From assembly GCA_016937175.1 (NCBI GenBank), contig JAFGWL010000056.1:202458-266457 (forward strand): 64,000 bases of DNA, written 5' to 3'. The stretch is from Candidatus Mcinerneyibacteriota bacterium (GTDB lineage: Bacteria > Macinerneyibacteriota > Macinerneyibacteria > Macinerneyibacteriales > DSCS01). How positions within the stretch are numbered: the stretch's first letter is position 1; the number at the start of each line of letters is the position of its first letter. Shown here in pieces: positions 1 to 64,000 of the stretch. A program made the position numbers and the translations under genes. The notes beneath the pieces are model-generated. The model searched no databases, was not told where the DNA came from, and saw only the letters and a program-made list of their open reading frames with translations.

Positions 1-138
1 CTCTCCGGCCAGCTGTTCCATAAACCATACCTGGGGAGGAATGCTCACAAAAACAAGGGGTTTCTCGCCGGTACGGGACGAAAAAGACGAGCAGGACCCC
101 AGTATCAAAAGCAGGCCTATATAAAGCAGGCGTTTCAT
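1..138 (-). CDS. ZnuA-like metal ABC transporter binding lipoprotein (5' part only)
   Basis: Only the first 46 codons lie in the window; the gene runs off the left edge. The start ATG (138-136) overlaps the stop of the Fur-family gene as ATGA, so the two are translationally coupled. The product begins MKRLLYIGLLLILGSC, a lipoprotein signal with Cys16, followed by EKPLVFVSIPPQ and FMEQLAGE. That N-terminus is typical of the ZnuA/SitA cluster of periplasmic zinc or manganese binding proteins. It would deliver metal to an ABC permease outside the window. The metal-binding histidines are not visible here, so zinc rather than manganese is inferred only from family and from the adjacent regulator. 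Confidence 0.8.
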   Translation of the reverse strand, partial: MKRLLYIGLLLILGSCSSFSSRTGEKPLVFVSIPPQVWFMEQLAGE

Positions 139-536
139 CCTTGGCTCCTCTCTTTACGTTTGGCCAGGGCTCTGGCACAATCGGAACACAATCCGCTGAA
201 CAGAAGTTTATGCCCCAGAATCGTATAGGAAAACTCCTCTTTCAACTCCTTTTCAATGCTTTTTGAGGGGCAATGGGGGAACATCTTGATTTCATGACAC
301 TCCCGGCAGATAAGAAAATGGCCGTTCTCTTTCCCGCTGTAGTAGTACTTTTTCTCTCCGAAAAAGGAGACGCTGTTGATGCGCCCCTCCTGTTCGAGTC
401 TTTTCAGAGCACGGTAGACTGTGGAAAGATCCGGCTTACCCGGAAGGAGGCTTGCCAGACCTGCAGCGTCAAAAAGCTTAAATTCTGCATCCATCATCTT
501 TTCAATGGACTTCTCTGTAGTCAAAGCTTTCGTCAT
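135..536 (-). CDS. Fur-family metal-responsive repressor (Zur/PerR-like)
   Basis: 133-residue Fur-family regulator. A winged-helix region around residues 25-60 contains PDLSTVYRALKRLEQEG, the family recognition helix. The dimerization half has CRECH and CSDC, two CxxC pairs that form the structural zinc site, and an HFLIC metal-ligand segment. I chose ATG at 536 rather than 554 because AAAGGAG lies just upstream. It is first in an operon with a ZnuA-like gene and has a strong promoter bearing a palindrome, so autoregulation as a zinc uptake repressor (Zur) is likely. PerR, Mur or Fur specificity cannot be excluded from sequence alone. Confidence 0.88.
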   Translation of the reverse strand: MTKALTTEKSIEKMMDAEFKLFDAAGLASLLPGKPDLSTVYRALKRLEQEGRINSVSFFGEKKYYYSGKENGHFLICRECHEIKMFPHCPSKSIEKELKEEFSYTILGHKLLFSGLCSDCARALAKRKERSQG

Positions 537-550
537 AGCAACTCCTTTGC

Positions 551-563
551 GCAAATGATTTGC
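551..563. promoter_or_regulatory. Candidate Fur/Zur operator (13-bp palindrome)
   Basis: GCAAATGATTTGC is a perfect 6-1-6 inverted repeat just downstream of the -10 box of the Fur-family gene, covering its expected transcription start. Position and form fit an autoregulatory metal-dependent operator. No second copy was noticed in the window. Confidence 0.55.
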
Positions 564-567
564 ATTG

Positions 568-595
568 ATTATAAACTCTTTCTCCCCCCTGTCAA
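568..595 (-). promoter_or_regulatory. Strong sigma-70-type promoter for the fur-znuA operon
   Basis: On the minus strand TTGACA (595-590) and TATAAT (573-568) are both consensus, separated by 16 bp. The operator palindrome follows directly. Its -35 box is close to that of a divergent promoter for the nitrilase gene. Confidence 0.75.
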
Positions 596-607
596 GAGAA
601 GGTTTTC

Positions 608-636
608 TTGAATCTTCGCACTCGCTGTGATAGAAT
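608..636 (+). promoter_or_regulatory. Candidate promoter giving a leaderless nitrilase transcript
   Basis: TTGAAT (608-613), 17-bp spacer, TAGAAT (631-636). The start ATG is only 6 bp after the -10 box and there is no Shine-Dalgarno sequence, so the transcript would start at or beside the A of the ATG. Confidence 0.45.
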
Positions 637-642
637 AGCCTT

Positions 643-1410
643 ATGATTACTGCATTTTATCAATTTCATCCCCTTTTCGGGGAGCGGGATAAAAACCTCC
701 AGATGATCCGGGCAGGGACAAAAAAGAGGGAGTTCGACCTGCTTGTCCTTCCGGAACTCTGCACCACGGGATATGCCCTGGCCCCTGAGGAACGTGACCT
801 CCTGAGTGAACCGATCCCGGACGGCCCTACGACCTCATTTTTCCTCCGTTACTCGCGGGAAAAGAAGATTACCATCGTCTGGGGAATGGCCGAGCGCGAT
901 GGAGATCGCTTCTTTAACAGCGCCGTCCTGGTCCATAACGGCTTCTTTTTGGGAAAATACAGAAAAATCCATCTTTTTCTTGATGAAAAAGACCTCTTTT
1001 CTCCCGGCGACCTTCCTCTGACCGTCTGGGATGTCGACGGCATACGGATCGGAGTCATGATCTGTTTCGACTGGGCCTTCCCTGAAGCAGCCCGGACTCT
1101 GGCGTTCAGGGGCGCTCAAGTAATCGCCCATCCTGCCAATCTTGTCCTGCCCCTGTGTCAGAAAGCCATGCCTGTCCGGGCTCTGGAAAACCGCATCTTT
1201 ACCGTGACCGCAAACAGAACGGGGAAAGAGCACGGACTCCGATTTACCGGAAAAAGCCTGATCTGCGGCCCCGACGGGAAGATCCTCTCCCGGGCCCGCA
1301 AGAGCAACTCTTTCGGTTCTGCAGAAATCGACCCTGCCCAAGCCTCGGATAAGAAAGTGACTCCTCGAAACTCTGTCTTCGAAGACCGCAGGCCGTCATT
1401 TTACCTTTGA
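643..1410 (+). CDS. Carbon-nitrogen hydrolase (nitrilase superfamily, omega-amidase-like)
   Basis: 255-residue single-domain nitrilase-fold amidohydrolase, cytoplasmic. The catalytic triad is visible: Glu38 in LPELCTTGY, Lys108 in KYRKIHLF and Cys141 in GVMICFDWAFPE. Length matches small nitrilases such as omega-amidase (2-oxoglutaramate/2-oxosuccinamate amidase). The exact substrate cannot be read from the sequence. No Shine-Dalgarno sequence precedes the ATG; a promoter-like pair places the start site at the ATG. It ends within 12 bp of the GAF/HD-GYP start codon, so the two are probably cotranscribed. Confidence 0.88.
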   Translation: MITAFYQFHPLFGERDKNLQMIRAGTKKREFDLLVLPELCTTGYALAPEERDLLSEPIPDGPTTSFFLRYSREKKITIVWGMAERDGDRFFNSAVLVHNGFFLGKYRKIHLFLDEKDLFSPGDLPLTVWDVDGIRIGVMICFDWAFPEAARTLAFRGAQVIAHPANLVLPLCQKAMPVRALENRIFTVTANRTGKEHGLRFTGKSLICGPDGKILSRARKSNSFGSAEIDPAQASDKKVTPRNSVFEDRRPSFYL

Positions 1411-1421
1411 AAGGAGCCTGT

Positions 1422-3008
1422 ATGGAAAACAGGAGCATTTATGACCAACGTCTGACAGAAATGCTTGATAAAGTCGCTGATGAGATCAAAAACTACTCTA
1501 TCAGCTTCATCAGCCATATCAAGAAACTCGCTGAGATCGGGATCTCCCTCACTTCAGAGAAGAATATCACCAAGATCCTTGAAATGATCGTAGAAGAGGC
1601 CAAAAACTTTACCAATGCTGATGCCGGGACGCTCTACTCGGTGAGTGGAGACCGCCTGATCTTCGAGATCCTCTACAACGATACTCTGGGTATTAAACAG
1701 GGCGGAACAACGGGAACTCCCATCAAACTTCCCCCTGTCCCCATCCACGAACAGAATGTCTCAGGCTATGTGGCCAAAAAAGGAGAGATCATCAATATTC
1801 CTGATGTCTATAAAGACAACTCCTTTGATTTTACTGGCCCCAAAAAATATGATGCCCAGACCGGCTACCGCTCCCGTTCTTTTCTGGTAGTCCCCCTCCG
1901 GGACCATGAGAATACCATCATCGGGGTCCTTCAGCTCATCAACGCCAAAAACAAAGATACCGGCGAAGTCATCCCCTTTGCCCCTGAATATGAGGATATC
2001 ATCTATTCCCTTGCCTCTCAGGCTGCCGTGGCCATCACCAATGCCCAGCTGATCAAGGACATAGAGCAGATGCTCAACTCCTTTGTCAAAGTCATGGCCA
2101 CAGCCATTGATGAACGGACTCCCTACAACAGGGACCATACCGCCCGTGTGGCCTGTTATACGGTAGCCCTGGCCAGCCGCATCAATGAGATCAGCGAGGG
2201 TAAGTACAAAGACCTCTATTTCACCGAAGAGAAACTGGCCGAGTTGAATATGGCCGCCTGGCTTCATGATGTAGGAAAAGTGACCACCCCGGATATTGTG
2301 ATGGATAAATCGACCAAGCTGGAATGCAAGATGGACCGTCTGGAACTGATCCTTCAGCGCATAGAACTTTTGCGAAAAGACTGCAGCCTCCAGGAGCTTT
2401 CCGGGACACTGGACGAGAAAAAAGCCAAAGAGATGCTGGAGCGCCTTTCCCGTTATGAAGATTTTCTCATCAAAGCCAATCAGCCGGCAGAATCCCTGAA
2501 TAAATCCGATCTTGCCCTGCTTGACGAGATCCGCGCCTTTCGTTTTAAGGACCACATGGGAATCCCCCGGCAGGTGATCACAGAAGAGGAGTATACCAAT
2601 CTCTCTATTCCGCGGGGGACTCTCAACCCCGAGGAAAGGGCCATTATGGAAAACCATGTCCTGGTCACCGAAAAGCTTCTGACCAACATGCCCTTTATCA
2701 AAAAATATAAAAATGTTCCCGAGATCGCTTCCTCCCATCATGAAAAGATCGACGGCAGCGGCTACCCCCATCATCTGAAAGGCGAAGAGATCCCCATCGG
2801 CGGAAAGATCATGGCCATTGCTGACTTTTTCGATGCCCTGACCGCAAGTGACCGCCCCTATAAAAAGGCCATGACTCCCGACCAGGCCTTTGAGATCCTG
2901 GAAAAAAGCGCTGAGCGGGGAGAAGTGGATAAAGAACTTTTACAGATCTTCCGTGACAGCAAGATCTATGCAACGGATACACACAAGAAAGGAGTCTTTG
3001 AGACATGA
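1422..3008 (+). CDS. GAF-HD-GYP domain protein, probable cyclic-di-GMP phosphodiesterase
   Basis: 528 residues. An N-terminal helical stretch is followed by a GAF sensor domain (about residues 40-210) and an HD-GYP domain. HDVGK supplies the metal-binding HD pair, and HHEKIDGSGYP plus ADFFDALTASDRPYKK are the GYP signatures. About 100 residues, partly coiled-coil-like, separate HDVGK from the next conserved histidine, more than in compact HD-GYP enzymes. HD-GYP proteins usually hydrolyse c-di-GMP to pGpG or GMP; activity here is inferred from intact motifs. ATG 1422 is preferred because GAAAGGAG precedes it. The stop overlaps the next start (ATGA), indicating coupling to the M50 protease. Confidence 0.9.
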   Translation: MENRSIYDQRLTEMLDKVADEIKNYSISFISHIKKLAEIGISLTSEKNITKILEMIVEEAKNFTNADAGTLYSVSGDRLIFEILYNDTLGIKQGGTTGTPIKLPPVPIHEQNVSGYVAKKGEIINIPDVYKDNSFDFTGPKKYDAQTGYRSRSFLVVPLRDHENTIIGVLQLINAKNKDTGEVIPFAPEYEDIIYSLASQAAVAITNAQLIKDIEQMLNSFVKVMATAIDERTPYNRDHTARVACYTVALASRINEISEGKYKDLYFTEEKLAELNMAAWLHDVGKVTTPDIVMDKSTKLECKMDRLELILQRIELLRKDCSLQELSGTLDEKKAKEMLERLSRYEDFLIKANQPAESLNKSDLALLDEIRAFRFKDHMGIPRQVITEEEYTNLSIPRGTLNPEERAIMENHVLVTEKLLTNMPFIKKYKNVPEIASSHHEKIDGSGYPHHLKGEEIPIGGKIMAIADFFDALTASDRPYKKAMTPDQAFEILEKSAERGEVDKELLQIFRDSKIYATDTHKKGVFET

Positions 3009-3649
3009 TCAACGACATCGCCATCATCCCCCTGCAGATACTGGCCCTTCTCTATGCCATTGTCATCCACGAGTGGGCCCACGGGTTTGCCGCTTATAAG
3101 ATGGGAGACAATACAGCCTACTATATGGGCCGGCTCACGCTGAACCCCATACGGCATATGGATCTCTTCGGCACGGTCCTTCTGCCCCTTCTTCTCATCG
3201 TCACCCGCTCTCCTATCCTGTTCGGCTGGGCCAAGCCTGTTCCCGTCAATCCCAATAATTTCAGGGACTTCAAAAAGGGTGAAGTAGTGGTCTCTCTTGC
3301 GGGGGTCACAGCCAACATCCTTTCTGCGCTGCTCTTCACAGCCCTGGTCTTTATTCTCCGTCCCTATTCGCGGACCCCTTTTGTCCAGCCGATGATCTTC
3401 TTTTTCATCATCGCATCGGTGATCAATGTCATCCTTTTCGCCTTCAACCTTATCCCGATTCCGCCGCTGGACGGCTCTCATATCCTCATGCTTCTTTTAC
3501 CTCCCAAGCAGGCTATGGTCTTCAACCGGATCGCACCCTACGGTTTTGTCATCATCCTGGGACTTCTTCTTGTGGGCGTTATCGACGTCTACCTGCGCCT
3601 TGTCCTGAACCTTTACTTCACCCTGACAGGCCTGCCCCTGATCTTTTGA
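3005..3649 (+). CDS. Site-2-type (M50) membrane zinc metalloprotease
   Basis: 214 residues, strongly hydrophobic with about five to six membrane segments. HEWAHGF near residue 20 is the HExxH zinc motif and NLIPIPPLDGSHIL supplies the NPxxDG-like third-ligand motif; together they define the M50 family (the short type without PDZ domain, as in YwhC/RseP-related proteins). Such enzymes cut transmembrane segments of substrates such as anti-sigma factors. No anti-sigma partner is nearby. Start overlaps the HD-GYP stop codon. Confidence 0.9.
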   Translation: MINDIAIIPLQILALLYAIVIHEWAHGFAAYKMGDNTAYYMGRLTLNPIRHMDLFGTVLLPLLLIVTRSPILFGWAKPVPVNPNNFRDFKKGEVVVSLAGVTANILSALLFTALVFILRPYSRTPFVQPMIFFFIIASVINVILFAFNLIPIPPLDGSHILMLLLPPKQAMVFNRIAPYGFVIILGLLLVGVIDVYLRLVLNLYFTLTGLPLIF

Positions 3650-3654
3650 TCCCT

Positions 3655-4452
3655 ATGGTAAATCTGGAAAACATGACGCCGTTTACCGAGATTCCTCAGG
3701 GAGAGCTCTCCGGCCCCTTTCACCGGGATCCCGGAGGAGGGTTGTTTCTTCTCATAGAGATACCTCCAGAAGGGGTCCGAAGCCTTATTGACGGGCTTCT
3801 TTCCCTGGGAGGGACGAAGAGCAGCCCTGATACCGTCCGGCTTATCATCACCGTCCATCAGAAAGAGGCCCCTCTCCTCCTTACGGAACAGTTCCTCAGC
3901 CTTTCCCGTACAAAAGAGAAATATGCCGAATTCTTTTCAGGGGAAAGACAATCCATGGCCTTTTTCTATTCGTCAGAAGGCAAACGCTTCTTTATCCTGG
4001 CCAGGCAAGTCCGACTTGACGAAAGCCTTAAAGAAGAGCTTCTGGCCATGAGAGACCCCTCTTATCCTGCCGTTCACCGGATCCCCCTCTCCCAGGCGGA
4101 TCTCACACCCTTCCTCAAACCTTTCTATTTTTTCTATCGGTTTGAAGAAAATGCTCTCACAGACCCGTCTCTTTTGAGAAGATTGGATGACGGCGCCCTC
4201 TTGTCGGGCCCTTTCACCCTCTGGACAGGACGGGATCACGAAGGTTCTTTTCTCCTTTCAGACACTCCGCTAAGATCCCTTGCGCCTGAAAAGGAAAACT
4301 GTCACCCACTGGAGGAAGCAGCCCTGCCCTATGCTTTTTCAACGACAGCGGGGATCATATTCAGGATCATTATCGACAAGGAGGGACTGAAAGAATTGAA
4401 AGCAAAAGGAGACTGCAAAAAGTATGAAGAAAGATATCCTTTCTGGAATTAG
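3655..4452 (+). CDS. Unknown conserved-context protein between M50 protease and lytic transglycosylase
   Basis: About 265 residues; I do not recognise the family. No signal peptide or clear membrane segment; charged and aromatic-rich, with a plausible soluble alpha/beta composition. Start is uncertain: TTG 3646 overlaps the upstream stop, ATG 3655 is the first ATG, and ATG 3673 is also possible; none has a good ribosome site, so translation may depend on coupling. It overlaps the next gene by 29 bp in another frame. Codon use looks like the neighbours. Position in the operon suggests an envelope or signalling role, but that is only context. Confidence 0.65.
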   Translation: MVNLENMTPFTEIPQGELSGPFHRDPGGGLFLLIEIPPEGVRSLIDGLLSLGGTKSSPDTVRLIITVHQKEAPLLLTEQFLSLSRTKEKYAEFFSGERQSMAFFYSSEGKRFFILARQVRLDESLKEELLAMRDPSYPAVHRIPLSQADLTPFLKPFYFFYRFEENALTDPSLLRRLDDGALLSGPFTLWTGRDHEGSFLLSDTPLRSLAPEKENCHPLEEAALPYAFSTTAGIIFRIIIDKEGLKELKAKGDCKKYEERYPFWN

Positions 4453-6334
4453 CATTTCCCTCCTCCTTTTCTTCCTCTTCTATATCCCCGGCTGCTCCCT
4501 GATCAGGCGGCCCTCTCCTCCCCGCCCCTATTACACACTGGCCCTTGAAAAACTCGCTGAAAAAGAACCCTCTGCAGCCGCCAGGCTCCTCTTATCCGTA
4601 AGCCCCGATGAGGAAATCTACCCGGCTGCTCTCATCCGGGGGCTGGAAGCCGCCCGAGGGAAAGACGATGACCTCTATGCCCGGTTCCTTTCCCGCCTGG
4701 CAGGGATCCTGCCCCGTTACCCCTTCCTGGATGACTACTACTATTTTGCCCTCATGCGTCAGCAGGCTGACCGGGGGGATTACAGCTATCTTCTGACCTA
4801 TAGGGATTATTTTGACCTTGTCGAAGAAGAGGACCTCTATAAGGAGCTCCTGTTTTTCCATGTGAAAGCCCTCATGAAAGCCGGAATGGAAGAAGAGGCT
4901 CTAAGAGAAGCGATTTCCCTCTATCCGAGACGCCTTCCGGGGAAAGAACGGGAAATCCTGGAGGAGCTGATCATCTCTCTTCTTCAAAAGGATTCCCTCT
5001 CTCTTCAGGGCCCCGAATGGAGCCTCTTGTCCCGCCTTCCCTTACGTACTTCACGGGTAAGACAAATTCTGTCCCGTCACTATGAAGACACTCGTTTCTG
5101 GTGGGAGACGGCCTCGCGCTTCCTCTCCCTGCGTGAACTGACCGCCATAGGCGGTGAAAAAAACGGCTATATCCTGGCGCGCCGTCTCAACGGATCCCCT
5201 TCCAATGACCGCGTGCGGAACCTTATCGCCGGCTATCTGGATGACCCTGCCCTGAAATACCCCTCTCCCCTGGCTGCTCTCTTTCTTTCTCTTTTCCCCG
5301 ATGACCTCAGGAGCTTCTCTTTTTTCCCTCTGCTGGATGATGAAGCTTCCGAAAAAGCAGCCGGGCGGTTGTTCAAAGCCCTTCTGGAAGAACGCCGTTA
5401 CGATACTCTGAAGAAATGGCTCTCGGCGTGGAACCGGGAAGAAGAAACCTTCAGCAACGAAACCCGGTCCCGTTTCCTCTTCTGGGAGACTCTCTTAAAT
5501 ATACAAGAGAGGGGGCTGACGCCGGAAGATGAGGATAGGCTTGCCGAATGCAGCCGCCTGGCACCTCTGTCCTATTACCATATCCGGGCTGCCCGCCTCC
5601 TGGGCCTTTCTCCCCTGGACCCCCGCCTCTTCTCGCCCTCACAGACACGAAACCGGCCGGACCCGAAAATGGACTCTCTCCTCACGGCCCTGGATGCCTA
5701 TGACGACACCGAGGGGATCCGGCTGATCCAACTTTCCATCGATAACGACCATTTCTTCGACAATCTTCCTTTGTTTATGGATCTCTATGCCCAAGAGCAT
5801 GAATATGACTGGATGATCCTGAGCGCCCGCTACCTCTGGAAGGCTGAAGGCCCCTCAGAAAGGCTGCTCCCCTATCTCTATCCCCGCGGTTTCGAAGAAG
5901 AGATCCGTTCCCACAGCGCCATGTCTGCAGAAAAAACCCCCCTGGTCTTTGCTGTCATCCATCAGGAAAGCCGTTTTTCTCCTTCAGCGGTCTCACGGGC
6001 AGGAGCCCGCGGACTCATGCAGCTGATGCCTGCCACTTTCCAAGGCCTGGTACAGGCCGCCGGGGAAGCAGACAAGGAACAGGACCCGTTTGACATCCAT
6101 ACCAATATCAAAGCCGGCACCCTCTATCTGAGGAGGCTTCTGGGCCGGTTCACAGAAAGAGAATATGCCCTGGCTGCTTATAATGCCGGTCCTCACCGGC
6201 TTCAACTCTGGAGAGAGGAGTTCGGTTCACGCCCTCCTGAAGAGTTCGTCGAACTCATCCCCTTCACCGAGACAAGAAATTATATCTACAGGGTCATCGC
6301 CCTGGAAGAGATCTACCGGGCCCTTGGCCCGTGA
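4424..6334 (+). CDS. Lytic murein transglycosylase lipoprotein (SLT domain)
   Basis: 636 residues. The signal ends FYIPGC, a lipoprotein processing site near residue 24. A long helical superhelix-like region (roughly 50-490), as in Slt70, is followed by a C-terminal SLT catalytic domain. Glu515 in VIHQESRFSP is the expected acid catalyst; GARGLMQLMPAT and ALAAYNAGP are family signatures. It would cleave peptidoglycan glycan strands to 1,6-anhydroMurNAc in the periplasm. Start ATG 4424 follows AAAAGGAG inside the upstream gene. The stop overlaps the presumed first codons of the aminotransferase gene. Confidence 0.92.
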   Translation: MKKDILSGISISLLLFFLFYIPGCSLIRRPSPPRPYYTLALEKLAEKEPSAAARLLLSVSPDEEIYPAALIRGLEAARGKDDDLYARFLSRLAGILPRYPFLDDYYYFALMRQQADRGDYSYLLTYRDYFDLVEEEDLYKELLFFHVKALMKAGMEEEALREAISLYPRRLPGKEREILEELIISLLQKDSLSLQGPEWSLLSRLPLRTSRVRQILSRHYEDTRFWWETASRFLSLRELTAIGGEKNGYILARRLNGSPSNDRVRNLIAGYLDDPALKYPSPLAALFLSLFPDDLRSFSFFPLLDDEASEKAAGRLFKALLEERRYDTLKKWLSAWNREEETFSNETRSRFLFWETLLNIQERGLTPEDEDRLAECSRLAPLSYYHIRAARLLGLSPLDPRLFSPSQTRNRPDPKMDSLLTALDAYDDTEGIRLIQLSIDNDHFFDNLPLFMDLYAQEHEYDWMILSARYLWKAEGPSERLLPYLYPRGFEEEIRSHSAMSAEKTPLVFAVIHQESRFSPSAVSRAGARGLMQLMPATFQGLVQAAGEADKEQDPFDIHTNIKAGTLYLRRLLGRFTEREYALAAYNAGPHRLQLWREEFGSRPPEEFVELIPFTETRNYIYRVIALEEIYRALGP

Positions 6335-6345
6335 AAGGAGAAGTC

Positions 6346-7527
6346 CTGAAATACGATTTTGATAAAATCGTGGACAGACTGGGGACAGACAGTGTCAAAT
6401 GGGACGGGACAGAGGGCCTCTTCCAGAAGAAAGGGCTGCTCCCTCTCTGGGTGGCTGATATGGACTTTCCTTCTCCCCCTGAAGTCACCCGGGCCCTCGT
6501 AAAAAGGGCCCGCCATCCGGCCTACGGCTATACACTCACAAGCAGCCGGTATTATGCTGCTGTCCGTCATTGGCTTTTCAGGCGGTTCCGGTGGGAAGTA
6601 GCAGAAGAAGATATTCTGACGACCCCCGGGATAGTCACAGCCTTAGCCCTTTGTGTAGAGGCCTTTACAGCCATCGGAGACGAAGTCATCATCCAGCCCC
6701 CGGTCTATCCCCCCTTTTTCTCAGTGGTCAATCAAGCCCGCCGGCGCCTTCTCTTAAACCCTCTCTGTGAAGCAGAGGGAACATATCGCATGGATCTGGA
6801 TGATTTAAAGAAGAAGATCTCTCCCAAGACAAAACTCCTGCTCCTCTGCAGTCCCCACAATCCCGTGGGGCGGGTCTGGTCAAGGCAGGAACTGGAAGAT
6901 CTGGGAGAAATCTGCGAAAAACACGGGATCATCGTGGTCTCCGATGAGATCCATGCCGACCTCGTCTTTTCGGGGCATACTCATATTCCTACTGCCCGAA
7001 GCCATCCCGGACTCGCCGGACGGACTGTTACCTGCACCTCCCCGAGCAAGACCTTCAATATCCCGGGCCTCTACGGCTCCAACATCATCATCTCTGATGC
7101 AGCGCTTAAAAAAGCCTACCAGGCTGTTTTGGAACGCTTCCACCTCTCCTCCCTTAACATCTTTGCCCTGGAAGCGGCCGTTGCAGCCTACTCCTTCGGA
7201 GAGCCCTGGCTTGAAAGCCTGCTGGAATACCTTTATAAGAATCTTCATTATCTGAAAAAGCGTCTTGACAAGATCCCGGGCATCGAATTTTCAGTTCTCC
7301 CTCAGGGAACTACCCTCGCCTGGGTAAGTTTCAAGCCCTGGATGGAAAAAGGGCTGGATGTTAAAGAGATCGTCACAGGACGGGCCGGAATCGCACTGAA
7401 TGACGGAATCGACTTCGGGGAACCCGGAAACGGATATATGCGGCTGAACTTCGCCTGTCCCAGGCCGCTGCTCAGGCATGCCCTGGACCGCCTGGAAAAG
7501 GCGGCCCGCTTCGTTTGGCCCGAATAG
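6346..7527 (+). CDS. MalY/PatB-type PLP cystathionine beta-lyase / aminotransferase class I-II
   Basis: About 393 residues. N-terminus KYDFDKIVDRLGTDSVKWDG and then LPLWVADMDFPSPPEV are hallmarks of the MalY/PatB group, which cleaves C-S bonds of cystathionine or cysteine. The PLP lysine is in TSPSKTFNIPGL (about residue 235). The start needs care: GTG 6331 overlaps the upstream stop, but the family N-terminus aligns with CTG 6346, which lies 5 bp after AAAGGAG. I therefore favour a rare CTG start. As a beta-lyase it could feed homocysteine or sulfide metabolism, linking loosely to the cysteine/methionine genes 40 kb away. Confidence 0.88.
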   Translation: MKYDFDKIVDRLGTDSVKWDGTEGLFQKKGLLPLWVADMDFPSPPEVTRALVKRARHPAYGYTLTSSRYYAAVRHWLFRRFRWEVAEEDILTTPGIVTALALCVEAFTAIGDEVIIQPPVYPPFFSVVNQARRRLLLNPLCEAEGTYRMDLDDLKKKISPKTKLLLLCSPHNPVGRVWSRQELEDLGEICEKHGIIVVSDEIHADLVFSGHTHIPTARSHPGLAGRTVTCTSPSKTFNIPGLYGSNIIISDAALKKAYQAVLERFHLSSLNIFALEAAVAAYSFGEPWLESLLEYLYKNLHYLKKRLDKIPGIEFSVLPQGTTLAWVSFKPWMEKGLDVKEIVTGRAGIALNDGIDFGEPGNGYMRLNFACPRPLLRHALDRLEKAARFVWPE

Positions 7528-7529
7528 GC

Positions 7530-7877
7530 TTACTCTTTTTTCTTCCCGCCGTCTATGATCTTCTGGGCCTCTTCGGCCTTCTTGACGATCCACCGTCCGA
7601 TATTGAGAGCCGCCCGGGGTGTCAAAGCAACCTTGGCTACCACTTCGCGGATCACATCGGAGCCTTCTTCAAAATCGAGAGGCCTTTCATTTCCGAAGAG
7701 ATGGTGTTCGATATGTTCGATCTCCAGAGACGTCGGCATGGATTTCCTGTCAAAATAGAGGTTCAGCGTCAGCAGGCCATCGGGAGAGATCCCCCCGAAG
7801 ATCCCGTTGACCACCGGAGTGAACTCAAATTCCTCCAGATTTCTGTAAGAGATCTTCAGCTTTTTTCCCTCTTCCAT
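7530..7877 (-). CDS. Small conserved protein, possibly DUF3467-like
   Basis: 115 residues, soluble, no signal. FTPVVNGIFGGISPDGLLTL followed later by VALTPRAALNIGRWIVKKAEEAQK resembles the pattern of small DUF3467-type proteins (beta-rich core, then a TP-x-A helix), but I cannot confirm this by eye. A strong AAAGGAGG lies before the ATG at 7877, supporting a real gene. It is convergent with the aminotransferase gene, 2 bp away. Function unknown. Confidence 0.7.
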   Translation of the reverse strand: MEEGKKLKISYRNLEEFEFTPVVNGIFGGISPDGLLTLNLYFDRKSMPTSLEIEHIEHHLFGNERPLDFEEGSDVIREVVAKVALTPRAALNIGRWIVKKAEEAQKIIDGGKKKE

Positions 7878-7938
7878 GATTCCTCCTTTGGTAAGTGAAG
7901 ATTTCCCGCCTGCGTACTTCCTCTGCGGGAAATCCGTG

Positions 7939-7966
7939 TTGACATCAACTCAATTTACCATAAAAT
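7939..7966 (+). promoter_or_regulatory. Promoter of the DUF47-pit operon
   Basis: TTGACA (7939-7944), 16-bp spacer, TAAAAT (7961-7966), 24 bp before the DUF47 start codon. No obvious PHO-box-like direct repeat was seen around it. Confidence 0.6.
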
Positions 7967-7989
7967 CTATGTATCGTGAAGGAGGAGTC

Positions 7990-8664
7990 ATGAAAAGTGC
8001 TTTTTTTATCCGTATGTTCCCTAAAGAGACCCCGATCCAACTGCTTATCGAACACGCGGCTGTCCTGGAAGAGATCAGCCGGCTCATCAAACCCCTCATG
8101 GAAGCCTACTTTAACAATGAAGATATTCATGAGAGGATGAAGTTCATCTCCAAGCGTGAGAGTGACGCCGACGAGATCAAGTTCCAGATCAGAAGGATGC
8201 TCTCCCAGAGTGTCCGGACCCCCTTTGCCGTCAAGGACATCCTGGACTACCTTCATCTTCAGGATTCTCTCATCGACCGCTTTGAGGATGTGGCAAAAAA
8301 GCTCTCCCTGAACAAAGTGGAAGGGCTGGATGACTATATCAAGGATAAAGTCATGGAACTCGTGGATCAGGTGATCCAGTCCATCGATTATCTGGAAGAT
8401 ATGATCCGGGAAGTACGGAAAGTCATAAGCTACTCTTTTGCTTCTAAACTTCTAAAAAAGGAAGCCAATAACTATGTCAAGATCGAAGATATTGAAAACA
8501 GGGTCGACGACCTTTCCATCGAGATCGGAAAGTGGATCTATTCAAAAAAGAAGGAGATCAACCCTTTAGACCTTGTATTTTTCCGGGAGACGGTCCTCAT
8601 CCTGGTCCATATCACCGACAGAGCGGAAAACACCGCAGAGCTTTTAAAAGCTTTCTTGAAGTAA
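7990..8664 (+). CDS. DUF47 family protein (PhoU-like Pit accessory)
   Basis: 224 residues, almost wholly helical, of the DUF47/COG1392 family related to PhoU. ATG 7990 is chosen because AAGGAGGAG lies just upstream; longer in-frame readings start inside the promoter region. Conserved charged helices include KRESDADEIKFQIRRML and FRETVLILVHITDRAENTAE. DUF47 genes sit beside Pit phosphate permeases in many bacteria, as here (10 bp gap), and are thought to modulate phosphate transport. Confidence 0.92.
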   Translation: MKSAFFIRMFPKETPIQLLIEHAAVLEEISRLIKPLMEAYFNNEDIHERMKFISKRESDADEIKFQIRRMLSQSVRTPFAVKDILDYLHLQDSLIDRFEDVAKKLSLNKVEGLDDYIKDKVMELVDQVIQSIDYLEDMIREVRKVISYSFASKLLKKEANNYVKIEDIENRVDDLSIEIGKWIYSKKKEINPLDLVFFRETVLILVHITDRAENTAELLKAFLK

Positions 8665-8674
8665 AGGAGATGAT

Positions 8675-9880
8675 ATGACGATTCTCATCATCGCAGCGGT
8701 CATCGGGTTTGTCATGTCCATGGCCATCGGAGCCAATGACGTCGCGAACTCCATGGCCACCGCTGTAGGCGCTAAAGCCATCACCATCAAACAGGCGGTG
8801 ATCATAGCCGCCCTGCTGGAATTCACAGGAGCCTTCTTTTTCGGGAAGATGGTCACAGAGACCATCCGCAAAGGGATCGTAGATCCCTCTCTGATCAAAG
8901 AACCCAAGATCATGATCGCCGGAGCCTTCGCTGCCCTGGTCGCAGCCGCTATCTGGGTCTTTGTCTCCACCTTCTTCGCCCTTCCCATATCCACGACCCA
9001 TTCCATTGTAGGGGGAATGGCCGGTTTTGGAATCGTGGCCGTGGGATGGCATGCCATCAATTGGGGAAAGATGCTTTTTATCGTCTCCAGCTGGTTTCTC
9101 TCCCCTCTTCTCGGAGGGATCCTGGCCTATCTTGTCTTCCGGTTTATCTCCTGGGCCATCCTTCACCGGGAGTTTCCCCTGAATGCCGCGAAAAAAGTCG
9201 GCCCCTTCCTCATCGGGATCACCGTCTTTATTGTCATGCTGATGTTTTTCTCCAAGGCCCTTCATATGGATATCAACAGCAAACCCCTTCTCTGGTCCTC
9301 CCTTTTCGGCCTTGCCGCAACCGCTGTCAGCTTTTTTGTCCTGAAACGTGTAAAACCCAGAAACGATGAGTACCAAGCTGTCGAAGGGATCTTCCGCAGG
9401 ATGCAGGTAGTGACCTCCTGCTATGTCTCTCTCTCCCATGGAGCTAACGATGTGGCCAACGCTATCGGGCCCCTGGCAGCCATCTATGCCGTGGTGACCA
9501 CCGGGGTCGTAGGAGCCCAGGCAGGGATCCCCAAATATCTCCTCGGGCTGGGCGGACTGGGAATCGCCCTTGGTGTCGCTGTCCTGGGATATCGGGTCAT
9601 GCAGACGGTGGGAGATAATATCACAGAACTCAATAATACCCGGGGATTCTCCATTGATTTTTCTACAGCTACCACCGTTTTCCTGGCCTCTGTCTTCGGG
9701 CTCCCGGTCTCTTCAAGCCACACCGTTGTAGGCTCCATCGTGGGGGTAGGCATGGCCCGGGGGCTGGAAGCAATCAACCTGGATATTATCAAAAAGATCG
9801 CTCTCTCCTGGCTCCTGACAGTACCTCTGGCAGCAGGGACGGCAGCGCTTCTGTTCAAACTCTTTATCGGGTGGTTTTAG
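8675..9880 (+). CDS. pit: Pit-family inorganic phosphate permease
   Basis: 401 residues with about ten membrane segments. The two PD signature repeats are present: GANDVANSMATAVG near residue 15 and SHGANDVANAIGPL near residue 255, each followed by hydrophobic helices and SSSHT/STTHS motifs (ISTTHSIVGG, VSSSHTVVGS). Members are low-affinity phosphate:proton or phosphate:sodium symporters in the inner membrane. Second gene of the DUF47-pit pair; trmB follows after 3 bp, so the four genes through ppnP may be one transcript. Confidence 0.95.
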   Translation: MTILIIAAVIGFVMSMAIGANDVANSMATAVGAKAITIKQAVIIAALLEFTGAFFFGKMVTETIRKGIVDPSLIKEPKIMIAGAFAALVAAAIWVFVSTFFALPISTTHSIVGGMAGFGIVAVGWHAINWGKMLFIVSSWFLSPLLGGILAYLVFRFISWAILHREFPLNAAKKVGPFLIGITVFIVMLMFFSKALHMDINSKPLLWSSLFGLAATAVSFFVLKRVKPRNDEYQAVEGIFRRMQVVTSCYVSLSHGANDVANAIGPLAAIYAVVTTGVVGAQAGIPKYLLGLGGLGIALGVAVLGYRVMQTVGDNITELNNTRGFSIDFSTATTVFLASVFGLPVSSSHTVVGSIVGVGMARGLEAINLDIIKKIALSWLLTVPLAAGTAALLFKLFIGWF

Positions 9881-9883
9881 ATT

Positions 9884-10543
9884 GTGAGAAGCCGTCTGCG
9901 GACCATCAAACTCCCCCCTGAACTGTGGGGCCGGTATGTCCTGCCCTTGGGAGAAGAGAAGATGTCTGATGAGCTGAGCTCCTATATCGGGGAAAAAGGC
10001 CTTGTCATCGAATGCTGCTGCGGCAAAGGGGAATTCCTGGTTGAAGAGGCCCTTAAATATCCCGACAAGCATTTTCTCGGAATCGATTATGCCTATCCTG
10101 TGGTCCAGAGAGCGGTAAAAAGGGCTCACCAACATGGGCTGGATAATATCCGCTTTCTTCATGCGACCATGGAGAAGGCTTTCTCCCTTATCCCGCGCAC
10201 CGGACAGCTTGAACGCATCTATATCAATTTTTCCGATCCCTGGCCCAAAAAACGGCATTGGAAAAGACGAGTTGTTCAACAGGAGACTCTGCGCCTTATC
10301 CACAATGTCATGGAGGAAGAGACTGTTCTCTACATCGTTACGGATCATCCCGGTTACAAGGAGTGGATCAGGGACCAGCTCGATCAGGCCTCCTCCCTTC
10401 TCAGACCCGTGGAAGAGGAGTGGGCTGTCGAAAACCTGGATGAGTTTCATGAATCGGATTATATGATGAAAGGATTGGCGAGGGGGTATACCATCACCTT
10501 TTTTCTTGCCCGCCGGGCAGATACTCCCCGCCGCAATAATTGA
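9884..10543 (+). CDS. trmB: tRNA (guanine-N7-)-methyltransferase
   Basis: 219 residues. The SAM-binding loop is ECCCGKGEF near residue 47 (motif I, usually E-x-G-x-G; glycine is replaced here by Cys at some positions) and GIDYAYP is motif II. NFSDPWPKKRHWKRR is the diagnostic TrmB motif that contacts tRNA for m7G46 formation. Start is GTG 9884 without a strong ribosome site, 3 bp after the pit stop, so coupling is likely. The CCC run in motif I is unusual for the family. Confidence 0.92.
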   Translation: MRSRLRTIKLPPELWGRYVLPLGEEKMSDELSSYIGEKGLVIECCCGKGEFLVEEALKYPDKHFLGIDYAYPVVQRAVKRAHQHGLDNIRFLHATMEKAFSLIPRTGQLERIYINFSDPWPKKRHWKRRVVQQETLRLIHNVMEEETVLYIVTDHPGYKEWIRDQLDQASSLLRPVEEEWAVENLDEFHESDYMMKGLARGYTITFFLARRADTPRRNN

Positions 10544-10554
10544 AGGAGGTCTTT

Positions 10555-10866
10555 ATGGAATTCAAAGATGTCACTGTCATCGCAAAAGCCAATATCTACG
10601 ACCACGGAAAAGTCACCAGCCGGACCCTTCTCTTCCCCGACGGGACGAAGAAGACTCTGGGCATCATGATGCCTGGCCGCTACCATTTTAACACCTCTTC
10701 ATCGGAGCTCATGGAGATCCTGGGCGGCACAGCCCGTGTTCTTGTCAAAGGAGAGAAAGACTGGACATCGGTCAGTGAGGGAAAATCCTTCTCCGTACCC
10801 GCAGATTCCCACTTCGATATCGAAGTCGTTGAACTTCTGGATTACTGCTGTTCCTATAACGTCTGA
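10555..10866 (+). CDS. ppnP: Pyrimidine/purine nucleoside phosphorylase PpnP (YaiE/DUF1255)
   Basis: 103 residues, a small single-domain cupin-like protein. The pattern KVTSRTLLFPDGTKKTLGIM, PGRYHFNTSS, EILGGTARVLVKG, FSVPADSHFDIEV matches the PpnP family, which phosphorolyses a broad range of nucleosides to base and ribose-1-phosphate. ATG 10555 follows AAGGAGG. It ends the pit-trmB-ppnP run and is followed by a GC-rich hairpin. Confidence 0.88.
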   Translation: MEFKDVTVIAKANIYDHGKVTSRTLLFPDGTKKTLGIMMPGRYHFNTSSSELMEILGGTARVLVKGEKDWTSVSEGKSFSVPADSHFDIEVVELLDYCCSYNV

Positions 10867-10876
10867 GAGTGTAAGA

Positions 10877-10899
10877 GAGCGGGGCCTTCAGCCCCGCTC
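10877..10899. terminator. GC-rich hairpin between convergent genes
   Basis: GAGCGGGGC, loop CTTCA, GCCCCGCTC: a perfect 9-bp stem right between the ppnP stop and the stop of the convergent outer-membrane-like gene. There is no long T-run on either side, so it is a terminator-like element rather than a textbook intrinsic terminator. Confidence 0.6.
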
Positions 10900-10902
10900 A
10901 GA

Positions 10903-11604
10903 TCATTGAGGCCTGAATCTCACAAGGGCGGAAAAGCGTACATACTGATCGTCGTAGACTTTTGTCCCATCCTCATATCCCAGGGTGGAATCGTAATAAC
11001 CGCTTAACTCCAGGATGAAGGTATCGCTCAGTTCCCAGCCGATCCCTCCTCCAAACTCCCAGTAATCCTGATGGATCAGGTCATTCTCCTTGTCTGAAGC
11101 ACGGATATACTCCCCCGAAGCTATGAGATAAGAGGTATAGCTCACAGGAAGCTTTGCCTTTATCCCTACGGGGAAAAGATTTGTCCCGGTCGAAGCAGCA
11201 AAACCTGCATTGAAAGAAAAAAGGGCCTGGTCATAGTCAAGAGTCCCCAGCAGGTCGAGACGATAGTAGTCCGCTTTGTTCTCACAGAAATAGTAGCCGC
11301 CCTGAAGAGCCAGAAGGGTCTGATAAAGGAGGACTTTCCCACCCATATGCCACTCATCCATCTTCCACCCCTGATCGGCAAACTCGTAAGCATCGACCCC
11401 TATCCGGGCCTGAAAAAACGAGGACGGGGCATAGTAAAGAGAGGCTCCGACCATATTCATATCGGAATCCTCATTCATGATGATCCCGATGGAAGCTTCC
11501 GCTCCCGTAAAAATTGAAGTATCTCTCACTGAGAAATCAAATCCCCGGACAGAAGCGACAAACGCAACCACAATTAGAAGGGTCATCCCGATCTTTTTCT
11601 TCAT
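10903..11604 (-). CDS. Exported protein, probable outer-membrane beta-barrel
   Basis: 233 residues from ATG 11604, which follows AAAGGAG. The N-terminus MKKKIGMTLLIVVAFVASVRG is a cleavable signal peptide. The rest alternates short beta-strand-like segments rich in Tyr, Phe and Gly (for example ASLYYAPSSFFQARIGVDAY) and ends ...YVRFSALVRFRPQ, with a terminal aromatic-rich strand as in small outer-membrane barrels. No family recognised. Monocistronic between a convergent hairpin and a divergent nitroreductase. Confidence 0.7.
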   Translation of the reverse strand: MKKKIGMTLLIVVAFVASVRGFDFSVRDTSIFTGAEASIGIIMNEDSDMNMVGASLYYAPSSFFQARIGVDAYEFADQGWKMDEWHMGGKVLLYQTLLALQGGYYFCENKADYYRLDLLGTLDYDQALFSFNAGFAASTGTNLFPVGIKAKLPVSYTSYLIASGEYIRASDKENDLIHQDYWEFGGGIGWELSDTFILELSGYYDSTLGYEDGTKVYDDQYVRFSALVRFRPQ

Positions 11605-11690
11605 AGAACTCAACTCCTTTATTTTCTGATAATCAATTTTAATGGAATCAAAGGTGTTTGACAATAAAAAAGCAAAACCAGCCGTCGTTA

Positions 11691-11718
11691 TTGCAAAGGG
11701 GAGGAGAAGCCCTATAAT
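11691..11718 (+). promoter_or_regulatory. Promoter of the nitroreductase gene
   Basis: TTGCAA (11691-11696), 16-bp spacer, TATAAT (11713-11718), 23 bp before the ATG at 11742. Confidence 0.55.
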
Positions 11719-11741
11719 AGGGAAAAAGGGAAGGATAACAT

Positions 11742-12527
11742 ATGCGAAACGAAACAGTCAATCTTATGCTCAACCGAAAATCCATTCGCTCCTTTACAGA
11801 GCGCCAGCCGTCAGAAGTGGAGGTCGAAGTCCTCCTGGAAGCCGCCCGGCAGGCTCCCTTCGCTTATCAGGCCTATTCCATCCTCCTCCGGCGGGATAGA
11901 TCGAAAAACCCCTTCCATGCTCCTCTCACCTTTATTTTTTGCGCCGATCTCTATAAGATCGAACGCATGATGGAAATAAGGGGTTGGAAAAGATCCATGA
12001 ATGATATTTTTACCCTTCTCCTTGCTTTCCAGGATGCCGCTTATGCAGCCCAGAATATGGTCATCGCTGCAGAAAGCCTCAAAATGGGAAGCTGCTATAT
12101 CGGGGGCGCGCCGTTGGCAGCTCCGTCTCTGCGAAAAGAGTTCGATCTTCCGCCGCTGGTCTTTCCCCTGGTGGGACTTGCTGTAGGTTACCCCGGCGAA
12201 AACCCTCCGGTGCGTCCACGCTTCCCCCGCTCTTTTACCGTGATCGAAGGGAAATATCCACGCTGGAGTGAAGAAGAGGTCTCTGCTGCCATGGAGGTCA
12301 TGGATCAGGGATATCTTGACCAGGACTACTACCGTCAGGCGGGTTTTATGATCCCTTTAAAAGAGGGGATGGAAGAAAAGTATTCCTTTGACAACTATTC
12401 CTGGACGGAACATATCTCCCGTAAACTGGGGTTGTGGGAATCGTCTCCCGAGCGGATTGAAAAGCTCTTCAGGGAAAACGGCTTTTTGGGCGATGAGAAG
12501 GATCAGAAGACAGAGAGCCCGCTGTAG
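11742..12527 (+). CDS. Nitroreductase-family flavoprotein (NfsA-like)
   Basis: 261 residues. MLNRKSIRSFTERQ near the N-terminus is the FMN-phosphate-binding signature, and the later NMVIAAESLKMGSCYIGG and FPLVGLAVGYPGENPPVRPR segments match the larger NfsA/FRP subgroup of NAD(P)H-dependent flavin oxidoreductases. The C-terminal part (about 190-261) is the extra helical region of this subgroup. Physiological substrate unknown. Its 3' end overlaps the convergent glutaminase gene by 25 bp. Confidence 0.88.
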   Translation: MRNETVNLMLNRKSIRSFTERQPSEVEVEVLLEAARQAPFAYQAYSILLRRDRSKNPFHAPLTFIFCADLYKIERMMEIRGWKRSMNDIFTLLLAFQDAAYAAQNMVIAAESLKMGSCYIGGAPLAAPSLRKEFDLPPLVFPLVGLAVGYPGENPPVRPRFPRSFTVIEGKYPRWSEEEVSAAMEVMDQGYLDQDYYRQAGFMIPLKEGMEEKYSFDNYSWTEHISRKLGLWESSPERIEKLFRENGFLGDEKDQKTESPL

Positions 12528-13417
12528 GTCGTGAAAAGGTCCAGGGCTTCTATTCCCCGGAGAGAATTGCCGCAGGCATTCAGCTCCGGGCCCCAGAGAG
12601 CCAGGGAAAAATGTCCCGGAAGGATGGAGACGATCCCCCCTCCGACTCCGCTTTTTGAAGGCAGCCCCACACGGTATGCGAATTCTCCTGATTCATTGTA
12701 GAGTCCGGAGGTCATCATGAGCGAATTGAGCCGCTTGGTCAGAGAGGAGGTCAGGACTTGTTCCCCCGTCACGGGATGACGCCCTCCGTCAGCGAGAAAA
12801 AGGAATGCCCGGGCCAGGCTGATACAATCCATTGTTATGGCACAATGGCTGAAGTAGAGTTTCAGCACATCGTCAACTCCATGGCGGATATTTCCAAAAC
12901 TCTTCATAAAATGAGCCAGAGCGGCGTTTCGGTCTCCCTTCTCCTCCTCAGACAACGCGACCTCTTCGTCAGAAATGATGGAGTCGGAGCCGGCCAGCTC
13001 TCTGATAAAGCCGAGGATCTCCTCTAAAGGCCGGGGTAAATGGTCAAGGAGGATATCCGTGATCACCAGCGCCCCTCCGTTGATAAAGGGATTCCTGGGA
13101 ACCCCCTGTTCGACTTCCAGCTGGGCAAGAGAGTTGAAAGGATGTCCCGAAGGCTCCTTCCCCACACGTTTCCAGACTTGATCCCCTTCCTGCTTGAGAG
13201 CCAGAGCCAGGGTAAAGACTTTCGAAATACTCTGAATGGAAAAGGGCTTATCCACATCACCCGTGGTATAAAGACTGCCGTCCACTGTGGCCAGGGCTAT
13301 CCCGAACCGCCCGGGATCCACCCTCCCCAGGGCGGGAATATAATCAGCTACCTTTCCCTTCCCCCGGAAAGCCTCTGTCTCATGACAGACCCGCTCCAAC
13401 AGACCCTGATAATCCAT
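12503..13417 (-). CDS. glsA: Glutaminase A
   Basis: 304 residues of the serine-dependent beta-lactamase-like glutaminase family. FSIQSISKVFTLALAL carries the catalytic Ser-x-x-Lys, NPFINGGALV and KSGVGGGIVSILPG are family motifs. It converts glutamine to glutamate and ammonia in the cytosol. It lies 6 bp downstream of a GNAT gene on the same strand, so it is probably the second gene of that unit. Full-length compared with E. coli GlsA2 (about 308 residues). Confidence 0.95.
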   Translation of the reverse strand: MDYQGLLERVCHETEAFRGKGKVADYIPALGRVDPGRFGIALATVDGSLYTTGDVDKPFSIQSISKVFTLALALKQEGDQVWKRVGKEPSGHPFNSLAQLEVEQGVPRNPFINGGALVITDILLDHLPRPLEEILGFIRELAGSDSIISDEEVALSEEEKGDRNAALAHFMKSFGNIRHGVDDVLKLYFSHCAITMDCISLARAFLFLADGGRHPVTGEQVLTSSLTKRLNSLMMTSGLYNESGEFAYRVGLPSKSGVGGGIVSILPGHFSLALWGPELNACGNSLRGIEALDLFTTYSGLSVF

Positions 13418-13423
13418 TCACAC

Positions 13424-14236
13424 CTACCCGCTGTATCCTGTGCCCCTGTTAAAGATCATCTCGCTCTTCCGCTCTCCGGCCAGGGCTCCTGCTTTCATCA
13501 GAGGGCTTCTGAGCACTTCCTTGAACCCCCGTCTTTCAGCATAGGCCAAGGCTTTCTCATTCTCCTCGGGGATAATGGCAAAGGCCTCTTTCTGGGCCCA
13601 CATGGCTTCTAAAAGGAGTTCTCCCGCTTCAGCGTGGAGGGCTCCTATAGCCCCCGTCCCCAGGGCGGGAAGATAATATCCGGTGGCTCTTCCTTTCCTG
13701 TCATGGGTGATGCAGGCCCCCTCCATATACCGGGAAAGAAACTGTTGGCGCGTTTCTCCGGTGATGTAAGCATCCATCTCTCTGATATGATCATGATCCT
13801 CGGGGCCGGCCTTCTTTACCTCCGGCGGGATCTTAAAGTCCCCTTTGTCGGCGGATAAAAAAATATAATAACCGTTTACCCGAAAACCAAGGCGCTCATA
13901 GACCGGCTGTCCCATGGGAGTTGCAAAGAGACAAAACTGCTGACATCCCTGTCCGGCCAGAATGTCCATGCATTTCTTTGTCAGAGCTGTCCCGATACCC
14001 CGGTTACGAGAACTTTCCAGGACAGCTATATTTCCGAGCCAACCGCTTTCCCCGAAACAGAATGTGTTGGCATACCCCACAGGCTTCCCGTCAGATAGGG
14101 CGATAACAGCTTTGAAATAGCCGCTTTTGAAATGGAGGCTGAAAAGACTCTCCAGAGAGACCTGCCAGTTTTCCGGAAGAATCGGCTGGACATCTTTAAT
14201 GCGGGGCTCCTGCAACACATCCAGTAAATAATTCAT
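13424..14236 (-). CDS. GNAT-family N-acetyltransferase
   Basis: 270 residues. The N-terminal half is a GNAT domain with LGNIAVLESSRNRGIGTALT (acetyl-CoA pyrophosphate loop R-x-x-G-I-G) and PVYERLGFRVNGYYIFL at the substrate end. The C-terminal half (about 140-270) looks like a second degenerate GNAT-like or sterol-carrier-like domain. Substrate unknown. Sits between a DUF486 gene and glsA on the same strand with short gaps. Confidence 0.85.
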   Translation of the reverse strand: MNYLLDVLQEPRIKDVQPILPENWQVSLESLFSLHFKSGYFKAVIALSDGKPVGYANTFCFGESGWLGNIAVLESSRNRGIGTALTKKCMDILAGQGCQQFCLFATPMGQPVYERLGFRVNGYYIFLSADKGDFKIPPEVKKAGPEDHDHIREMDAYITGETRQQFLSRYMEGACITHDRKGRATGYYLPALGTGAIGALHAEAGELLLEAMWAQKEAFAIIPEENEKALAYAERRGFKEVLRSPLMKAGALAGERKSEMIFNRGTGYSG

Positions 14237-14248
14237 TTTCCCTCCTCC

Positions 14249-14623
14249 TCACGGCCGAAAAGCAAAATAGACAGCCAGAATCAGGCACAGAAAGGCCAAG
14301 GCATGATTCATCCTAAGCCCTCCCGTCTTGAAAAGAAAAGAGGCGATGACCATGAATACGGTCAGAGAGACAGCCTCCTGAAGCACCTTCAACTGAACCA
14401 GGCTAAAGGGCCCTCCGTTTTCAGAAAAACCGATCCTGTTAGCCGGAACTTGAAAAGAGTATTCGAACAGAGCGACACTCCAGCTCAGGACGATGACCGC
14501 CGTCAAACTGAGCTCAGAAAAGAAACGGATGCTTTTCAGCCTTAAATGACCATACCACGCCAATGTCATAAAGACATTGGAGACTGTGAGAAGAAGAAGG
14601 GTTGTAAGTGCTTTCTGTACCAT
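14249..14623 (-). CDS. DUF486 family small membrane protein
   Basis: 124 residues from ATG 14623, four membrane segments. TVSNVFMTLAWYGHL, SVALFEYSFQVPANRIG and GGPFSLVQLKVLQEAVSLTV are the conserved DUF486 signature blocks. The family resembles small multidrug-resistance-fold transporters, but no substrate is known. An upstream in-frame TTG at 14656 is an alternative start. Confidence 0.85.
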   Translation of the reverse strand: MVQKALTTLLLLTVSNVFMTLAWYGHLRLKSIRFFSELSLTAVIVLSWSVALFEYSFQVPANRIGFSENGGPFSLVQLKVLQEAVSLTVFMVIASFLFKTGGLRMNHALAFLCLILAVYFAFRP

Positions 14624-14676
14624 ATTATCTGCCAGAGCATAGCCTAAAGGAATCAAAAAGCAAGAAAATTTGTCAT

Positions 14677-16038
14677 TTATATCAAAGGGAAAGAGCGGTA
14701 CCGCTGCAGGGTTTCCAGCCTCTCTTTTCTGTGATCTACCAGAGGAGGAGGGTATCCCTTTTTGTCAGAGAGAGGGTCATGAAGGAACCCGGCGGAGACA
14801 CCGTTCAATTCGGGGATCCATTTCCTGATATAATCGCCCCGGGGGTCGAATCTTTTTTGCTGGAGCCAGGGGTTCATGATCCTGAAGTAAGGGGCCGCGT
14901 CACACCCGGTAGAGGCCGCCCATTGCCAATTCCCGTTATTGACGCAGGGGTCGTAATCTGTCAGCTGTGCGGCAAAAGCGAGTTCCCCTTCTTTCCAATG
15001 AATATGAAGGTCTTTAATAAGAAACGAAGCAGCAACCATACGGACACGGTTATGCATATGACCTGTCTCATCGAGTTCGCGCATTCCGGCATCCACAAGG
15101 GGAAAGCCCGTCTCGCCGCGGCGCCACTTTTCAAAATTCTCTCCCGGCTCCTCCCAGGGGATATCTTCGTATCGCTTCTGAAAACTACCCTGAAAGACAT
15201 GGGGAAAATGAAAAGCAATATGGGTAAAGAAATCGCGCCACAGGAGTTCAGATAAAAACGTCTCTGCCTCCCCGAACTCTTTCAGAGCCCTGTGCCACAC
15301 CTCACGCACCGACAACGTCCCGAACTTAAGGTGAGGGGAGAGACGGGATGTGGCGTCCTGAGCTGGAAAATCCCGTGAGGTCTTATAATCATCCCGGTTC
15401 AGAAAGGCTTTGAATCTCTCCAGTCCCCTCCGACGGCCCCCTTCTTTAAGGGAGCTTCCTCCCAGTTCGCGCAGATGGGGCAGCGAAAGGTTTTCGGGAA
15501 AAGAGCGGGTTGAAAATGTCCCGCGGGTAAGTTTTTCCGGAGAAGGGATGTCCATCTGAAAAGCCCTCTTTTTAAAAGGTGTAAAGACCCGGTAGGGCTC
15601 CCCGGAATGGGTCAGGAGTCCCTCCGGCGGGAAAAGGAGGCTCTGATGGATCAAATGGATCTCCGCCTGATGCTTCCGGCAGACTTCTGTCAGATTCTTT
15701 TCCCTTTCCCGTGCGAAGGGAGTATAGTCTTTCTGGCAGAAGAGGGCTTTGACCCCGTACTCCCTCAGAAGTCGGGAAAGGGTCTCTTCAGAACGCCCCC
15801 GGATGATGTTAAGGACCCCTCCTTTACCGGTGATGGCACGGGAGAGGTCTTCCAGCGATTCCAGCATGAATGAGAAGGCCCGGTTGCTGAAATATCTGTT
15901 CTCTTCCCCCTGGCGGGGATCCAGGATAAAAAGGGGAATGACTTCGCGGCACAAGCTCAACGCTTCATTCAAGGCCGGATTGTCTTCCACCCTCAGATCA
16001 CGGGTAAAGAGGTATATTCCTTTTGATATCTTTTCCAT
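14677..16038 (-). CDS. phr: Deoxyribodipyrimidine photolyase (class I cryptochrome/photolyase)
   Basis: 453 residues. Starts with LFTRDLRVEDNPAL (antenna domain) and the C-terminal FAD domain contains SRLSPHLKFGTLSVREVW, ELLWRDFFTHIAF and NNGNWQWAASTGCDAAPYFRIMNP, all class I CPD photolyase signatures. It repairs UV-induced pyrimidine dimers with blue light, which implies some light exposure in the habitat. There is no Shine-Dalgarno sequence before ATG 16038; a -10-like TATGCT ends 6 bp upstream, but I see no good -35. The phr stop is 54 bp from the DUF486 ATG. Confidence 0.93.
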   Translation of the reverse strand: MEKISKGIYLFTRDLRVEDNPALNEALSLCREVIPLFILDPRQGEENRYFSNRAFSFMLESLEDLSRAITGKGGVLNIIRGRSEETLSRLLREYGVKALFCQKDYTPFAREREKNLTEVCRKHQAEIHLIHQSLLFPPEGLLTHSGEPYRVFTPFKKRAFQMDIPSPEKLTRGTFSTRSFPENLSLPHLRELGGSSLKEGGRRRGLERFKAFLNRDDYKTSRDFPAQDATSRLSPHLKFGTLSVREVWHRALKEFGEAETFLSELLWRDFFTHIAFHFPHVFQGSFQKRYEDIPWEEPGENFEKWRRGETGFPLVDAGMRELDETGHMHNRVRMVAASFLIKDLHIHWKEGELAFAAQLTDYDPCVNNGNWQWAASTGCDAAPYFRIMNPWLQQKRFDPRGDYIRKWIPELNGVSAGFLHDPLSDKKGYPPPLVDHRKERLETLQRYRSFPLI

Positions 16039-16136
16039 GGGATAAGCATAACCTATTTTTGACTGAGGGGAAAGGTTGTAAACAATTCAGCTTTATGGTG
16101 TGTCTCATAAAAAAGAACTTTTTGAAAGGAGTCGAT

Positions 16137-17129
16137 ATGTCCCGATTATTCTCTTTTCTGGCTCTCCTGGGCCTCATGGTTTCACCGGCATCCGCCTCTC
16201 AGTCCATCGACGCCCCTCTTCCTTCTCCGGAAAAGGCCCGTCTTCTTCTTCCGGGTATTCTGAGCACCGGGTTGTTCGAACGCGACTTTACCCTCTCCCC
16301 TGAAGGAGACGAGATCTATTTTACTGTGATGGGACGTTCTTTTTCCGTTATCCTGGTCACAAACAAGGTAAAAGGAAAATGGAGCACCCCCCGGCCGGCC
16401 TCCTTTTCGGGCAAAAAAGAGTTTTTTGATGCCGAACCATGTCTCTCTCCGGGCGGAAAGAAGATCTACTTTCTCTCCACTCGCCCTTTGCCGGGAGACC
16501 CTCCTCATCCCGGATGGGGTTACGAGAATATCTGGATGGCCCATCGGACATCGGAAGGATGGAGTGACCCTGTCCCCCTGGGCCCGTCTGTGAATGACGG
16601 ACGCAATGTCTTCTACCCGACGTTCACCGGCGAAGGCACCCTTTATTATACGGCATCTCCCCGCGGCGGAGAAAGAAAATCGGATCTTTTCAGGGCTTTC
16701 CCCGAAAAAGATGGATTCTCCGCAGGAGAGAAGCTCCCTGAGCCTCTGAATACATTTCCCCTTCAATTCAACAGTGCTGTCGATCCTCAAGGAGAATATC
16801 TTCTTTTTCTGGCTGCCGGAAGTGAAGCGAATCAAAATGCTTCGGATATCTGGGTCTCTTTCCTTTCGGAGGATGACCGGTGGAGCAAGCCTCTTAACCT
16901 TGGGAGCGCTGTCAATTTCCCCGGCGGCAACGCTCAGTCGGTCTCCATCACCCCGGACGGCCGTTTTATCGTCTTTGCCATGACCTACGTAAATCCGGAT
17001 CTTCTTCCGCCGGAGATCACTTATGAGTCTTTGCAAAAATCCATGACTTCCCCACAGAACGGCCTCTCGGATCTCTACTGGATCGATGCCGGCCTTCTGA
17101 AAGGATTGAAAGCAAAAGCAGAGTGGTGA
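16137..17129 (+). CDS. Exported PD40/TolB-like beta-propeller protein
   Basis: 330 residues from ATG 16137 (GAAAGGAG upstream). Signal peptide MSRLFSFLALLGLMVSPASA. The mature part has repeated blocks of the type LSPEGDEIYFTV, LSPGGKKIYFLS, TGEGTLYYTAS, DPQGEYLLFLA and TPDGRFIVFAM, each followed by DIW/DLF/DLY segments: the PD40 (TolB/WD40-like) propeller. Such exported proteins often bind partners or glycans in the periplasm; no enzymatic motif seen. Stands alone between divergent photolyase and a convergent redox-protein gene. Confidence 0.82.
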   Translation: MSRLFSFLALLGLMVSPASASQSIDAPLPSPEKARLLLPGILSTGLFERDFTLSPEGDEIYFTVMGRSFSVILVTNKVKGKWSTPRPASFSGKKEFFDAEPCLSPGGKKIYFLSTRPLPGDPPHPGWGYENIWMAHRTSEGWSDPVPLGPSVNDGRNVFYPTFTGEGTLYYTASPRGGERKSDLFRAFPEKDGFSAGEKLPEPLNTFPLQFNSAVDPQGEYLLFLAAGSEANQNASDIWVSFLSEDDRWSKPLNLGSAVNFPGGNAQSVSITPDGRFIVFAMTYVNPDLLPPEITYESLQKSMTSPQNGLSDLYWIDAGLLKGLKAKAEW

Positions 17130-17137
17130 TAAGGGCC

Positions 17138-17578
17138 TTAACGGGAGATTTTTTTTATCTCTTCCTCAAGATACCCTGTAACAAACTCGATGACCAGGGG
17201 GCAGACCTCGTCAAAGAGGCCTGCTCTCCGGGCTTTCAGATATTCATCCGGATCACTCATGTCGATCCCCAGCAAGTCGCGGCAGCGCAGAGCCCCGAAC
17301 CGGTTTCTGACCGCCTCCCCCAGAGACCTGACCCTTCCGTAGCACTTCTCCTTGTCCGACCCGAAAAGAACCCCCAGGATCATGACTCCTCCTGTAAAGG
17401 CTCCGCAGGCCTCCTGCAAGCGTCCCATGCCTCCCCCGAAACCGGCCCCCAGGGGAGCCAGATTTTGCGGATTAAACCCCAGCTCTTCTGCCCACGGCAG
17501 AATAACAGACTGACAGCAGTTAAACGGGCCACTGAATCTCTCCAGGGCTTCTTTTACTTTTCCGCTCCTTTTTTCCAT
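17138..17578 (-). CDS. C_GCAxxG_C_C family redox protein
   Basis: 146 residues. The family cysteines are visible: NCCQSV near the N-terminus, ACGAFTGG in the middle (the CGAxxG block), then ALRCRDLLG and EVCPLVIEF. Members are probable redox or cofactor-binding proteins common in anaerobes, function unknown. ATG 17578 follows AAAGGAGAAGA. Its first 59 bp overlap the 3' end of the upstream CPBP gene in another frame, implying cotranslation. Confidence 0.85.
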   Translation of the reverse strand: MEKRSGKVKEALERFSGPFNCCQSVILPWAEELGFNPQNLAPLGAGFGGGMGRLQEACGAFTGGVMILGVLFGSDKEKCYGRVRSLGEAVRNRFGALRCRDLLGIDMSDPDEYLKARRAGLFDEVCPLVIEFVTGYLEEEIKKISR

Positions 17579-18374
17579 TCTTCTCCTTTATGGTATCTAT
17601 GACGATGACAATTGTGACCACAACTGCTTCGATAACGGTCCTCCAGATCTTGGCTTCTTCAGGGATCACGAGAAGTTCTCCCCAGGTGTTGGCTGACCAA
17701 TGGATCAATACGGCACCCAAAACAGAGCGCCGGTACCGGTCATAGAACCGGATCATAAGGATGGCATGAGGGAAAAATGCAACCACATATGTCAGAAGAT
17801 TGGCATATCCTGCAGCAGCTGCTCTCTGCTGATAGCTCCCCTCCATGAAAAAGAGGGGGAGATGCCAGAGAGCCCAAAACAAAGCGCTGATCACTGACAT
17901 CTGCCAAAAGGAGACTTTCTCCCGAACCAGATCCGGGACATATCCCCGCCAGGCAGGTTCTTCAGTCAGGGGGCCGAATAAAAGCATAAAGAGGAGAAAA
18001 GGGAGAAGCGAAACAGGGTTTTGTGCGAATAAGGAGATCTGTGTCAAATGGTTCGAGAACTCACCCCCCGTGTACAGCAAGAGAGCAACCAGGTTGGATA
18101 ACGGGAAGAGGAGGACGATGATAAGGTATCCTGAAACAGAAATACTTTTAAAATCGACACATCGTATTAAAAAGCGTTTTCTTTCCCTGTTCCCATCCAG
18201 GGAGATCAAGACTGTCAAAAGGGGCATCGCCCCGCCCAGGGCCAGAAAGAGTTTTCCCGTGATCGGTCTTGTTCCCGTCAAAACAGGGAGGATCCACCAT
18301 ACCCATGTAAGGAGGAATGACTTGAGATAGAAGCTGAGGGCCTTCTTCCAGACTTGCATTTCTACGGTCCTCAT
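17520..18374 (-). CDS. CPBP family intramembrane glutamic endopeptidase (CAAX/Abi type)
   Basis: 284 residues with about eight membrane segments. EEPAWRG (EExxxR), FWALWHLPLFF (FxxxH) and HWSANTWGE (HxxxN) are the three conserved motifs of the Rce1/CPBP fold. Bacterial members process or protect against peptides such as bacteriocins; substrate here unknown. Start ATG 18374 is right behind the nitroreductase stop, so the two are coupled; ATG 18359 is an alternative. Confidence 0.88.
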   Translation of the reverse strand: MRTVEMQVWKKALSFYLKSFLLTWVWWILPVLTGTRPITGKLFLALGGAMPLLTVLISLDGNRERKRFLIRCVDFKSISVSGYLIIVLLFPLSNLVALLLYTGGEFSNHLTQISLFAQNPVSLLPFLLFMLLFGPLTEEPAWRGYVPDLVREKVSFWQMSVISALFWALWHLPLFFMEGSYQQRAAAAGYANLLTYVVAFFPHAILMIRFYDRYRRSVLGAVLIHWSANTWGELLVIPEEAKIWRTVIEAVVVTIVIVIDTIKEKNGKKERKSKRSPGEIQWPV

Positions 18375-18375
18375 C

Positions 18376-18897
18376 CTACCATTTTTCCCAGTGAAGGCGG
18401 CTTTCCTCCCACTTGTCTTTCGGAAGGATTTTCTCAGCAGGGTATCCCAGCGGGATCACATTAAGGGGAATGATCCTCTCGGGGAGAGAAAGGAGGGGAC
18501 GGATCTTTCCGATACGTTCCTGGTCAGGATAGAGCCCTGTCCAAACAGCGCCCAGTCCCAGAGCTTCTGCTGCCAAAAGAATATTCTCCGTGGCGGCTGA
18601 ACAGTCCTGAACCCAGAACTTCCGGGCGATCCCACTATCATCTCTTTCGGGATCTCCGCAGACGATGATGGCTGCCGCCGCCTCTCTCAGCATGGAAGCA
18701 TTGGGGAGCCGTTCAGCCAATGAATCCAGGAGCCCGGCATCCGTCACAGCGATAAACTCCCAGGGACAGATGTTCACTGCAGACGGAGCGCTCATCCCAG
18801 CCTGGATAAGGAGTTTCAGTTTATCTTTTCCGACCTCCTTCCCATTCTGATAATGGCGTATGCTTTTCCGGTTGAAGATAAGGTTCAGATCATCCAC
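18376..18897 (-). CDS. Nitroreductase-family protein
   Basis: About 173 residues. FNRKSIRHYQNG (FMN-binding start), PSAVNICPWEFIAV, LAAEALGLGAVWTGLYPD and NVIPLGYPAEK match the compact nitroreductase fold. The start is best placed at GTG 18897, four bases after AAAGGAGG; earlier in-frame codons would overlap the upstream antiporter gene. Second nitroreductase in the window. First of two nitroreductase/CPBP/C_GCAxxG genes in a tight leftward unit behind the antiporter. Confidence 0.85.
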   Translation of the reverse strand: MDDLNLIFNRKSIRHYQNGKEVGKDKLKLLIQAGMSAPSAVNICPWEFIAVTDAGLLDSLAERLPNASMLREAAAAIIVCGDPERDDSGIARKFWVQDCSAATENILLAAEALGLGAVWTGLYPDQERIGKIRPLLSLPERIIPLNVIPLGYPAEKILPKDKWEESRLHWEKW

Positions 18898-18908
18898 CAA
18901 GCCTCCTT

Positions 18909-19856
18909 TCAATGGGGCCATAAGAAGATCATATAGACGATATAGAGAGCAAGTAGAATCCCCCCCTCCGGACGGCTGAGCCTGAATCCACTTTTGAAAA
19001 ACGGGAGAGCCATACAGGATGTCATGACAAAAGCTCCCATATCAGTCCATGTGATCCCGTTTGCCGCCAGGGGGCGGACTGCACCCGCACCTCCCAGGAC
19101 AGCTAGGATATTAAAGATATTCGACCCGATAATATTTCCCACAGAAATATCGGGCTCTTTTTTCAAAGCAGCCACGACAGATGTCGCAAGCTCTGGAAGG
19201 CTGGTCCCGGCCGCCACGATGGTCAGTCCGATGACAGCTTCACTCACACCAAAGTGCCTGGCCAGAGAGACACTTCCCAGGACAAGGAAATGAGCTCCCC
19301 CCACGAGCAGGCCCAACCCGCCTCCGATAAAAAGGATACAGAGCAGAGGAGTGCCGGTTTTCGGGCTGAGATAGTCTTTAAACTCATCATTGAGAGGCTT
19401 TTCCTTTTTCTCCAAAGCAGGACGGATAGTCCACCCCGTATAGACGAGGAAGAAAAACAGAAAAGCCAGACTTTCTACCCTCGAAAGGACTCCATCTCTG
19501 AAAAAGAGGATCACTAGAAATGAAGCCAGGATCATAACCGGGACATCACGCCTGACAAGGCCCGACTGGACGCGCAGAGGATGTATCAGTGAAGCCAACC
19601 CCAGGATGACACAGAGATTGAAGATATTCGAACCCAGGACATTTCCCAGAGAGAGTGCGCTGTTACCGGAAAAAGAGGCCTTCAGGCTCACGATCATTTC
19701 CGGCATGCTTGTTCCGAAAGCGACGACAGTCAAGCCCACGATGAGGGGCGCGACCTTCATACTCAGTGCCAGTCGGGAACTCCCTTTGACGAGTAGATCG
19801 GCACCGAAATAGAGAAGGACAGTTGAAGCGAGGATGAGACCGACAGAAGAATACAT
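18909..19856 (-). CDS. Calcium/sodium antiporter (CaCA family, YrbG-like)
   Basis: 315 residues, about ten membrane segments in two inverted halves. Each half has an alpha-repeat: VVAFGTSMPEMIVSLKA with GNVLGSNIFNLCVI, and IVAAGTSLPELATSVVA with GNIIGSNIFNILAV. These G-T-S-x-P-E and G-N-x-x-G-S-N blocks are the ion-coordinating core of Na+/Ca2+ exchangers. A promoter (TTGACA, 16 bp, TATCTT) lies upstream and AGGAGG precedes the ATG. It likely exports calcium using sodium influx. Confidence 0.93.
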   Translation of the reverse strand: MYSSVGLILASTVLLYFGADLLVKGSSRLALSMKVAPLIVGLTVVAFGTSMPEMIVSLKASFSGNSALSLGNVLGSNIFNLCVILGLASLIHPLRVQSGLVRRDVPVMILASFLVILFFRDGVLSRVESLAFLFFFLVYTGWTIRPALEKKEKPLNDEFKDYLSPKTGTPLLCILFIGGGLGLLVGGAHFLVLGSVSLARHFGVSEAVIGLTIVAAGTSLPELATSVVAALKKEPDISVGNIIGSNIFNILAVLGGAGAVRPLAANGITWTDMGAFVMTSCMALPFFKSGFRLSRPEGGILLALYIVYMIFLWPH

Positions 19857-19884
19857 CTTAATTAACCTCCTGACCCTTAATCTT

Positions 19885-19912
19885 AAGATAAGTCATTCCG
19901 GGCCGGTGTCAA
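19885..19912 (-). promoter_or_regulatory. Promoter of the antiporter operon
   Basis: Minus strand TTGACA (19912-19907), 16-bp spacer, TATCTT (19890-19885), about 30 bp before the antiporter ATG. Confidence 0.55.
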
Positions 19913-20011
19913 GATTTCTCTTGTCTGCTTGTCGCTTCAGATGAGCGCTCTGTCAGAATACCCTTGCCCCGTCCGACAGAGAGAGATACCCTGAGACAGA
20001 AAGGAGGAGAC

Positions 20012-21037
20012 ATGCGGACTTCACAGTTTCTTATCCTCGGCCTCTTCCTCATCTCGGGATGCCGCCCGGTTGAGGAAGCTCTTCAAAATGACTTTACCAC
20101 CATCTCCCTCCGCCTTCTCTTTTCAGGGACATGGAGGACCCCGGCCCGTCTTCTTCACCTGGCTTCCCTGAACGGGAAGGTTTATGGACTGGATAAGACC
20201 GACGGGAGGCTCTTCGTTACCTATATTAACGGGAAAAAAATCCAGACCGAAACACTCTCCACTCTTCCGGTGGGATGCGAACCCGGGGAGATCTTCAACC
20301 CCGCAGCCTTTATCCCTCTCTCCTCCCGCTCTTTTCTTATCGCTGACCGTTACCGGAACCGTCTCCACCTGATTTCTGAAAAGGGCAAAAACCGGGAGAC
20401 TCTTTTCCTGTCTTCCAGGGGGATTTATCCGTCGGGAAACCGTATCATGGCCCGGAAGGATGAACACCGGGGAGCTCTCCTCTTTATCGATTCTTCAAGC
20501 AGGGGGGAGATCCTTCTCATCAGGACGCAGCCTTTCGGGGTGGAGTCTTTCACGGGAGAAAAACAATCTCTTCGTTCTTCTTGCAAGAAAAAACCTTCGT
20601 TCTCCCTTTTTTCAGGAGATCTGATCTATACGACACAGGGATTCTTCAGGCTGACATATTCTCCCTCTCTCTATCGAGTCGGGAGTTCGGGAGTCTTCTA
20701 TCACAATGAACCCTTTACTGCCCTCAGGGACGTCGGTTACTCTTTTTCTTTAAACCCTAAAGGCCGTTTTTCAGGCACTTCTTTCCTTAAGGCGTTTCTT
20801 TGCAGGGTTGAAATGGTGGCGCTCCGTGATGAAGTTCTTCTTCTCTTCTATGATGATCATCGGCAGCGAATCCTGGCCCTCTCCCCTGATACCCGCGTTA
20901 AAGCGGTTATCCCCTGGCCGAAAGAGATTCCCTGGAAAAAACCGCACCTGATCCCGGCCGGGGAGAGGCAGTTTCTTCTTTACGGTGATGATAAACGCTT
21001 TTTTCTTTTTGAGACAGAGACGGCCCTTTTCCGGTGA
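20012..21037 (+). CDS. Lipoprotein of unknown function, propeller-like
   Basis: 341 residues from ATG 20012 (AAAGGAGGAGAC upstream). MRTSQFLILGLFLISGC is a lipoprotein signal with Cys17. The rest has repeating beta segments such as LASLNGKVYGLDKTDGRLFV, FIPLSSRSFLIADRYRN and GALLFIDSSSRGEILLI, consistent with a six- or seven-bladed propeller akin to the 6-bladed lipoprotein at 22875-23930, but no family is certain. A perfect hairpin overlaps its stop codon. Confidence 0.72.
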   Translation: MRTSQFLILGLFLISGCRPVEEALQNDFTTISLRLLFSGTWRTPARLLHLASLNGKVYGLDKTDGRLFVTYINGKKIQTETLSTLPVGCEPGEIFNPAAFIPLSSRSFLIADRYRNRLHLISEKGKNRETLFLSSRGIYPSGNRIMARKDEHRGALLFIDSSSRGEILLIRTQPFGVESFTGEKQSLRSSCKKKPSFSLFSGDLIYTTQGFFRLTYSPSLYRVGSSGVFYHNEPFTALRDVGYSFSLNPKGRFSGTSFLKAFLCRVEMVALRDEVLLLFYDDHRQRILALSPDTRVKAVIPWPKEIPWKKPHLIPAGERQFLLYGDDKRFFLFETETALFR

Positions 21038-21060
21038 AAAGGGCCGCATTTCTACTTTTT
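21021..21060. terminator. Intrinsic terminator overlapping the stop codon at 21037
   Basis: CGGCCCTTTTC (21021-21031), loop CGGT, GAAAAGGGCCG (21036-21046): a perfect 11-bp stem, then CATTTCTACTTTTT. It serves the rightward lipoprotein gene and possibly the convergent gene. Confidence 0.7.
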
Positions 21061-21783
21061 GATAAATCGGGGCTCTTTTTGAAATGAGATGATACGGGCC
21101 TTCCAGAGAAGGTAAAGAAGAAGAGTCATGACTCCTGCCAGGAGAACAGCAAGCAGGATCCAAACTCCCCTTTGCACTTTTGTATAAGTCAATTCAAGCG
21201 TGTTTTCCGAGAAGGGATCCAATTTCCATGTGTAGAGCCCCTCCTCTTCATCCACTTGCGAAGCATTGTGAGAAAGGACCTTGAAGGGAAGCCGGATGGT
21301 ATAAGTATAATCCATATTTTTTGTAAAATTTTCAGGAAGAAAACCTTCGGCCTGATCATTGGTCACCAATTCATCCCCGACAGAGGAGAAATCTGTCTTT
21401 ATCGAAAGGGCGATTGTGGACTTGAAGAGACCTTTTTCCGTCACTACGTCGAGAGAGGCTCCCAGCCGCCCTTTATTCTTTTCCAGTGAGGATCTCAATG
21501 ATTCCAGTGATGAATATTCCTGACGGGCTGTAAAACCCTGAACCCCCTCTTTTTCATAATCTGTCACCTTGAATCCTTCTTCTGCAAGCTTCTTTTTTAT
21601 CGTCCCGAAAGGATCTTCTTCATTGCTTCGGGCTGCTTCATAGACGACCTGCATCAGGCCGAAAGAATACTCATACGAGACCTTTCCGTTCCGTTCCAGT
21701 GTCAGCACGGAATGGGACTCTGAACAGGCGGACAGGATCAGAAGAATAAGAAACAGAAGAGTTGAAAGGGCGCCTCTCTTCAT
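21052..21783 (-). CDS. Membrane-anchored lipoprotein, LppM/DUF3153-like
   Basis: 243 residues from ATG 21783, preceded by AAGGAGG. Lipoprotein signal ends LILLILSACSES. A beta-rich domain (about 20-200) is followed by one transmembrane helix GVWILLAVLLAGVMTLLLYL and a basic tail. A lipidated N-terminus plus C-terminal helix with an SVLTLERNGKVSYEY-type start resembles the LppM/DUF3153 architecture; the match is by eye only. Function unknown. Confidence 0.68.
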   Translation of the reverse strand: MKRGALSTLLFLILLILSACSESHSVLTLERNGKVSYEYSFGLMQVVYEAARSNEEDPFGTIKKKLAEEGFKVTDYEKEGVQGFTARQEYSSLESLRSSLEKNKGRLGASLDVVTEKGLFKSTIALSIKTDFSSVGDELVTNDQAEGFLPENFTKNMDYTYTIRLPFKVLSHNASQVDEEEGLYTWKLDPFSENTLELTYTKVQRGVWILLAVLLAGVMTLLLYLLWKARIISFQKEPRFIKK

Positions 21784-21875
21784 CTTCACAACCTCCTTGA
21801 TTTCGTTGTCCATAAGGATAGCTTTTCTACGCCGTTTTTCAAGTTATTTATTTGGAAAATATTTTTACAAACACC

Positions 21876-21934
21876 TTGACAAAAAAAAAGAAGATGGTAT
21901 ATTTACTTTGTAACACAAAGTTATTTGTAACCAA
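21876..21934 (+). promoter_or_regulatory. Promoter with repeated operator-like element
   Basis: TTGACA (21876-21881), 16-bp spacer, TATATT (21898-21903). Immediately after the -10, ACTTTGTAACACAAAGT (21905-21921) is a 6-5-6 perfect inverted repeat, and TTGTAACCAAAG repeats half of it up to the ribosome site. This fits a repressor binding site for the winged-helix regulator encoded as the second gene of the operon. Confidence 0.6.
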
Positions 21935-21945
21935 AGGAGGTTTGT

Positions 21946-22545
21946 ATGAATTCGCACAAGGCCTATGAAGATGTCCAGCTGATCAAAGAGATGTTGTCTA
22001 AAACAAAGAAAAATGTCATGGGGAGTGGAAAATATTTTGCTCTGTGGGGGTATATTATACTTGTCGCGGCATTAAGCTCCGATTACATCGCCAGTTCCCT
22101 GGGAAAACCCTGGGTTTTTAGTGTGATATGGCTCGGAGCTATGGGGATCGGATCACTCATTACATTCATTTTTATATCAACCGATAAAAAAAGAACTCGC
22201 GTTAAGACTTTCTTTGATCGTGTGGGGGGATACATGGGAGGAGGGTTCGGAATTGCTTTTCTGCTATCCGGAATTATCTATCCTGCTCTCGGTGTCTATC
22301 CTTATTCCACTATCCCTATCGTCACAGGGATGATAGCCGGCACATTTCTTTTTATTACAGCCTGTCTCTACCAATGGAAATTTCTTTTCGGGGCAGCTTT
22401 TATCTGGTGGGCTTCTACGATAGCAGCATCTCTTCTTCCGTATAACCAAAGGGGTTGGGCCATCGTCTTCGCTTTAATCTTCGGCTACATCGTCCCCGGG
22501 CATATGCTTCATTACAAAGAGAGGAAAGGCCAAAGGGATGAATAA
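21946..22545 (+). CDS. Five-to-six-helix membrane protein paired with a winged-helix regulator
   Basis: 199 residues. A short soluble N-terminal part (about 1-30) with EDVQLIKEMLSKTKKNVMGS is followed by paired hydrophobic helices (from FALWGYIILVAALSSDYIA to VFALIFGYIVPGHML). Several bacteria carry such small membrane proteins next to a winged-helix regulator, but I know no function. AAAGGAGG precedes the ATG. Its last codons overlap the regulator start by 8 bp. Confidence 0.8.
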   Translation: MNSHKAYEDVQLIKEMLSKTKKNVMGSGKYFALWGYIILVAALSSDYIASSLGKPWVFSVIWLGAMGIGSLITFIFISTDKKRTRVKTFFDRVGGYMGGGFGIAFLLSGIIYPALGVYPYSTIPIVTGMIAGTFLFITACLYQWKFLFGAAFIWWASTIAASLLPYNQRGWAIVFALIFGYIVPGHMLHYKERKGQRDE

Positions 22546-22843
22546 AGAGTCGGTCCAACTTGATCCCCTGATCCACGCCCCGGTAAGGCTGGCTATCCTC
22601 TCTTTGCTGATGACAGTGGAAGAGGCCGACTTCACTTACCTGAAAGAGCATACGGGAACGACAGAAGGCAACCTGAGTACACACCTGACCCGGCTGGAAG
22701 AGGGCGGCCTCATTTCCGTCACAAAGACTTTTCATAAAAAGAGGCCGAAAACGATATGCGCCATCAGTCCCGAAGGGAGAAAACGTTTTCATCATTATCT
22801 CTCCTGTCTGGAAGCGATCCTCACGCCGGAAAAAACAGAGTGA
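22538..22843 (+). CDS. Winged-helix transcriptional regulator
   Basis: 101 residues. IHAPVRLAILSLLMTVEEADF, then YLKEHTGTTEGNLSTHLTRL (helix-turn-helix) and EEGGLISVTKTFHKKRPKTI (wing) is the compact ArsR/MarR-like winged-helix form often annotated as HTH_34. No sensor domain is fused. It overlaps the membrane protein gene and probably represses its own promoter through the repeats at 21905-21934. Confidence 0.88.
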   Translation: MNKESVQLDPLIHAPVRLAILSLLMTVEEADFTYLKEHTGTTEGNLSTHLTRLEEGGLISVTKTFHKKRPKTICAISPEGRKRFHHYLSCLEAILTPEKTE

Positions 22844-22844
22844 C

Positions 22845-22868
22845 GAAGCCGGCTTCAGAGCCGGCTTC
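22845..22868. terminator. Bidirectional terminator hairpin
   Basis: GAAGCCGGCT, loop TCAG, AGCCGGCTTC: perfect 10-bp stem between convergent genes. On the minus strand it is followed by GTCACTCTGTTTTTT, so termination is best supported for the leftward gene's readout. Confidence 0.7.
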
Positions 22869-22874
22869 TCTCAC

Positions 22875-23930
22875 TTATTGAAATGCGCATACGACTATTT
22901 CAGAAAGGTTGCGGCTCTCCTCTTCCAGTTGAGACTCCTGATAGATCAGGGTATCGTCGGAAGCACAATATAATAAAACAGGGCTGGTCACTCCGGGACG
23001 GAAACGGTGCCGGGCTGTAGCCACGAGTTCTCCCCGGCTGTTATAGCTGAGAAGAACAGCCTTATCCCTGGCTTCAGCAGAGCCGATGAGGATCCAGTAA
23101 GCATTCTGACGGGTGAAAAATGCCACTGTCCCACGGGGAGAAAAGCGGAGCGAAAGCTCATTCTCTTCGTCTCCCTGACGGCTTTCGCCCTCGAACCACT
23201 TTCCCTTGAACTCGGGGTAATCCACCTCCCGCTCAACAAGGAGCTCCTCCTTCTCCCATCGGGTAAAGAGCAGCCTTTTCCCCAGAAATCCGAAAAGCAG
23301 GACCCCGTCTTGAGAGACAAGGGGAATAAAGATGGAACGGGCCGCATAATCCATGAGTTCCTGTTTGTTCATCGATGAAAAATCAGGATTCCCAGCCGGA
23401 ACAAAATGGCCCAGGAGCTTCCCCTTTTTATCGTAAACATGAAGAAAAGCGGGGCCTTCAATGATGCTGCAGTAAATATATCCGTCATTGCCCAAAGCAC
23501 CTGCGATGATGCTGCCCTCCCCCAGGGTGAATTCATCCATAAACCGGATCTTTCCTTCGGGAGAGACTTCAAATGTCATGATCTTGTTGACTCCACGGTC
23601 TCCCAGATAGACTCTGTTCTCCTCACAACCGATATAGAAAATATCTCCGGGCCCGAATTCTCCGGGGCCTTTTCCTTTCCTGTCATACCGGTCTCTGATA
23701 AGTCCCTCGCCGGTGAAGGTCACAAGTGCATAGCGGTGGTTCCGGGAATCCAGCGCCACATAAAAGCTTCCGATCTTATCGATACTCTCTATTTCCATAT
23801 CATGAGATAAGGAGATTCGATTGACTTCTTTGATACTAATTGACGGTAATGATTCGATATCTGTCACAGAAGATCCCCGGCAAGCGCTGAATATCACAAG
23901 AACTATTCCCAGGTAGAGATAAAATTTCAT
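22875..23930 (-). CDS. Six-bladed beta-propeller lipoprotein
   Basis: 351 residues. Lipoprotein signal MKFYLYLGIVLVIFSAC (Cys17). Repeats such as SRNHRYALVTFTGEGLI with RDRYDRKGKGPGEFGPGD are typical of the 6-bladed (BF3888/NHL-like) propeller lipoproteins, where the GKGPGEF block recurs. No catalytic motif. AGGGAGGACAT precedes the ATG. It follows the hybrid kinase gene by 68 bp on the same strand and could be cotranscribed. Confidence 0.8.
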   Translation of the reverse strand: MKFYLYLGIVLVIFSACRGSSVTDIESLPSISIKEVNRISLSHDMEIESIDKIGSFYVALDSRNHRYALVTFTGEGLIRDRYDRKGKGPGEFGPGDIFYIGCEENRVYLGDRGVNKIMTFEVSPEGKIRFMDEFTLGEGSIIAGALGNDGYIYCSIIEGPAFLHVYDKKGKLLGHFVPAGNPDFSSMNKQELMDYAARSIFIPLVSQDGVLLFGFLGKRLLFTRWEKEELLVEREVDYPEFKGKWFEGESRQGDEENELSLRFSPRGTVAFFTRQNAYWILIGSAEARDKAVLLSYNSRGELVATARHRFRPGVTSPVLLYCASDDTLIYQESQLEEESRNLSEIVVCAFQ

Positions 23931-23998
23931 ATGTCCTCCCTTTTTCCATGGGACAAAAAAATAACTGGGGATGTTTCAGTGATTAATGCGAACGGGAT

Positions 23999-26900
23999 TC
24001 AGGAATCAAGAGCCTCTTTGAGGGCCCGTCCCAGCTCCTGCCTTCGGTAGGGTTTCTGGATAAACCCCCTGGCTCCTTTTTCCATGAGCTCGTGAAATCC
24101 CCGGTCATGGCTAAACCCTGATGAAAAGACGACTTTGATATGAGGGTCCAGTTTCAGAAGTTCCTCAAAGACTTCACGGCCGTTCATTTTTGGCATCACC
24201 ATATCCAGAAGGATCACATCGATCTCTTCACGTTTCTCACGGTAAGCCTGAAGCCCTTCATCCCCGTCTGAAGCCTCAAAGACACGGTATCCCAGGCCGG
24301 ACAGGACCTCTGAAGCGATCGCCCGTACCACATGGTCATCTTCGATGATGAGGACAGTCTTGTCTTGAACAGTGAGATCCCCATGTTCGCGAGAGGATTT
24401 TCTGATCGGCGTACTTTCTGCCGGCAGATAAATCCTGAATAAACTTCCAGCGCCGGGGGTGCTTTCGCACATCACCATGCCGTTGTGATCTTTGACAGAC
24501 CCGTAGACGGCAGCCAGCCCCAATCCTGTCCCCTTCCCCACACCCTTCGTCGTAAAGAAGGGTTCAAAGATATGCTCCTGGATCTCCGGGGCCATTCCCT
24601 CTCCGTTGTCCCTGACTTCCACACAGACAAAGGGCCCGGGTTTGAGGTCAAAGGAACTCTCACGGCAAAAAGATTCATCCAGATAACAATCCTTTGTCGT
24701 GAATGAGACGATCCCCCCTTCCGGCAGGGCATCCCGTGCATTGATTCCGAGGTTTAAAAATGCGTTCTGAAGCTGGGCAGGATCTCCGATCACTGTGGAA
24801 AGGTTCGCTTTGAAATCCATTTTAATCTCAATGCGCCTGTCCAGGCTTCGCTCCAGGATCTGGATCGCGTCTTTAAGGATCAGGTGAATATTCACAGGAG
24901 TCGATTCGACCTTCCCTTTTCGTGAAAAATCAAGAAGTTTTTGTGTCAGGGCTGAGGCTCGACGGGCTGTATCGACGATCATATTGAGATTTCTTTTGAG
25001 ATCCCGGTCCTTTCCCACTTTCATAACCAGAAGATCGGCCGATCCCATGATACCGGCCAACATATTGTTGAAATCGTGGGCGATCCCGCCGGCCAGCAGG
25101 CCTATGGAATCAAGCTTCTGAGACTGACGGAGCTGCTGTTCCAATACATATTGCTCTGTCATGTCGCGGAAGACGACGACTGTCCCGGTGACCACCCCTT
25201 TTTCGTCCCGGATGGGAGCGATACTGAGGGAGACCCTTCTTTCCTTCCCGTCAGGAGTCCTCAGAAGAGAGGCGGAGGGCAGCCTTATTTTCTGCCTGCG
25301 GTCAGCCTCATCCGGAGCCAAAAGTGAGCCGTCTAACTCCTCATTCATAAATCGCAACACTGCCCGGGCCGGCTTCCCTCTCGCTTCATCCGCGGAAAGG
25401 CCCAGAATCTTCTCCCCCACAGGGTTCATCTCCTGGATATTGCCCTGTGTGTCCAGGGCTATGACCGCATCCCCGATGGAGTTGAGGATAGTCCTGAGAT
25501 CGGCTTCTCTCCGGCGTAAGGCTTCCTCGGTGGCCTTACGTCGTGTGATATCCCGTGCAATGGAGAGAATGGCCTGCTCCCCCCGAAAGTTGATAAGCCG
25601 GGCGTTGACCTCTGTGGGGACCGGCCGCCCCTCTTTAGTGATATGCTCGGTCTCAAAGATCAGATGCCCTTCCTTTATCAGGTCCTCGATCCGTTCAGAG
25701 ACTCGTTCCGCATAGGCGGGCGCGTCAAACTGGGCGGGGCCCATAGCAAGCATCTCTTCACGGCTGTAGCCCATGCGCTCACAGAAGGCGTCGTTGACCT
25801 GCAGTGTCTTTCCGGCGGGAGTATGAATCAGCATGCCATCGGCAGCTGAATGGAAAAAGAGACGGAATTGCTCTTCACTCTCCCGGAGCGTCTCTTCCAT
25901 CTTTTGCTTTTCGGTGATGTCCGTTCCCGAACTGAGAATCCCTTTCTTCTCTCCTTTCTCATCATACAAGGGCGCATTCCGCCAGGCTATATAACGTAGT
26001 TTCCCCGTCCCTGTGAGAATAAAGTTTTCATGATACCGTACATCTTTGTTCTTATCAGCCATTAAATCATGGAAAAGGGACCTGGTCTCTCCCTTGTAGG
26101 CCCCAGGAACAAACTCATCTATCCACACTTTACCCAGGATCTCCTCTTCGCTTCTCTCAAGGACCCGGCATCCCTTGGGGTTGACCATGACGACCCGGCC
26201 CTCCCGGTCCAGGGCCAGCATCATCACATCGGCCACATCGAGATAGGCCTGTGCCTTATCCCTCTCCTCATTTATCTTCTCTTCGGCCAGTTTGAAATCG
26301 GTCACATCGATGACAGAGATCAACCCCGCCTTTTTCCCTTTATAGACACAGGTCGTCCCGGCCAGGCGGACCCATCGCTCGGTCCCGTCTTTTCGGATGA
26401 TCTTGAATTCATACCCTGTAGGCGCATCCTCCCCCTGCTGACGTTTCCGTCCCCGTCCCTGGACCAATTCCTTAAAATCGGGGTGGACTATACTCCAGAA
26501 ATTCATCCGTTGTAGTTCGTCCCTTGAATAACCGGTGATCTTTTCCGAGACCGGATTCACATAGACCCATTTATCTTCCTGGTAGAGCATCACGGCTACC
26601 GGTGTGGAGACAGCCAGAGTCCTGAAGAGCTCCTCGCTCTCTTCAAGGGCTTCCCGTACGGCATACTCTTCTGTCACATCCCGAAACACCAACACCACGC
26701 CGATGACTTCGCCTTTCTGGTCCTTGACCGGCGCGGCACTGTCAGCGATCTGGTAGCGGGAGCCGTCTTTGGCGATGAGAATCGTGTGATTCGCCAGCCC
26801 CACGATTATCCCGTTTCTCAGAACATCCTCGACCGGATTATTTGCTCTTTCCCCTGTCCGTGCGTTGATGATCTGGAAGACTTCTTCAAGGGGTTTCCCA

Positions 26901-28255
26901 GCAGCCTCATCAGCTGCCCAGCCGGTGAGCTTTTCAGCTACCCGGTTCATCTCGATGACCCGCCCCTCGATATCGGTTCCGATCACAGCATCACCGATGG
27001 ACTGCAGGATGGCCAGGCGCGTCTTTTCAGATTTGTATTGTCTGTTTTCTTCCCGAAGCCGGATAAACCGTAAAAAAAGAAGAAGAAGGCCCGTTACAAG
27101 AAGGCCGCTTGCAAAAACAAGCCAAGGTATATACAGAGGGCTTTCTTTAAAAAACATCCGGTCAGCAGCCAGACGGACATTCCATTCGTTTTCACCCGCC
27201 CTGATGGAATCTTCCCTGACAAAGGGCTCCCTAGCCTTTGCCGGACAGCGGGAAAAGACTGTTTTGGAACCGGTGAGCCCGTAAGGGTCACGGACTTCGA
27301 TTCCTATATAAAACTGTTCCTTTGGGCTTATAATCTCCGTAATCACCTGATCCATAAGGATGACTCCCTCAAGAAAGCCCTGAAGCTCTTTTGTATTTAC
27401 CGCCTTATAGACAGGGAGAATAAAAGAGACAACGGCGTGTTCTTTCAGCTCTCCGGGGTGGAACGTGGAATCCACCAGCGTTATGCTGCCCCGGGCCAGG
27501 GCCCGCTCATAGACCATCCTTCGATATGGGAACTCCTCGGTTTTCAGTCCAGTAACCCCTTCGTGTCCTTGTTTGGGTTCAATAAAGAAAACCGGGTAAT
27601 AGACCGACTCCTTTTGAATAACCTTGGCCGGGGTCAAGTCTTTTTCTTTCAAAACAAAGTCAAACCCCTCCTGCAGGGCTTTTTGTCTCAGAGAAGGAAG
27701 CTCTTGTCCTCGCACCGCTGCGATCCAGACGATCGAATGAATGTCCGGGTTCTTACTCAGAAGATGGGAGGAAAAGTTTGTAAACTCCCGATAAGAGATT
27801 TGTTCACTGTTTTCAAAAAAATTCTTCACCCCGGCCAGGCCGTTCCACAACTCGCTGACCTTGGCCTGAAGGGAGACTTCGAGGAGGTCGGCTCTCCTGT
27901 CAAAGATTTTTTTCAACCCTTTCAACTCACTCTGATAGGTCATCCAGAAGAGGACGATAAAAAAGACATAGCCGGTGAGGGCGATACTGATAAGATGGTT
28001 TCTGCCGTCGGAGCCCTGGAGTCCTGCTTCTTCCTCTGTGCGTCTTCTCCCCTTAATCCACTTGATCAGGATAAAAGTATTTGCAGAAATGATAATTAAG
28101 ATAAAAAGAATGAAGATGAGATCAGCTCTCCACAAACAGGTCAGAGGCCCCAAGCCATTCAGCCGTAAAACGATGTACAGAGTGCTGAGCAGCGTAAGAG
28201 CCAGGCTCAGCCCTAATACAGGGTGCTGACTTTTTCCACGCAAATGGTTGGACAA
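23999..28255 (-). CDS. Hybrid histidine kinase: CHASE, five PAS, HisKA, HATPase, receiver
   Basis: 1418 residues from TTG 28255 (GAGGTGA upstream). Three hydrophobic segments near the N-terminus precede an extracytoplasmic CHASE sensor (about 130-340; YYPVFFIEP motif); another helix near 385 leads to five PAS domains (about 410-1040, including [18 protein letters not shown] and [18 protein letters not shown], near-identical). HisKA has [11 protein letters not shown] with the phospho-His near 1058; HATPase has [20 protein letters not shown] and [13 protein letters not shown]. The C-terminal receiver has IIEDDHV and [11 protein letters not shown] (Asp about 1346). No separate response regulator is adjacent, so phosphorelay to a remote partner is inferred. 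Ligand unknown. Confidence 0.93.
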
Positions 28256-28271
28256 CCGTCACCTCACTTTC

Positions 28272-28318
28272 ATACAGTGAATCATTGTATTATACCAGTT
28301 CCCTTGCAGTTTTGTCAA
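28272..28318 (-). promoter_or_regulatory. Promoter of the hybrid kinase gene with near-palindrome
   Basis: Minus strand TTGACA (28318-28313), 18-bp spacer, TATAAT (28294-28289). ATACAGTGA-A-TCATTGTAT (28272-28290) is a 9-1-9 inverted repeat with one mismatch and overlaps the -10 box and start site, a good position for a repressor. Confidence 0.6.
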
Positions 28319-28352
28319 ATTATCTTCTCTCAGGCCGGTAGGGGCCCCTCTC

Positions 28353-28949
28353 TCAAAGTTTTCGGTTCCAATGGGTGTCTTCCACGTACCCCCAGGAATA
28401 GAGAAGTTTATTTTTCTCCAGGATCACAAGCTCCAGGAAATCGGGGTGGATCCTTTTGGGCTGACGGATGACCTTCAGAGAGATCAGGCGCCCGTCCACG
28501 AACCCTTCAAACTCGGCGATTGCCTCATCATTTCTTTTTTGTATTCCCGTCAGACGGGCCCCGTCCTGACGGATTTCTACTACGGAATCGAGAAAGGTCC
28601 AGGTTCCCGTGAGGTCAAATGAGGTCTCTCCCTCTCCCTTTCTCACCCTTATCCAGTCTTCAATACTGTTTTCTATGATCCAGTCGGGATTTTCCAACGA
28701 GCCCGATGTGGTCAAGCTGAGGGAATATTGAAAGGAAAGAGATGCTCCGTCAATCCGGATCACACCTTTCCGGGTCTCTTTCTCCCCCCTGAAATAGCTC
28801 TCTTTGACAAAGGTATATTCTCCGTCTTTCGATGTGACCTGCACGATCCCCTTGCTCTGTTTGATGACCCAGAGGCCGGACAGGTCCGCTGCAGAAGAGA
28901 TCCCCCACAGAACACCGGAAAAAACCAAAAGTGCGACGATTCTTTTCAT
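28353..28949 (-). CDS. Exported protein of unknown function
   Basis: 198 residues. MKRIVALLVFSGVLWGISSA is a cleavable signal peptide. The mature part contains two similar beta-rich halves, LSGLWVIKQSKGIVQVTSKDG and LTGTWTFLDSVVEIRQDGARL, suggesting an internal duplication of a small lipocalin-like or DUF-type sheet starting with (L)(S/T)G(L/T)W. No family assigned. AAGGAGGGTGT precedes the ATG; promoter TTGAGA, 17 bp, TATAAT at 28999-28971. Confidence 0.72.
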   Translation of the reverse strand: MKRIVALLVFSGVLWGISSAADLSGLWVIKQSKGIVQVTSKDGEYTFVKESYFRGEKETRKGVIRIDGASLSFQYSLSLTTSGSLENPDWIIENSIEDWIRVRKGEGETSFDLTGTWTFLDSVVEIRQDGARLTGIQKRNDEAIAEFEGFVDGRLISLKVIRQPKRIHPDFLELVILEKNKLLYSWGYVEDTHWNRKL

Positions 28950-28970
28950 ACACCCTCCTTCTTAATCTAT

Positions 28971-28999
28971 ATTATAGAAGTGGTTGAAGCTTTTCTCAA
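28971..28999 (-). promoter_or_regulatory. Promoter of the 28949 gene
   Basis: Minus strand TTGAGA (28999-28994), 17-bp spacer, TATAAT (28976-28971). Confidence 0.5.
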
Positions 29000-29022
29000 G
29001 GAGAAGCCCTGCTCCCTTTCTC

Positions 29023-29050
29023 TTGACAAGAGCCGGGAAGAGAGTATTCT
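29023..29050 (+). promoter_or_regulatory. Promoter of the 29075 gene
   Basis: TTGACA (29023-29028), 16-bp spacer, TATTCT (29045-29050), 24 bp before the ATG; AAAAAAGGGTCAG may act as the ribosome site. Confidence 0.5.
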
Positions 29051-29074
29051 TTCTGAAAAAAGGGTCAGATCTTT

Positions 29075-29644
29075 ATGTTTTCTTCATTCCATGAGCTTAA
29101 AAAAATGTACCGCTATGATGCCAGGCGAAAGACTTTTCATATTGATATCCGCCTCGACTACTACCGGGACCTCTACAATGAATGGGACTATTCCCCTCTT
29201 CACAGGAGGGATATGGACATGGACCTCCTGGAATATATCGAAGAGTGTTCCGGGGAGATCCCGCTCAAATACCGGATCCAGATAAATTTCTATCTGCCCA
29301 AAAAAGTAAAAAACACAGAGATCGAAGAAAAAAACATCACAGGGATGAAGAATTTTTTTTCCTATACTCTCAATAAGCAGCTGCGGGAGCGCCGTAGGAT
29401 GTTTCACAGTTCTCTGGTCTACGGACTTACGGGTTCGGCTCTCCTCATCGGAGCTTTTCTCCTTCAGTCATTTTTAAAAAATGATTCGGCTGCTGTTCTG
29501 ATCTCAGAAGGCCTGTTTATCGGAGGATGGGTCCTCTTCTGGGAGCTCTTTTCTTTTGTCTTTTTCAAGATACAGCATGTCAACCGGGAGATACGTAACG
29601 ACAGGCGGGTCCTGGAAGCCCGAATCGTCTACCACTATATCTGA
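29075..29644 (+). CDS. Two-helix membrane protein of unknown function
   Basis: 189 residues. A soluble N-terminal half with KTFHIDIRLDYYRDLYNEWD, RRDMDMDLLEYIEECSGEIP and IQINFYLPKK is followed by two membrane helices (about 110-128 and 138-160) and a basic tail. I recognise no family; the N-terminal domain has a beta-strand/helix mix and conserved-looking acidic Asp/Glu clusters. Its 3' end overlaps the convergent MscS gene by 10 bp. Confidence 0.7.
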   Translation: MFSSFHELKKMYRYDARRKTFHIDIRLDYYRDLYNEWDYSPLHRRDMDMDLLEYIEECSGEIPLKYRIQINFYLPKKVKNTEIEEKNITGMKNFFSYTLNKQLRERRRMFHSSLVYGLTGSALLIGAFLLQSFLKNDSAAVLISEGLFIGGWVLFWELFSFVFFKIQHVNREIRNDRRVLEARIVYHYI

Positions 29645-30576
29645 TCCTCACTTTTTTCCCCGGAAAATCTTTGTATCTTCTTCCCTTCCCCGGGTTCGTT
29701 ATAAAAGCGCGTGGTGGGATAGGCAAAATCGATATCCTTATGCCGGCTGAATTCTCTGAGTACATCTTCCCAGATGGCTTCCGTACTTCCCCGCCTTTTT
29801 CTCGGCTCACACATGTAACGCATGGTCAGAAGAACTCCGCTCTCCCTGACCGAAGTATAGACGATGGGAGTCAACTGAGAGTAAAAGATCATAAACTTCT
29901 TACTGGCTTCCCGAAGACTCTTTTCTGCAGCCGGAGTCAGCTGTTCAGCATGTCGGTCTACGATCTTCTGAAGGAGTCTCTTCGCTTTTTGCCAGTCGCT
30001 CTCGAAAGTCACCAGGACCTGGATCTCATTCCAGATATAGCGGAACCCTTTAGTATAATTTGCTAATGTATCGGTGAAGATCTTACTGTTGTTGATATCG
30101 ATGATCCGGCCGGTGCTTTGATCGGCATCCACCCAGTTCCCGATCTCTATGAGGGTAAATTGAAAGACACGGATATCGATGACATCCCCTGCATATTCCC
30201 CGATCTGGATCCGGTCTCCCATGGAGAAAGGACGGCGGGATATGATGAAAAGCCATCCTGCTATATTGGTCAAAGGGTCTTTCAGCGCAATGGCTAATCC
30301 GGCAGAAAGCAGGCCCAGGTAGGTGGCCAGGGTCTGAATGCCTTTAAGCCAGATACTGCCCATGATGAGAAGAGCCAGGACACCCGTGATATAGGTCAGG
30401 CTCTTGCGCCAGGTATAACGGGCCTTGATATCCGTAGTCAGGCGGTTGACAATGTGAAGGGTTATCAGGCGGATCAGCCAGAAAATCACCCCCACCAGAA
30501 AAGTGGAAAGGATCTTAGCCTGGAGATCCGGGCTGATGCCGATCCATTCCTGAATAAAACCGTAAATGGGGCCCAT
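29635..30576 (-). CDS. MscS-family mechanosensitive channel
   Basis: 313 residues. Membrane helices occupy about 18-110; the pore-lining helix and beta domain follow with LGLLSAGLAIALKDPLTNIAG, FSMGDRIQIGEYAGDVIDI and DINNSKIFTDTLANYT, the canonical MscS block. A cytoplasmic alpha/beta cage completes it. It would release solutes on hypo-osmotic shock. AAGGAGTGAAGT precedes the ATG. Confidence 0.92.
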   Translation of the reverse strand: MGPIYGFIQEWIGISPDLQAKILSTFLVGVIFWLIRLITLHIVNRLTTDIKARYTWRKSLTYITGVLALLIMGSIWLKGIQTLATYLGLLSAGLAIALKDPLTNIAGWLFIISRRPFSMGDRIQIGEYAGDVIDIRVFQFTLIEIGNWVDADQSTGRIIDINNSKIFTDTLANYTKGFRYIWNEIQVLVTFESDWQKAKRLLQKIVDRHAEQLTPAAEKSLREASKKFMIFYSQLTPIVYTSVRESGVLLTMRYMCEPRKRRGSTEAIWEDVLREFSRHKDIDFAYPTTRFYNEPGEGKKIQRFSGEKSEDQI

Positions 30577-30668
30577 ACTTCACTCCTTCGACTCTTCTGA
30601 TTTTATAGGATTTCTTCCCTTGAGTCAAAGAATCTTTCAAGCCTTATGTTTAATGAGCCTTCTGAAAC

Positions 30669-31550
30669 TCAGGAATCGCAGGACCGGCACTCTTCATCAG
30701 CCAGTTCGAATTCCAATGTAGGATGTGTGATCCCCTCCTCTTCGAGGACCTTTCGGACATCCTCTTTGACTCCCTGAGTCTCTTTGATGGATATATTCTT
30801 TTCCAAAACCAGATGACAGGAAAAGATATGGTGCAGCCCGTCCACAGACCAGAGATGTATGTCGTGGGCTTCTTTCACGCTCCTCAGGGATTCGATCCTC
30901 CCTTTGATCAGGGCGATATCGCTTCCTCTGGGCGTATACTGAAGGAAGATCTGAACGGCTTCTTTGATATTGGGGATGATCTTCGCGATAATAAAGAGAG
31001 ACAGCCCTACCGAAAGGATAGGGTCAAGGATGGGAAGGTAAACCACTTTCATGACCAGGCTGACGATGAGGACAGCTACCCATCCGATGGCATCTTCCAG
31101 AAGATGAAACATCACCACTTTTTCATTGATCTTGGTCCCGCCTTTCAGGCGAAGGACAGCTAACCCGTTCACCGCCACCCCGACGAGGGCCATGAGGATC
31201 ATCCCCTCCACCCGGACATCCTCCGGATGGAAAAGGCGGGGGATCGCTTCACTCAAAATGAAGACCGAGCCTGTGAGAAGAATAGCGGCGCTGATAACCG
31301 CTCCGAGAAGAGAAAAACGTTTGTAGCCATAAGTGAGACGCTCTGTCCTCGGTTTATGCGACAAGCGTTCCAGATACCAGGAGAGGCCGAGGGTAACAGA
31401 ATCCCCAAGATCATGGACAGCATCCGAAAGAATCGCCATACTGTTTGTCAACAAGCCCCCGACGATCTCAATAAATGTAAAAGCAAGGTTCAGAAAAAAA
31501 GCCACGGCGATGTTCTTGTGGCTTTCATGATGATGGTGGTGATGAGCCAT
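30669..31550 (-). CDS. Cation diffusion facilitator metal exporter (CzcD/ZitB-like)
   Basis: 293 residues. MAHHHHHHESHKN is a natural His-rich metal-loading tail, followed by six membrane helices. SDAVHDLGDS and HLLEDAIGWVAV carry the paired HxxxD metal-site residues of the CDF family, and the C-terminal cytosolic domain has EAHDIHLWSVDG and HLVLEK. The site pattern HD-HD suggests zinc. It acts as a metal/proton antiporter in the inner membrane. It has its own promoter (TTGAAT, 16 bp, TATAAT) directly after crcB. Confidence 0.93.
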   Translation of the reverse strand: MAHHHHHHESHKNIAVAFFLNLAFTFIEIVGGLLTNSMAILSDAVHDLGDSVTLGLSWYLERLSHKPRTERLTYGYKRFSLLGAVISAAILLTGSVFILSEAIPRLFHPEDVRVEGMILMALVGVAVNGLAVLRLKGGTKINEKVVMFHLLEDAIGWVAVLIVSLVMKVVYLPILDPILSVGLSLFIIAKIIPNIKEAVQIFLQYTPRGSDIALIKGRIESLRSVKEAHDIHLWSVDGLHHIFSCHLVLEKNISIKETQGVKEDVRKVLEEEGITHPTLEFELADEECRSCDS

Positions 31551-31574
31551 GATCTCTCCTTTGTCTGCGCTCTT

Positions 31575-31602
31575 ATTATAGGGGACAAGAGGAAAAATTC
31601 AA
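31575..31602 (-). promoter_or_regulatory. Promoter of the CDF exporter gene
   Basis: Minus strand TTGAAT (31602-31597), 16-bp spacer, TATAAT (31580-31575), 24 bp before the ATG; AAAGGAGAG precedes the start. Confidence 0.55.
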
Positions 31603-31610
31603 TCCGGTTT

Positions 31611-32009
31611 TTAAAAGCGTACAGGCGCTAGCCAGGCCGCTGTCCCCTTTCCCGAAAGATATCCCAGGAAGATAAAGAGAAGAGCGGAAGCATGATGGGC
31701 TGCAATATAGGCCAGGGCAAATCCTGCCCGTCCTGATGAGAAAAACGAAAAGAGTTCTTTCGTATAAAGGGAAAAGGTCGTGAAAGAGCCCAAAAATCCT
31801 GTTACAAGAAGAAGATTTAGAGTGGTAAAGCCTCCATACAACCTGGCGACTCCTTCTATGACGCCCAAAATAAAACACCCCAGGGTATTGATAAGGATAG
31901 TGGAAAGGGGAAACTTCAGATCGGTAAGGAGATTAAAAAGCAGTGCTGTTCCGTAGCGGGCGGCAGCTCCCATGGCTCCGCCAAGAGAAATAAAAAGAAA
32001 AGACTTCAC
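31611..32009 (-). CDS. crcB: Fluoride exporter FluC/CrcB
   Basis: 132 residues, four membrane helices. GGAMGAAARYGTALL, STILINTLGCFILG and LLVTGFLGSFTTFSLYTKE are the CrcB signatures; the asparagine of INTLGCF and the TTFS stretch line the fluoride pore of the dimer. Starts at GTG 32009 with GGAGG 5 bp upstream. A fluoride riboswitch precedes it on the same strand, which fixes the function as fluoride detoxification. Confidence 0.96.
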   Translation of the reverse strand: MKSFLFISLGGAMGAAARYGTALLFNLLTDLKFPLSTILINTLGCFILGVIEGVARLYGGFTTLNLLLVTGFLGSFTTFSLYTKELFSFFSSGRAGFALAYIAAHHASALLFIFLGYLSGKGTAAWLAPVRF

Positions 32010-32027
32010 AAAGGCCTCCGCTTGATG

Positions 32028-32082
32028 TCTCAGGAGTCATCAGCTTCAAAAAGCGGTTTCCAGGTGAACTCCATCACCTTAT
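32028..32082 (-). promoter_or_regulatory. Fluoride (crcB-motif) riboswitch
   Basis: On the minus strand GGTGATGGAGTTCACC (32078-32063), then AAACCGC, then GCTGATGACTCCTG ends near 32031. GGTGA/TCACC forms the first stem; GGAGT can pair with ACTCC as the ligand-stabilised pseudoknot of fluoride riboswitches. The released CTCC could instead pair with the GGAG of the crcB ribosome site, suggesting translation is switched on by fluoride. Confidence 0.92.
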
Positions 32083-32166
32083 GTCACAGGAAGAAAAAGG
32101 GTGGAACAGTATCCCCGGTGACAAACTTAAATAAAGAAACGATCTATTTTGTGCTATGCAGCAAAA

Positions 32167-32352
32167 TCAGATTTTTTTAACGTTAACAGCGCAGGGGCCT
32201 TTTCTGCCTTCCCCTACTTCAAACTCAACGGTGTCGCCTTCATCAATGAAGCCGCTGACATCGTTTTTATGGACGAACAGGTCGTTTCCGTCCTCTTTCT
32301 GAATGAACCCAAAGCCTTTAGTCGCGTTGAACCATTTAACAGTACCTTTCAT
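32167..32352 (-). CDS. Cold-shock-domain protein (CspA family)
   Basis: 61 residues from ATG 32352 (AAAGG upstream). [18 protein letters not shown] and DLFVHKND contain the RNP1 and RNP2 single-stranded nucleic-acid-binding motifs. The protein ends in CAVNVKKI, a little shorter than E. coli CspA (70). It would act as an RNA chaperone. The transcript leader is about 70 bases long, long enough for leader-based control, but no known thermosensor was recognised. Confidence 0.93.
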
Positions 32353-32422
32353 GTAGTAACCTTTCACAACCGCGATCCTCACAGATCCGGTCTTTTTAAT
32401 GAGAACACCGTTCCACTCGCTA

Positions 32423-32450
32423 ACAATACACTCTTTTTTTGGTTTGTCAA
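32423..32450 (-). promoter_or_regulatory. Promoter of the cold-shock gene
   Basis: Minus strand TTGACA (32450-32445), 16-bp spacer, TATTGT (32428-32423), just after the FAD dehydrogenase stop. Confidence 0.6.
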
Positions 32451-32452
32451 CA

Positions 32453-33850
32453 TTATTTATCGATCTTTTCTCTCCGGGCGATTGCCCTGGCGATCATGAT
32501 CCCATTGACACTGGCATGCATCAGTCCGCGGGTCAGGCCGGCACCGTCTCCCCCCGCGTAAAGTCTGGCGATATTTGTCTCAAAGTCTTGGGTCACATCG
32601 ACTTTGTTGCTGTAGAACTTCACTTCCACACCATACATGAGCGTCTCATCACTGGCCAGTCCCGGGATCAATTTGTCAAGAGCCAGGATAGTCTCTTTGA
32701 TGTTCAGCATGGTCCGGTAGGGGATGGCATGGCCCAGGTCTCCCGGTTCGGCATCCTGCATAGTAGGGGTGATATTCCCCCGTTTAAGCCTCTCACGGGT
32801 CGTCCGCCTCCCGCGGATAAAGTCCCCGAACCTCTGGACCAGGATCTTCCCGTCAGCCAGCATATTCCCTAACGCAGCTACTTTTTTCCCGTATTCGATG
32901 GGCTCATGGAAGGGGTAATCAAACTGGTTGCTCACCAGAAGGGCAAAATTGGTGTTTTTAGATTTTGTATTCTTATAGGAGTGCCCGTTTACCGTAGCCA
33001 ATCCGTTTTCATAATGCTCTACAGCCACAAATCCCGAAGGGTTCTGACAAAAAGTCCGTACCTTGTCATCATAGGTATCAGTATAATAGACGAGCTTCCC
33101 CTCATAGAGAAATTCATTGATTTTTGCCATGATCTCATCCTTCACTTCGATGCGGACACCTACATCCACAGGGTTGACAGCTGTCCTGATCCCCTGTTTC
33201 CGGCAAAGACCCTGGAACCACTCGGACCCCTCGCGCCCTACAGTGATGATGACATTATCTGCAGGGATCTTCTCCGTCTCATGAATAATGACACCCCCGA
33301 CCCTTCCTTTGTCCACGAAAATATCATCCACTTTGGTCTCAAAGAGCAGAGAGACCCCTTTCTCTTCAAGATATTGCTGGATCCGCGAATAGACTTCATA
33401 AGCCTGTTCTGTCCCCAGATGTTTCAAAGGATAGTCGATAAGCCGCAAGTTGGCCTGGATCGCTTTCAGTTTCAAATCACTGATCATTTCCATATTCTCT
33501 GTCCCATAGGTCTTGGAATCCGCTCCGAAAGTTTCGTAATAGCGGCTGTAGGTATAATCGATAAGCTCCTGGAGATGCTTTTCTTCCACATACTGGTCCA
33601 GGCCTCCGACATAGGGACTTAAAGAAAGTTTTCCGTCAGAAAAGGCTCCTGCGCCACTGAAGCCCGTTGTGATATTGCACGGCTCGCAATGGACACATTC
33701 TCCCGTGGTTCTTTTGGGGCAGACCCGCTTTGTTATGGACCTTCCCTTTTCGAAAATGGTGATCTCAGAATCCGGCATCTTATCCAGAAGTTCCAGCGCT
33801 GTGAATATTCCCGCCGGGCCGGCTCCTACAATAACGATCTTTTTTTTCAC
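32453..33850 (-). CDS. FAD-dependent dehydrogenase of the COG2509 family
   Basis: 465 residues. N-terminal [18 protein letters not shown] is the FAD-binding GxGxxG motif; [16 protein letters not shown] and [17 protein letters not shown] are characteristic of the uncharacterised COG2509 dehydrogenases. Cys residues in [12 protein letters not shown] may form a redox or metal site. Cytoplasmic; substrate unknown. Starts at GTG 33850. Last gene before the cold-shock promoter. Confidence 0.9.
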
Positions 33851-33870
33851 ATTCTCACCTTGGCGGATAG

Positions 33871-34173
33871 TCAGGGGAGGATTTCAATTTTTGCTATATA
33901 TTCTGCTTTAAGGATCTTTTCCCGTCCTTTCGGGTCCTTGAGAAGGATCCAGCTGCCCTCCACCTGTTCCACGGTCCCGATCTCCGGTGACAGCGCGGAA
34001 TCGATGCAGCGGGCCTTGATCTTTTTTCCTAAAAGGTTCTGAATCATTTTCATGTCCATAGACACCCCTTTCACTATAGCATGCCGGAGAACTGCCAGAA
34101 GACGTCTCCGCCTGTTGTTCTGGGCTGTGATGATCAATACGATGAAGATGGCTGCAAAAGCGCCGGGATTCAT
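33871..34173 (-). CDS. Small membrane-anchored protein, C-terminal DUF6897-like domain
   Basis: 100 residues. An N-terminal helix (AFAAIFIVLIITA) then a basic stretch QNNRRRR, then MIQNLLGKKIKARCIDSALS and VEGSWILLKDPKGREKILKAEYI, resembling small SH3-like DUF6897 modules (by eye only). ATG 34173 has AAAGGGG upstream, but ATG 34059, which gives only the soluble part, also has AAAGGGGTG; both starts may be used. Function unknown. Confidence 0.6.
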   Translation of the reverse strand: MNPGAFAAIFIVLIITAQNNRRRRLLAVLRHAIVKGVSMDMKMIQNLLGKKIKARCIDSALSPEIGTVEQVEGSWILLKDPKGREKILKAEYIAKIEILP

Positions 34174-34236
34174 GTTCGCCCCTTTCGCTCAATACCCTAT
34201 TCTACCCTGTTTTCATCTCCGTGCAAGAGGGCTTTC

Positions 34237-35526
34237 TCAATGCTTTTCCAGAGAAAATTTAAGCAGCCCGTCCCACGAACCCGCTTCTTCACTCTCTGCT
34301 CCGTACAAAGTAAGTTCCTCAACACGGGGCAACCGGAGGCCCAGAGAAAAGATGCCGTTCCCTTCCGGGGCCAGCGGGATCATCTCTTCATGAGCCAGGA
34401 AAGCAGCCTTGGCGTAACCGGGAAGAAGAAACCGGAAAGTCACATACTCCCCCTGCTTTAACGGTCCGGGCCGGGGGAGAAGGAGCCGCCCTTGATGTTC
34501 ATTAAAATCCCGATAAGCTACCGGGAAGGTATACGATACCCCTTCTGCTACGCGGAGGGAGATCTCACCGGCCAGCTCCATCCTGGCCTCTCCGGGGTCT
34601 CCGGCAAAGAGGAGAAGGTCAAAAACCCCTGACTCGGGAAAGAGGAGGGTGAGAGAAAGCTTTTCCTCTTCTTCGTCCACCCAGGCCAGCTCTCCTGGAA
34701 AGAACTCCCTCCCTTTATGGATCCGGGCCGTGAGACGGACCTTTTTCTTAGGTATAAAATCGAGGATGAAGGGATTGGATACACCTGTTCCTTCTCTCAT
34801 TTCCTCAAGGGATGACCTGTCGAAATAATCAAAATAGGGGCCTGTCAATAAGGGGCGTCTGAAAAATTCATCCCTTGTCACTCTTTTCTCCAGCAGCTGC
34901 CAGACAGGGTCTTCGGGAAGGTGGGTGGAGATCATCTCGTGTGCCGGGATGAAGAGATAGGCTGTCGAATAGCGGGGCTTATAACCTTCTCCTGAAAGAA
35001 AGCCCGCATCCCAGGTAGTATCGACAAGATACCATTCATTTCTGATCTTCACGGCATTCCAGGCATGGCTCAGCGTCTCTCTCTTCTCTTTACGGAGAGG
35101 CAGACGGACTTCTCCGCGTATGATAACACATTCCGCTCCCGAAGCTGTCACCAGAGCTTGGAAAAGACGGGCATAACCTTCACAGACAGCTCTTTTCTTT
35201 CTTAAGACAGAGGCTGTATCCTGAGGAGGGATCCGTCCCGAAAAGAGAGCCTCTGTATCGTAAGTGATGTGTAAAGAGACCCAGTCGTGGAGCATTTTGA
35301 TACGGAGAAACTCTTCCTCTTGTCCCTCCAGAAACCGAAAGACCCATTCTCCAAGGGCATTGCGCCCTCCTTCTTCCTTTGAGACAGCGGGCGGGGCTTC
35401 ATATGAGCCGACTCCGGGATACGGCTCATCCTTAAAGGATGGGACGATCTCTCTTCCGCAAATGGGAGAGATCAGCAATAACAGCAGGATCAAAGCAAGT
35501 TCAGATTCCCGCAGCCCTCTCTTCAC
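34237..35526 (-). CDS. Exported transglutaminase-like protease-fold protein
   Basis: About 429 residues. GTG 35526 is preferred: AGGAG lies 5 bases upstream and the product then begins with a clean signal, KRGLRESELALILLLLLISP. The transglutaminase-like domain (about 60-200) has the triad in VCEGYARLFQAL (Cys), LSHAWNAVKI (His) and LVDTTWD (Asp). The C-terminal half is beta-rich. Exported transglutaminase-like (KyphoscoliosisPEP/SpoVID-like TGc) proteins may crosslink or cleave cell-surface proteins; target unknown. Adjacent lipoprotein gene upstream is 18 bp away. Confidence 0.82.
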   Translation of the reverse strand: MKRGLRESELALILLLLLISPICGREIVPSFKDEPYPGVGSYEAPPAVSKEEGGRNALGEWVFRFLEGQEEEFLRIKMLHDWVSLHITYDTEALFSGRIPPQDTASVLRKKRAVCEGYARLFQALVTASGAECVIIRGEVRLPLRKEKRETLSHAWNAVKIRNEWYLVDTTWDAGFLSGEGYKPRYSTAYLFIPAHEMISTHLPEDPVWQLLEKRVTRDEFFRRPLLTGPYFDYFDRSSLEEMREGTGVSNPFILDFIPKKKVRLTARIHKGREFFPGELAWVDEEEEKLSLTLLFPESGVFDLLLFAGDPGEARMELAGEISLRVAEGVSYTFPVAYRDFNEHQGRLLLPRPGPLKQGEYVTFRFLLPGYAKAAFLAHEEMIPLAPEGNGIFSLGLRLPRVEELTLYGAESEEAGSWDGLLKFSLEKH

Positions 35527-35544
35527 CGTTTCTCCTGACATTAC

Positions 35545-36321
35545 CTATTCTGTCTCGGCAGGGTAAAGGGTGACACTCAGGTCTCCCGCAATAAGTGAGA
35601 CAGCGTAATAGGGCAGAACGGCGAGGTCTTTCCAATCATCCCAGGAGAGAGGGACATTTCCAAAAAGGCCCGGCGAATTCAGCATAAAATCTGAGACACT
35701 GGAATAGGATGCGGGATATTGTGAAGAGACATGAAGGCGGATATCCTGTCCGCTGAAGAGATAGTACATCTTGGCATATCGGAAAAAGGGATCTGTGTTG
35801 TTTTCAAAGATCGAGAGGATATACATCCCGTCCCCATTGAGCGCTGCTGCGAACTCAATCCTGACCTGGGGCATATTCGTCGTAGTGAGTCTCCCCTGGT
35901 AAGATTGGGGATTATACTCTATACGGGACTGGTATTCTCCCGGGGCCCCCGTGTTCGTATACCACTCTGCCAGATAATAATCGGTCATCGGGGCAATGAT
36001 CCCGATGATATGGTCCTCTCCGTCATAGAACTCGAATTCCCATTGCTGCTCTTCATCATTCCAGGTCTTTTCCTGGCAGATCAGAAGAAAGCGGCTGATC
36101 TCTGATAAAGCCGTCTCAAAGACAGGCTCAAGCCATTGAGCGGCGAAACCCGGGTCAAAATCGCCGGCTTCTATATAAAGAGCCTGGGAAAGGGATATCA
36201 TGTTATTATAGAGCCCCTCGGGGGGATTGAACGTGGGGCCTGTAAAACTTACTTCATCGTCTTTGCCGCATCCGGATAGAAGGACGGAAGCCAGCAAAGC
36301 AAAAAAGAACACTCTTCTCAT
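35545..36321 (-). CDS. Lipoprotein of unknown function
   Basis: 258 residues. MRRVFFFALLASVLLSGCGK is a lipoprotein signal with Cys18. The remainder is Tyr- and Phe-rich and likely beta-structured (DYYLAEWYTNTGAPGEYQSR). No family recognised. AAGGAGGTCTTTC precedes the ATG; TTGTTA, 17 bp, TAGCAT is a possible promoter at about 36350-36372. Probably cotranscribed with the transglutaminase-like gene. Confidence 0.7.
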   Translation of the reverse strand: MRRVFFFALLASVLLSGCGKDDEVSFTGPTFNPPEGLYNNMISLSQALYIEAGDFDPGFAAQWLEPVFETALSEISRFLLICQEKTWNDEEQQWEFEFYDGEDHIIGIIAPMTDYYLAEWYTNTGAPGEYQSRIEYNPQSYQGRLTTTNMPQVRIEFAAALNGDGMYILSIFENNTDPFFRYAKMYYLFSGQDIRLHVSSQYPASYSSVSDFMLNSPGLFGNVPLSWDDWKDLAVLPYYAVSLIAGDLSVTLYPAETE

Positions 36322-36382
36322 GAAAGACCTCCTTGGTAATCCTTATGCTACCACGGCTCTTCGGAAATAACAAGTCTGACAT

Positions 36383-37552
36383 TCACTCTTCCGGGAAGAG
36401 AAGGCCCTTGACCTCCAACCTGACTCTTTCCAGAGCCCGAGAGCATTCTTCCGCATCCCGGGTCGCCCTGGTCTGGAAAAGATCGTAAAAGAGAGGCATA
36501 AGAACCGACTCTTCCAAAAACCCCAGCGCCACTGCCGTTTCTGCCGCATAGAGGAGGTCTTTAAAGGCTTTCTCCCCATCAGGGTCCAGAGGCTTCGACA
36601 AGAGTGTCAGGACAGCCTGATGCCCCTCCTCCTTCAAACGGGACTCTTCCTGTTCAAGGAACGATTCGATCTCTTCCCAGATGCTTTGAGGAAGCTCTTG
36701 CGACGAGGCGCGTATGTTTTCACGAAGATGGTCTCTCCGGGAAGGCCCGGTCAGCGCACATATGACTCCGGGGCGTCTGAGGACCCAGGCGATGGCAGTC
36801 TGGATTGGTGTCATTTCGTGATCTCCGGCTATCTCCTTAAGATAATCTGCAATACGAAGGGCAGATGAGAGCCTTTCTCTTTGAAACAAAGGGTCGATGG
36901 CCCTGATGTCCCCTTTGTCAAAACAGGACTCTTCCCCTCGTTTCCGGGCCAGAACCCCCCGTCCTGTAACACTGAAGGCTACGATCCCGGTCTTATATTG
37001 CCTGCAGAGAGGGAAGAGCTCCCGCTCGCCTTGCCTGGCGACTACACTGTATTCTCCCATAACAGAAAAGAGCTTCCCTGATTCCATATATCTCTTTACC
37101 CGATGAGGAGGGAGATGCCCCACTCCATAGTGCCGGATCTTTCCTTCACGGACAAGCTTCTCCAGAGCAGTTACTGTCTCTTCTACAGGCGTCTCCGGAT
37201 CGTCAAAATGAATATTGTAAAGATCGATATAATCTGTTTTCAGCCGTTTCAGGCTGGCCTCACATGCCCGGTAAAGGGACTCGGTCCTCAGATCCGCTTT
37301 TCCGGAAGCATCGGGGCTCACTTTTGTTGAGAGGAAAAGAGAAGTCCTCCTTTTGCCCAGGACCTCTCCGAGGATCTCTTCAGCTGACCCATACCCCTGG
37401 GCCGTATCAAAATAGGTCACCCCGTTTTCTATAGCGTAATCCAGTGTCTTTTTGTATTCCTGGATATCAACTGTCCCGTAGGCCCCTGAAAGGCCGTAAC
37501 ATCCCATTCCGATCTCGGAAAAACGTTCACCCTGATGTTCGCGGTATTTCAT
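36383..37552 (-). CDS. Aldo/keto reductase with C-terminal extension
   Basis: 389 residues from ATG 37552 (AAAAGGAGG upstream). The AKR catalytic tetrad is present: Asp and Tyr in FDTAQGYGSAEE, Lys in STKVSPD, His in YNIHFDDPE. GPSRRDHLREN binds the cofactor phosphate. About 90 residues past the barrel (from about 300) are helical and unlike a normal AKR tail. NADPH-dependent carbonyl reduction is inferred; substrate unknown. Follows a transglutaminase-like gene. Confidence 0.88.
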   Translation of the reverse strand: MKYREHQGERFSEIGMGCYGLSGAYGTVDIQEYKKTLDYAIENGVTYFDTAQGYGSAEEILGEVLGKRRTSLFLSTKVSPDASGKADLRTESLYRACEASLKRLKTDYIDLYNIHFDDPETPVEETVTALEKLVREGKIRHYGVGHLPPHRVKRYMESGKLFSVMGEYSVVARQGERELFPLCRQYKTGIVAFSVTGRGVLARKRGEESCFDKGDIRAIDPLFQRERLSSALRIADYLKEIAGDHEMTPIQTAIAWVLRRPGVICALTGPSRRDHLRENIRASSQELPQSIWEEIESFLEQEESRLKEEGHQAVLTLLSKPLDPDGEKAFKDLLYAAETAVALGFLEESVLMPLFYDLFQTRATRDAEECSRALERVRLEVKGLLFPEE

Positions 37553-37621
37553 CTCTGCCTCCTTTTGAAAAATTTCTTCAAAATGAGACACAAGACTCTT
37601 AAGAATGTTTCGTCTGTCTGA

Positions 37622-38500
37622 TCAGTAGATCCTCTCCCGCAGGACTCCGCCCGGGGTGAAGGAGACGATCACAGGGGGGACTTGCAGGAGTTCATTCTCA
37701 TAGAGGGTAAAGACTTCCTCGCTTTCTTCGGTCACCGCCGCTGCAGCCCTGTCCAGAAGAGCGTAGTCTGAGTCACTCATTTCACTTTCCGACTGGGCAG
37801 CCAGCCCCCAGCCGTCCCAGGGAAGGAGTTCTACTTTGTTCAAAGCAGCCAGGTCCCTCAAGAGGTTTCCCCGGACAAACCAGAGGCCCCGCATATCAAA
37901 GATCCCGAACTTTTCAGGATCCTCACGTCCTTCCCGGCACAGCTGCCAAGCTTCAGCAGCATTCAGAAATCGTCCCGGGGGCATATCCAGGGTATCAAAC
38001 CCGATTCCCAGCTTCTCTCGCATAAGGTCATCGATCTGGGGATCAGCCAGGATCCACCGTCCGTTCTCTTCATCCCAATACTCCACTACCCAATGGTCCT
38101 CAAAACGGCCGGGATTGAAATAGGTCCCGAAACCGCAGCGGGCTACGGCAGGAATTCCCTTATACCGTAGAAGTGAGACCAGAAAGACACTGAAATCGCG
38201 GCAGTTACCATAGAATCTCTTATCGTAAGGGCGTTTTTCAGAAAGAGGACGGCTGTCCATAGCCATGACCGTCTTCAAGATCTTCCCGACAAACCGGGAT
38301 TGCACATGCTCTTTCTGCTCTTCTGTTACAGTAATCCCGTATCGGCTTGCCCAGTGGATATGGATAAATAGTTTCTGGATCAGCGACACCATTCCGGGAA
38401 CATCATCCGGGGCTGCTTTGAAAAGTTCCCCTAGAGTACCGGGGGACGTGATAATACCCTGTTTTGCGTAAAACTTGATGATATCCCGCATGCTTTTCAT
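37622..38500 (-). CDS. Cytoplasmic transglutaminase-like protein
   Basis: 292 residues, no signal peptide. GNCRDFSVFLVSLLRYKGIPA (Cys), FEDHWVVEYWDE (His) and WILADPQIDD (Asp) form a transglutaminase-like Cys-His-Asp triad. Such proteins are usually peptidases or amidases. A GNAT gene ends 3 bp upstream on the same strand, so the two are one unit with the aldo/keto reductase downstream. Confidence 0.8.
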   Translation of the reverse strand: MKSMRDIIKFYAKQGIITSPGTLGELFKAAPDDVPGMVSLIQKLFIHIHWASRYGITVTEEQKEHVQSRFVGKILKTVMAMDSRPLSEKRPYDKRFYGNCRDFSVFLVSLLRYKGIPAVARCGFGTYFNPGRFEDHWVVEYWDEENGRWILADPQIDDLMREKLGIGFDTLDMPPGRFLNAAEAWQLCREGREDPEKFGIFDMRGLWFVRGNLLRDLAALNKVELLPWDGWGLAAQSESEMSDSDYALLDRAAAAVTEESEEVFTLYENELLQVPPVIVSFTPGGVLRERIY

Positions 38501-38503
38501 AAA

Positions 38504-39019
38504 TCAGCCTCCTTCATTGCCGGGCCCTTTCCCATAATAGAGAGTGTGGCCGAACATTTCTACCCTGTCTGGACAGGTTTCTCCATACCGCCGGCGTCTG
38601 ATTTCAATAAGGTTGAGTACATCATAACCGGTTGATTTCAGAAAAGAGAGCATGACTCTGTTATCAGGGTGAACCCAGAAAAAGAGAGTCTCCTGTCCCC
38701 GGGATTCAGCCAGGGCTTCTCCGATAGTGACAAACTGTCGGGCGATCCCCTTTCTTCGACAGGCCGGATCCACGAAGAGTTGTTCCATCCAGACGGTCCT
38801 CTCCTCGTCTTTAAAGACACAATATCCATTCAGTGTCTCTTCTTCAGCCACATAGATGATAAAACGCTCTTGGGATAAGTCCTCCGTCAGCTCTCTTCGG
38901 GCCTCCTCAGGAGTGTAGGAGCCAGGACGCCCTCTCATCCGGGCTATCTCTGAGCGGAACTTACGGATAAGCTCCGTAAGAGCCTTTTCATCTCCAGGCT
39001 TAGCCAGGCGATAGATCAT
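38504..39019 (-). CDS. GNAT-family N-acetyltransferase
   Basis: 171 residues. WMEQLFVDPACRRKGIARQFV has the R-x-x-G-I-A acetyl-CoA loop of GNAT enzymes and VMLSFLKSTGYDVLN is the usual C-terminal motif. Substrate unknown. First gene of a leftward unit GNAT - transglutaminase-like - aldo/keto reductase. Confidence 0.88.
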   Translation of the reverse strand: MIYRLAKPGDEKALTELIRKFRSEIARMRGRPGSYTPEEARRELTEDLSQERFIIYVAEEETLNGYCVFKDEERTVWMEQLFVDPACRRKGIARQFVTIGEALAESRGQETLFFWVHPDNRVMLSFLKSTGYDVLNLIEIRRRRYGETCPDRVEMFGHTLYYGKGPGNEGG

Positions 39020-39072
39020 CGTGCCTCCCTGTCAGTATCTTTCCCTCTTCAATTAAAAAAGATATGGTACGC

Positions 39073-39687
39073 TCACTCTCTTTCGACTTTCCTGATGATC
39101 TTGACCAGAATTAGGATCAGCGATCCGGCGACAAGTCCGTAATCAAGGGAGACCCCCAGCCTGATAGCGCCGAAAAGTCCGTAGAAAAGGCCGAAAAATC
39201 CCAGCACAAGCGACCAGGCTTTCGACTTCAGGGCATTAAAGAGCAGTGTAAAACCGATGACAATGGCGAGAGTAGGGCAGGGGACGATCCCAGTGGGCGC
39301 TCCGTAAAGGTAGGGGACAAGAGATTCGACAGGCAGAAAATGGGGATAGAACCAGCCCAGGGCGATCATAATAGCTCCGGACAAAGCAAAAATATTCCAC
39401 CCGGTGGTGACCTTCTCCTCAGGCATACGGGCGCTGAGAGTCACAAGAACCAGAAAGAGCGCAGCAAACAGGAGTCCGTTGAATATATTCGCTGTGATAA
39501 GAGCCAGGACCGAGACCGACAGGATGGGAAGCGTCAACACCACTCCGGCCTGCCGGCGGGTAGGCCTCCATCCGGCCACCAAAGCTATGATCCCGATCAA
39601 AAAAAGAATGTGCCAGATCACAGCCAATGGGAAAAACTGTCTGCTGAGGATCTTCAATCCCAAGAGAATACGCATGACATCAGGCAT
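39073..39687 (-). CDS. Membrane protein, DUF6064-like
   Basis: 204 residues with six membrane helices. WFYPHFLPVESLVPYLYGAP and GIVPCPTLAIVIGF form a block typical of DUF6064 proteins (recognised by eye). Function unknown. Promoter TTGACA, 16 bp, TATAAT (39744-39717), ribosome site GAGGAGGG. Confidence 0.75.
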   Translation of the reverse strand: MPDVMRILLGLKILSRQFFPLAVIWHILFLIGIIALVAGWRPTRRQAGVVLTLPILSVSVLALITANIFNGLLFAALFLVLVTLSARMPEEKVTTGWNIFALSGAIMIALGWFYPHFLPVESLVPYLYGAPTGIVPCPTLAIVIGFTLLFNALKSKAWSLVLGFFGLFYGLFGAIRLGVSLDYGLVAGSLILILVKIIRKVERE

Positions 39688-39716
39688 AACACCCTCCTCT
39701 GTTTTTATAATTATAT

Positions 39717-39744
39717 ATTATAAGGCTCTGCCCTTTTTTGTCAA
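39717..39744 (-). promoter_or_regulatory. Promoter of the DUF6064-like gene
   Basis: Minus strand TTGACA (39744-39739), 16-bp spacer, TATAAT (39722-39717); both boxes are consensus. Confidence 0.65.
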
Positions 39745-39770
39745 TTATTCTTGTCCCTCCACTCATAGAT

Positions 39771-39799
39771 TTGACATCAGCCCTCTTTTTCTCTATACT
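39771..39799 (+). promoter_or_regulatory. Promoter of the ferritin-like gene
   Basis: TTGACA (39771-39776), 17-bp spacer, TATACT (39794-39799), 34 bp before the ATG at 39834. Divergent from the DUF6064-like promoter. Confidence 0.65.
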
Positions 39800-39833
39800 C
39801 AAATGTGATCACCCATTTTTATAAGGAGGTGTT

Positions 39834-40346
39834 ATGGGTAAACGAGGAATAGAGATTTTGGATATTGATGTGAAGGCCTTGATCAAAATGCTGAACGAAG
39901 CCCTTTCGGAAGAGTGGTTGGCTTATTACCAGTACTGGGTGGGCTCCCGTGTCATCGAGGGGCCCATGCGGACAGAGGTCGAACCTGAACTCCAGGTCCA
40001 CGCCGACGAGGAGCTGAACCATGCTGTCATGGTGGCTGACCGCATCATCCAGCTGGGAGGGACCCCGGTCCTCTCTCCGACCCAGTGGATGAAGCTCGCA
40101 AGGTGTGAATATGAAAGCCCGGAAGACCCTTATGTGGAAGTGATCCTGCAGCAGAATCTCAACGGAGAACGATGTGCCATACAGAGGTATAAGGAGATCT
40201 GCGATTTCACCCTGGGAAAAGACCCCACCACCTACCAGATGGCACTGACCATCCTCCAGGACGAACTGGAGCATGAGCAGGATATCGAAGACTGGATCAA
40301 CGATATCGAACTACTTAAAGAGAATATCAAAAAAATGAGGATGTAA
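39834..40346 (+). CDS. Ferritin-like DPSL/bacterioferritin-type protein
   Basis: 170 residues, four-helix ferritin fold. LSEEWLAYYQYW, VHADEELNHAVMVADRI (ExxH), LQQNLNGERCAIQRY and LQDELEHEQDIEDW (E-x-x-H) give a complete di-iron site. The length and spacing match the archaeal-type DPSL group rather than 24-mer ferritins; role is iron storage or peroxide protection. AAGGAGG precedes the ATG and a terminator follows. A ferritin-VIT fusion gene lies 4 kb away. Confidence 0.88.
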   Translation: MGKRGIEILDIDVKALIKMLNEALSEEWLAYYQYWVGSRVIEGPMRTEVEPELQVHADEELNHAVMVADRIIQLGGTPVLSPTQWMKLARCEYESPEDPYVEVILQQNLNGERCAIQRYKEICDFTLGKDPTTYQMALTILQDELEHEQDIEDWINDIELLKENIKKMRM

Positions 40347-40353
40347 CCTGAGA

Positions 40354-40388
40354 GGGAGCGGGGTCCTTTCCGCTCCCCTCAATTTTTC
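40354..40388 (+). terminator. Intrinsic terminator after the ferritin-like gene
   Basis: GGGAGCGG (40354-40361), loop, CCGCTCCC (40370-40377), then CTCAATTTTTC: an 8-bp GC stem with a T-run on the plus strand. Confidence 0.7.
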
Positions 40389-40394
40389 TTATAC

Positions 40395-41906
40395 TCAGCG
40401 AAGACCCCGTTTGATTGATCCCAGAAGGCCACGGGCGATTTCTCTTCCTATAGTTCCCGTTACCGTACTGATAAAGGATTTCGTGATGCGTTCTGTGGAA
40501 AAGGGGCTGTTCTTTTTAGCCTTAGCCCTGGCCTTCTCTTCAGCCAGGCGCTGCTTTTCCATGGCTTTCGCCTCTTTTTCACGTAATTTCTTTATAGCCT
40601 CTTTTTCTTCCAGAGCAGCCTTTTCCTCATATTTTTTCTGAATGATCTCGTGGGCTGATTCCGGATCAAGAGTCTGGGTATATTTATAAAACATAGGTGA
40701 GTTTTTGATGAGTGCGTCTCTTTTTTCTGTTGTGATGGTCCCGAATGCGCTTTTGGGAGGAGCGATCAGAGCCCGTTCGACCACAGAGGGCTTCCCCTCT
40801 TTATCCAGAAACGAGACCAGAGCTTCCCCTGTCTTCAATTCCGTGATCACGTCCTTGACATCAAAGTCCGGATTCTGCCTGAACGTATCCGCCGCCCCGT
40901 TGACAGCTTTCTGCTCTTTGGGCGTGAAGGCTCTCAAGGCATGCTGGACCCTGTTCCCCAACTGAGCGGAAACGCTGTCAGGGATATCCACCGGGTTCTG
41001 TGTCACAAAAAAGACACCGACTCCCTTGGACCGGATCAGGCGGACCACAAGCTCGATCTTTTCCAGAAGGGCCTTGGGTGTATCATTGAAGAGGAGGTGC
41101 GCCTCATCAAAGAAGAAGACCAGTTTCGGCTTCTCCAGGTCTCCGACTTCAGGGAGCTCTTCGAAAAGCTCCGATAAAAGCCAAAGAAGGAAAGTCGAAT
41201 AGATCCGGGGAGAATTAAAAAGGTCTTCTGCTGCCAGAATATTGATGATCCCCTTCCCGTTGATATCCTGCCCCAAAAGGTCTGCGATCTCCAGGGAAGG
41301 CTCGCCGAAAAAGAGATCTCCTCCGGCTGATTCCAACTGAAGAAGCGCCCGCTGGATCGCCCCGATAGAAGCTGATGTGATATTCCCGTATTTCAGAGTA
41401 TACTCCCCGGCATGATCCCCCACATAATGAAGCATGGACCTGAGATCCTTCAGATCAAGCAAGAGCCATCCGTTTTCATCGGCAATGCGAAAAGCGATCT
41501 CCAGGACTCCCGCCTGAACGTCGTTGAGATCCATGAGCCGGCTCAGAAGAATAGGCCCCATTTCTGATATATCTGTACGCACCGGATGGCCCAGACGTCC
41601 GAAGACATCCCAGAGACGGACGGGAAAGGTTTTAAAGGCAAACTTCTCCAGCCCTATATAATCGATCCGCTCCTGAAGTTTAGGGTTCATGGCCCCCGCT
41701 TCAGCCAGGCTTGCCAGGTCTCCTTTGACATCCGCCAAAAAAACGGGGACTCCGATCTCGCTGAAGTGTTCCGCCATGATTTTCAAAGTTACAGTCTTGC
41801 CGGTTCCCGTAGCCCCTGCGATCAACCCGTGCCGATTGCTCATACGGGCCAAAAGCTCCACATGGCTTTTCCCCTTTCCTATGATAAAACGATGCTCTTC
41901 TGCCAT
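40395..41906 (-). CDS. HerA-type ATPase of the DUF853 family (YjgR-like)
   Basis: 503 residues. [20 protein letters not shown] is Walker A near residue 33; [12 protein letters not shown] is Walker [21 protein letters not shown] and [18 protein letters not shown] are the DUF853 (COG0433) signature. The C-terminal 80 residues are a Lys/Glu/Ala-rich coiled coil. It is a FtsK/HerA-superfamily ATPase, role not established. Possible promoter TTGCAG, 17 bp, TAGGAT near 41936-41965. Confidence 0.9.
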
Positions 41907-41987
41907 AAGGCCCTCCTTACTGATATCTCTATCCTATTTCTAAAGCATATCTCCTGCAATCCCATTATCACACTCTGAGAGAAGGCC

Positions 41988-42482
41988 TCAGGGAAGCGTC
42001 CCGGGCCATTGGATGACCTTGGCCAGCATCAGACAAGGGTTCTCCTTCCCCCAGAGTTCAGGGAACTCTTCTAAAGGCAGAAATCCCATGGAGGAATAGA
42101 AACGGCGGGTCCGTGTGTAATGGAGATCAGGATGAGCGCTGCTCAGAGTCTTCACGGTCAAAAAGACAAAATTTCTCTCTTTCAGGACCTCTTCGCATTT
42201 TTCGATGAGCATTTTACCATACCCCCGTCTTTGACAGCGTTTGAGAATCCCCATGACAAATACCTCAGCCGAATACCGGTTATGTTCGTGGAGGGAGACA
42301 AAACCCACATACTCCTCACCTTCCCGCACAGCAGCCATATACTTCTCCCGTGAATCCCTGATATACCGCTCAAGAGCTTCGGGGATCCCGAACCATTCGG
42401 GCAGGTCTGAGAGGATCCTGCTGCAGATCTCTTCTTTAGTCTCAGGCAGCAGCACTTCTGCTATTCTGATTTGGCGGTTCAT
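41988..42482 (-). CDS. GNAT-family N-acetyltransferase
   Basis: 164 residues. VFVMGILKRCQRRGYGKMLIE carries the R-x-x-G-Y-G acetyl-CoA loop; FYSSMGFLPLEEFPELWG and PCLMLAKVI end the domain. Substrate unknown. ATG overlaps the upstream VOC gene stop (ATGA), so it is coupled as the last gene of the leftward operon 45282-41988. Confidence 0.88.
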   Translation of the reverse strand: MNRQIRIAEVLLPETKEEICSRILSDLPEWFGIPEALERYIRDSREKYMAAVREGEEYVGFVSLHEHNRYSAEVFVMGILKRCQRRGYGKMLIEKCEEVLKERNFVFLTVKTLSSAHPDLHYTRTRRFYSSMGFLPLEEFPELWGKENPCLMLAKVIQWPGTLP

Positions 42483-42889
42483 CCCTCGCCTCCCTGGTTC
42501 TCTTCACGCTGAGCCAGGGCCAGGACATGGCCGTCCAGATCCATAACATAGGCTGCTCTGTCTCCCCAGTCTCTCTCTTTCAACGGCGAGAGAAGGCGCC
42601 CCCCAACCGACAAGGCCCGCTTCAAAACCGCCCCGGGATCCTCCAAAAGAAGATAGACCTCACACCGGGGGATCCCGGCACCCCGTGACGGATTGCAGAC
42701 CTCTTCCCCCAGCAGAGTTTTGATGCTTTTTTCCGGCATCAGCCCCAGGCGAGCCCCGGGAGCCAGTTCAAACTGGGTCATCCCGGGTACATGGAACAGA
42801 GGAGGGCGGCCCAGGATCATTTCGTAAAATAAGCGACTCTTTTCCTGGTCAGCACAATAAAGAATGAACTCACATCCCTTATAACGCAT
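42479..42889 (-). CDS. VOC/glyoxalase-fold protein
   Basis: 136 residues, one VOC module: YKGCEFILYCADQEKSRLFY, ending DRAAYVMDLDGHVLALAQR. The GxxH-type metal ligands of glyoxalases are partly kept (DLDGHVLAL). Substrate unknown; some family members bind bleomycin or fosfomycin. AAAGGAGTCAAC precedes the ATG. Confidence 0.85.
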   Translation of the reverse strand: MRYKGCEFILYCADQEKSRLFYEMILGRPPLFHVPGMTQFELAPGARLGLMPEKSIKTLLGEEVCNPSRGAGIPRCEVYLLLEDPGAVLKRALSVGGRLLSPLKERDWGDRAAYVMDLDGHVLALAQREENQGGEG

Positions 42890-42909
42890 GTTGACTCCTT
42901 TACTCTATA

Positions 42910-43833
42910 TCATATCATATCGGAGAGACTCTCTGCTGTAAAGCTCTCTTGCAGGAAAGGTCGGTCGTTAAACCGGGCATAACAATAGATACATCCATAG
43001 CGGCATGTCCCGTATGCCCCGACGTCACGGCTTTCGATACAGCGGCACGAACACCTCTGGGAGGGGTCCTTCTTCGCTTTTTCCAAAAAAGACGTAAGAT
43101 CCCCATCTCCGGGATAAAGGCTGCGAAGCAAAACGCCGTCGATGCAAGAAGCCGGAGCGATCCCCCATTCTCCCCAGTCTCCTTCTGCACACGTCGTGAT
43201 AGTAAATTCGGGGTTGATGTCTTGCCAGCGGTGCTGCGCCCTGCTCAAAAATTTTATGAAAAATAGTTCCTCATCTTCTGAAGGCACCCTGAGAGAAAAA
43301 GAACTCTTCTGAAGGCGAAAACGGACGCTTCGATAGGGGGAGATATCAAGAAAACTCACTATCAGGCGATCAGTATAGGGAACCAGCCGGTCACCTATTG
43401 TAAGAAGACGGGCTGCCAGCCCCTCTGCAGAAAGTGCCGCCGAAAGGATGAGTGGATCAAAGCGCCAGAGGACTCTCTTCTTTCCCAGAAGCAAGGAGAG
43501 CTTTTTAAACAACTCTATCCTTGCTTCCAGAGGAGGCAGGCCGGGTTCCCATCCCTCTTGTTCATAATCGTTGAGGGTAAACTGGAGGTAAAAACCCAAG
43601 CCCATCTCTTCCAGAAGAGGAACTGCAGAGAGAAGCGGAGCAGGATTTTTACTCCAGAAGACCACTGCCCTGACCCGTTCGTAAGAGATATGTTGCCTCC
43701 GTTTGTTATAGGGGTTCACACGGATAGAATAGCCCTGATGCAGACGATGCAGAAACCAGGGCATATAGAAGGCCGGGATATCTGTAACACGGCTGGCTGA
43801 CAGGATGATGGGAGAGACAGGCCGAAGCGTCAA
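42910..43833 (-). CDS. DUF1848 family protein with cysteine-rich cluster motif
   Basis: About 307 residues. TTG 43833 is preferred: GAGGGGG lies 5 bases upstream and it avoids overlap with the previous gene; the family starts near ILSASRVTDIPAFY. Conserved blocks are VNPYNKRRQHISYERV and VVFWSKNPAPLL. The C-terminal CSCRCIESRDVGAYGTCRYG / CIYCYARFND is a CxC...CxxGCxYCYA array, probably an iron-sulfur or zinc site as in DUF1848. The start resembles spore photoproduct/radical SAM helpers, but the reaction is unknown. Confidence 0.85.
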   Translation of the reverse strand: MTLRPVSPIILSASRVTDIPAFYMPWFLHRLHQGYSIRVNPYNKRRQHISYERVRAVVFWSKNPAPLLSAVPLLEEMGLGFYLQFTLNDYEQEGWEPGLPPLEARIELFKKLSLLLGKKRVLWRFDPLILSAALSAEGLAARLLTIGDRLVPYTDRLIVSFLDISPYRSVRFRLQKSSFSLRVPSEDEELFFIKFLSRAQHRWQDINPEFTITTCAEGDWGEWGIAPASCIDGVLLRSLYPGDGDLTSFLEKAKKDPSQRCSCRCIESRDVGAYGTCRYGCIYCYARFNDRPFLQESFTAESLSDMI

Positions 43834-43852
43834 AACTGCCCCCTCTTCCACC

Positions 43853-44419
43853 CTACAGGGTAAGGGAGAGAGAACGGCCCATTTCACGGACTTTCTGCAG
43901 AACATCGGGGTTATCCCGGAGCTCCCGTTCTCCCGTACTCACACCGAACGAAAAACTGAACTCCATCTTCAGGAACCGGGCCATGGAAAGAACCGATCCG
44001 CGGGCGATGAGATATCCGGAATCGGCCTCTGTTCCGCCGAAAGTCGCTAAAAATCCCAGTCCTTTCCCTCTGAAGCTGCTGAAGTCCATGGCATAGAACC
44101 GGTCGATACAGGCTTTAAGCTGGGCAGTCATATGCCACCAGTAGACGGGAGAGGCCAGGATGATAAAAGAAGCTTCCCGGATAAGGGGGTAGAGCTGATC
44201 CATGTCATCACGGATGATGCAACAGCCTTCTTTCCCCTTACAGGCCGAACACCCCCGGCACGGGGCAATATTCATCTCGGCAGTGTTGAAACATTCTGTC
44301 TTGAATTGAGGAAAAACCTCAGCCACCCCTTTCAGAAAGGTATCAAGCAAAAGAGCTGTGTTCCCTGTCAGACGCGGACTTCCCTGAAGAGCCAGAACAG
44401 CCGTATCGGCCCTGTTCAT
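43853..44419 (-). CDS. NADPH-dependent FMN reductase-like flavodoxin
   Basis: 188 residues. LQGSPRLTGNTALLLDTFLKG is the FMN-phosphate loop of flavodoxin-fold reductases and FIILASPVYWWHMTAQLKACIDRFY is the isoalloxazine-binding region. CRGCSACKGKEGC adds cysteines that resemble the iron-sulfur flavoprotein group. ATG overlaps the upstream stop (ATGA). Cytoplasmic redox role; partner unknown. Confidence 0.88.
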   Translation of the reverse strand: MNRADTAVLALQGSPRLTGNTALLLDTFLKGVAEVFPQFKTECFNTAEMNIAPCRGCSACKGKEGCCIIRDDMDQLYPLIREASFIILASPVYWWHMTAQLKACIDRFYAMDFSSFRGKGLGFLATFGGTEADSGYLIARGSVLSMARFLKMEFSFSFGVSTGERELRDNPDVLQKVREMGRSLSLTL

Positions 44420-45282
44420 ATTTCCAGCCCCAAAAAGGTCCGCACAGCCCAGCCGATCCCGAAGGAGAGGAGCGCGACTCCCAGGCTGATGAGAGCCATT
44501 TCCAGAAAACGTCGCCTGAAAGGAAGGTCTTTTGCCACAGAAATATAGAAGTTAAAAGCCAGAATGATCAGAATGGCTGCAGCCAGCATAAGGACCAGAT
44601 TGACAAAGGGGTTGACAAAAAGAAAGAAGGGAAGCGTGAGAAGGATAACCGTTCCCACATAGGCCAGGCCGGTATAGAGGCTTGAGGTAAAAGCCCGGGC
44701 GTGGTTTCCCTCCTGCCGCTGGGAAAGGAACTCACTGGCGGCCATGGAAAAAGAAGCGGCGATCCCTGTGATGAGCCCCAGAAGTGCAATGGTGCGGCTG
44801 TTTTGGACGGCGAAGGTAAAACCCGCCAGAGCTCCGCTGAGCTCCACCAAAGCATCATTCAAGCCCAGGACCACAGAGCCCATATAATTAAGTTTTTCCT
44901 CATTGAGCATGTCCAGAAGCTGTTTTTCATGGACATCCTCTTCCCGCCCCATGCGGGCAGCTTCCGGCATAATCTTTTCGATATCGTCATAAAGTGCAGC
45001 TGCTTCCACCTCCCCTTTTTCCATAAGCTTCAGGGTGAAGGTAAGGCCTGCTGTCCTTGCCAGGATATAATACCAGGCAATACGGAGAGCCGAAGGGGCA
45101 ACTTCGCGCTGTGTGTAACGTTTCAACACCTCATAATGGTTCTTTTCCGTATCTGATATTTCCTTAAGGATTGCCTTATTGGAAGGATCCTTCTCCTTCG
45201 CCGCCAGGGCTTTATAGATATAGTAGCCTTCTATCTCATCCTTCTGGATACTGATCAGTTTTCTGATGACATTCTTCTCCAC
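44416..45282 (-). CDS. Ferritin-like/VIT1 fusion, MbfA-like iron transporter
   Basis: 288 residues from GTG 45282 (AGGAGAGG upstream). N-terminal part (about 1-140) is a rubrerythrin/ferritin-like four-helix bundle with ISIQKDEIEGYYIYKALA, EISDTEKNHYEVL and EEDVHEKQLLDML (E and ExxH iron ligands). C-terminal half is a CCC1/VIT1 membrane domain with VVLGLNDALVELSGALAGF and ITGIAASFSMAASEFLSQR. Such fusions, known as MbfA, export iron and protect against iron/peroxide stress. First gene of a leftward unit with a flavin reductase, DUF1848, VOC and GNAT. Confidence 0.88.
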   Translation of the reverse strand: MEKNVIRKLISIQKDEIEGYYIYKALAAKEKDPSNKAILKEISDTEKNHYEVLKRYTQREVAPSALRIAWYYILARTAGLTFTLKLMEKGEVEAAALYDDIEKIMPEAARMGREEDVHEKQLLDMLNEEKLNYMGSVVLGLNDALVELSGALAGFTFAVQNSRTIALLGLITGIAASFSMAASEFLSQRQEGNHARAFTSSLYTGLAYVGTVILLTLPFFLFVNPFVNLVLMLAAAILIILAFNFYISVAKDLPFRRRFLEMALISLGVALLSFGIGWAVRTFLGLEI

Positions 45283-45360
45283 AGCCTCTCCTTTTTTTTC
45301 AAACGAGTATGCCACAACAAGTACAAAAACCCAGCGAAGATTCAATTTCCCTGCTGGGAG

Positions 45361-46236
45361 TCAAGTCCTCCCCGTAGCCGGAAAGCTGAATTTCTCCGGA
45401 AGAAGCCCCGGGGGAGCATCCACAAAAAAGTGGTCGTCCTCTTCATCTGCAGTATGCCACACACCTCCCTGAATCCCTGCTGTCTCAGGAGTAAAGTGGA
45501 AAAGGGCTTCGCCGGCTCCGGAGAAAGGGAGTATCTCAAAATAGTCTGTCCAACTGATCTTACGGGGATAAATGGCATCATACAGATGGAGCGCCTGCCC
45601 CTCCTGCCGGACGATAAGGATCCCATTCTCCTCTTCATCAAAGAGAAGGGAATCCCTGAAAAGGTAGAGGGCGTGGAAAAGGGTGATGGACTCTCCCGTC
45701 ACCAGGCTGAACAGATCTGAAACAGGGATGCGGGTCGAGAGACAGCTCTCCAGGATCCGGCGGTCTTCCGTTTTCTCGAGGTTAAGTAACCTGAATTTCC
45801 CCGCTCTATCCCCGGATAGTGAGAGAGGGCAGGAAAAAAGGAACCGGGGTCTTTCATAGAATCCGTACCGGGGGTAAAAGTCCGTGACACTGTCGTTAGC
45901 AAAAAGAAAACGAAAGGAAGCTTGTCCCTCATAGGCTTTTGTGATACGCATCATCAGTTCCCGGGCCAATCCCTTTCCTCTGTAATCGGGATGGGTCATC
46001 ACCGTTCCCAGCTGAAAGGCCTCCCTCTCCCGGCCCCGGATCATAAAACGCATCTTCGTCACAGAGACATTGGAGACAGCTTTGTTTCCTTCAAAGAGTG
46101 TGTGGCAGACAAAGGAATCGTCCCACCACCCGCTTTCGTAAAAGGGTTCGAAATCAAGGCCGAAGACAAGTCGGGAGAGAGCATTGAAGGCCCTCCGCTT
46201 AGAATCGTCCCGATGATATGCAGCTTCGTATTTCAC
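45361..46236 (-). CDS. GNAT-family acetyltransferase, Eis-like two-domain form
   Basis: 291 residues. QLGTVMTHPDYRGKGLARELM (R-x-x-G-x-A) and DFYPRYGFYERPRFLF are the GNAT acetyl-CoA and substrate motifs; the C-terminal 150 residues form a second domain as in Eis-like GNATs. No substrate visible. Upstream of it lies the terminator of a leftward lipoprotein gene. It is followed by the ferritin-VIT gene 79 bp later. Confidence 0.82.
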   Translation of the reverse strand: MKYEAAYHRDDSKRRAFNALSRLVFGLDFEPFYESGWWDDSFVCHTLFEGNKAVSNVSVTKMRFMIRGREREAFQLGTVMTHPDYRGKGLARELMMRITKAYEGQASFRFLFANDSVTDFYPRYGFYERPRFLFSCPLSLSGDRAGKFRLLNLEKTEDRRILESCLSTRIPVSDLFSLVTGESITLFHALYLFRDSLLFDEEENGILIVRQEGQALHLYDAIYPRKISWTDYFEILPFSGAGEALFHFTPETAGIQGGVWHTADEEDDHFFVDAPPGLLPEKFSFPATGRT

Positions 46237-46253
46237 AAAAACATTAATCCTTT

Positions 46254-46281
46254 CTTAAAAAAAGGGCCTCCTGAGAGGCCC
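46254..46281 (-). terminator. Intrinsic terminator for the 46925 lipoprotein gene
   Basis: GGGCCTC, loop CTGA, GAGGCCC (46264-46281). On the minus strand the stem is followed by TTTTTTTAAG. Confidence 0.8.
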
Positions 46282-46310
46282 GTAAATCTCTCTTGTGTAT
46301 AAAAATTCCC

Positions 46311-46925
46311 CTATTCCACTGCAGAAGGAGGCACTTCGTCCTCGTGTAGTTTCTTAGGCGGCAGATCCGTTGACTTTACCGTGGGATACTGCTTCAGATA
46401 GAGAGATTCGCTCTCATAATTATAGGGGTGCTCTGCCCAGCTTCGCCCTTCCGTGAAAACTCCCTGACTGGGATGCAAATTGATATTCTTGATCTCCTCT
46501 TTAAAATCACCCATATACCAATGCATTTCATAAATATTCTCCACCGCCATCTTCCGGAAAAAGACTTTCAACAGTCCGTGTTTATTCCACTGTTCGATGG
46601 CTGATTCAAGTATATACCCGTTAAAGGTATTATCCTGGTTTTGATCCCGCATAACGGCAAAGACATAAATCCTTGGGTATTCGTTCTTTCCTCTTAAACC
46701 TGAGAGGATATTCACCCACCGGATATTTTCACTCATAACCCACACCCCTTCGATGGGATCCAGGGCCTCAAAATTATTCTTGAAGTAATCCATCATCTCG
46801 TCTTTTGTCATCGCTGTTGCGGGCCAGGTCTCCCTGACCTGTGTGAGATACTGGCTTGTGGTAGCACAACCTAAGATAGTCCCCGTTAAAACAAGGAAAA
46901 AAAGAATACGCATCCCTTTTCTCAT
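46311..46925 (-). CDS. Lipoprotein of unknown function
   Basis: 204 residues. MRKGMRILFFLVLTGTILGC is a lipoprotein signal (Cys20). The mature part contains MTKDEMMDYFKNNFEALDPI, EGVWVMSENIRWVN and IYVFAVMRDQNQ, a pattern I cannot place in a family. Strong promoter TTGACA, 16 bp, TATAAT and its own terminator make it a single-gene unit. GGAAAGGAG precedes the ATG. Confidence 0.75.
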   Translation of the reverse strand: MRKGMRILFFLVLTGTILGCATTSQYLTQVRETWPATAMTKDEMMDYFKNNFEALDPIEGVWVMSENIRWVNILSGLRGKNEYPRIYVFAVMRDQNQDNTFNGYILESAIEQWNKHGLLKVFFRKMAVENIYEMHWYMGDFKEEIKNINLHPSQGVFTEGRSWAEHPYNYESESLYLKQYPTVKSTDLPPKKLHEDEVPPSAVE

Positions 46926-46954
46926 ATAGGCTCCTTTCCTCTGCCTGATTTTTA

Positions 46955-46982
46955 ATTATAGTCTTTTTTTTTGTATTGTCAA
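46955..46982 (-). promoter_or_regulatory. Consensus promoter of the 46925 lipoprotein gene
   Basis: Minus strand TTGACA (46982-46977), 16-bp spacer rich in A, TATAAT (46960-46955). Confidence 0.7.
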
Positions 46983-46991
46983 AGTCTCCCT

Positions 46992-47028
46992 ATAAAAAGA
47001 AAGCCCGGAAGAACCGTCCGGGCTTTCT
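46992..47028 (-). terminator. Intrinsic terminator after the PEGA lipoprotein gene
   Basis: AGAAAGCCCGGA (46998-47009), loop AGAACCG, TCCGGGCTTTCT (47017-47028), a perfect 12-bp stem followed on the minus strand by TTTTATAGGG. Confidence 0.8.
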
Positions 47029-47048
47029 GAATTGAGCAAAAGAATGAC

Positions 47049-47522
47049 CTACTGAAGGATCGTCGGTGTCAACTGGCCGATCTTCTCCCACTCAGGATCA
47101 GGATTCAGGGTCACAGCCACATAGAGCGTGTTTTCTTTATAGAGATGAGCCAACTGGGCTTCGCTCAGTTCTGCCTTCACCTGCTCGGGAGTCAGGTTAA
47201 AGAGCCCCCCTGTGGCCAGGTCGATAATCAGGCCGGGGATCCCTCCAAAAAGGATGTTCCCGAAGAGCCATCCGGAAACACGCTGTTCGATCATCATCTC
47301 AAAGGGCTCATATCCCTCGAGAAGGATCTCCACTTTGTGCTCACTTTTTCTTGACAACTCTTTAGCGACAGGCGTTAAACCGACATTCACCCCATCGATC
47401 TTCACTGTCGCTCCCTCCGGAGTGGAAAAAAAGTTGATGTTTTGCCGGCTGCCGTGCATGATCGTCGCACACCCGGTGAGGGCCAATACGGCAATTGTCA
47501 GGACCACAATCCATTTTCTCAT
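47049..47522 (-). CDS. PEGA-domain lipoprotein
   Basis: 157 residues from ATG 47522, with AGGAGGTAACAGC upstream. Lipoprotein signal MRKWIVVLTIAVLALTGC, then HGSRQNINFFSTPEGATVKI, the PEGA domain start, and GLTPVAKELSRKSEHKVEI. A hydrophobic loop FGNILFGGIPGLIIDLATGG follows, as in the lipoproteins annotated as PEGA/YgdI-like. The PEGA fold usually binds surface partners. Promoter TTGATA, 16 bp, TATGTT (47575-47548), divergent from the cysteine synthase leader promoter. Confidence 0.85.
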   Translation of the reverse strand: MRKWIVVLTIAVLALTGCATIMHGSRQNINFFSTPEGATVKIDGVNVGLTPVAKELSRKSEHKVEILLEGYEPFEMMIEQRVSGWLFGNILFGGIPGLIIDLATGGLFNLTPEQVKAELSEAQLAHLYKENTLYVAVTLNPDPEWEKIGQLTPTILQ

Positions 47523-47591
47523 GCTGTTACCTCCTGTTCTTTTCCTTAACATATTTCATTATCTTTTTTTATCAAGTCTGTGAAAAAAAAA

Positions 47592-47619
47592 TTGACAAAA
47601 TTCACCCTCCTGCTATTGT
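47592..47619 (+). promoter_or_regulatory. Promoter of the cysteine synthase leader
   Basis: TTGACA (47592-47597), 16-bp spacer, TATTGT (47614-47619). The ATG of a leader ORF lies exactly 6 bp after the -10 box. Confidence 0.65.
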
Positions 47620-47625
47620 TTCTCC

Positions 47626-47736
47626 ATGAAGAAACGAGCCTCTCTTTTGACTTCCTATCTCACCCTGCTCTCTTTGATCAGGCTCTTTTTCTCTACCGGG
47701 GCCTATCGATGTCCCTCCTTCTTTTTTTTCACGTGA
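47626..47736 (+). CDS. Leader ORF of cysteine synthase (36 codons, apparently leaderless)
   Basis: ATG 47626 through TGA 47736 reads MKKRASLLTSYLTLLSLIRL, then FFSTGAYRCPSFFFFT. There is no ribosome site and the -10 box ends 6 bases upstream, so the ORF would be read from a leaderless transcript. Its single Cys codon (TGT 47710-47712) is immediately before CCCTCCTTC, which can sequester the cysteine synthase ribosome site. The layout is like known amino-acid-responsive leader peptides; the protein itself probably has no function. Confidence 0.55.
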   Translation: MKKRASLLTSYLTLLSLIRLFFSTGAYRCPSFFFFT

Positions 47737-47763
47737 CTGTTTCGCATTGATAAAAAAAGGAGG
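47714..47763 (+). promoter_or_regulatory. Candidate hairpin sequestering the cysteine synthase ribosome site
   Basis: CCTCCTT (47714-47720) is the exact complement of AAGGAGG (47757-47763), the ribosome site of the cysteine synthase gene; beyond one bulged C, a T-run (47722-47726) can pair with A52-A56. The 5' arm is inside the last codons of the leader ORF, so a ribosome there would open the hairpin. Confidence 0.5.
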
Positions 47764-47768
47764 AGATC

Positions 47769-48695
47769 ATGCGTTATCAATCTATTCTTGAGACAATCGG
47801 AAAGACACCGTTGGTGCGGATCAACCGGTCCGGTTTTACCGGAGAACTCTATGCAAAACTGGAAGGGTTTAATCCCGGGGGCAGCATCAAGGACCGCGTT
47901 GCGGTACATATGATCAAAAAAGCCCTGGAATCCGGAGAGCTGAAAAGATCGATGACGATCCTTGAGGCCACATCAGGAAATACAGGGATCGGCCTGGCTA
48001 TGGCAGGAGCTGTGCTGGGGATCAAGGTCCATATTGTCATGAGCGAAGGCGTCTCTCCGGAGCGTGTCAGGATCCTTCAGGCTCTGGGGGCTGAGATCAC
48101 TTTCTCCCCGGCAGATCGTCACACAGACGGAGCGATTATCATGGCTGAACAGATCTTCCGCCGGGCTCCGGAACGTTTCTTCCGGCCGGACCAATTTTCC
48201 AATCCGGCCAATCCGGCCATCCACCGGGAAACCACAGCCCGTGAGATCTGGGAAGAGATGGAGGAAGAGGTCGATTTTGTCATAGCCGGCATGGGCAGTA
48301 CCGGAACTCTCATGGGATTTGCCGATTTCTTTGCCTCCAGGTCCACAAACGTCCGCATCATGGGTGTCCGCCCCGCTGTCGGCGAGACCATCGACGGTAT
48401 CAAGACATCCAAAACCAGTCTGACTCCGGCTCTCTATGAAGAGATGAAGATCGACAAGATCTATGAGATCAGACGACAAGAGTCCCTACAGGCTGCCCGA
48501 AGACTGATCAGGGAAGAAGGGATCTTTGCCGGAATAAGCGGAGGAGCCGTCTATGCAGCTTTCCTTCAGAATCAGCAGAAGCTTGAAAGGAAAAAGGGTG
48601 TCCTGGTGATAGCGGATAACAGCTTCCGTTACATGGAAAGCGGCCTCTTCGACCCCTCATGCTGTCGGGAGGAGACCCTGGCTGTCTGTCTTTGA
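47769..48695 (+). CDS. cysK: Cysteine synthase family enzyme (CysK/CysM)
   Basis: 308 residues, PLP fold-type II. NPGGSIKDRVA holds the PLP Lys41; EATSGNTGIGLAM is the substrate loop; GMGSTGTLMGF binds the phosphate. Likely forms cysteine from O-acetylserine (or O-phosphoserine) and sulfide; a cystathionine synthase role is possible, since no CBS domains are present but the KGVLVIADNSFRYM tail is a little unusual. AAGGAGGAG precedes the ATG. It lies behind a leader ORF with a Cys codon and just upstream of the methionine operon, so it may supply its sulfur. Confidence 0.88.
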   Translation: MRYQSILETIGKTPLVRINRSGFTGELYAKLEGFNPGGSIKDRVAVHMIKKALESGELKRSMTILEATSGNTGIGLAMAGAVLGIKVHIVMSEGVSPERVRILQALGAEITFSPADRHTDGAIIMAEQIFRRAPERFFRPDQFSNPANPAIHRETTAREIWEEMEEEVDFVIAGMGSTGTLMGFADFFASRSTNVRIMGVRPAVGETIDGIKTSKTSLTPALYEEMKIDKIYEIRRQESLQAARRLIREEGIFAGISGGAVYAAFLQNQQKLERKKGVLVIADNSFRYMESGLFDPSCCREETLAVCL

Positions 48696-48704
48696 AAAAA
48701 AAGC

Positions 48705-48732
48705 TTGATTCATTTCAGAATATGATTATAAT
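48705..48732 (+). promoter_or_regulatory. Promoter of the aspartate-to-methionine operon
   Basis: TTGATT (48705-48710), 16-bp spacer, TATAAT (48727-48732), right after the cysteine synthase stop. A leader with an ORF and hairpins (48749-48999) follows. Confidence 0.6.
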
Positions 48733-48762
48733 ACTTCCCACCACTTTAAGGAGGTGATGAAC

Positions 48763-48885
48763 TTGATTCATCTGAACTGCGTTAGTTCTGGCCCTTGTTT
48801 CAAAGAACCTGTCATTCTCTCACGCCACTACCTTCTTATTTTCAAAATGTTTATCCTCAACATGGTGATGTGCAGCATCGCCTGA
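48763..48885 (+). CDS. Leader ORF of the methionine operon
   Basis: A very strong ribosome site AAGGAGGTGATG (48749-48760) precedes TTG 48763 at good spacing (ATG 48757 is in the same frame but too close). The 40-codon ORF reads MIHLNCVSSGPCFKEPVILS, ends ...FKMFILNMVMCSIA and stops at TGA 48885. Three Met codons and a Cys codon fall in the last 13 codons. Its stop is 1 base before TCCTTTA, complementary to the aspartokinase ribosome site. It looks like a regulatory leader peptide, though Met-dependence is inference. Confidence 0.5.
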   Translation: MIHLNCVSSGPCFKEPVILSRHYLLIFKMFILNMVMCSIA

Positions 48886-49000
48886 TTCCTTTACCCGTTA
48901 CCCCTGTTTAAAAACATAGCCCAGAATTCGGCATCCTTCGCGAGCCTTTTTATTCATTCCATCAGGCTCGAGAAAATGCCTTTGTTTAAAGGAGATACTA
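48886..49000 (+). promoter_or_regulatory. Structured leader before the aspartokinase gene
   Basis: This stretch has no gene. TCCTTTA (48887-48893) complements the ribosome site TAAAGGA (48987-48993). A second hairpin is formed by GGCAT/ATGCC and CGAGCCT/AGGCTCG (48930-48980), with a T-run inside its loop. GGTGATG/CATCGCC (48864-48882) inside the leader ORF is a third. It does not match SAM-I, SAM-II or SAH riboswitch sequence signatures that I know. Confidence 0.45.
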
Positions 49001-50392
49001 ATGAACCGGATTATTAAATTCGGGGGGTCTGTCTTGACAGACGCTGACTCCCTTTATAAAGCTGCAACCATCGTCCAAGCCTACCCGGGACACCGCATAG
49101 TCGTCTGCTCCGCCCTCAAGGGAGTGACCTCCACTCTTTGTCAAGCCGTCTCTTCACACGATTGGGACCCCATCCGTATCAGAGACATCCTCATCAGTGA
49201 AAAAGAAAAGCACTTGGACCTGCTGCACAGTCTTGTCCCCCCAGACCGCAACAGCCGGACAGAATCTGAGATTACCCGACTTGTGGAAGAGGCCCTCACA
49301 AAGCTTCTTATGTTTTCGCCCCCCTTTCCCCCGGAAGAGACGGCCTTTGTCCCTCTTCTGGGAGAACGCCTTTCTTCTCTTCTCCTACACAGTGTCCTGA
49401 AAGCGCAGGGATCAGATGCGGTTATACTGCTTCCGGAAGAGATCCCTCTGGTCACCGACGGAAAGAGCGCTTATCCCCGGATCGACCTTTTGCTTTCCGG
49501 GACACTTTTCTCTACCCCATCAGGGGAAACATCAGTCACCCTGGTCCCGGGTTTCTACGCCCTCCATCCCTCGGGTGGAATAAGGCTTCTGGGCCGCGGG
49601 GGCAGCGACTATACCGCCGCCGCTCTGGGATTTCTTTTTAATGCTGAGAGTGTGGATCTCTGGAAAGATGTCGCCGGCTTTTTCAGCGGAGACCCCCGGG
49701 AACTCCCCGGAGCTCTCTTAAAAAGCCATTTGAATTACGAAGAGGCTGCTGAACTCTCCTATTACGGAGCTCATATTCTTCATCCCGAGACGATCCCTCC
49801 CCTCAGAGTGAAAAAGATCCCCCTGCGGCTCTTTTCTTTTAAAGACTCCTCCACCCCGGAAAGCCAGCATACTCTCATCGACCAGGCCGGTGACCCCGGG
49901 GGAGATATCATCACAGGTATTGCATCCACAGACAATATCGGTATCATAACAGTGAGAGGAAGCGATGTGGGAAATGAACCTGGGATTTTAGCCCGTCTGA
50001 CAGGGGAACTGACCTGCAGCGGGATCAATATCAAGTCTGTTCTGACGTCCCAGACCTCCATCAATATCCTCGTAGAGGCCGGAGACCTGGACATGGCTCA
50101 CCGGATCCTGGGAGAGGAAGGCTCTTCCGGGAGGGCTGTCGTCTACAGTGACCGTTTCAGCCTGGTTTCTCTGGTGGGAAACGGGATCAACTCGGCCCCT
50201 GGAATCGCAGCAAGGGCCTTCAATGCCCTTGCAGAGAAGAAGATCCCCGTCCATATGATCTGCGCCGGCGCTTCACCCGTCTCGGCCTATTTCATTGTAG
50301 AGCGCCCCCTCTGCAGGGACGCTGTCCGTACAGTCCATGATGCTTTTTTCAATACAAGGGAGGTTATTTATGAAACGCCAGCGGTCCATTGA
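49001..50392 (+). CDS. Aspartate kinase with C-terminal ACT domains
   Basis: 463 residues. IIKFGGSVLTDADSL is the kinase nucleotide-binding start (Lys6), and GRGGSDYTAAALG is the aspartate-binding signature. Two ACT-type regulatory domains follow (about 305-463: ITVRGSDVGNEPGILARLTG, INIKSVLTSQTSINILVEAG). It phosphorylates aspartate as the first step toward aspartate semialdehyde. AAAGGAG precedes the ATG. It is the first gene of the methionine operon; feedback regulation by an amino acid is likely but the ligand is unknown. Confidence 0.93.
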   Translation: MNRIIKFGGSVLTDADSLYKAATIVQAYPGHRIVVCSALKGVTSTLCQAVSSHDWDPIRIRDILISEKEKHLDLLHSLVPPDRNSRTESEITRLVEEALTKLLMFSPPFPPEETAFVPLLGERLSSLLLHSVLKAQGSDAVILLPEEIPLVTDGKSAYPRIDLLLSGTLFSTPSGETSVTLVPGFYALHPSGGIRLLGRGGSDYTAAALGFLFNAESVDLWKDVAGFFSGDPRELPGALLKSHLNYEEAAELSYYGAHILHPETIPPLRVKKIPLRLFSFKDSSTPESQHTLIDQAGDPGGDIITGIASTDNIGIITVRGSDVGNEPGILARLTGELTCSGINIKSVLTSQTSINILVEAGDLDMAHRILGEEGSSGRAVVYSDRFSLVSLVGNGINSAPGIAARAFNALAEKKIPVHMICAGASPVSAYFIVERPLCRDAVRTVHDAFFNTREVIYETPAVH

Positions 50393-51683
50393 AGAGATCA
50401 ATGAAAAGATTCTTAACGGCAGTGCCGTCGTTCTCACAGCTTCTGAGATCAGCGCTCTTTCTGCGAACCATTCCCCCGAAGATATCTTCGATGCCGTGGA
50501 TGTCGTCACGACCGGGACTTTTTCTCCCATGTGTTCCAGCGGAGCGTTTCTGAACTTCGGGCATACCTCTCCTCCGATAAAGATGAAAGAAGTCCGTCTC
50601 AACGGAGTCGAAGCCTATACAGGCCTGGCTGCCGTCGACGCCTATATCGGAGCAGCCCAGTCATCTGTCCGGGACCCCGCCTACGGAGGAGCCCACATCA
50701 TCGAGTCCCTGATCAAAGGAGAGAACGTCCTGCTGGAAGCAACGGGAAGTGTCACTGATTGCTATCCCTCCCCCTCCGATTCACGCCCCATAAGCCTGAA
50801 CACCATCAACGAGGCCTATCTTTACAATCCCAGGAACTGCTATCAGAATTATGCGGCAGCTGTCAATACTTCTCGGAAGACTCTTCGGACCTATATGGGC
50901 ACACTTCTCCCCGGGTCCCGAAATATCAACTATTGTACTTCGGGAGAGCTCTCCCCCCTTATGAACGATCCCGATCTCAGGACCATCGGAACAGGGACAA
51001 GAATCCTTCTCTGCGGCGGCCCGGGATATATTTCGGCACGGGGGACGCAGTTCAACACCCATAAAAAGAAAAACAGGTTCGGCCTCCCAGTGGAAGGGGC
51101 AGCCACCCTTGCTCTGACAGGCGACATGAGATCCATGAGCCCCCGTTTTGTCAAAGGGGCCTACATGCCCGGGTACGGGGTCACGCTTTTCGTCTCTGTA
51201 AGCATCCCCATTCCCCTTCTGGATACAGGCCTGGCATCCCGTGTGATGGTCACAAACGATCGGATCGAAATGGCTGTCCGTGATTTTGCAGATCCCGCAC
51301 ACGGACAGACTGCTCTTGTCCGTTTCAGCGACCTTGTATCGGGAGTTGTAGAGATCAACGGGAAAAAGAGCCGCACAGTACCTCTCTCCAGTTTTACCAT
51401 GGCGCGGGAGTCTGCCGAACTTCTGAAAACCTTGATACAAAAAGGAAGTTTCCTGCTCTCCGCCCCTGTGGAAAGTTATGACGTCGCTCCTCCGGCGGAG
51501 ACAGCTGCTGAAAAAACACCGCTCTCCTGCGCTCTTTGCGGGGCCTGTGTTGCTCTCTGCCCCGAAGAAGCCCTCTCTCTGGAGAACAATGAGATCCGAC
51601 TTGACGAAAAGCGCTGCTCCGGCTGCTTCCTCTGCAGGGAGATCTGCCCCTGCGGCCTGGCCAGAGGAGGAAGCCATGGATAG
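50370..51683 (+). CDS. L-aspartate semialdehyde sulfurtransferase (DUF39) with C-terminal ferredoxin domain
   Basis: 437 residues from ATG 50370 (GGGAGG upstream), overlapping the aspartokinase by 23 bp. The DUF39/COG1900 domain (about 1-355) includes TTGTFSPMCSSGAF (Cys55), ATGSVTDCYPSPSD (Cys131) and the GTRILLCGGPGYISARGTQF block. In methanogens this protein converts aspartate semialdehyde plus sulfide to homocysteine, and two conserved cysteines are required. Here the C-terminus adds CALCGACVALCPEEAL and KRCSGCFLCREICPCG, a two-cluster [4Fe-4S] ferredoxin, so both functions seen as separate proteins in Methanosarcina acetivorans are fused. No CBS domains. Confidence 0.9.
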   Translation: MKRQRSIEEINEKILNGSAVVLTASEISALSANHSPEDIFDAVDVVTTGTFSPMCSSGAFLNFGHTSPPIKMKEVRLNGVEAYTGLAAVDAYIGAAQSSVRDPAYGGAHIIESLIKGENVLLEATGSVTDCYPSPSDSRPISLNTINEAYLYNPRNCYQNYAAAVNTSRKTLRTYMGTLLPGSRNINYCTSGELSPLMNDPDLRTIGTGTRILLCGGPGYISARGTQFNTHKKKNRFGLPVEGAATLALTGDMRSMSPRFVKGAYMPGYGVTLFVSVSIPIPLLDTGLASRVMVTNDRIEMAVRDFADPAHGQTALVRFSDLVSGVVEINGKKSRTVPLSSFTMARESAELLKTLIQKGSFLLSAPVESYDVAPPAETAAEKTPLSCALCGACVALCPEEALSLENNEIRLDEKRCSGCFLCREICPCGLARGGSHG

Positions 51684-52428
51684 ATATACAGACCGTTTTT
51701 ACCGCTCTTTCGGCGATCACAACCGTCTTGTCTATTACCATGTCGTGGCCTGTGAAAGCGACCTGTGGATCGGTATCGATGCTTCTTCGGCGAATGATTC
51801 TCTCCCGGAAGCCGCCTTGGAATTGACAGTAGAGGCCAGGTCCGATGTCCTGAAAGCCATTGAAGAGTCCCCCGATTTTCGGACAGCCCTTTCTCCGCTT
51901 GAGGGCCACCCTTCCTTTCCTCAACCCATGACAGAGGCTTCCCGCAAGGCAGGGACAGGGCCCATGGCGGCTGTAGCCGGATTCATCGCAGACCGTGTCA
52001 ACGAAGGATTATGCAGCCTTTTCTCCCCGAAAAAACTCCTGGTGGAGAACGGAGGGGATATCAGCGCCTGGGCCGAAGACGAGATCAGGGTCGGGATCTT
52101 TGCCGGCCCGTCTCCCCTTTCGGGACGCCTGGGCGTGACAGTTCCCTGCCTCGGACAGCGCCGGGGGATCTGCACCTCATCCGGGAGCGTGGGGCATTCA
52201 CTCAGCTTCGGAAAGGCCGACGCAGCGGTGATCATCTGTGATTCAGCCGCCCTGGCTGACGCCTATGCTACCGCAGCAGCCAACCGCATCCACACACGGT
52301 CCGATCTCACTGTCGTAATCGAAGAGCTTAAAGCCGAGCCCCGTATTCTGGGAAGTATCCTCATCTTCGGTGAAGAGATCGCTGTAGCCGGCGGATGCCC
52401 TCTCTATGCTCGAAGGGAGGAGCCATGA
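51676..52428 (+). CDS. UPF0280/COG2122 protein (ApbE-like) of the homocysteine pathway
   Basis: 250 residues from ATG 51676 (GAGGAGG upstream), overlapping DUF39 by 8 bp. AGTGPMAAVAGFIADRVNEG, LVENGGDISAW and ICTSSGSVGHSLSFGKADA are the UPF0280 blocks. The family shares the ApbE-like fold and in methanogens is required, with DUF39 and a ferredoxin protein, for homocysteine synthesis. Its exact reaction is unknown; placement in this operon supports the same role here. Confidence 0.88.
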   Translation: MDRYTDRFYRSFGDHNRLVYYHVVACESDLWIGIDASSANDSLPEAALELTVEARSDVLKAIEESPDFRTALSPLEGHPSFPQPMTEASRKAGTGPMAAVAGFIADRVNEGLCSLFSPKKLLVENGGDISAWAEDEIRVGIFAGPSPLSGRLGVTVPCLGQRRGICTSSGSVGHSLSFGKADAAVIICDSAALADAYATAAANRIHTRSDLTVVIEELKAEPRILGSILIFGEEIAVAGGCPLYARREEP

Positions 52429-53387
52429 AAGTCACCGATGTTATCCGGAAGGGAGACAGTAAGCTCCTCTCCCTGGAGATCGTCCCTCCCACCCGGGGTT
52501 ATTCCCTTGACGAAGCTCTTGACCATACTGAACAGCTCATGGCCTTTCGCCCCGATTTTATCAATGTGACAACCCATCAGCCCCATGTGGTTCTTGAGGA
52601 GAAAAACGGAGAAGTCATCAGGCTCCAGAAGAGCAATAAATGCGGGACCGTAGGTGTCTGTTCGGCTTTAAAACACCGCCTGGGAATCGAAGCGATCCCT
52701 CATGTGATCTGCGGCGGGAACACCCGTTTCGATATAGAGGATAAATTGATCGATCTCAATTACCTTGGTTTTGACAACCTCTTTATTGTGAGAGGCGATC
52801 CTCTCCCGGGGCATAAAACATTCATGCCTCCCCGCGAAGGGCACGAATACGCTTCCGGGTTGGTCCGACAGGCCCGTAACCTCAATGAAGGGCTGTACAC
52901 TTCGATCCAGGAAAAAGGTGTCCCCACCGATTTCTGTATTGGAGTCGCCGGGTATCCGGAAAAACATTATGAATCGTTCAACCGGAACAAAGACCTGGAT
53001 CATCTGTCTGAAAAGATCGAAGCAGGGGCCCACTTTGTCATCACGCAGATGCTCTTCAGTGCAACTTTCTACATATCTTTCGTCGACGAACTGCTGAAAA
53101 GAGGACTTCAGATCCCTGTCATTCCGGGAATCAAACCGGTGACCCGTTTACAATCTCTGAAAAGGATCCCGGGAACCTTTCATATCGAGATCCCCCAGAG
53201 ACTTGTCTCTTCACTGGAAGCAGCACGCACACCGGCAGAAGAAGCCAAAGCCGGGACAGAATACATGGCCCGTCTGATCCGGGACCTGTTGGATGCCGGG
53301 GCGCCCGGTATCCATATCTTCACCATGGGCAGCGGAAAAAGCACACAGAGGCTTCTGGAGACAGCCTTTGGGAAAGGCGGGATCTGA
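52425..53387 (+). CDS. metF: 5,10-methylenetetrahydrofolate reductase
   Basis: 320 residues; ATGA overlap with the UPF0280 stop and GGAGGAGCC upstream. LSLEIVPPTRGYSLDEAL (catalytic Glu), FINVTTHQPHVV and DNLFIVRGDPLP match the MetF fold. It reduces methylene-THF to 5-methyl-THF, the methyl donor for MetH just downstream. The partner reductant (NADH or ferredoxin) cannot be read. Confidence 0.93.
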   Translation: MKVTDVIRKGDSKLLSLEIVPPTRGYSLDEALDHTEQLMAFRPDFINVTTHQPHVVLEEKNGEVIRLQKSNKCGTVGVCSALKHRLGIEAIPHVICGGNTRFDIEDKLIDLNYLGFDNLFIVRGDPLPGHKTFMPPREGHEYASGLVRQARNLNEGLYTSIQEKGVPTDFCIGVAGYPEKHYESFNRNKDLDHLSEKIEAGAHFVITQMLFSATFYISFVDELLKRGLQIPVIPGIKPVTRLQSLKRIPGTFHIEIPQRLVSSLEAARTPAEEAKAGTEYMARLIRDLLDAGAPGIHIFTMGSGKSTQRLLETAFGKGGI

Positions 53388-53388
53388 C

Positions 53389-56300
53389 ATGAAGGCCTTA
53401 CTGAAAGACCTGCTTTTGAATAAGACCCTGTTGGGGGACGGTGCCATGGGTACCTCGATCCAGGCCTGGTTAAACGGAGAAAACCAAAAAGGTTCCAATG
53501 AACTCCTGAATATCACAGCGCCAGACTTGATCCGCGGGATTCACAGGGATTTTCTCCTGGCCGGAAGCGATATTATCGAAACGAACACTTTCGGCGCTTC
53601 AGCCCTCTCTCTCAGAGATTACGGTTTGGAAGAACGCACTTTTGAAATCAATCAAGCCGCCGCTTTTTTAGCCCGTAAGTGCGCGGATACAGAATCGACT
53701 GTTTCCAAACCCCGTTTTGTGGCCGGATCTATCGGCCCTACGGGTTACCTTCCTTCTCTGGGACAGGTCTCTTTTGATACCCTTTATGAAAGCTATAAAA
53801 CCCAGTGCAGAGGCCTAATTCAGGGAGGAATCGACTATTTCCTGATCGAAACGTGTCAGGATCTGCTTCAGGTCAAGGTGGCTCTCATCGCCGCCCGGGA
53901 TGCTGCTCTGGAAAACGGAAAAAAGATCCCTGCTGCTGTCTCCCTTTCCCTTGAGAAGGGACGCCTGATCACCGGTTCTGATATCAAAACCATCGTGACC
54001 GTCCTGGAGCCTTTCGACCTGCTCTATCTCGGGTTCAACTGCGGTAATGGATTCGAAGGCCTTGAAGAGGCCCTATCCTCTTTAGGCCGATATTCTCCCT
54101 ACCCGTTGGCCCTTATGCCCAATGCCGGCTTCCCTGAAGTGAAAAACGGCCATCTCTTTTATTCCATGACACCGGAAGAATATAGCAGCGAAATAATACG
54201 GCTCATGGAGATCATCCCGCTCTCGCTTGTTGGCGGATGCTGCGGGACCACTCCGGCTCATATTCAAGCCTTAAAAAAAGACCTTGACCATTACCCTCTG
54301 AAGCTCCGGAAAAAACCGCTAAAAGAGGCCCGTCTGGCCTCTCTCTTCAAAGCTGTCGACATCAAGACATCCCGCCCCCCCTTTCTTATAGGAGAGCGCT
54401 CCAACACTCAGGGGAGCAAAAGATTTAAAGAGCTTTTGCTGAAAGATGATTTCGACTCTATGATCGTTACAGCTTTGGAGCAGGAAAGATCAGGAGCCGC
54501 CGCATTGGATCTCTGCTGCGTTATCCCCGGACGCGATGAGGTAAGGGATCTTTCGCGCTTTGTCGAAGAGCTTAACCGGCAGGCCGGGACACCTCTTTGT
54601 CTTGACACGGTCAACACCGAAGCTTTGGAAGAAGCCCTGAAAAGGGTAAGCGGGAAACCCCTTATCAATTCAGTACATTTGAAGGATAAGGCGCAGGCCG
54701 AGAAGATCTTCACTCTGGCAAGAAGGTTCGGCGCGTCCCTGATCTGCCTGGCCATGGATCAACAAGGGATGGCTCTCACTTCACAGGACAAGATCGAAAA
54801 GTCAGAGAAGATCTATTCTCTGGCTGTCGATGAATATGGATTAGCGCCCGAAGACCTTTTCTTCGATATGCTGACCTTCACCATCGCTTCAGATACGGAG
54901 CTCAATTCAGCCTATGAGACACTAACAGCTCTGAAGGAGTTTAAAAAACGTCATCCGCGGACGAATACGATCCTGGGAGTCAGCAACGTCTCCCACGGGC
55001 TCAAACCGTTCCCACGAAAAATCCTCAACTCACTTTTTCTCCAGTCAGCAGTGGAACATGGCCTTGATGCCTCCCTTGTCCACGCCGGAAACCTTACGCC
55101 TCTTCATCACTTCCCTGAAAAACTTATCACTTTGGGTCGGACTCTCCTTCTCTCTCCGCAGCCTGGCTCTGAACGTTTAACCGATTTTCTTCGACTATGT
55201 GACACGGCAACGGGAGCACTAGAACAAAATAAATCCTCTAAGAAAGAAAAACTCACTCTTTTTCAGGCCATCATCGACGGCCGTAAAGAGGAATCCCTGG
55301 ACTTGGTTCAAAAAGAACTCAAGACGAAGAAAGCAGAAAATATTATCGAAGAGGTTATCATCCCGGCTATGGAAGAAGTAGGACGCCTCTTTGAATCCAA
55401 TCAACTGCAGCTCCCTTTCGTCCTTCGTTCTTCTGAGACCGCGAAAAAGGCTCTGGACCTTCTTTCTGCCCATTTATCAGAACGAAAACATAAGGGGACG
55501 ATTCTTCTGGCCACTGTTTACGGCGATGTCCACGATATCGGCAAAAACTTAAGTGCCATTATCTTCCGCAATCACGGTTATCGTGTCGTTGATATCGGGG
55601 TCGACCGGTCGGCAGAAGAGATCATTGATGCCGTGAAGACCCATGAGCCTGATGCGGTGGGCCTGAGCGGACTTTTGGCCAATTCAGCGATTTATTTCGG
55701 AACGGTTTTATCCCTCTTTGCAAAAAACGACTTGACCTTGCCGGTTCTCTGCGGAGGAGCAGCCCTGACCAGGGATTTTACAGAAAACCATCTGGCCCCT
55801 CTCTATAACGGGGGCGTCTATAAAGCTGATGATGCTTTCGATGCTATCCGGTTTTTAAGACAACACCCTCTTCCTCAAACGACGAAATCGTGTGAGGTAT
55901 CCTGCGCTGAAAAAAATGAACGGGGGAAAACCTTAAACCAAAGGATGGGTTCAGAAAGAGTTAACCAGGTCCACTATCCGGTCGAGGCGATTCTTCCCTT
56001 CCTGAATAATAGCAGGCTTTTCAAAATCCGCTGGGGAGGACTTGATCCCGATACGGGAAACGAGGAGTTAACCCGCCTTCTGCAAAAAGAAGGACTCTAC
56101 CAAAGCATCAAAGGCGTATTCAGCTCTTATCCCTGCTTACGGGACAGGGAGAGCCTTACCCTTTTTGACTCAGAAGGAAAGCCTGTCACCACATTCCGTT
56201 TTCCCAGGGACACAAGCGGTGAGAATCGATGCATCACCGACTTTTTCCGGGAAGAAGGAGACCATATCACTCTCTTTCTTGTCACAGCCGGTCCGGAAAT

Positions 56301-56637
56301 CGCCCGTGAAGAAGCCCGCCTTCTGGAAAAGGATTCTTACTATGATTATTACCTCTTACATGGATTGGGAACGGAACTGGCCGAAGCCGCCGCCGCCTGC
56401 CTGAACGACGAGTTAAAAAAGAAAGAGGGCCCATCCTTACGTTTCGGTTTCGGCTATCCCGCCTGCCCCGATCTGAAATACCAGGAGACGATCTGTCGGC
56501 TGCTGCAAGCCGGATCTATCGGGGTCTCCGTGACGCCCTCCTTTCAGCTTATCCCCGAGCTAAGCACCGGAGGATTTATGATCCACAATGAAAAAGCCTT
56601 TTATTTTCCGATGAAGGACAAAGGAGGATTACAATGA
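53389..56637 (+). CDS. metH: Cobalamin-dependent methionine synthase, full-length
   Basis: 1082 residues. LLGDGAMGTSIQ opens the homocysteine domain; Zn ligands are Cys218 (NCGNG) and Cys284-Cys285 (GGCCGTTPAH). A pterin-binding domain (about 310-580) is followed by the B12 cap (LFESNQLQLPFVLRSSETAKK) and DVHDIGKN with axial His715. The C-terminal AdoMet reactivation domain ends FGYPACPDLKYQETI...GVSVTPSFQLIPELSTGG. It methylates homocysteine using 5-methyl-THF. The AdoMet domain being present makes it E. coli-like rather than a split form. It starts 1 bp after the metF stop and is followed by asd with a 4-bp overlap. Confidence 0.95.
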   Translation: MKALLKDLLLNKTLLGDGAMGTSIQAWLNGENQKGSNELLNITAPDLIRGIHRDFLLAGSDIIETNTFGASALSLRDYGLEERTFEINQAAAFLARKCADTESTVSKPRFVAGSIGPTGYLPSLGQVSFDTLYESYKTQCRGLIQGGIDYFLIETCQDLLQVKVALIAARDAALENGKKIPAAVSLSLEKGRLITGSDIKTIVTVLEPFDLLYLGFNCGNGFEGLEEALSSLGRYSPYPLALMPNAGFPEVKNGHLFYSMTPEEYSSEIIRLMEIIPLSLVGGCCGTTPAHIQALKKDLDHYPLKLRKKPLKEARLASLFKAVDIKTSRPPFLIGERSNTQGSKRFKELLLKDDFDSMIVTALEQERSGAAALDLCCVIPGRDEVRDLSRFVEELNRQAGTPLCLDTVNTEALEEALKRVSGKPLINSVHLKDKAQAEKIFTLARRFGASLICLAMDQQGMALTSQDKIEKSEKIYSLAVDEYGLAPEDLFFDMLTFTIASDTELNSAYETLTALKEFKKRHPRTNTILGVSNVSHGLKPFPRKILNSLFLQSAVEHGLDASLVHAGNLTPLHHFPEKLITLGRTLLLSPQPGSERLTDFLRLCDTATGALEQNKSSKKEKLTLFQAIIDGRKEESLDLVQKELKTKKAENIIEEVIIPAMEEVGRLFESNQLQLPFVLRSSETAKKALDLLSAHLSERKHKGTILLATVYGDVHDIGKNLSAIIFRNHGYRVVDIGVDRSAEEIIDAVKTHEPDAVGLSGLLANSAIYFGTVLSLFAKNDLTLPVLCGGAALTRDFTENHLAPLYNGGVYKADDAFDAIRFLRQHPLPQTTKSCEVSCAEKNERGKTLNQRMGSERVNQVHYPVEAILPFLNNSRLFKIRWGGLDPDTGNEELTRLLQKEGLYQSIKGVFSSYPCLRDRESLTLFDSEGKPVTTFRFPRDTSGENRCITDFFREEGDHITLFLVTAGPEIAREEARLLEKDSYYDYYLLHGLGTELAEAAAACLNDELKKKEGPSLRFGFGYPACPDLKYQETICRLLQAGSIGVSVTPSFQLIPELSTGGFMIHNEKAFYFPMKDKGGLQ

Positions 56638-57656
56638 AGATCGATGCCGCTCTCCTGGGAGCCACAGGGGCTGTCGGGCAGAAATTTATCCAACTTCTCC
56701 GGGGACATCCCTTGTTCAGGCTTACAGAACTCTTTGCTTCCGAACGCTCGGCGGGTAAATCTTACGGCGAAGCAGTGACCTGGAAACTCTCTGCCCCTCC
56801 GGATCCTGCCATCGAAGCTCTTCCTGTTTTCTCCTGCGATCAGGAGCCCCGGGCCAGGCTTGTCTTCTCCGCCCTTGATGCCTCGGCTGCCGGGCCCATA
56901 GAAAGCCGCCTTGTGAGCCTGGGACATCTTGTCATCTCCAACGCGAGAAACCACCGGATGGATAGCGATGTCCCCATCATGATCCCCGAGATAAACGGAT
57001 CTCTTCTGAACAAGGTTTCTCCAAACAAGGGCGCTCTGATCACAAACCCCAACTGTTCCACAGCAGGGCTGGCGCTCTCCCTCTTTCCTCTCCACCGTGC
57101 TTTCATCCTTCAGTCCGTTCATACAGTGACAATGCAGGCCTTTTCAGGCGCAGGATATCCGGGCCTCTCTGCCTGGGATATCGTAGGCAACGTCATCCCC
57201 TTCATCGACGGGGAAGAAGAGAAGATCGAACAGGAGCTTCCCAAGATCTTCGGCCGTTATAACGGAAAGAGCTTCAGACCGGCTCCCATTTCTGTCACGG
57301 CCTCCTGTAACCGTGTCCCGGTCCGTGAAGGCCATCTCCTCGATGTCCGGGCATCTTTTGAAAAGCCTTTCACTCTGGAAAAAATACGGGAGGAGTGGGC
57401 TCTGTTCCGCTCTGAAGCGCCTTATCTCACTCTCCCTTCATCTCCCGGATCTCCGGTTATATACATCCCTACAGCGGATATGCCCCAACCCTCTCTTTTT
57501 CATGAGAAGAACAGTATGAGTGTCTATACAGGACGCCTGAAGGCCCTCTCAGAAAAAGAGATCTGTTTTAAGGCTCTTGTCCACAACACAGTCAGGGGAG
57601 CAGCAGGAAACGCACTCCTAATAGCTGAGAGAGCGGCCTTAATCGGCCTACTTTGA
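56634..57656 (+). CDS. asd: Aspartate-semialdehyde dehydrogenase (archaeal/fungal-type)
   Basis: 340 residues; ATGA overlap with metH and AAAGGAGG upstream. LLGATGAVGQKFIQLL binds NADP; NPNCSTAGLAL carries catalytic Cys141, in the NCSTxGL form of the archaeal/yeast Asd group rather than the E. coli type. It produces aspartate semialdehyde from aspartyl phosphate, the substrate of the DUF39 protein in the same operon. Last gene; the tryptophan promoter follows within 10 bp. Confidence 0.93.
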   Translation: MKIDAALLGATGAVGQKFIQLLRGHPLFRLTELFASERSAGKSYGEAVTWKLSAPPDPAIEALPVFSCDQEPRARLVFSALDASAAGPIESRLVSLGHLVISNARNHRMDSDVPIMIPEINGSLLNKVSPNKGALITNPNCSTAGLALSLFPLHRAFILQSVHTVTMQAFSGAGYPGLSAWDIVGNVIPFIDGEEEKIEQELPKIFGRYNGKSFRPAPISVTASCNRVPVREGHLLDVRASFEKPFTLEKIREEWALFRSEAPYLTLPSSPGSPVIYIPTADMPQPSLFHEKNSMSVYTGRLKALSEKEICFKALVHNTVRGAAGNALLIAERAALIGLL

Positions 57657-57665
57657 TCTTTTTCC

Positions 57666-57693
57666 TTGACAGCTCTTTTTATGCAGTTACTAT
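57666..57693 (+). promoter_or_regulatory. trpB promoter
   Basis: TTGACA (57666-57671), 16-bp spacer, TACTAT (57688-57693). The -10 lies inside the first of two palindromic operators, so repressor binding would block RNA polymerase. Confidence 0.6.
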
Positions 57694-57721
57694 TCATAGA
57701 AACGTTACTATAAATAGTAAC
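57686..57721 (+). promoter_or_regulatory. Tandem TrpR-type operators
   Basis: GTTACTATTCATAGAAAC (57686-57703, one mismatch per half) and GTTACTATAAATAGTAAC (57704-57721, perfect) abut exactly, period 18 bp. They resemble TrpR operator half-sites (GTACTAG-type) and sit over the -10 and start of trpB, with trpR encoded downstream. Confidence 0.7.
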
Positions 57722-57737
57722 ACTGAAAGGAGCTTAT

Positions 57738-58937
57738 ATGAAGCCACAGACGATGCCTGATATCCGGGGGTATTTCGGAGAGTATGGAGGAGCCTACCTT
57801 CCCGAGGTACTCCAGGGGATCATGGCAGAGATCACGGAAGCCTATGAGGAGTGCCGTCGCGATCCCGGTTTTCAACAGGAGCTGAGCCAGGCCCTCACTC
57901 ACTATGTAGGACGGCCCTCCCCTCTTTATTTTGCCTCTAACTTGTCCCAAGGGTGCTCAGCGGCCAGGATCTATCTGAAGCGGGAAGACTTGAATCACAC
58001 CGGGGCTCATAAGATCAATCACTGCCTGGGGGAGGCCCTTTTAGCCCGCCGCATGGGTAAAAAGAAGCTCATCGCTGAGACCGGCGCCGGCCAGCATGGA
58101 GTGGCTCTGGCCACGGCTGCAGCTTTGACAGGCATGGAATGTGATATCTATATGGGCCAGATCGACATTGAAAAAGAGCACCCCAACGTCTCCCGCATGA
58201 AGATCCTGGGAGCCCATGTCATCCCTGTGACTACCAATACACAAAGCCTCAAAGATGCTGTTGATGCAGCCTTCGAAGCTTATCTGAAAGACCCGGTGAA
58301 CCAATTCTATGCCATCGGATCTGTTGTGGGCCCTCATCCCTTTCCCCGGATGGTACGCGATTTTCAGTCCGTAGTCGGGCGCGAAGCCAAAGAACAATTT
58401 TTTGCGATGACAGGCCGTCTCCCTGACAGTGTCATCGCCTGTGTCGGAGGAGGGTCCAACGCCATGGGCATCTTCAGCGCCTTTCTGGATGAACCGTCTG
58501 TATCCCTCATCGGAGTGGAGCCTTCAGGACGCGGGTTCAAGGACGGGGATCATGCAGCGACGCTCACAAAAGGGCGCCCGGGCATCCTCCACGGGTTCCG
58601 CTCCTATCTCCTTCAGGATGATGCCGGCGAACCTCTTCCCGTCTATTCTGTCGCCAGCGGGCTGGATTATCCGGGTGTGGGCCCTGAACACAGCTACCTC
58701 AAGGACATGGGGCGGGCGGCTTATAAGACGATCTCCGATGAAGAAGCGATCGACGCCTTCTTCATACTCTCCAGGGCAGAAGGGATCATTCCGGCCATCG
58801 AATCGGCACACGCGGTAGCCTACGCCATGAAGCGCGCACGCGAAAACCCCGGAGAATCCATCCTGGTCAACCTGTCAGGCCGCGGAGATAAAGACGTCGA
58901 TTTTGTACTGGAGCATTACAAAAGGGATGATTTCTGA
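57738..58937 (+). CDS. trpB: Tryptophan synthase beta chain
   Basis: 399 residues of the TrpB1 group. [15 protein letters not shown] opens it, [18 protein letters not shown] holds PLP Lys92, and [17 protein letters not shown] and [11 protein letters not shown] bind phosphate. It joins indole and serine to tryptophan. No trpA or other trp genes flank it, so it would salvage indole from the environment, as proposed for lone TrpB1 genes elsewhere. GAAAGGAG precedes the ATG. Confidence 0.95.
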
Positions 58938-58956
58938 AGAGATGAGTGTTCGCTGT

Positions 58957-58985
58957 TTGACAAATCCCCTGTTCTTTACTAAAAT
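58957..58985 (+). promoter_or_regulatory. trpR promoter
   Basis: TTGACA (58957-58962), 17-bp spacer, TAAAAT (58980-58985), between the trpB stop and the trpR ATG. No copy of the trpB operator was seen here. Confidence 0.55.
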
Positions 58986-59007
58986 AAGAGATGTAAAGGA
59001 CAGGGGT

Positions 59008-59286
59008 ATGAAAATATATCGACTGAATGAAATCGCCCGGACGCTTGCTTCCATTGAAGACCCTCAGGTCATCGAGGATTTTATGAACTCCATTCTTACG
59101 GAGAAAGAGGTCTTTGACATCTCCTCCCGGTGGGAACTGGTGAAATATCTGGATGAAGGTGTCTCACAACGGACTATCGCCTCTGAACTGGGCTTAAGCC
59201 TCTGCAAAATCACCCGGGGTTCAAAAGAACTTCATAAGAACCACTCTGCTTTCAAAAAAGTACTGGACGCTTTCAAGAAACTTTAA
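59008..59286 (+). CDS. trpR: Trp repressor family protein
   Basis: 92 residues from ATG 59008 (AAAGGACAG upstream). EVFDISSRWELVKYLDEGVS and QRTIASELGLSLCKITRGSK, with the ITRGSKEL turn, match the TrpR helix-turn-helix. As an aporepressor it binds tryptophan and shuts operators such as those before trpB. It is slightly shorter than E. coli TrpR (108). Its own promoter follows trpB. Confidence 0.9.
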   Translation: MKIYRLNEIARTLASIEDPQVIEDFMNSILTEKEVFDISSRWELVKYLDEGVSQRTIASELGLSLCKITRGSKELHKNHSAFKKVLDAFKKL

Positions 59287-60026
59287 TGTCTCACCCGGTA
59301 ACGTAATACAAGCACATCTCCCTCCGCTTCGACACCGATCTTTTCCAGAGAGACAGGCCACTCTCCGGGTTTTAACTCAGGAGAATCAAAAAGAGAAGGG
59401 GTCTTAAAGCCTCCTATGATGACAGGATTCATTCGTATATTGATCTCATCGATGAGCCCCAAGCGCATGAGGGCCCCGGAGAGCCTTCCCCCCGAAGAGG
59501 TCGCCACACAGGTGACCCCTAACCGGACTCTGATCTTTTGAAGCATCGTCATAAGGTCTACAGGCCCCGGCCCGCTTACCATGTAAGGGGTTTTGTTTTG
59601 ACGCAAAAAATAGAGGTACTCCGGGGGTGCCTGATAAGATGTCAGGTGAAGCAGAGGGCGGGAGGGCTCCCCTTTGTATCCGTTTCTAAACCGGCCCAGG
59701 CCGTCGACGATCCCAAGCCAGCTCTCCCTTTTTGGGTCTTCGACCACTTCAGCGGGAAGATAGTCATCATACAATTCCCCGGGGGGCCCTTGAAAAGAAG
59801 GCAGCTCTCGTAAAGGCTCCCCCTGACGGACCACCATGTGGCTCCCCTCCATCCAGAATTGAGGATGATAAATGTCTTCTATCTTCTGTTCGAATCGTAC
59901 CCACTCTTCAGGCGATCCCAGGACTTTATAACGCTCGTCCATATCAAACATGGTCTTGTCGGGTTCCAGGGTGATCCGTCCATCCACTGAAGCTGTCACA
60001 TAAAGGACTACAAAGGGCCGTATCAT
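59283..60026 (-). CDS. RibD C-terminal/dihydrofolate reductase-like oxidoreductase
   Basis: 247 residues from ATG 60026 (GAGAGGAGAG upstream). FVVLYVTASVDGRITLEPDK starts it like RibD/DHFR-type reductases, and VTCVATSSGGRLSGALMRLG, LIDEINIRMNPVIIGG are the C-terminal RibD blocks. NADPH-dependent reductase; whether it acts in riboflavin or a similar pathway is unknown. Convergent with trpR, overlapping by 4 bp. Confidence 0.82.
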   Translation of the reverse strand: MIRPFVVLYVTASVDGRITLEPDKTMFDMDERYKVLGSPEEWVRFEQKIEDIYHPQFWMEGSHMVVRQGEPLRELPSFQGPPGELYDDYLPAEVVEDPKRESWLGIVDGLGRFRNGYKGEPSRPLLHLTSYQAPPEYLYFLRQNKTPYMVSGPGPVDLMTMLQKIRVRLGVTCVATSSGGRLSGALMRLGLIDEINIRMNPVIIGGFKTPSLFDSPELKPGEWPVSLEKIGVEAEGDVLVLRYRVRH

Positions 60027-60158
60027 AGACTCTCCTCTCATTTCATCGCCTGTTGGCGTAAATCCCGGGGCATCTTCTCTATAACAGAGCGGAACACCCC
60101 AAGGGCAACTCCTTCTTCGCAGAATGATTCTATTTCAGGGTTCATCAAGACTTTTGGT

Positions 60159-60187
60159 GCCCCCACCGGCAGACAGCCGACGGGGGC
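60159..60187 (-). terminator. Hairpin between the Ntn-hydrolase and reductase genes
   Basis: GCCCCCGTCGGC / GCCGGTGGGGGC on the minus strand (loop TGTCT), 12 pairs of which two are G-U wobbles. On the plus strand the same positions are mismatched, so the structure favours the minus transcript. No clear T-run follows. Confidence 0.45.
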
Positions 60188-60197
60188 TCTGAGGGGG

Positions 60198-61397
60198 TTA
60201 CCGGGCGAGAGCTGCTTCGATCTTTTCGATATATTCAGCGGCATTTTTACTGGACGGATCCAGTTTTAAGGCGATTTTATAATTTTCCAGGGCTTTTTCC
60301 AGATTCCCTGAGAGGAAATAAGCTTCTCCGAGACTATCCCAGGCATTGGCATGCCCGGGGAAAAGCCGCGTGAACATCGTAAACATTGCAATCGCTTCAG
60401 GATATTTTTTCTCTTTCAGAAAAGCATATCCAACCTGATTGATCTCACGCTTATCGACGTCATACTGGGCGATATCGCCGGGAGACTCCATTCCCGCCTG
60501 GAAAAACGCCTGAGCAGTCTCGATGCCCTTGGTTCGGATGACCTGTTCCATCAACTTGGCAAACGTCCTCTCCTTCTCCTGAAGAGCGTTTGCATAGGCT
60601 GCTGTCACCGGGAAAAGGTCAGCGATCTTCACCACGCGCTCCCCTTTTCTCAGCTCTTTTTTCAGGTCCATGACCACTTCATTCTCATAATTATGAAAAT
60701 GATAGAGATAGACCAAAAGCCGCTCGGGGTCATAGATGTTGGAATATTGTGTATCAGCCCACTTGGCTTCCTGGTGAGTCTGAGCCAATATTTCACGAAA
60801 AGCGTCCACCGTGACGTCATTTTTTCGAAGAAGGTCCGATGCGATCTTATAGCGCATACAGGGTATGGGTTCTCCCTGTTTCAGTGAGGAGAGATAGAAA
60901 TTCGTGGCGACCTGGAAATTGCCTCTTTTCCGGAGCATCGTGTCTCCTTCGACGATCACGGATTCTCCGCGGCGGTCTACAAACATGAGCTGCGCGCGGG
61001 AGAGTTCCGAGAGATCATACTGTTCCAACAGTGTGATGACCTCGTCGACATTGGAGCACTCTTCCATGGCCTTTTGGGTAAGTATGCCGTCAAATTTCTT
61101 TTTCCCTTCTTGGTCTTTGACTTCTTTATAGTCACAGGCCAGGCCGTCAAAGACAAGCCCCTTTTCATTCATCCCTCCCTGGGGATAGAGGCTGGAATAC
61201 CCGAAATAGACAGCTCCGTACTTGCCGTCTTTACCCGGAACGAAACGGGCCACGGTTTCGGTATATTTGGAATCTTCATTGTTTCCCACCAGAACGGTCC
61301 CCCGCTCTGTTTTGGTGAACATAATACATCCGAAGGCTGACGGGGCCAGAACGGCCAGGACGAGACTTACAGCGGCAAAAACACCTAATCGTTTCAT
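60198..61397 (-). CDS. Exported Ntn-hydrolase with C-terminal TPR repeats
   Basis: 399 residues. Signal MKRLGVFAAVSLVLAVLAPS ends AFG, then CIMFTKTERGTVLVGNNEDS; Cys24 would be the N-terminal nucleophile after cleavage (or a lipid-attached Cys). QGGMNEKGLVFDGLAC and AQLMFVDRRGESVIVEGDTM are acyl-amide hydrolase-type Ntn blocks. The C-terminal 120 residues are TPR-like (YAFLKEKKYPEAIAMF, WDSLGEAYFLSGNLEKALEN, YKIALKLDPSSKNAAEYI). It probably hydrolyses an amide in the periplasm; substrate unknown. AAAGGAG precedes the ATG and a pseudoknot-capable leader lies upstream. Confidence 0.82.
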   Translation of the reverse strand: MKRLGVFAAVSLVLAVLAPSAFGCIMFTKTERGTVLVGNNEDSKYTETVARFVPGKDGKYGAVYFGYSSLYPQGGMNEKGLVFDGLACDYKEVKDQEGKKKFDGILTQKAMEECSNVDEVITLLEQYDLSELSRAQLMFVDRRGESVIVEGDTMLRKRGNFQVATNFYLSSLKQGEPIPCMRYKIASDLLRKNDVTVDAFREILAQTHQEAKWADTQYSNIYDPERLLVYLYHFHNYENEVVMDLKKELRKGERVVKIADLFPVTAAYANALQEKERTFAKLMEQVIRTKGIETAQAFFQAGMESPGDIAQYDVDKREINQVGYAFLKEKKYPEAIAMFTMFTRLFPGHANAWDSLGEAYFLSGNLEKALENYKIALKLDPSSKNAAEYIEKIEAALAR

Positions 61398-61414
61398 AAG
61401 ACTCCTTTCATACA

Positions 61415-61475
61415 GGCTGCGGCTTGTTGTGATGAGACGTCTTTACCCGAAGCCGCAGCCAGGGGTGGGTAAAGA
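61415..61475 (-). ncRNA. Pseudoknot-capable leader of the Ntn-hydrolase gene
   Basis: On the minus strand TCTTTACCC (61475-61467) pairs with GGGTAAAGA (61448-61440), 9 bp perfect; GGCTGCGGCTT (61460-61450) pairs with AAGCCGCAGCC (61425-61415), 11 bp perfect. Each 5' arm of the second stem lies between the two arms of the first, the H-type pseudoknot order, and the last arm ends 8 bases before AAAGGAG. It does not match known riboswitch classes by eye. Confidence 0.55.
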
Positions 61476-61606
61476 ACAGACCCGACACACTTTTAATATG
61501 ACAACAAAAAAAATGATTCTGTTTCCAGATTTACTACTTTGTAGAATATTTATGAGTTAGACGCTTTGAAATAACAAATAAAAATTAGGCACTAAAATGA
61601 GATATG

Positions 61607-61641
61607 GGCTTCCCCTGGCTTCTCAAGACAGGGGAAGCCAG
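61607..61641. terminator. Two-register terminator hairpin
   Basis: GGCTTCCCCTG/CAGGGGAAGCC (61607-61639) and, in another register, CTGGCTTC/GAAGCCAG (61615-61641). Plus strand continues TGTTTTTA; it probably terminates the leftward gene 61647-63464. Confidence 0.6.
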
Positions 61642-61646
61642 TGTTT

Positions 61647-63464
61647 TTAAAGTGAGGTAAGAACGATATCCGTACCCCTCTGTTCCAACACCAGAAGGGC
61701 TTGAGAAGCAGACGACCAGGCAGGAGCTCCAAAACTGCCGGGCAATACCTTTCCGTTCACAACAAGTTTCCAGTCAGCATCCAGGCGGTCCGGCGTGATC
61801 CAGTACCGGGTAAAACCTGCTTTCTCGGTGGCCAGGGCTGCATACTGATCTCCGCTTCCGGAAACAGCAAGAGCCGCTATCCCGTCCCAGACCTTATCAT
61901 CGGCAGGCCTCCCGTCTCTGTTCACGCGGAAGCGCATTTCGGGAGTCCTGACCCGTGAGTAGAAGTGGAGGCTTTCGGGAGCATAAACAGTCTCCATATC
62001 TTCCCCTTCTCCGCGGATGACCTTGTCTCCGTAGACATAGATCCGTTTGACAGAACCCACTGACTTGTCGGCATAGAACTGAAATTGAACCGCCCCGATC
62101 CTCTCGTTCACCGTGGGCGCAATGGCAAAGACAGCGTCAAACTCCTCCCTCTTTGTTCCGTTTTTGTGCAGGACATAAGTATAGGTTCCGGGATTGTCAT
62201 AGTCTCCGCCCTCTTTAAGCTTTTTATAGGCGATATACCAATCCCCTTCCGGAGTCACGGCCACCCGGCTGCTACTCCAGAAAGCAAGAGGGTCGGAAAT
62301 GCTGAATCGTTCAAGGATACGTCCGCTGGGGGCGATCATGACAAGATCGTCTTTTTCATCGATGGTCCAGAAGTAAAAGTCCCCCTTAGCTTTACGAACA
62401 GTAATCTGTTTGAAATAAGGGCCGGAGGTGCGGATTGTTTTGGATGCGATATCATATTCAACGATTTCAAATTTCCTTCCGGGGATCCCGATCTTCTCCC
62501 TGAGAGCGGGAATGGGTGTCTCCAAGGTAAAGACGATCTTCTTTGAAGAGACATGGAAATTGGTGACCTGTGTCACGTCCGGCACCGCGACTCTCTTTTC
62601 TCCGAGAACGACCTCGTGATAGTTACTCTGTTTGTCGAATCCTGCGCAGTAGAACTCATTTGTACCGGGGATGAACCCCACCCGAAAGACGATATAATAG
62701 GGACCTGCTTTCTTTTCGTGGTTGATATAGACATAACGTTCCTCGGGAGTCGCCTCGCCCCCTACGTAGAGGAAATGCGAACCGTCTTCAGAAGTGTGGA
62801 GGTCTCCCATATACATCCAGTCGTCAAGCACGATCTTTGCCCGCTTGAAGAGCCGGAAGCAATACCTTCTGACTTCCATGGCAAACTCGGTCTGTCCGTA
62901 GGCCGGATCATGTACAGGAGCCTGGTCTGTGGTCCAGAAGGGGACACCGGGAAATCCGTTGACGTAGGGGTAATATTTTTCTCTCACAACATAGGAAAAG
63001 GAGATATTCTTCCCGTCATGGCTAACCCAGTCGTCGGTATCAGGGTCATTCTGATCCATATCCAGAATCCGGTCAAAGGGGCCGTATTTCACGCCGTTGA
63101 AAATCAGGAAAAAATCATATTGCTCATACGGTTTCGGGTTCGGATTCAATTTCAAAAGGGGCTCTCCCAGGGGGCGGGGTTCGTAAGGGTCGAAACCGGC
63201 TTCGTAGATGGGCTTTTCCTTATTGGGCTTGCGGACCACAGCCAAGGTGTATTTCACACGGCCGTCATCAAAAAGGCCGATTTTACCGTAGACGAACTCC
63301 TCTCCGTCCCTGAGTGTGTAGATTTTTTGAACCGGAACCGTCTTGTTGTCTTTCTGAACGGTTTTCTGAGATTTCTCCTTCAGACGATCGAGCAAATCGG
63401 CTGACGAGAGGCTGACAGTAAAGATCATTACTAGAACTACAGCCAAAGTTTTTTTTACTGACAT
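61647..63464 (-). CDS. Large exported protein of unknown function
   Basis: 605 residues. Signal MSVKKTLAVVLVMIFTVSLSSA. A short coiled segment LLDRLKEKSQKTVQ is followed by a long beta-rich body with repeats such as GKIGLFDDGRVKYTLAVVR, YDFFLIFNGVKYGPFDRI and SEDGSHFLYVGGEAT, suggesting an exported WD40-like propeller. No catalytic motif found. AAAGGAGAAAC precedes the ATG; TGGACG, 17 bp, TATACT (63564-63536) is a possible promoter. Confidence 0.75.
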   Translation of the reverse strand: MSVKKTLAVVLVMIFTVSLSSADLLDRLKEKSQKTVQKDNKTVPVQKIYTLRDGEEFVYGKIGLFDDGRVKYTLAVVRKPNKEKPIYEAGFDPYEPRPLGEPLLKLNPNPKPYEQYDFFLIFNGVKYGPFDRILDMDQNDPDTDDWVSHDGKNISFSYVVREKYYPYVNGFPGVPFWTTDQAPVHDPAYGQTEFAMEVRRYCFRLFKRAKIVLDDWMYMGDLHTSEDGSHFLYVGGEATPEERYVYINHEKKAGPYYIVFRVGFIPGTNEFYCAGFDKQSNYHEVVLGEKRVAVPDVTQVTNFHVSSKKIVFTLETPIPALREKIGIPGRKFEIVEYDIASKTIRTSGPYFKQITVRKAKGDFYFWTIDEKDDLVMIAPSGRILERFSISDPLAFWSSSRVAVTPEGDWYIAYKKLKEGGDYDNPGTYTYVLHKNGTKREEFDAVFAIAPTVNERIGAVQFQFYADKSVGSVKRIYVYGDKVIRGEGEDMETVYAPESLHFYSRVRTPEMRFRVNRDGRPADDKVWDGIAALAVSGSGDQYAALATEKAGFTRYWITPDRLDADWKLVVNGKVLPGSFGAPAWSSASQALLVLEQRGTDIVLTSL

Positions 63465-63535
63465 AGTTTCTCCTTTGGTTTCGTACTCTTACTTTGGGGA
63501 TTTCATCAGATGATGTTTATCCCGATGTCTTGTTC

Positions 63536-63564
63536 AGTATAACGAAAGAAAAGAGAAACGTCCA
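63536..63564 (-). promoter_or_regulatory. Possible promoter of the 63464 gene
   Basis: Minus strand TGGACG (63564-63559), 17-bp spacer, TATACT (63541-63536), about 70 bases before the ATG. Confidence 0.35.
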
Positions 63565-63586
63565 CCGGAGGGAGGATCTTTTTCTA

Positions 63587-64000
63587 TCATTTGACTCTTT
63601 TCACTGTATCACAACGGCTCAAATTTTTAACGGGGGAGACGACTCTCTTTTCAATGTAACGGGAGTTCATGGCGCGCAGCATCCCCATGTAGTCAAGATG
63701 GAATTCGACAAGATCACCCACTTTGTAGTTCTGTTCATTTTCACCCAGGTCCAAAACGATCATATCCGAACTGGCGCCCACGATGGTGATCTCTTCATCC
63801 ACGGGAGAGATATGAGACTCCTCCACATCCAACAATCCCAGGTCGATGATCGCCCGATAGGATGTCTCCCCGATATCCTCTTGGTTGAAGTCGTAGGACT
63901 CCCCCTCCACATTAGTTCCCAGCCGACCTGACGGGACCCGGGGTTTTTTCGTAAGCTCGATGATCTCCGCTGTTAACTTAAAAACATCGGTATGGAGCCC
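63587..64000 (-). CDS. Amino-acid racemase, Orr/alanine racemase-like (3' part only)
   Basis: The last 137 codons; the gene begins beyond the right edge. DVFKLTAEIIELTKKPRVPS, then YRAIIDLGLLDVE, ITIVGASSDMIVLDLG, and KVGDLVEFHLDYMGMLRAMN match the C-terminal half of the ornithine/alanine racemase family (Orr, YhfX). The PLP lysine would be in the missing N-terminal barrel. Likely makes D-amino acids or D-ornithine. A GTG at 63910 is in frame but is clearly internal. Confidence 0.85.
   Translation of the reverse strand, partial: GLHTDVFKLTAEIIELTKKPRVPSGRLGTNVEGESYDFNQEDIGETSYRAIIDLGLLDVEESHISPVDEEITIVGASSDMIVLDLGENEQNYKVGDLVEFHLDYMGMLRAMNSRYIEKRVVSPVKNLSRCDTVKRVK

Follow-up and report, generated by a model that had tools for sequence, protein, structure and literature searches.

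A six-gene operon predicted to make methionine from aspartate without homoserine in a Candidatus Mcinerneyibacteriota bacterium

Can a bacterium carry, in one operon, everything that is needed to convert aspartate into methionine without passing through homoserine? This question is raised by a locus in a 64,000-nt stretch of DNA (hereafter the window), the end of contig 6 in a draft genome of a Candidatus Mcinerneyibacteriota bacterium (G000; 1.88 Mb, 71 contigs, 98.7% complete). In M. acetivorans and D. vulgaris, a DUF39 protein, a ferredoxin protein and a COG2122 protein are involved in a homocysteine synthesis that does not pass through homoserine (PMC5764234; PMC12068725). An earlier note on this DNA had described the route as that of methanogens; it is indeed known there, but the description understates its range, since the homoserine-free route has also been shown genetically in a bacterium, Desulfovibrio vulgaris (PMC5764234).

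The operon spans 49001–57656 on the forward strand and comprises six intact genes. The first encodes an aspartokinase (AK; 49001–50392, 463 aa) with an AK domain and two ACT domains (PF00696, ACT_9 and ACT_7), matching TIGR00657 at 274 bits, over the cut-off. The second (50370–51683, 437 aa) encodes a predicted DUF39/COG1900a (HcyBio) L-aspartate-semialdehyde sulfurtransferase with a fused C-terminal 2[4Fe-4S] ferredoxin (Fer4_10), and the third (51676–52428, 250 aa) a COG2122/UPF0280-like protein that presumably delivers sulfur to DUF39. These are followed by the genes for methylenetetrahydrofolate reductase MetF (52425–53387, 320 aa; PF02219, 187 bits; TIGR00676, 235 bits), cobalamin-dependent methionine synthase MetH (53389–56637, 1082 aa; TIGR02082, 789 bits) and aspartate-semialdehyde dehydrogenase Asd (56634–57656, 340 aa; TIGR00978, 364 bits, over the cut-off). 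The first three junctions are overlaps of 23, 8 and 4 nt, metF and metH are spaced by 1 nt, and metH and asd overlap by 4 nt. A clear or strong Shine-Dalgarno sequence precedes five of the six genes, that of metH being weak. Signature motifs are seen in AK (KFGGSV), Asd (NPNC) and MetH (DxHDxG and GGCCG), and MetH has all five Pfam domains (PF02574, PF00809, PF02607, PF02310 and PF02965), with a divergent activation domain (71 bits). Profile matches, motifs and intact overlapping frames thus bear out the gene content and order that the earlier note had proposed.

Together, the six proteins cover every step from aspartate to methionine. AK and Asd would convert aspartate into aspartate semialdehyde. 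A persulfide on Cys55 of DUF39, formed with assistance from the COG2122-like protein, would then supply the sulfur that replaces the aldehyde oxygen, with electrons from the fused ferredoxin, giving homocysteine. MetF would provide methyl-THF, with which MetH would methylate homocysteine to methionine. For its sulfur and its reductant, the pathway draws on sources beyond the operon. Directly 5′ of the leader that precedes AK lies a gene for a CysK/CysM-type cysteine synthase (47769–48695, forward strand; TIGR01136, 310 bits, under the cut-off), probably a functional neighbour in sulfide assimilation and a candidate operon member only. We infer that the six genes are transcribed together as one unit, and we put at about 0.87 the probability that this unit makes methionine from aspartate without homoserine, with AK and Asd serving methionine alone. 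We read the locus as a complete, dedicated and possibly differently regulated variant of the known pathway, its enzyme activities and regulation being predictions from the genes.

The earlier note had named a complete homoserine/cystathionine route elsewhere in the genome as part of what would overturn its reading. Profile searches revealed no homoserine dehydrogenase (PF00742) in G000, nor in G001, a genome of the same genus (hereafter the sister genome) that carries the same six-gene set split over two contigs. No full-length match to the sulfhydrylase/cystathionine enzymes of PF01053 was found in G000, only partial ones of at most 31 bits that look like other PLP enzymes; true PF01053 members are present in the genomes G002 and G003. 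Since both hom and a full-length PF01053 gene are missing, and MetE as well, no classical homocysteine route (hom plus an acyl-homoserine sulfhydrylase or MetB/MetC) is visible in G000, and the homoserine-free reading is supported. Single absences from a draft in 71 contigs are not proof, though for hom the sister genome agrees. Both genomes of the genus, despite having no homoserine dehydrogenase, retain a threonine-synthase-like gene (L112:1309–2520, contig C44 of G000; 139 bits, under the cut-off for thrC), a hint that a source of homoserine phosphate may have escaped the searches.

The identity of the DUF39 protein is central to this reading. It matches PF01837, now named HcyBio, at 435 bits, and its C-terminal ferredoxin part contains eight cluster cysteines. 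In the archaeal L-ASST, Cys54 is essential and Cys131 is a second conserved cysteine (PMC12068725). The corresponding residues here, Cys55 and Cys131, are kept in 100% and 99%, respectively, of 81 aligned relatives; Cys54 was equated with Cys55 through archaeal relatives and the published positions, the M. acetivorans sequence itself being absent from the alignment. What marks the L-ASST pathway, i.e., a COG1900a domain with its cysteines, an encoded ferredoxin donor and a COG2122 protein, is all present in the operon, as in the characterised archaeal system. The window's version differs from that system in that the ferredoxin is fused into one chain, that NIL and CBS domains are absent and that DUF39 shares its operon with AK, Asd, MetF and MetH.

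Fusion to a ferredoxin and the lack of CBS are also features of the paralogue MMP16/ComF, a coenzyme M synthase (COG1900d) that combines DUF39 and ferredoxin in one protein and acts on sulfoacetaldehyde (PMC12068725). The operon protein could accordingly act on another aldehyde, such as sulfoacetaldehyde on the way to coenzyme M, its place in a methionine operon being secondary, and the coenzyme M synthase model TIGR03287 does match it at 135 bits. That score is far under the cut-off of 364, however, and whereas the ferredoxin of MMP16 is inserted in the DUF39 domain and its cysteines are different, the operon protein carries its ferredoxin at the C-terminus and has the COG1900a pair Cys55 and Cys131. 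Neither mark of MMP16, an above-cut-off TIGR03287 score or an inserted ferredoxin, is thus found. Moreover, the neighbours AK, Asd, MetF and MetH are kept in the sister genome, and no other homocysteine route was found. On the TIGR03287 score, the cysteines and the ferredoxin position, we rejected an MMP16 function as the best reading and regard it as highly improbable, and take the protein to be an aspartate-semialdehyde sulfurtransferase.

Methionine and SAM are the presumed ligands of NIL and CBS (PMC12068725); having neither domain, the DUF39 protein here lacks both presumed sensors. In the characterised examples, the ferredoxin subunit bears a NIL domain with a regulatory rather than catalytic role. 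This domain is missing not only from the operon; profile searches with PF09383 found none in G000 or G001. A ferredoxin could be read in 63 bacterial DUF39 loci: it is a separate long protein classed as NIL type in 54 (two of these confirmed with Pfam), fused in five, and short and bare in four. NIL-less forms recur in other lineages, and the absence of NIL therefore marks a variant. A single origin of the fused ferredoxin was ruled out (AU test p 6e-5; three changes on the tree). AK is linked to DUF39 in four of the five fused-ferredoxin loci vs one of the 58 others, as raw counts; a tie between NIL loss and AK linkage is unproven, because at most four well-supported independent contrasts are available.

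The COG2122-like protein has no Pfam match and reaches 197 bits with the PRK04334 model NF003323 (E 4e-58), against a cut-off of 271. Its gene adjoins that of DUF39, as it does in most of the related bacterial loci, and the name COG2122/UPF0280 is given on these sub-cut-off PRK04334 models together with the position beside DUF39.

Are AK and Asd devoted to methionine, as the earlier note had it, or shared with other branches? Both are the only copies in G000: a weak second AK match in the profile search proved to be PyrH, and PF02774 (Asd) has a single match. They could thus be general-purpose enzymes that merely sit in a methionine operon and feed other branches too, and any such branch would need precisely these copies. 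Yet G000 has neither dapA nor homoserine dehydrogenase, and the sister genome has the same AK and Asd genes in addition to a distinct AK and Asd for lysine. Identity between the operon AK and that lysine AK is only 27%, and the operon AK forms one clade (support 96/97) with AKs encoded directly 5′ of DUF39 in Fervidobacterium, Clostridia and Neomarinimicrobiota metagenome-assembled genomes (MAGs). This DUF39-linked clade is separate from E. coli LysC, ThrA and MetL and from the lysine AK of G001, itself grouped with LysC (86/95), in a small tree of 11 rows with some long branches and a fragment as the Neomarinimicrobiota sequence. We therefore consider shared use very unlikely: with the homoserine and DAP branches missing, no further product of aspartate semialdehyde is known in G000, and AK and Asd would serve methionine alone. 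The description as dedicated enzymes thus holds in kind, as the second AK and Asd beside the lysine set of G001 illustrate, but in G000 there is no lysine operon from which to set its sole copies apart. The claim that their place in a methionine operon is unusual needs softening, too, because MAGs of Thermotogota, Bacillota and Neomarinimicrobiota also have AK beside DUF39.

In G001, a lysine operon (Asd-AK-dapB-dapA-dapD-aminotransferase-lysA) lies ~7 kb beyond the methionine operon. The corresponding ~9-kb lysine/DAP block (L103:730–9979) is absent from G000, where the DeaD and membrane-protein genes that flank it in G001 stand 187 nt apart with no lysine gene left between them (contig C56, L109:2980–3168). 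As both flanking genes are joined inside one contig, the absence is real and an assembly gap is ruled out as its cause. Loss in G000 and gain in G001 are both possible, because dapA is likewise missing from G002 (88% complete), the third genome of the phylum. The missing DAP operon raises the question of which diamino acid G000 uses in its peptidoglycan. As a side observation, a public MAG labelled ‘Bacillota bacterium SpSt-1200’ (L008, contig C55 of G001) falls within the genus of the window's genome, in a phylum for which three genomes are available, which makes its Bacillota label doubtful.

With no dapA and no homoserine dehydrogenase, lysine must come from outside or from another route in this organism, and threonine probably too. 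This would also suit a general amino-acid auxotroph that imports most of its methionine and keeps the operon for backup or salvage. But all six genes are intact and kept in the sister genome, AK and Asd would serve no purpose unless they led to methionine, and a MetN-type transporter with a NIL domain is absent from G000. We judge predominant import to be unlikely, and favour synthesis by the operon as the main source of methionine.

How would such a pathway be controlled without NIL and CBS? Feedback could act through the ACT domains of AK, which we hypothesise to be the likeliest site, or through transcription. A more speculative extension, towards which we lean less than against, is that a ‘methionine-only’ aspartate pathway is widely scattered, in which the DUF39-linked AK clade took over feedback (by methionine or SAM at its ACT domains) where the sulfurtransferase has no NIL or CBS, and which in this organism would be the sole aspartate-semialdehyde pathway.

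The closest comparisons place the operon as follows. The DUF39, NIL-ferredoxin and COG2122 proteins of D. vulgaris Miyazaki F likewise serve bacterial homocysteine synthesis with no homoserine intermediate (PMC5764234), but their genes (DvMF_1464, DvMF_0262 and DvMF_0044) are non-adjacent by number, whereas those of the window share one operon with AK and Asd; D. vulgaris keeps homoserine dehydrogenase for threonine, whereas G000 has none. A Fervidobacterium MAG (L009; AK-DUF39-COG2122-MetF-MetH) and a Clostridia MAG (L049; AK-DUF39-COG2122-Asd) have the same gene order as far as each goes, an AK of the same clade and the fused ferredoxin. Neither locus has all six genes, though, and their genomes, like that of the Neomarinimicrobiota locus L037, each encode at least one further AK elsewhere. 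The pathway itself is known; three things appear to be new: an operon that is complete, an AK clade linked to DUF39 and a genome with its aspartate family apparently reduced to methionine alone, an arrangement that was not found described in the literature searched, which did not extend to subscription papers. The operon would be a self-contained cassette for the homoserine-free route. Since lysine and homoserine branches that might blur the outcome are absent, transfer of this single operon would allow tests of the whole path from aspartate to methionine and of COG2122 function. It is also a candidate case of control shifted from the sulfurtransferase to the aspartokinase.

The 305-nt leader between cysK and AK (48696–49000, forward strand) contains a promoter-like site (48705–48732), a short open frame (48757–48885) and a hairpin (48864–48882). 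The frame has a Shine-Dalgarno sequence, includes three Met codons towards its end and finishes in KMFILNMVMCSIA over the hairpin; frame and hairpin together are a possible methionine-codon attenuator. The leader folds weakly better than its shuffles (z -1.83), and promoter-like sites in it are no more numerous than in shuffles. No SAM riboswitch or other Rfam element was found 5′ of the operon, and the start of the operon AK of the sister genome was not found among the 80 contig ends of G001.

On the 3′ side of the operon (57666–57738 and 58903–59286), trpB is preceded by a promoter-like site of its own and by two palindromes next to each other (57686–57703 and 57704–57721). Since these elements are conserved 5′ of trpB in the sister genome, trpB is probably a separate unit. 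A TrpR-family gene comes after trpB, which suggests that trpB and trpR form an autoregulated unit.
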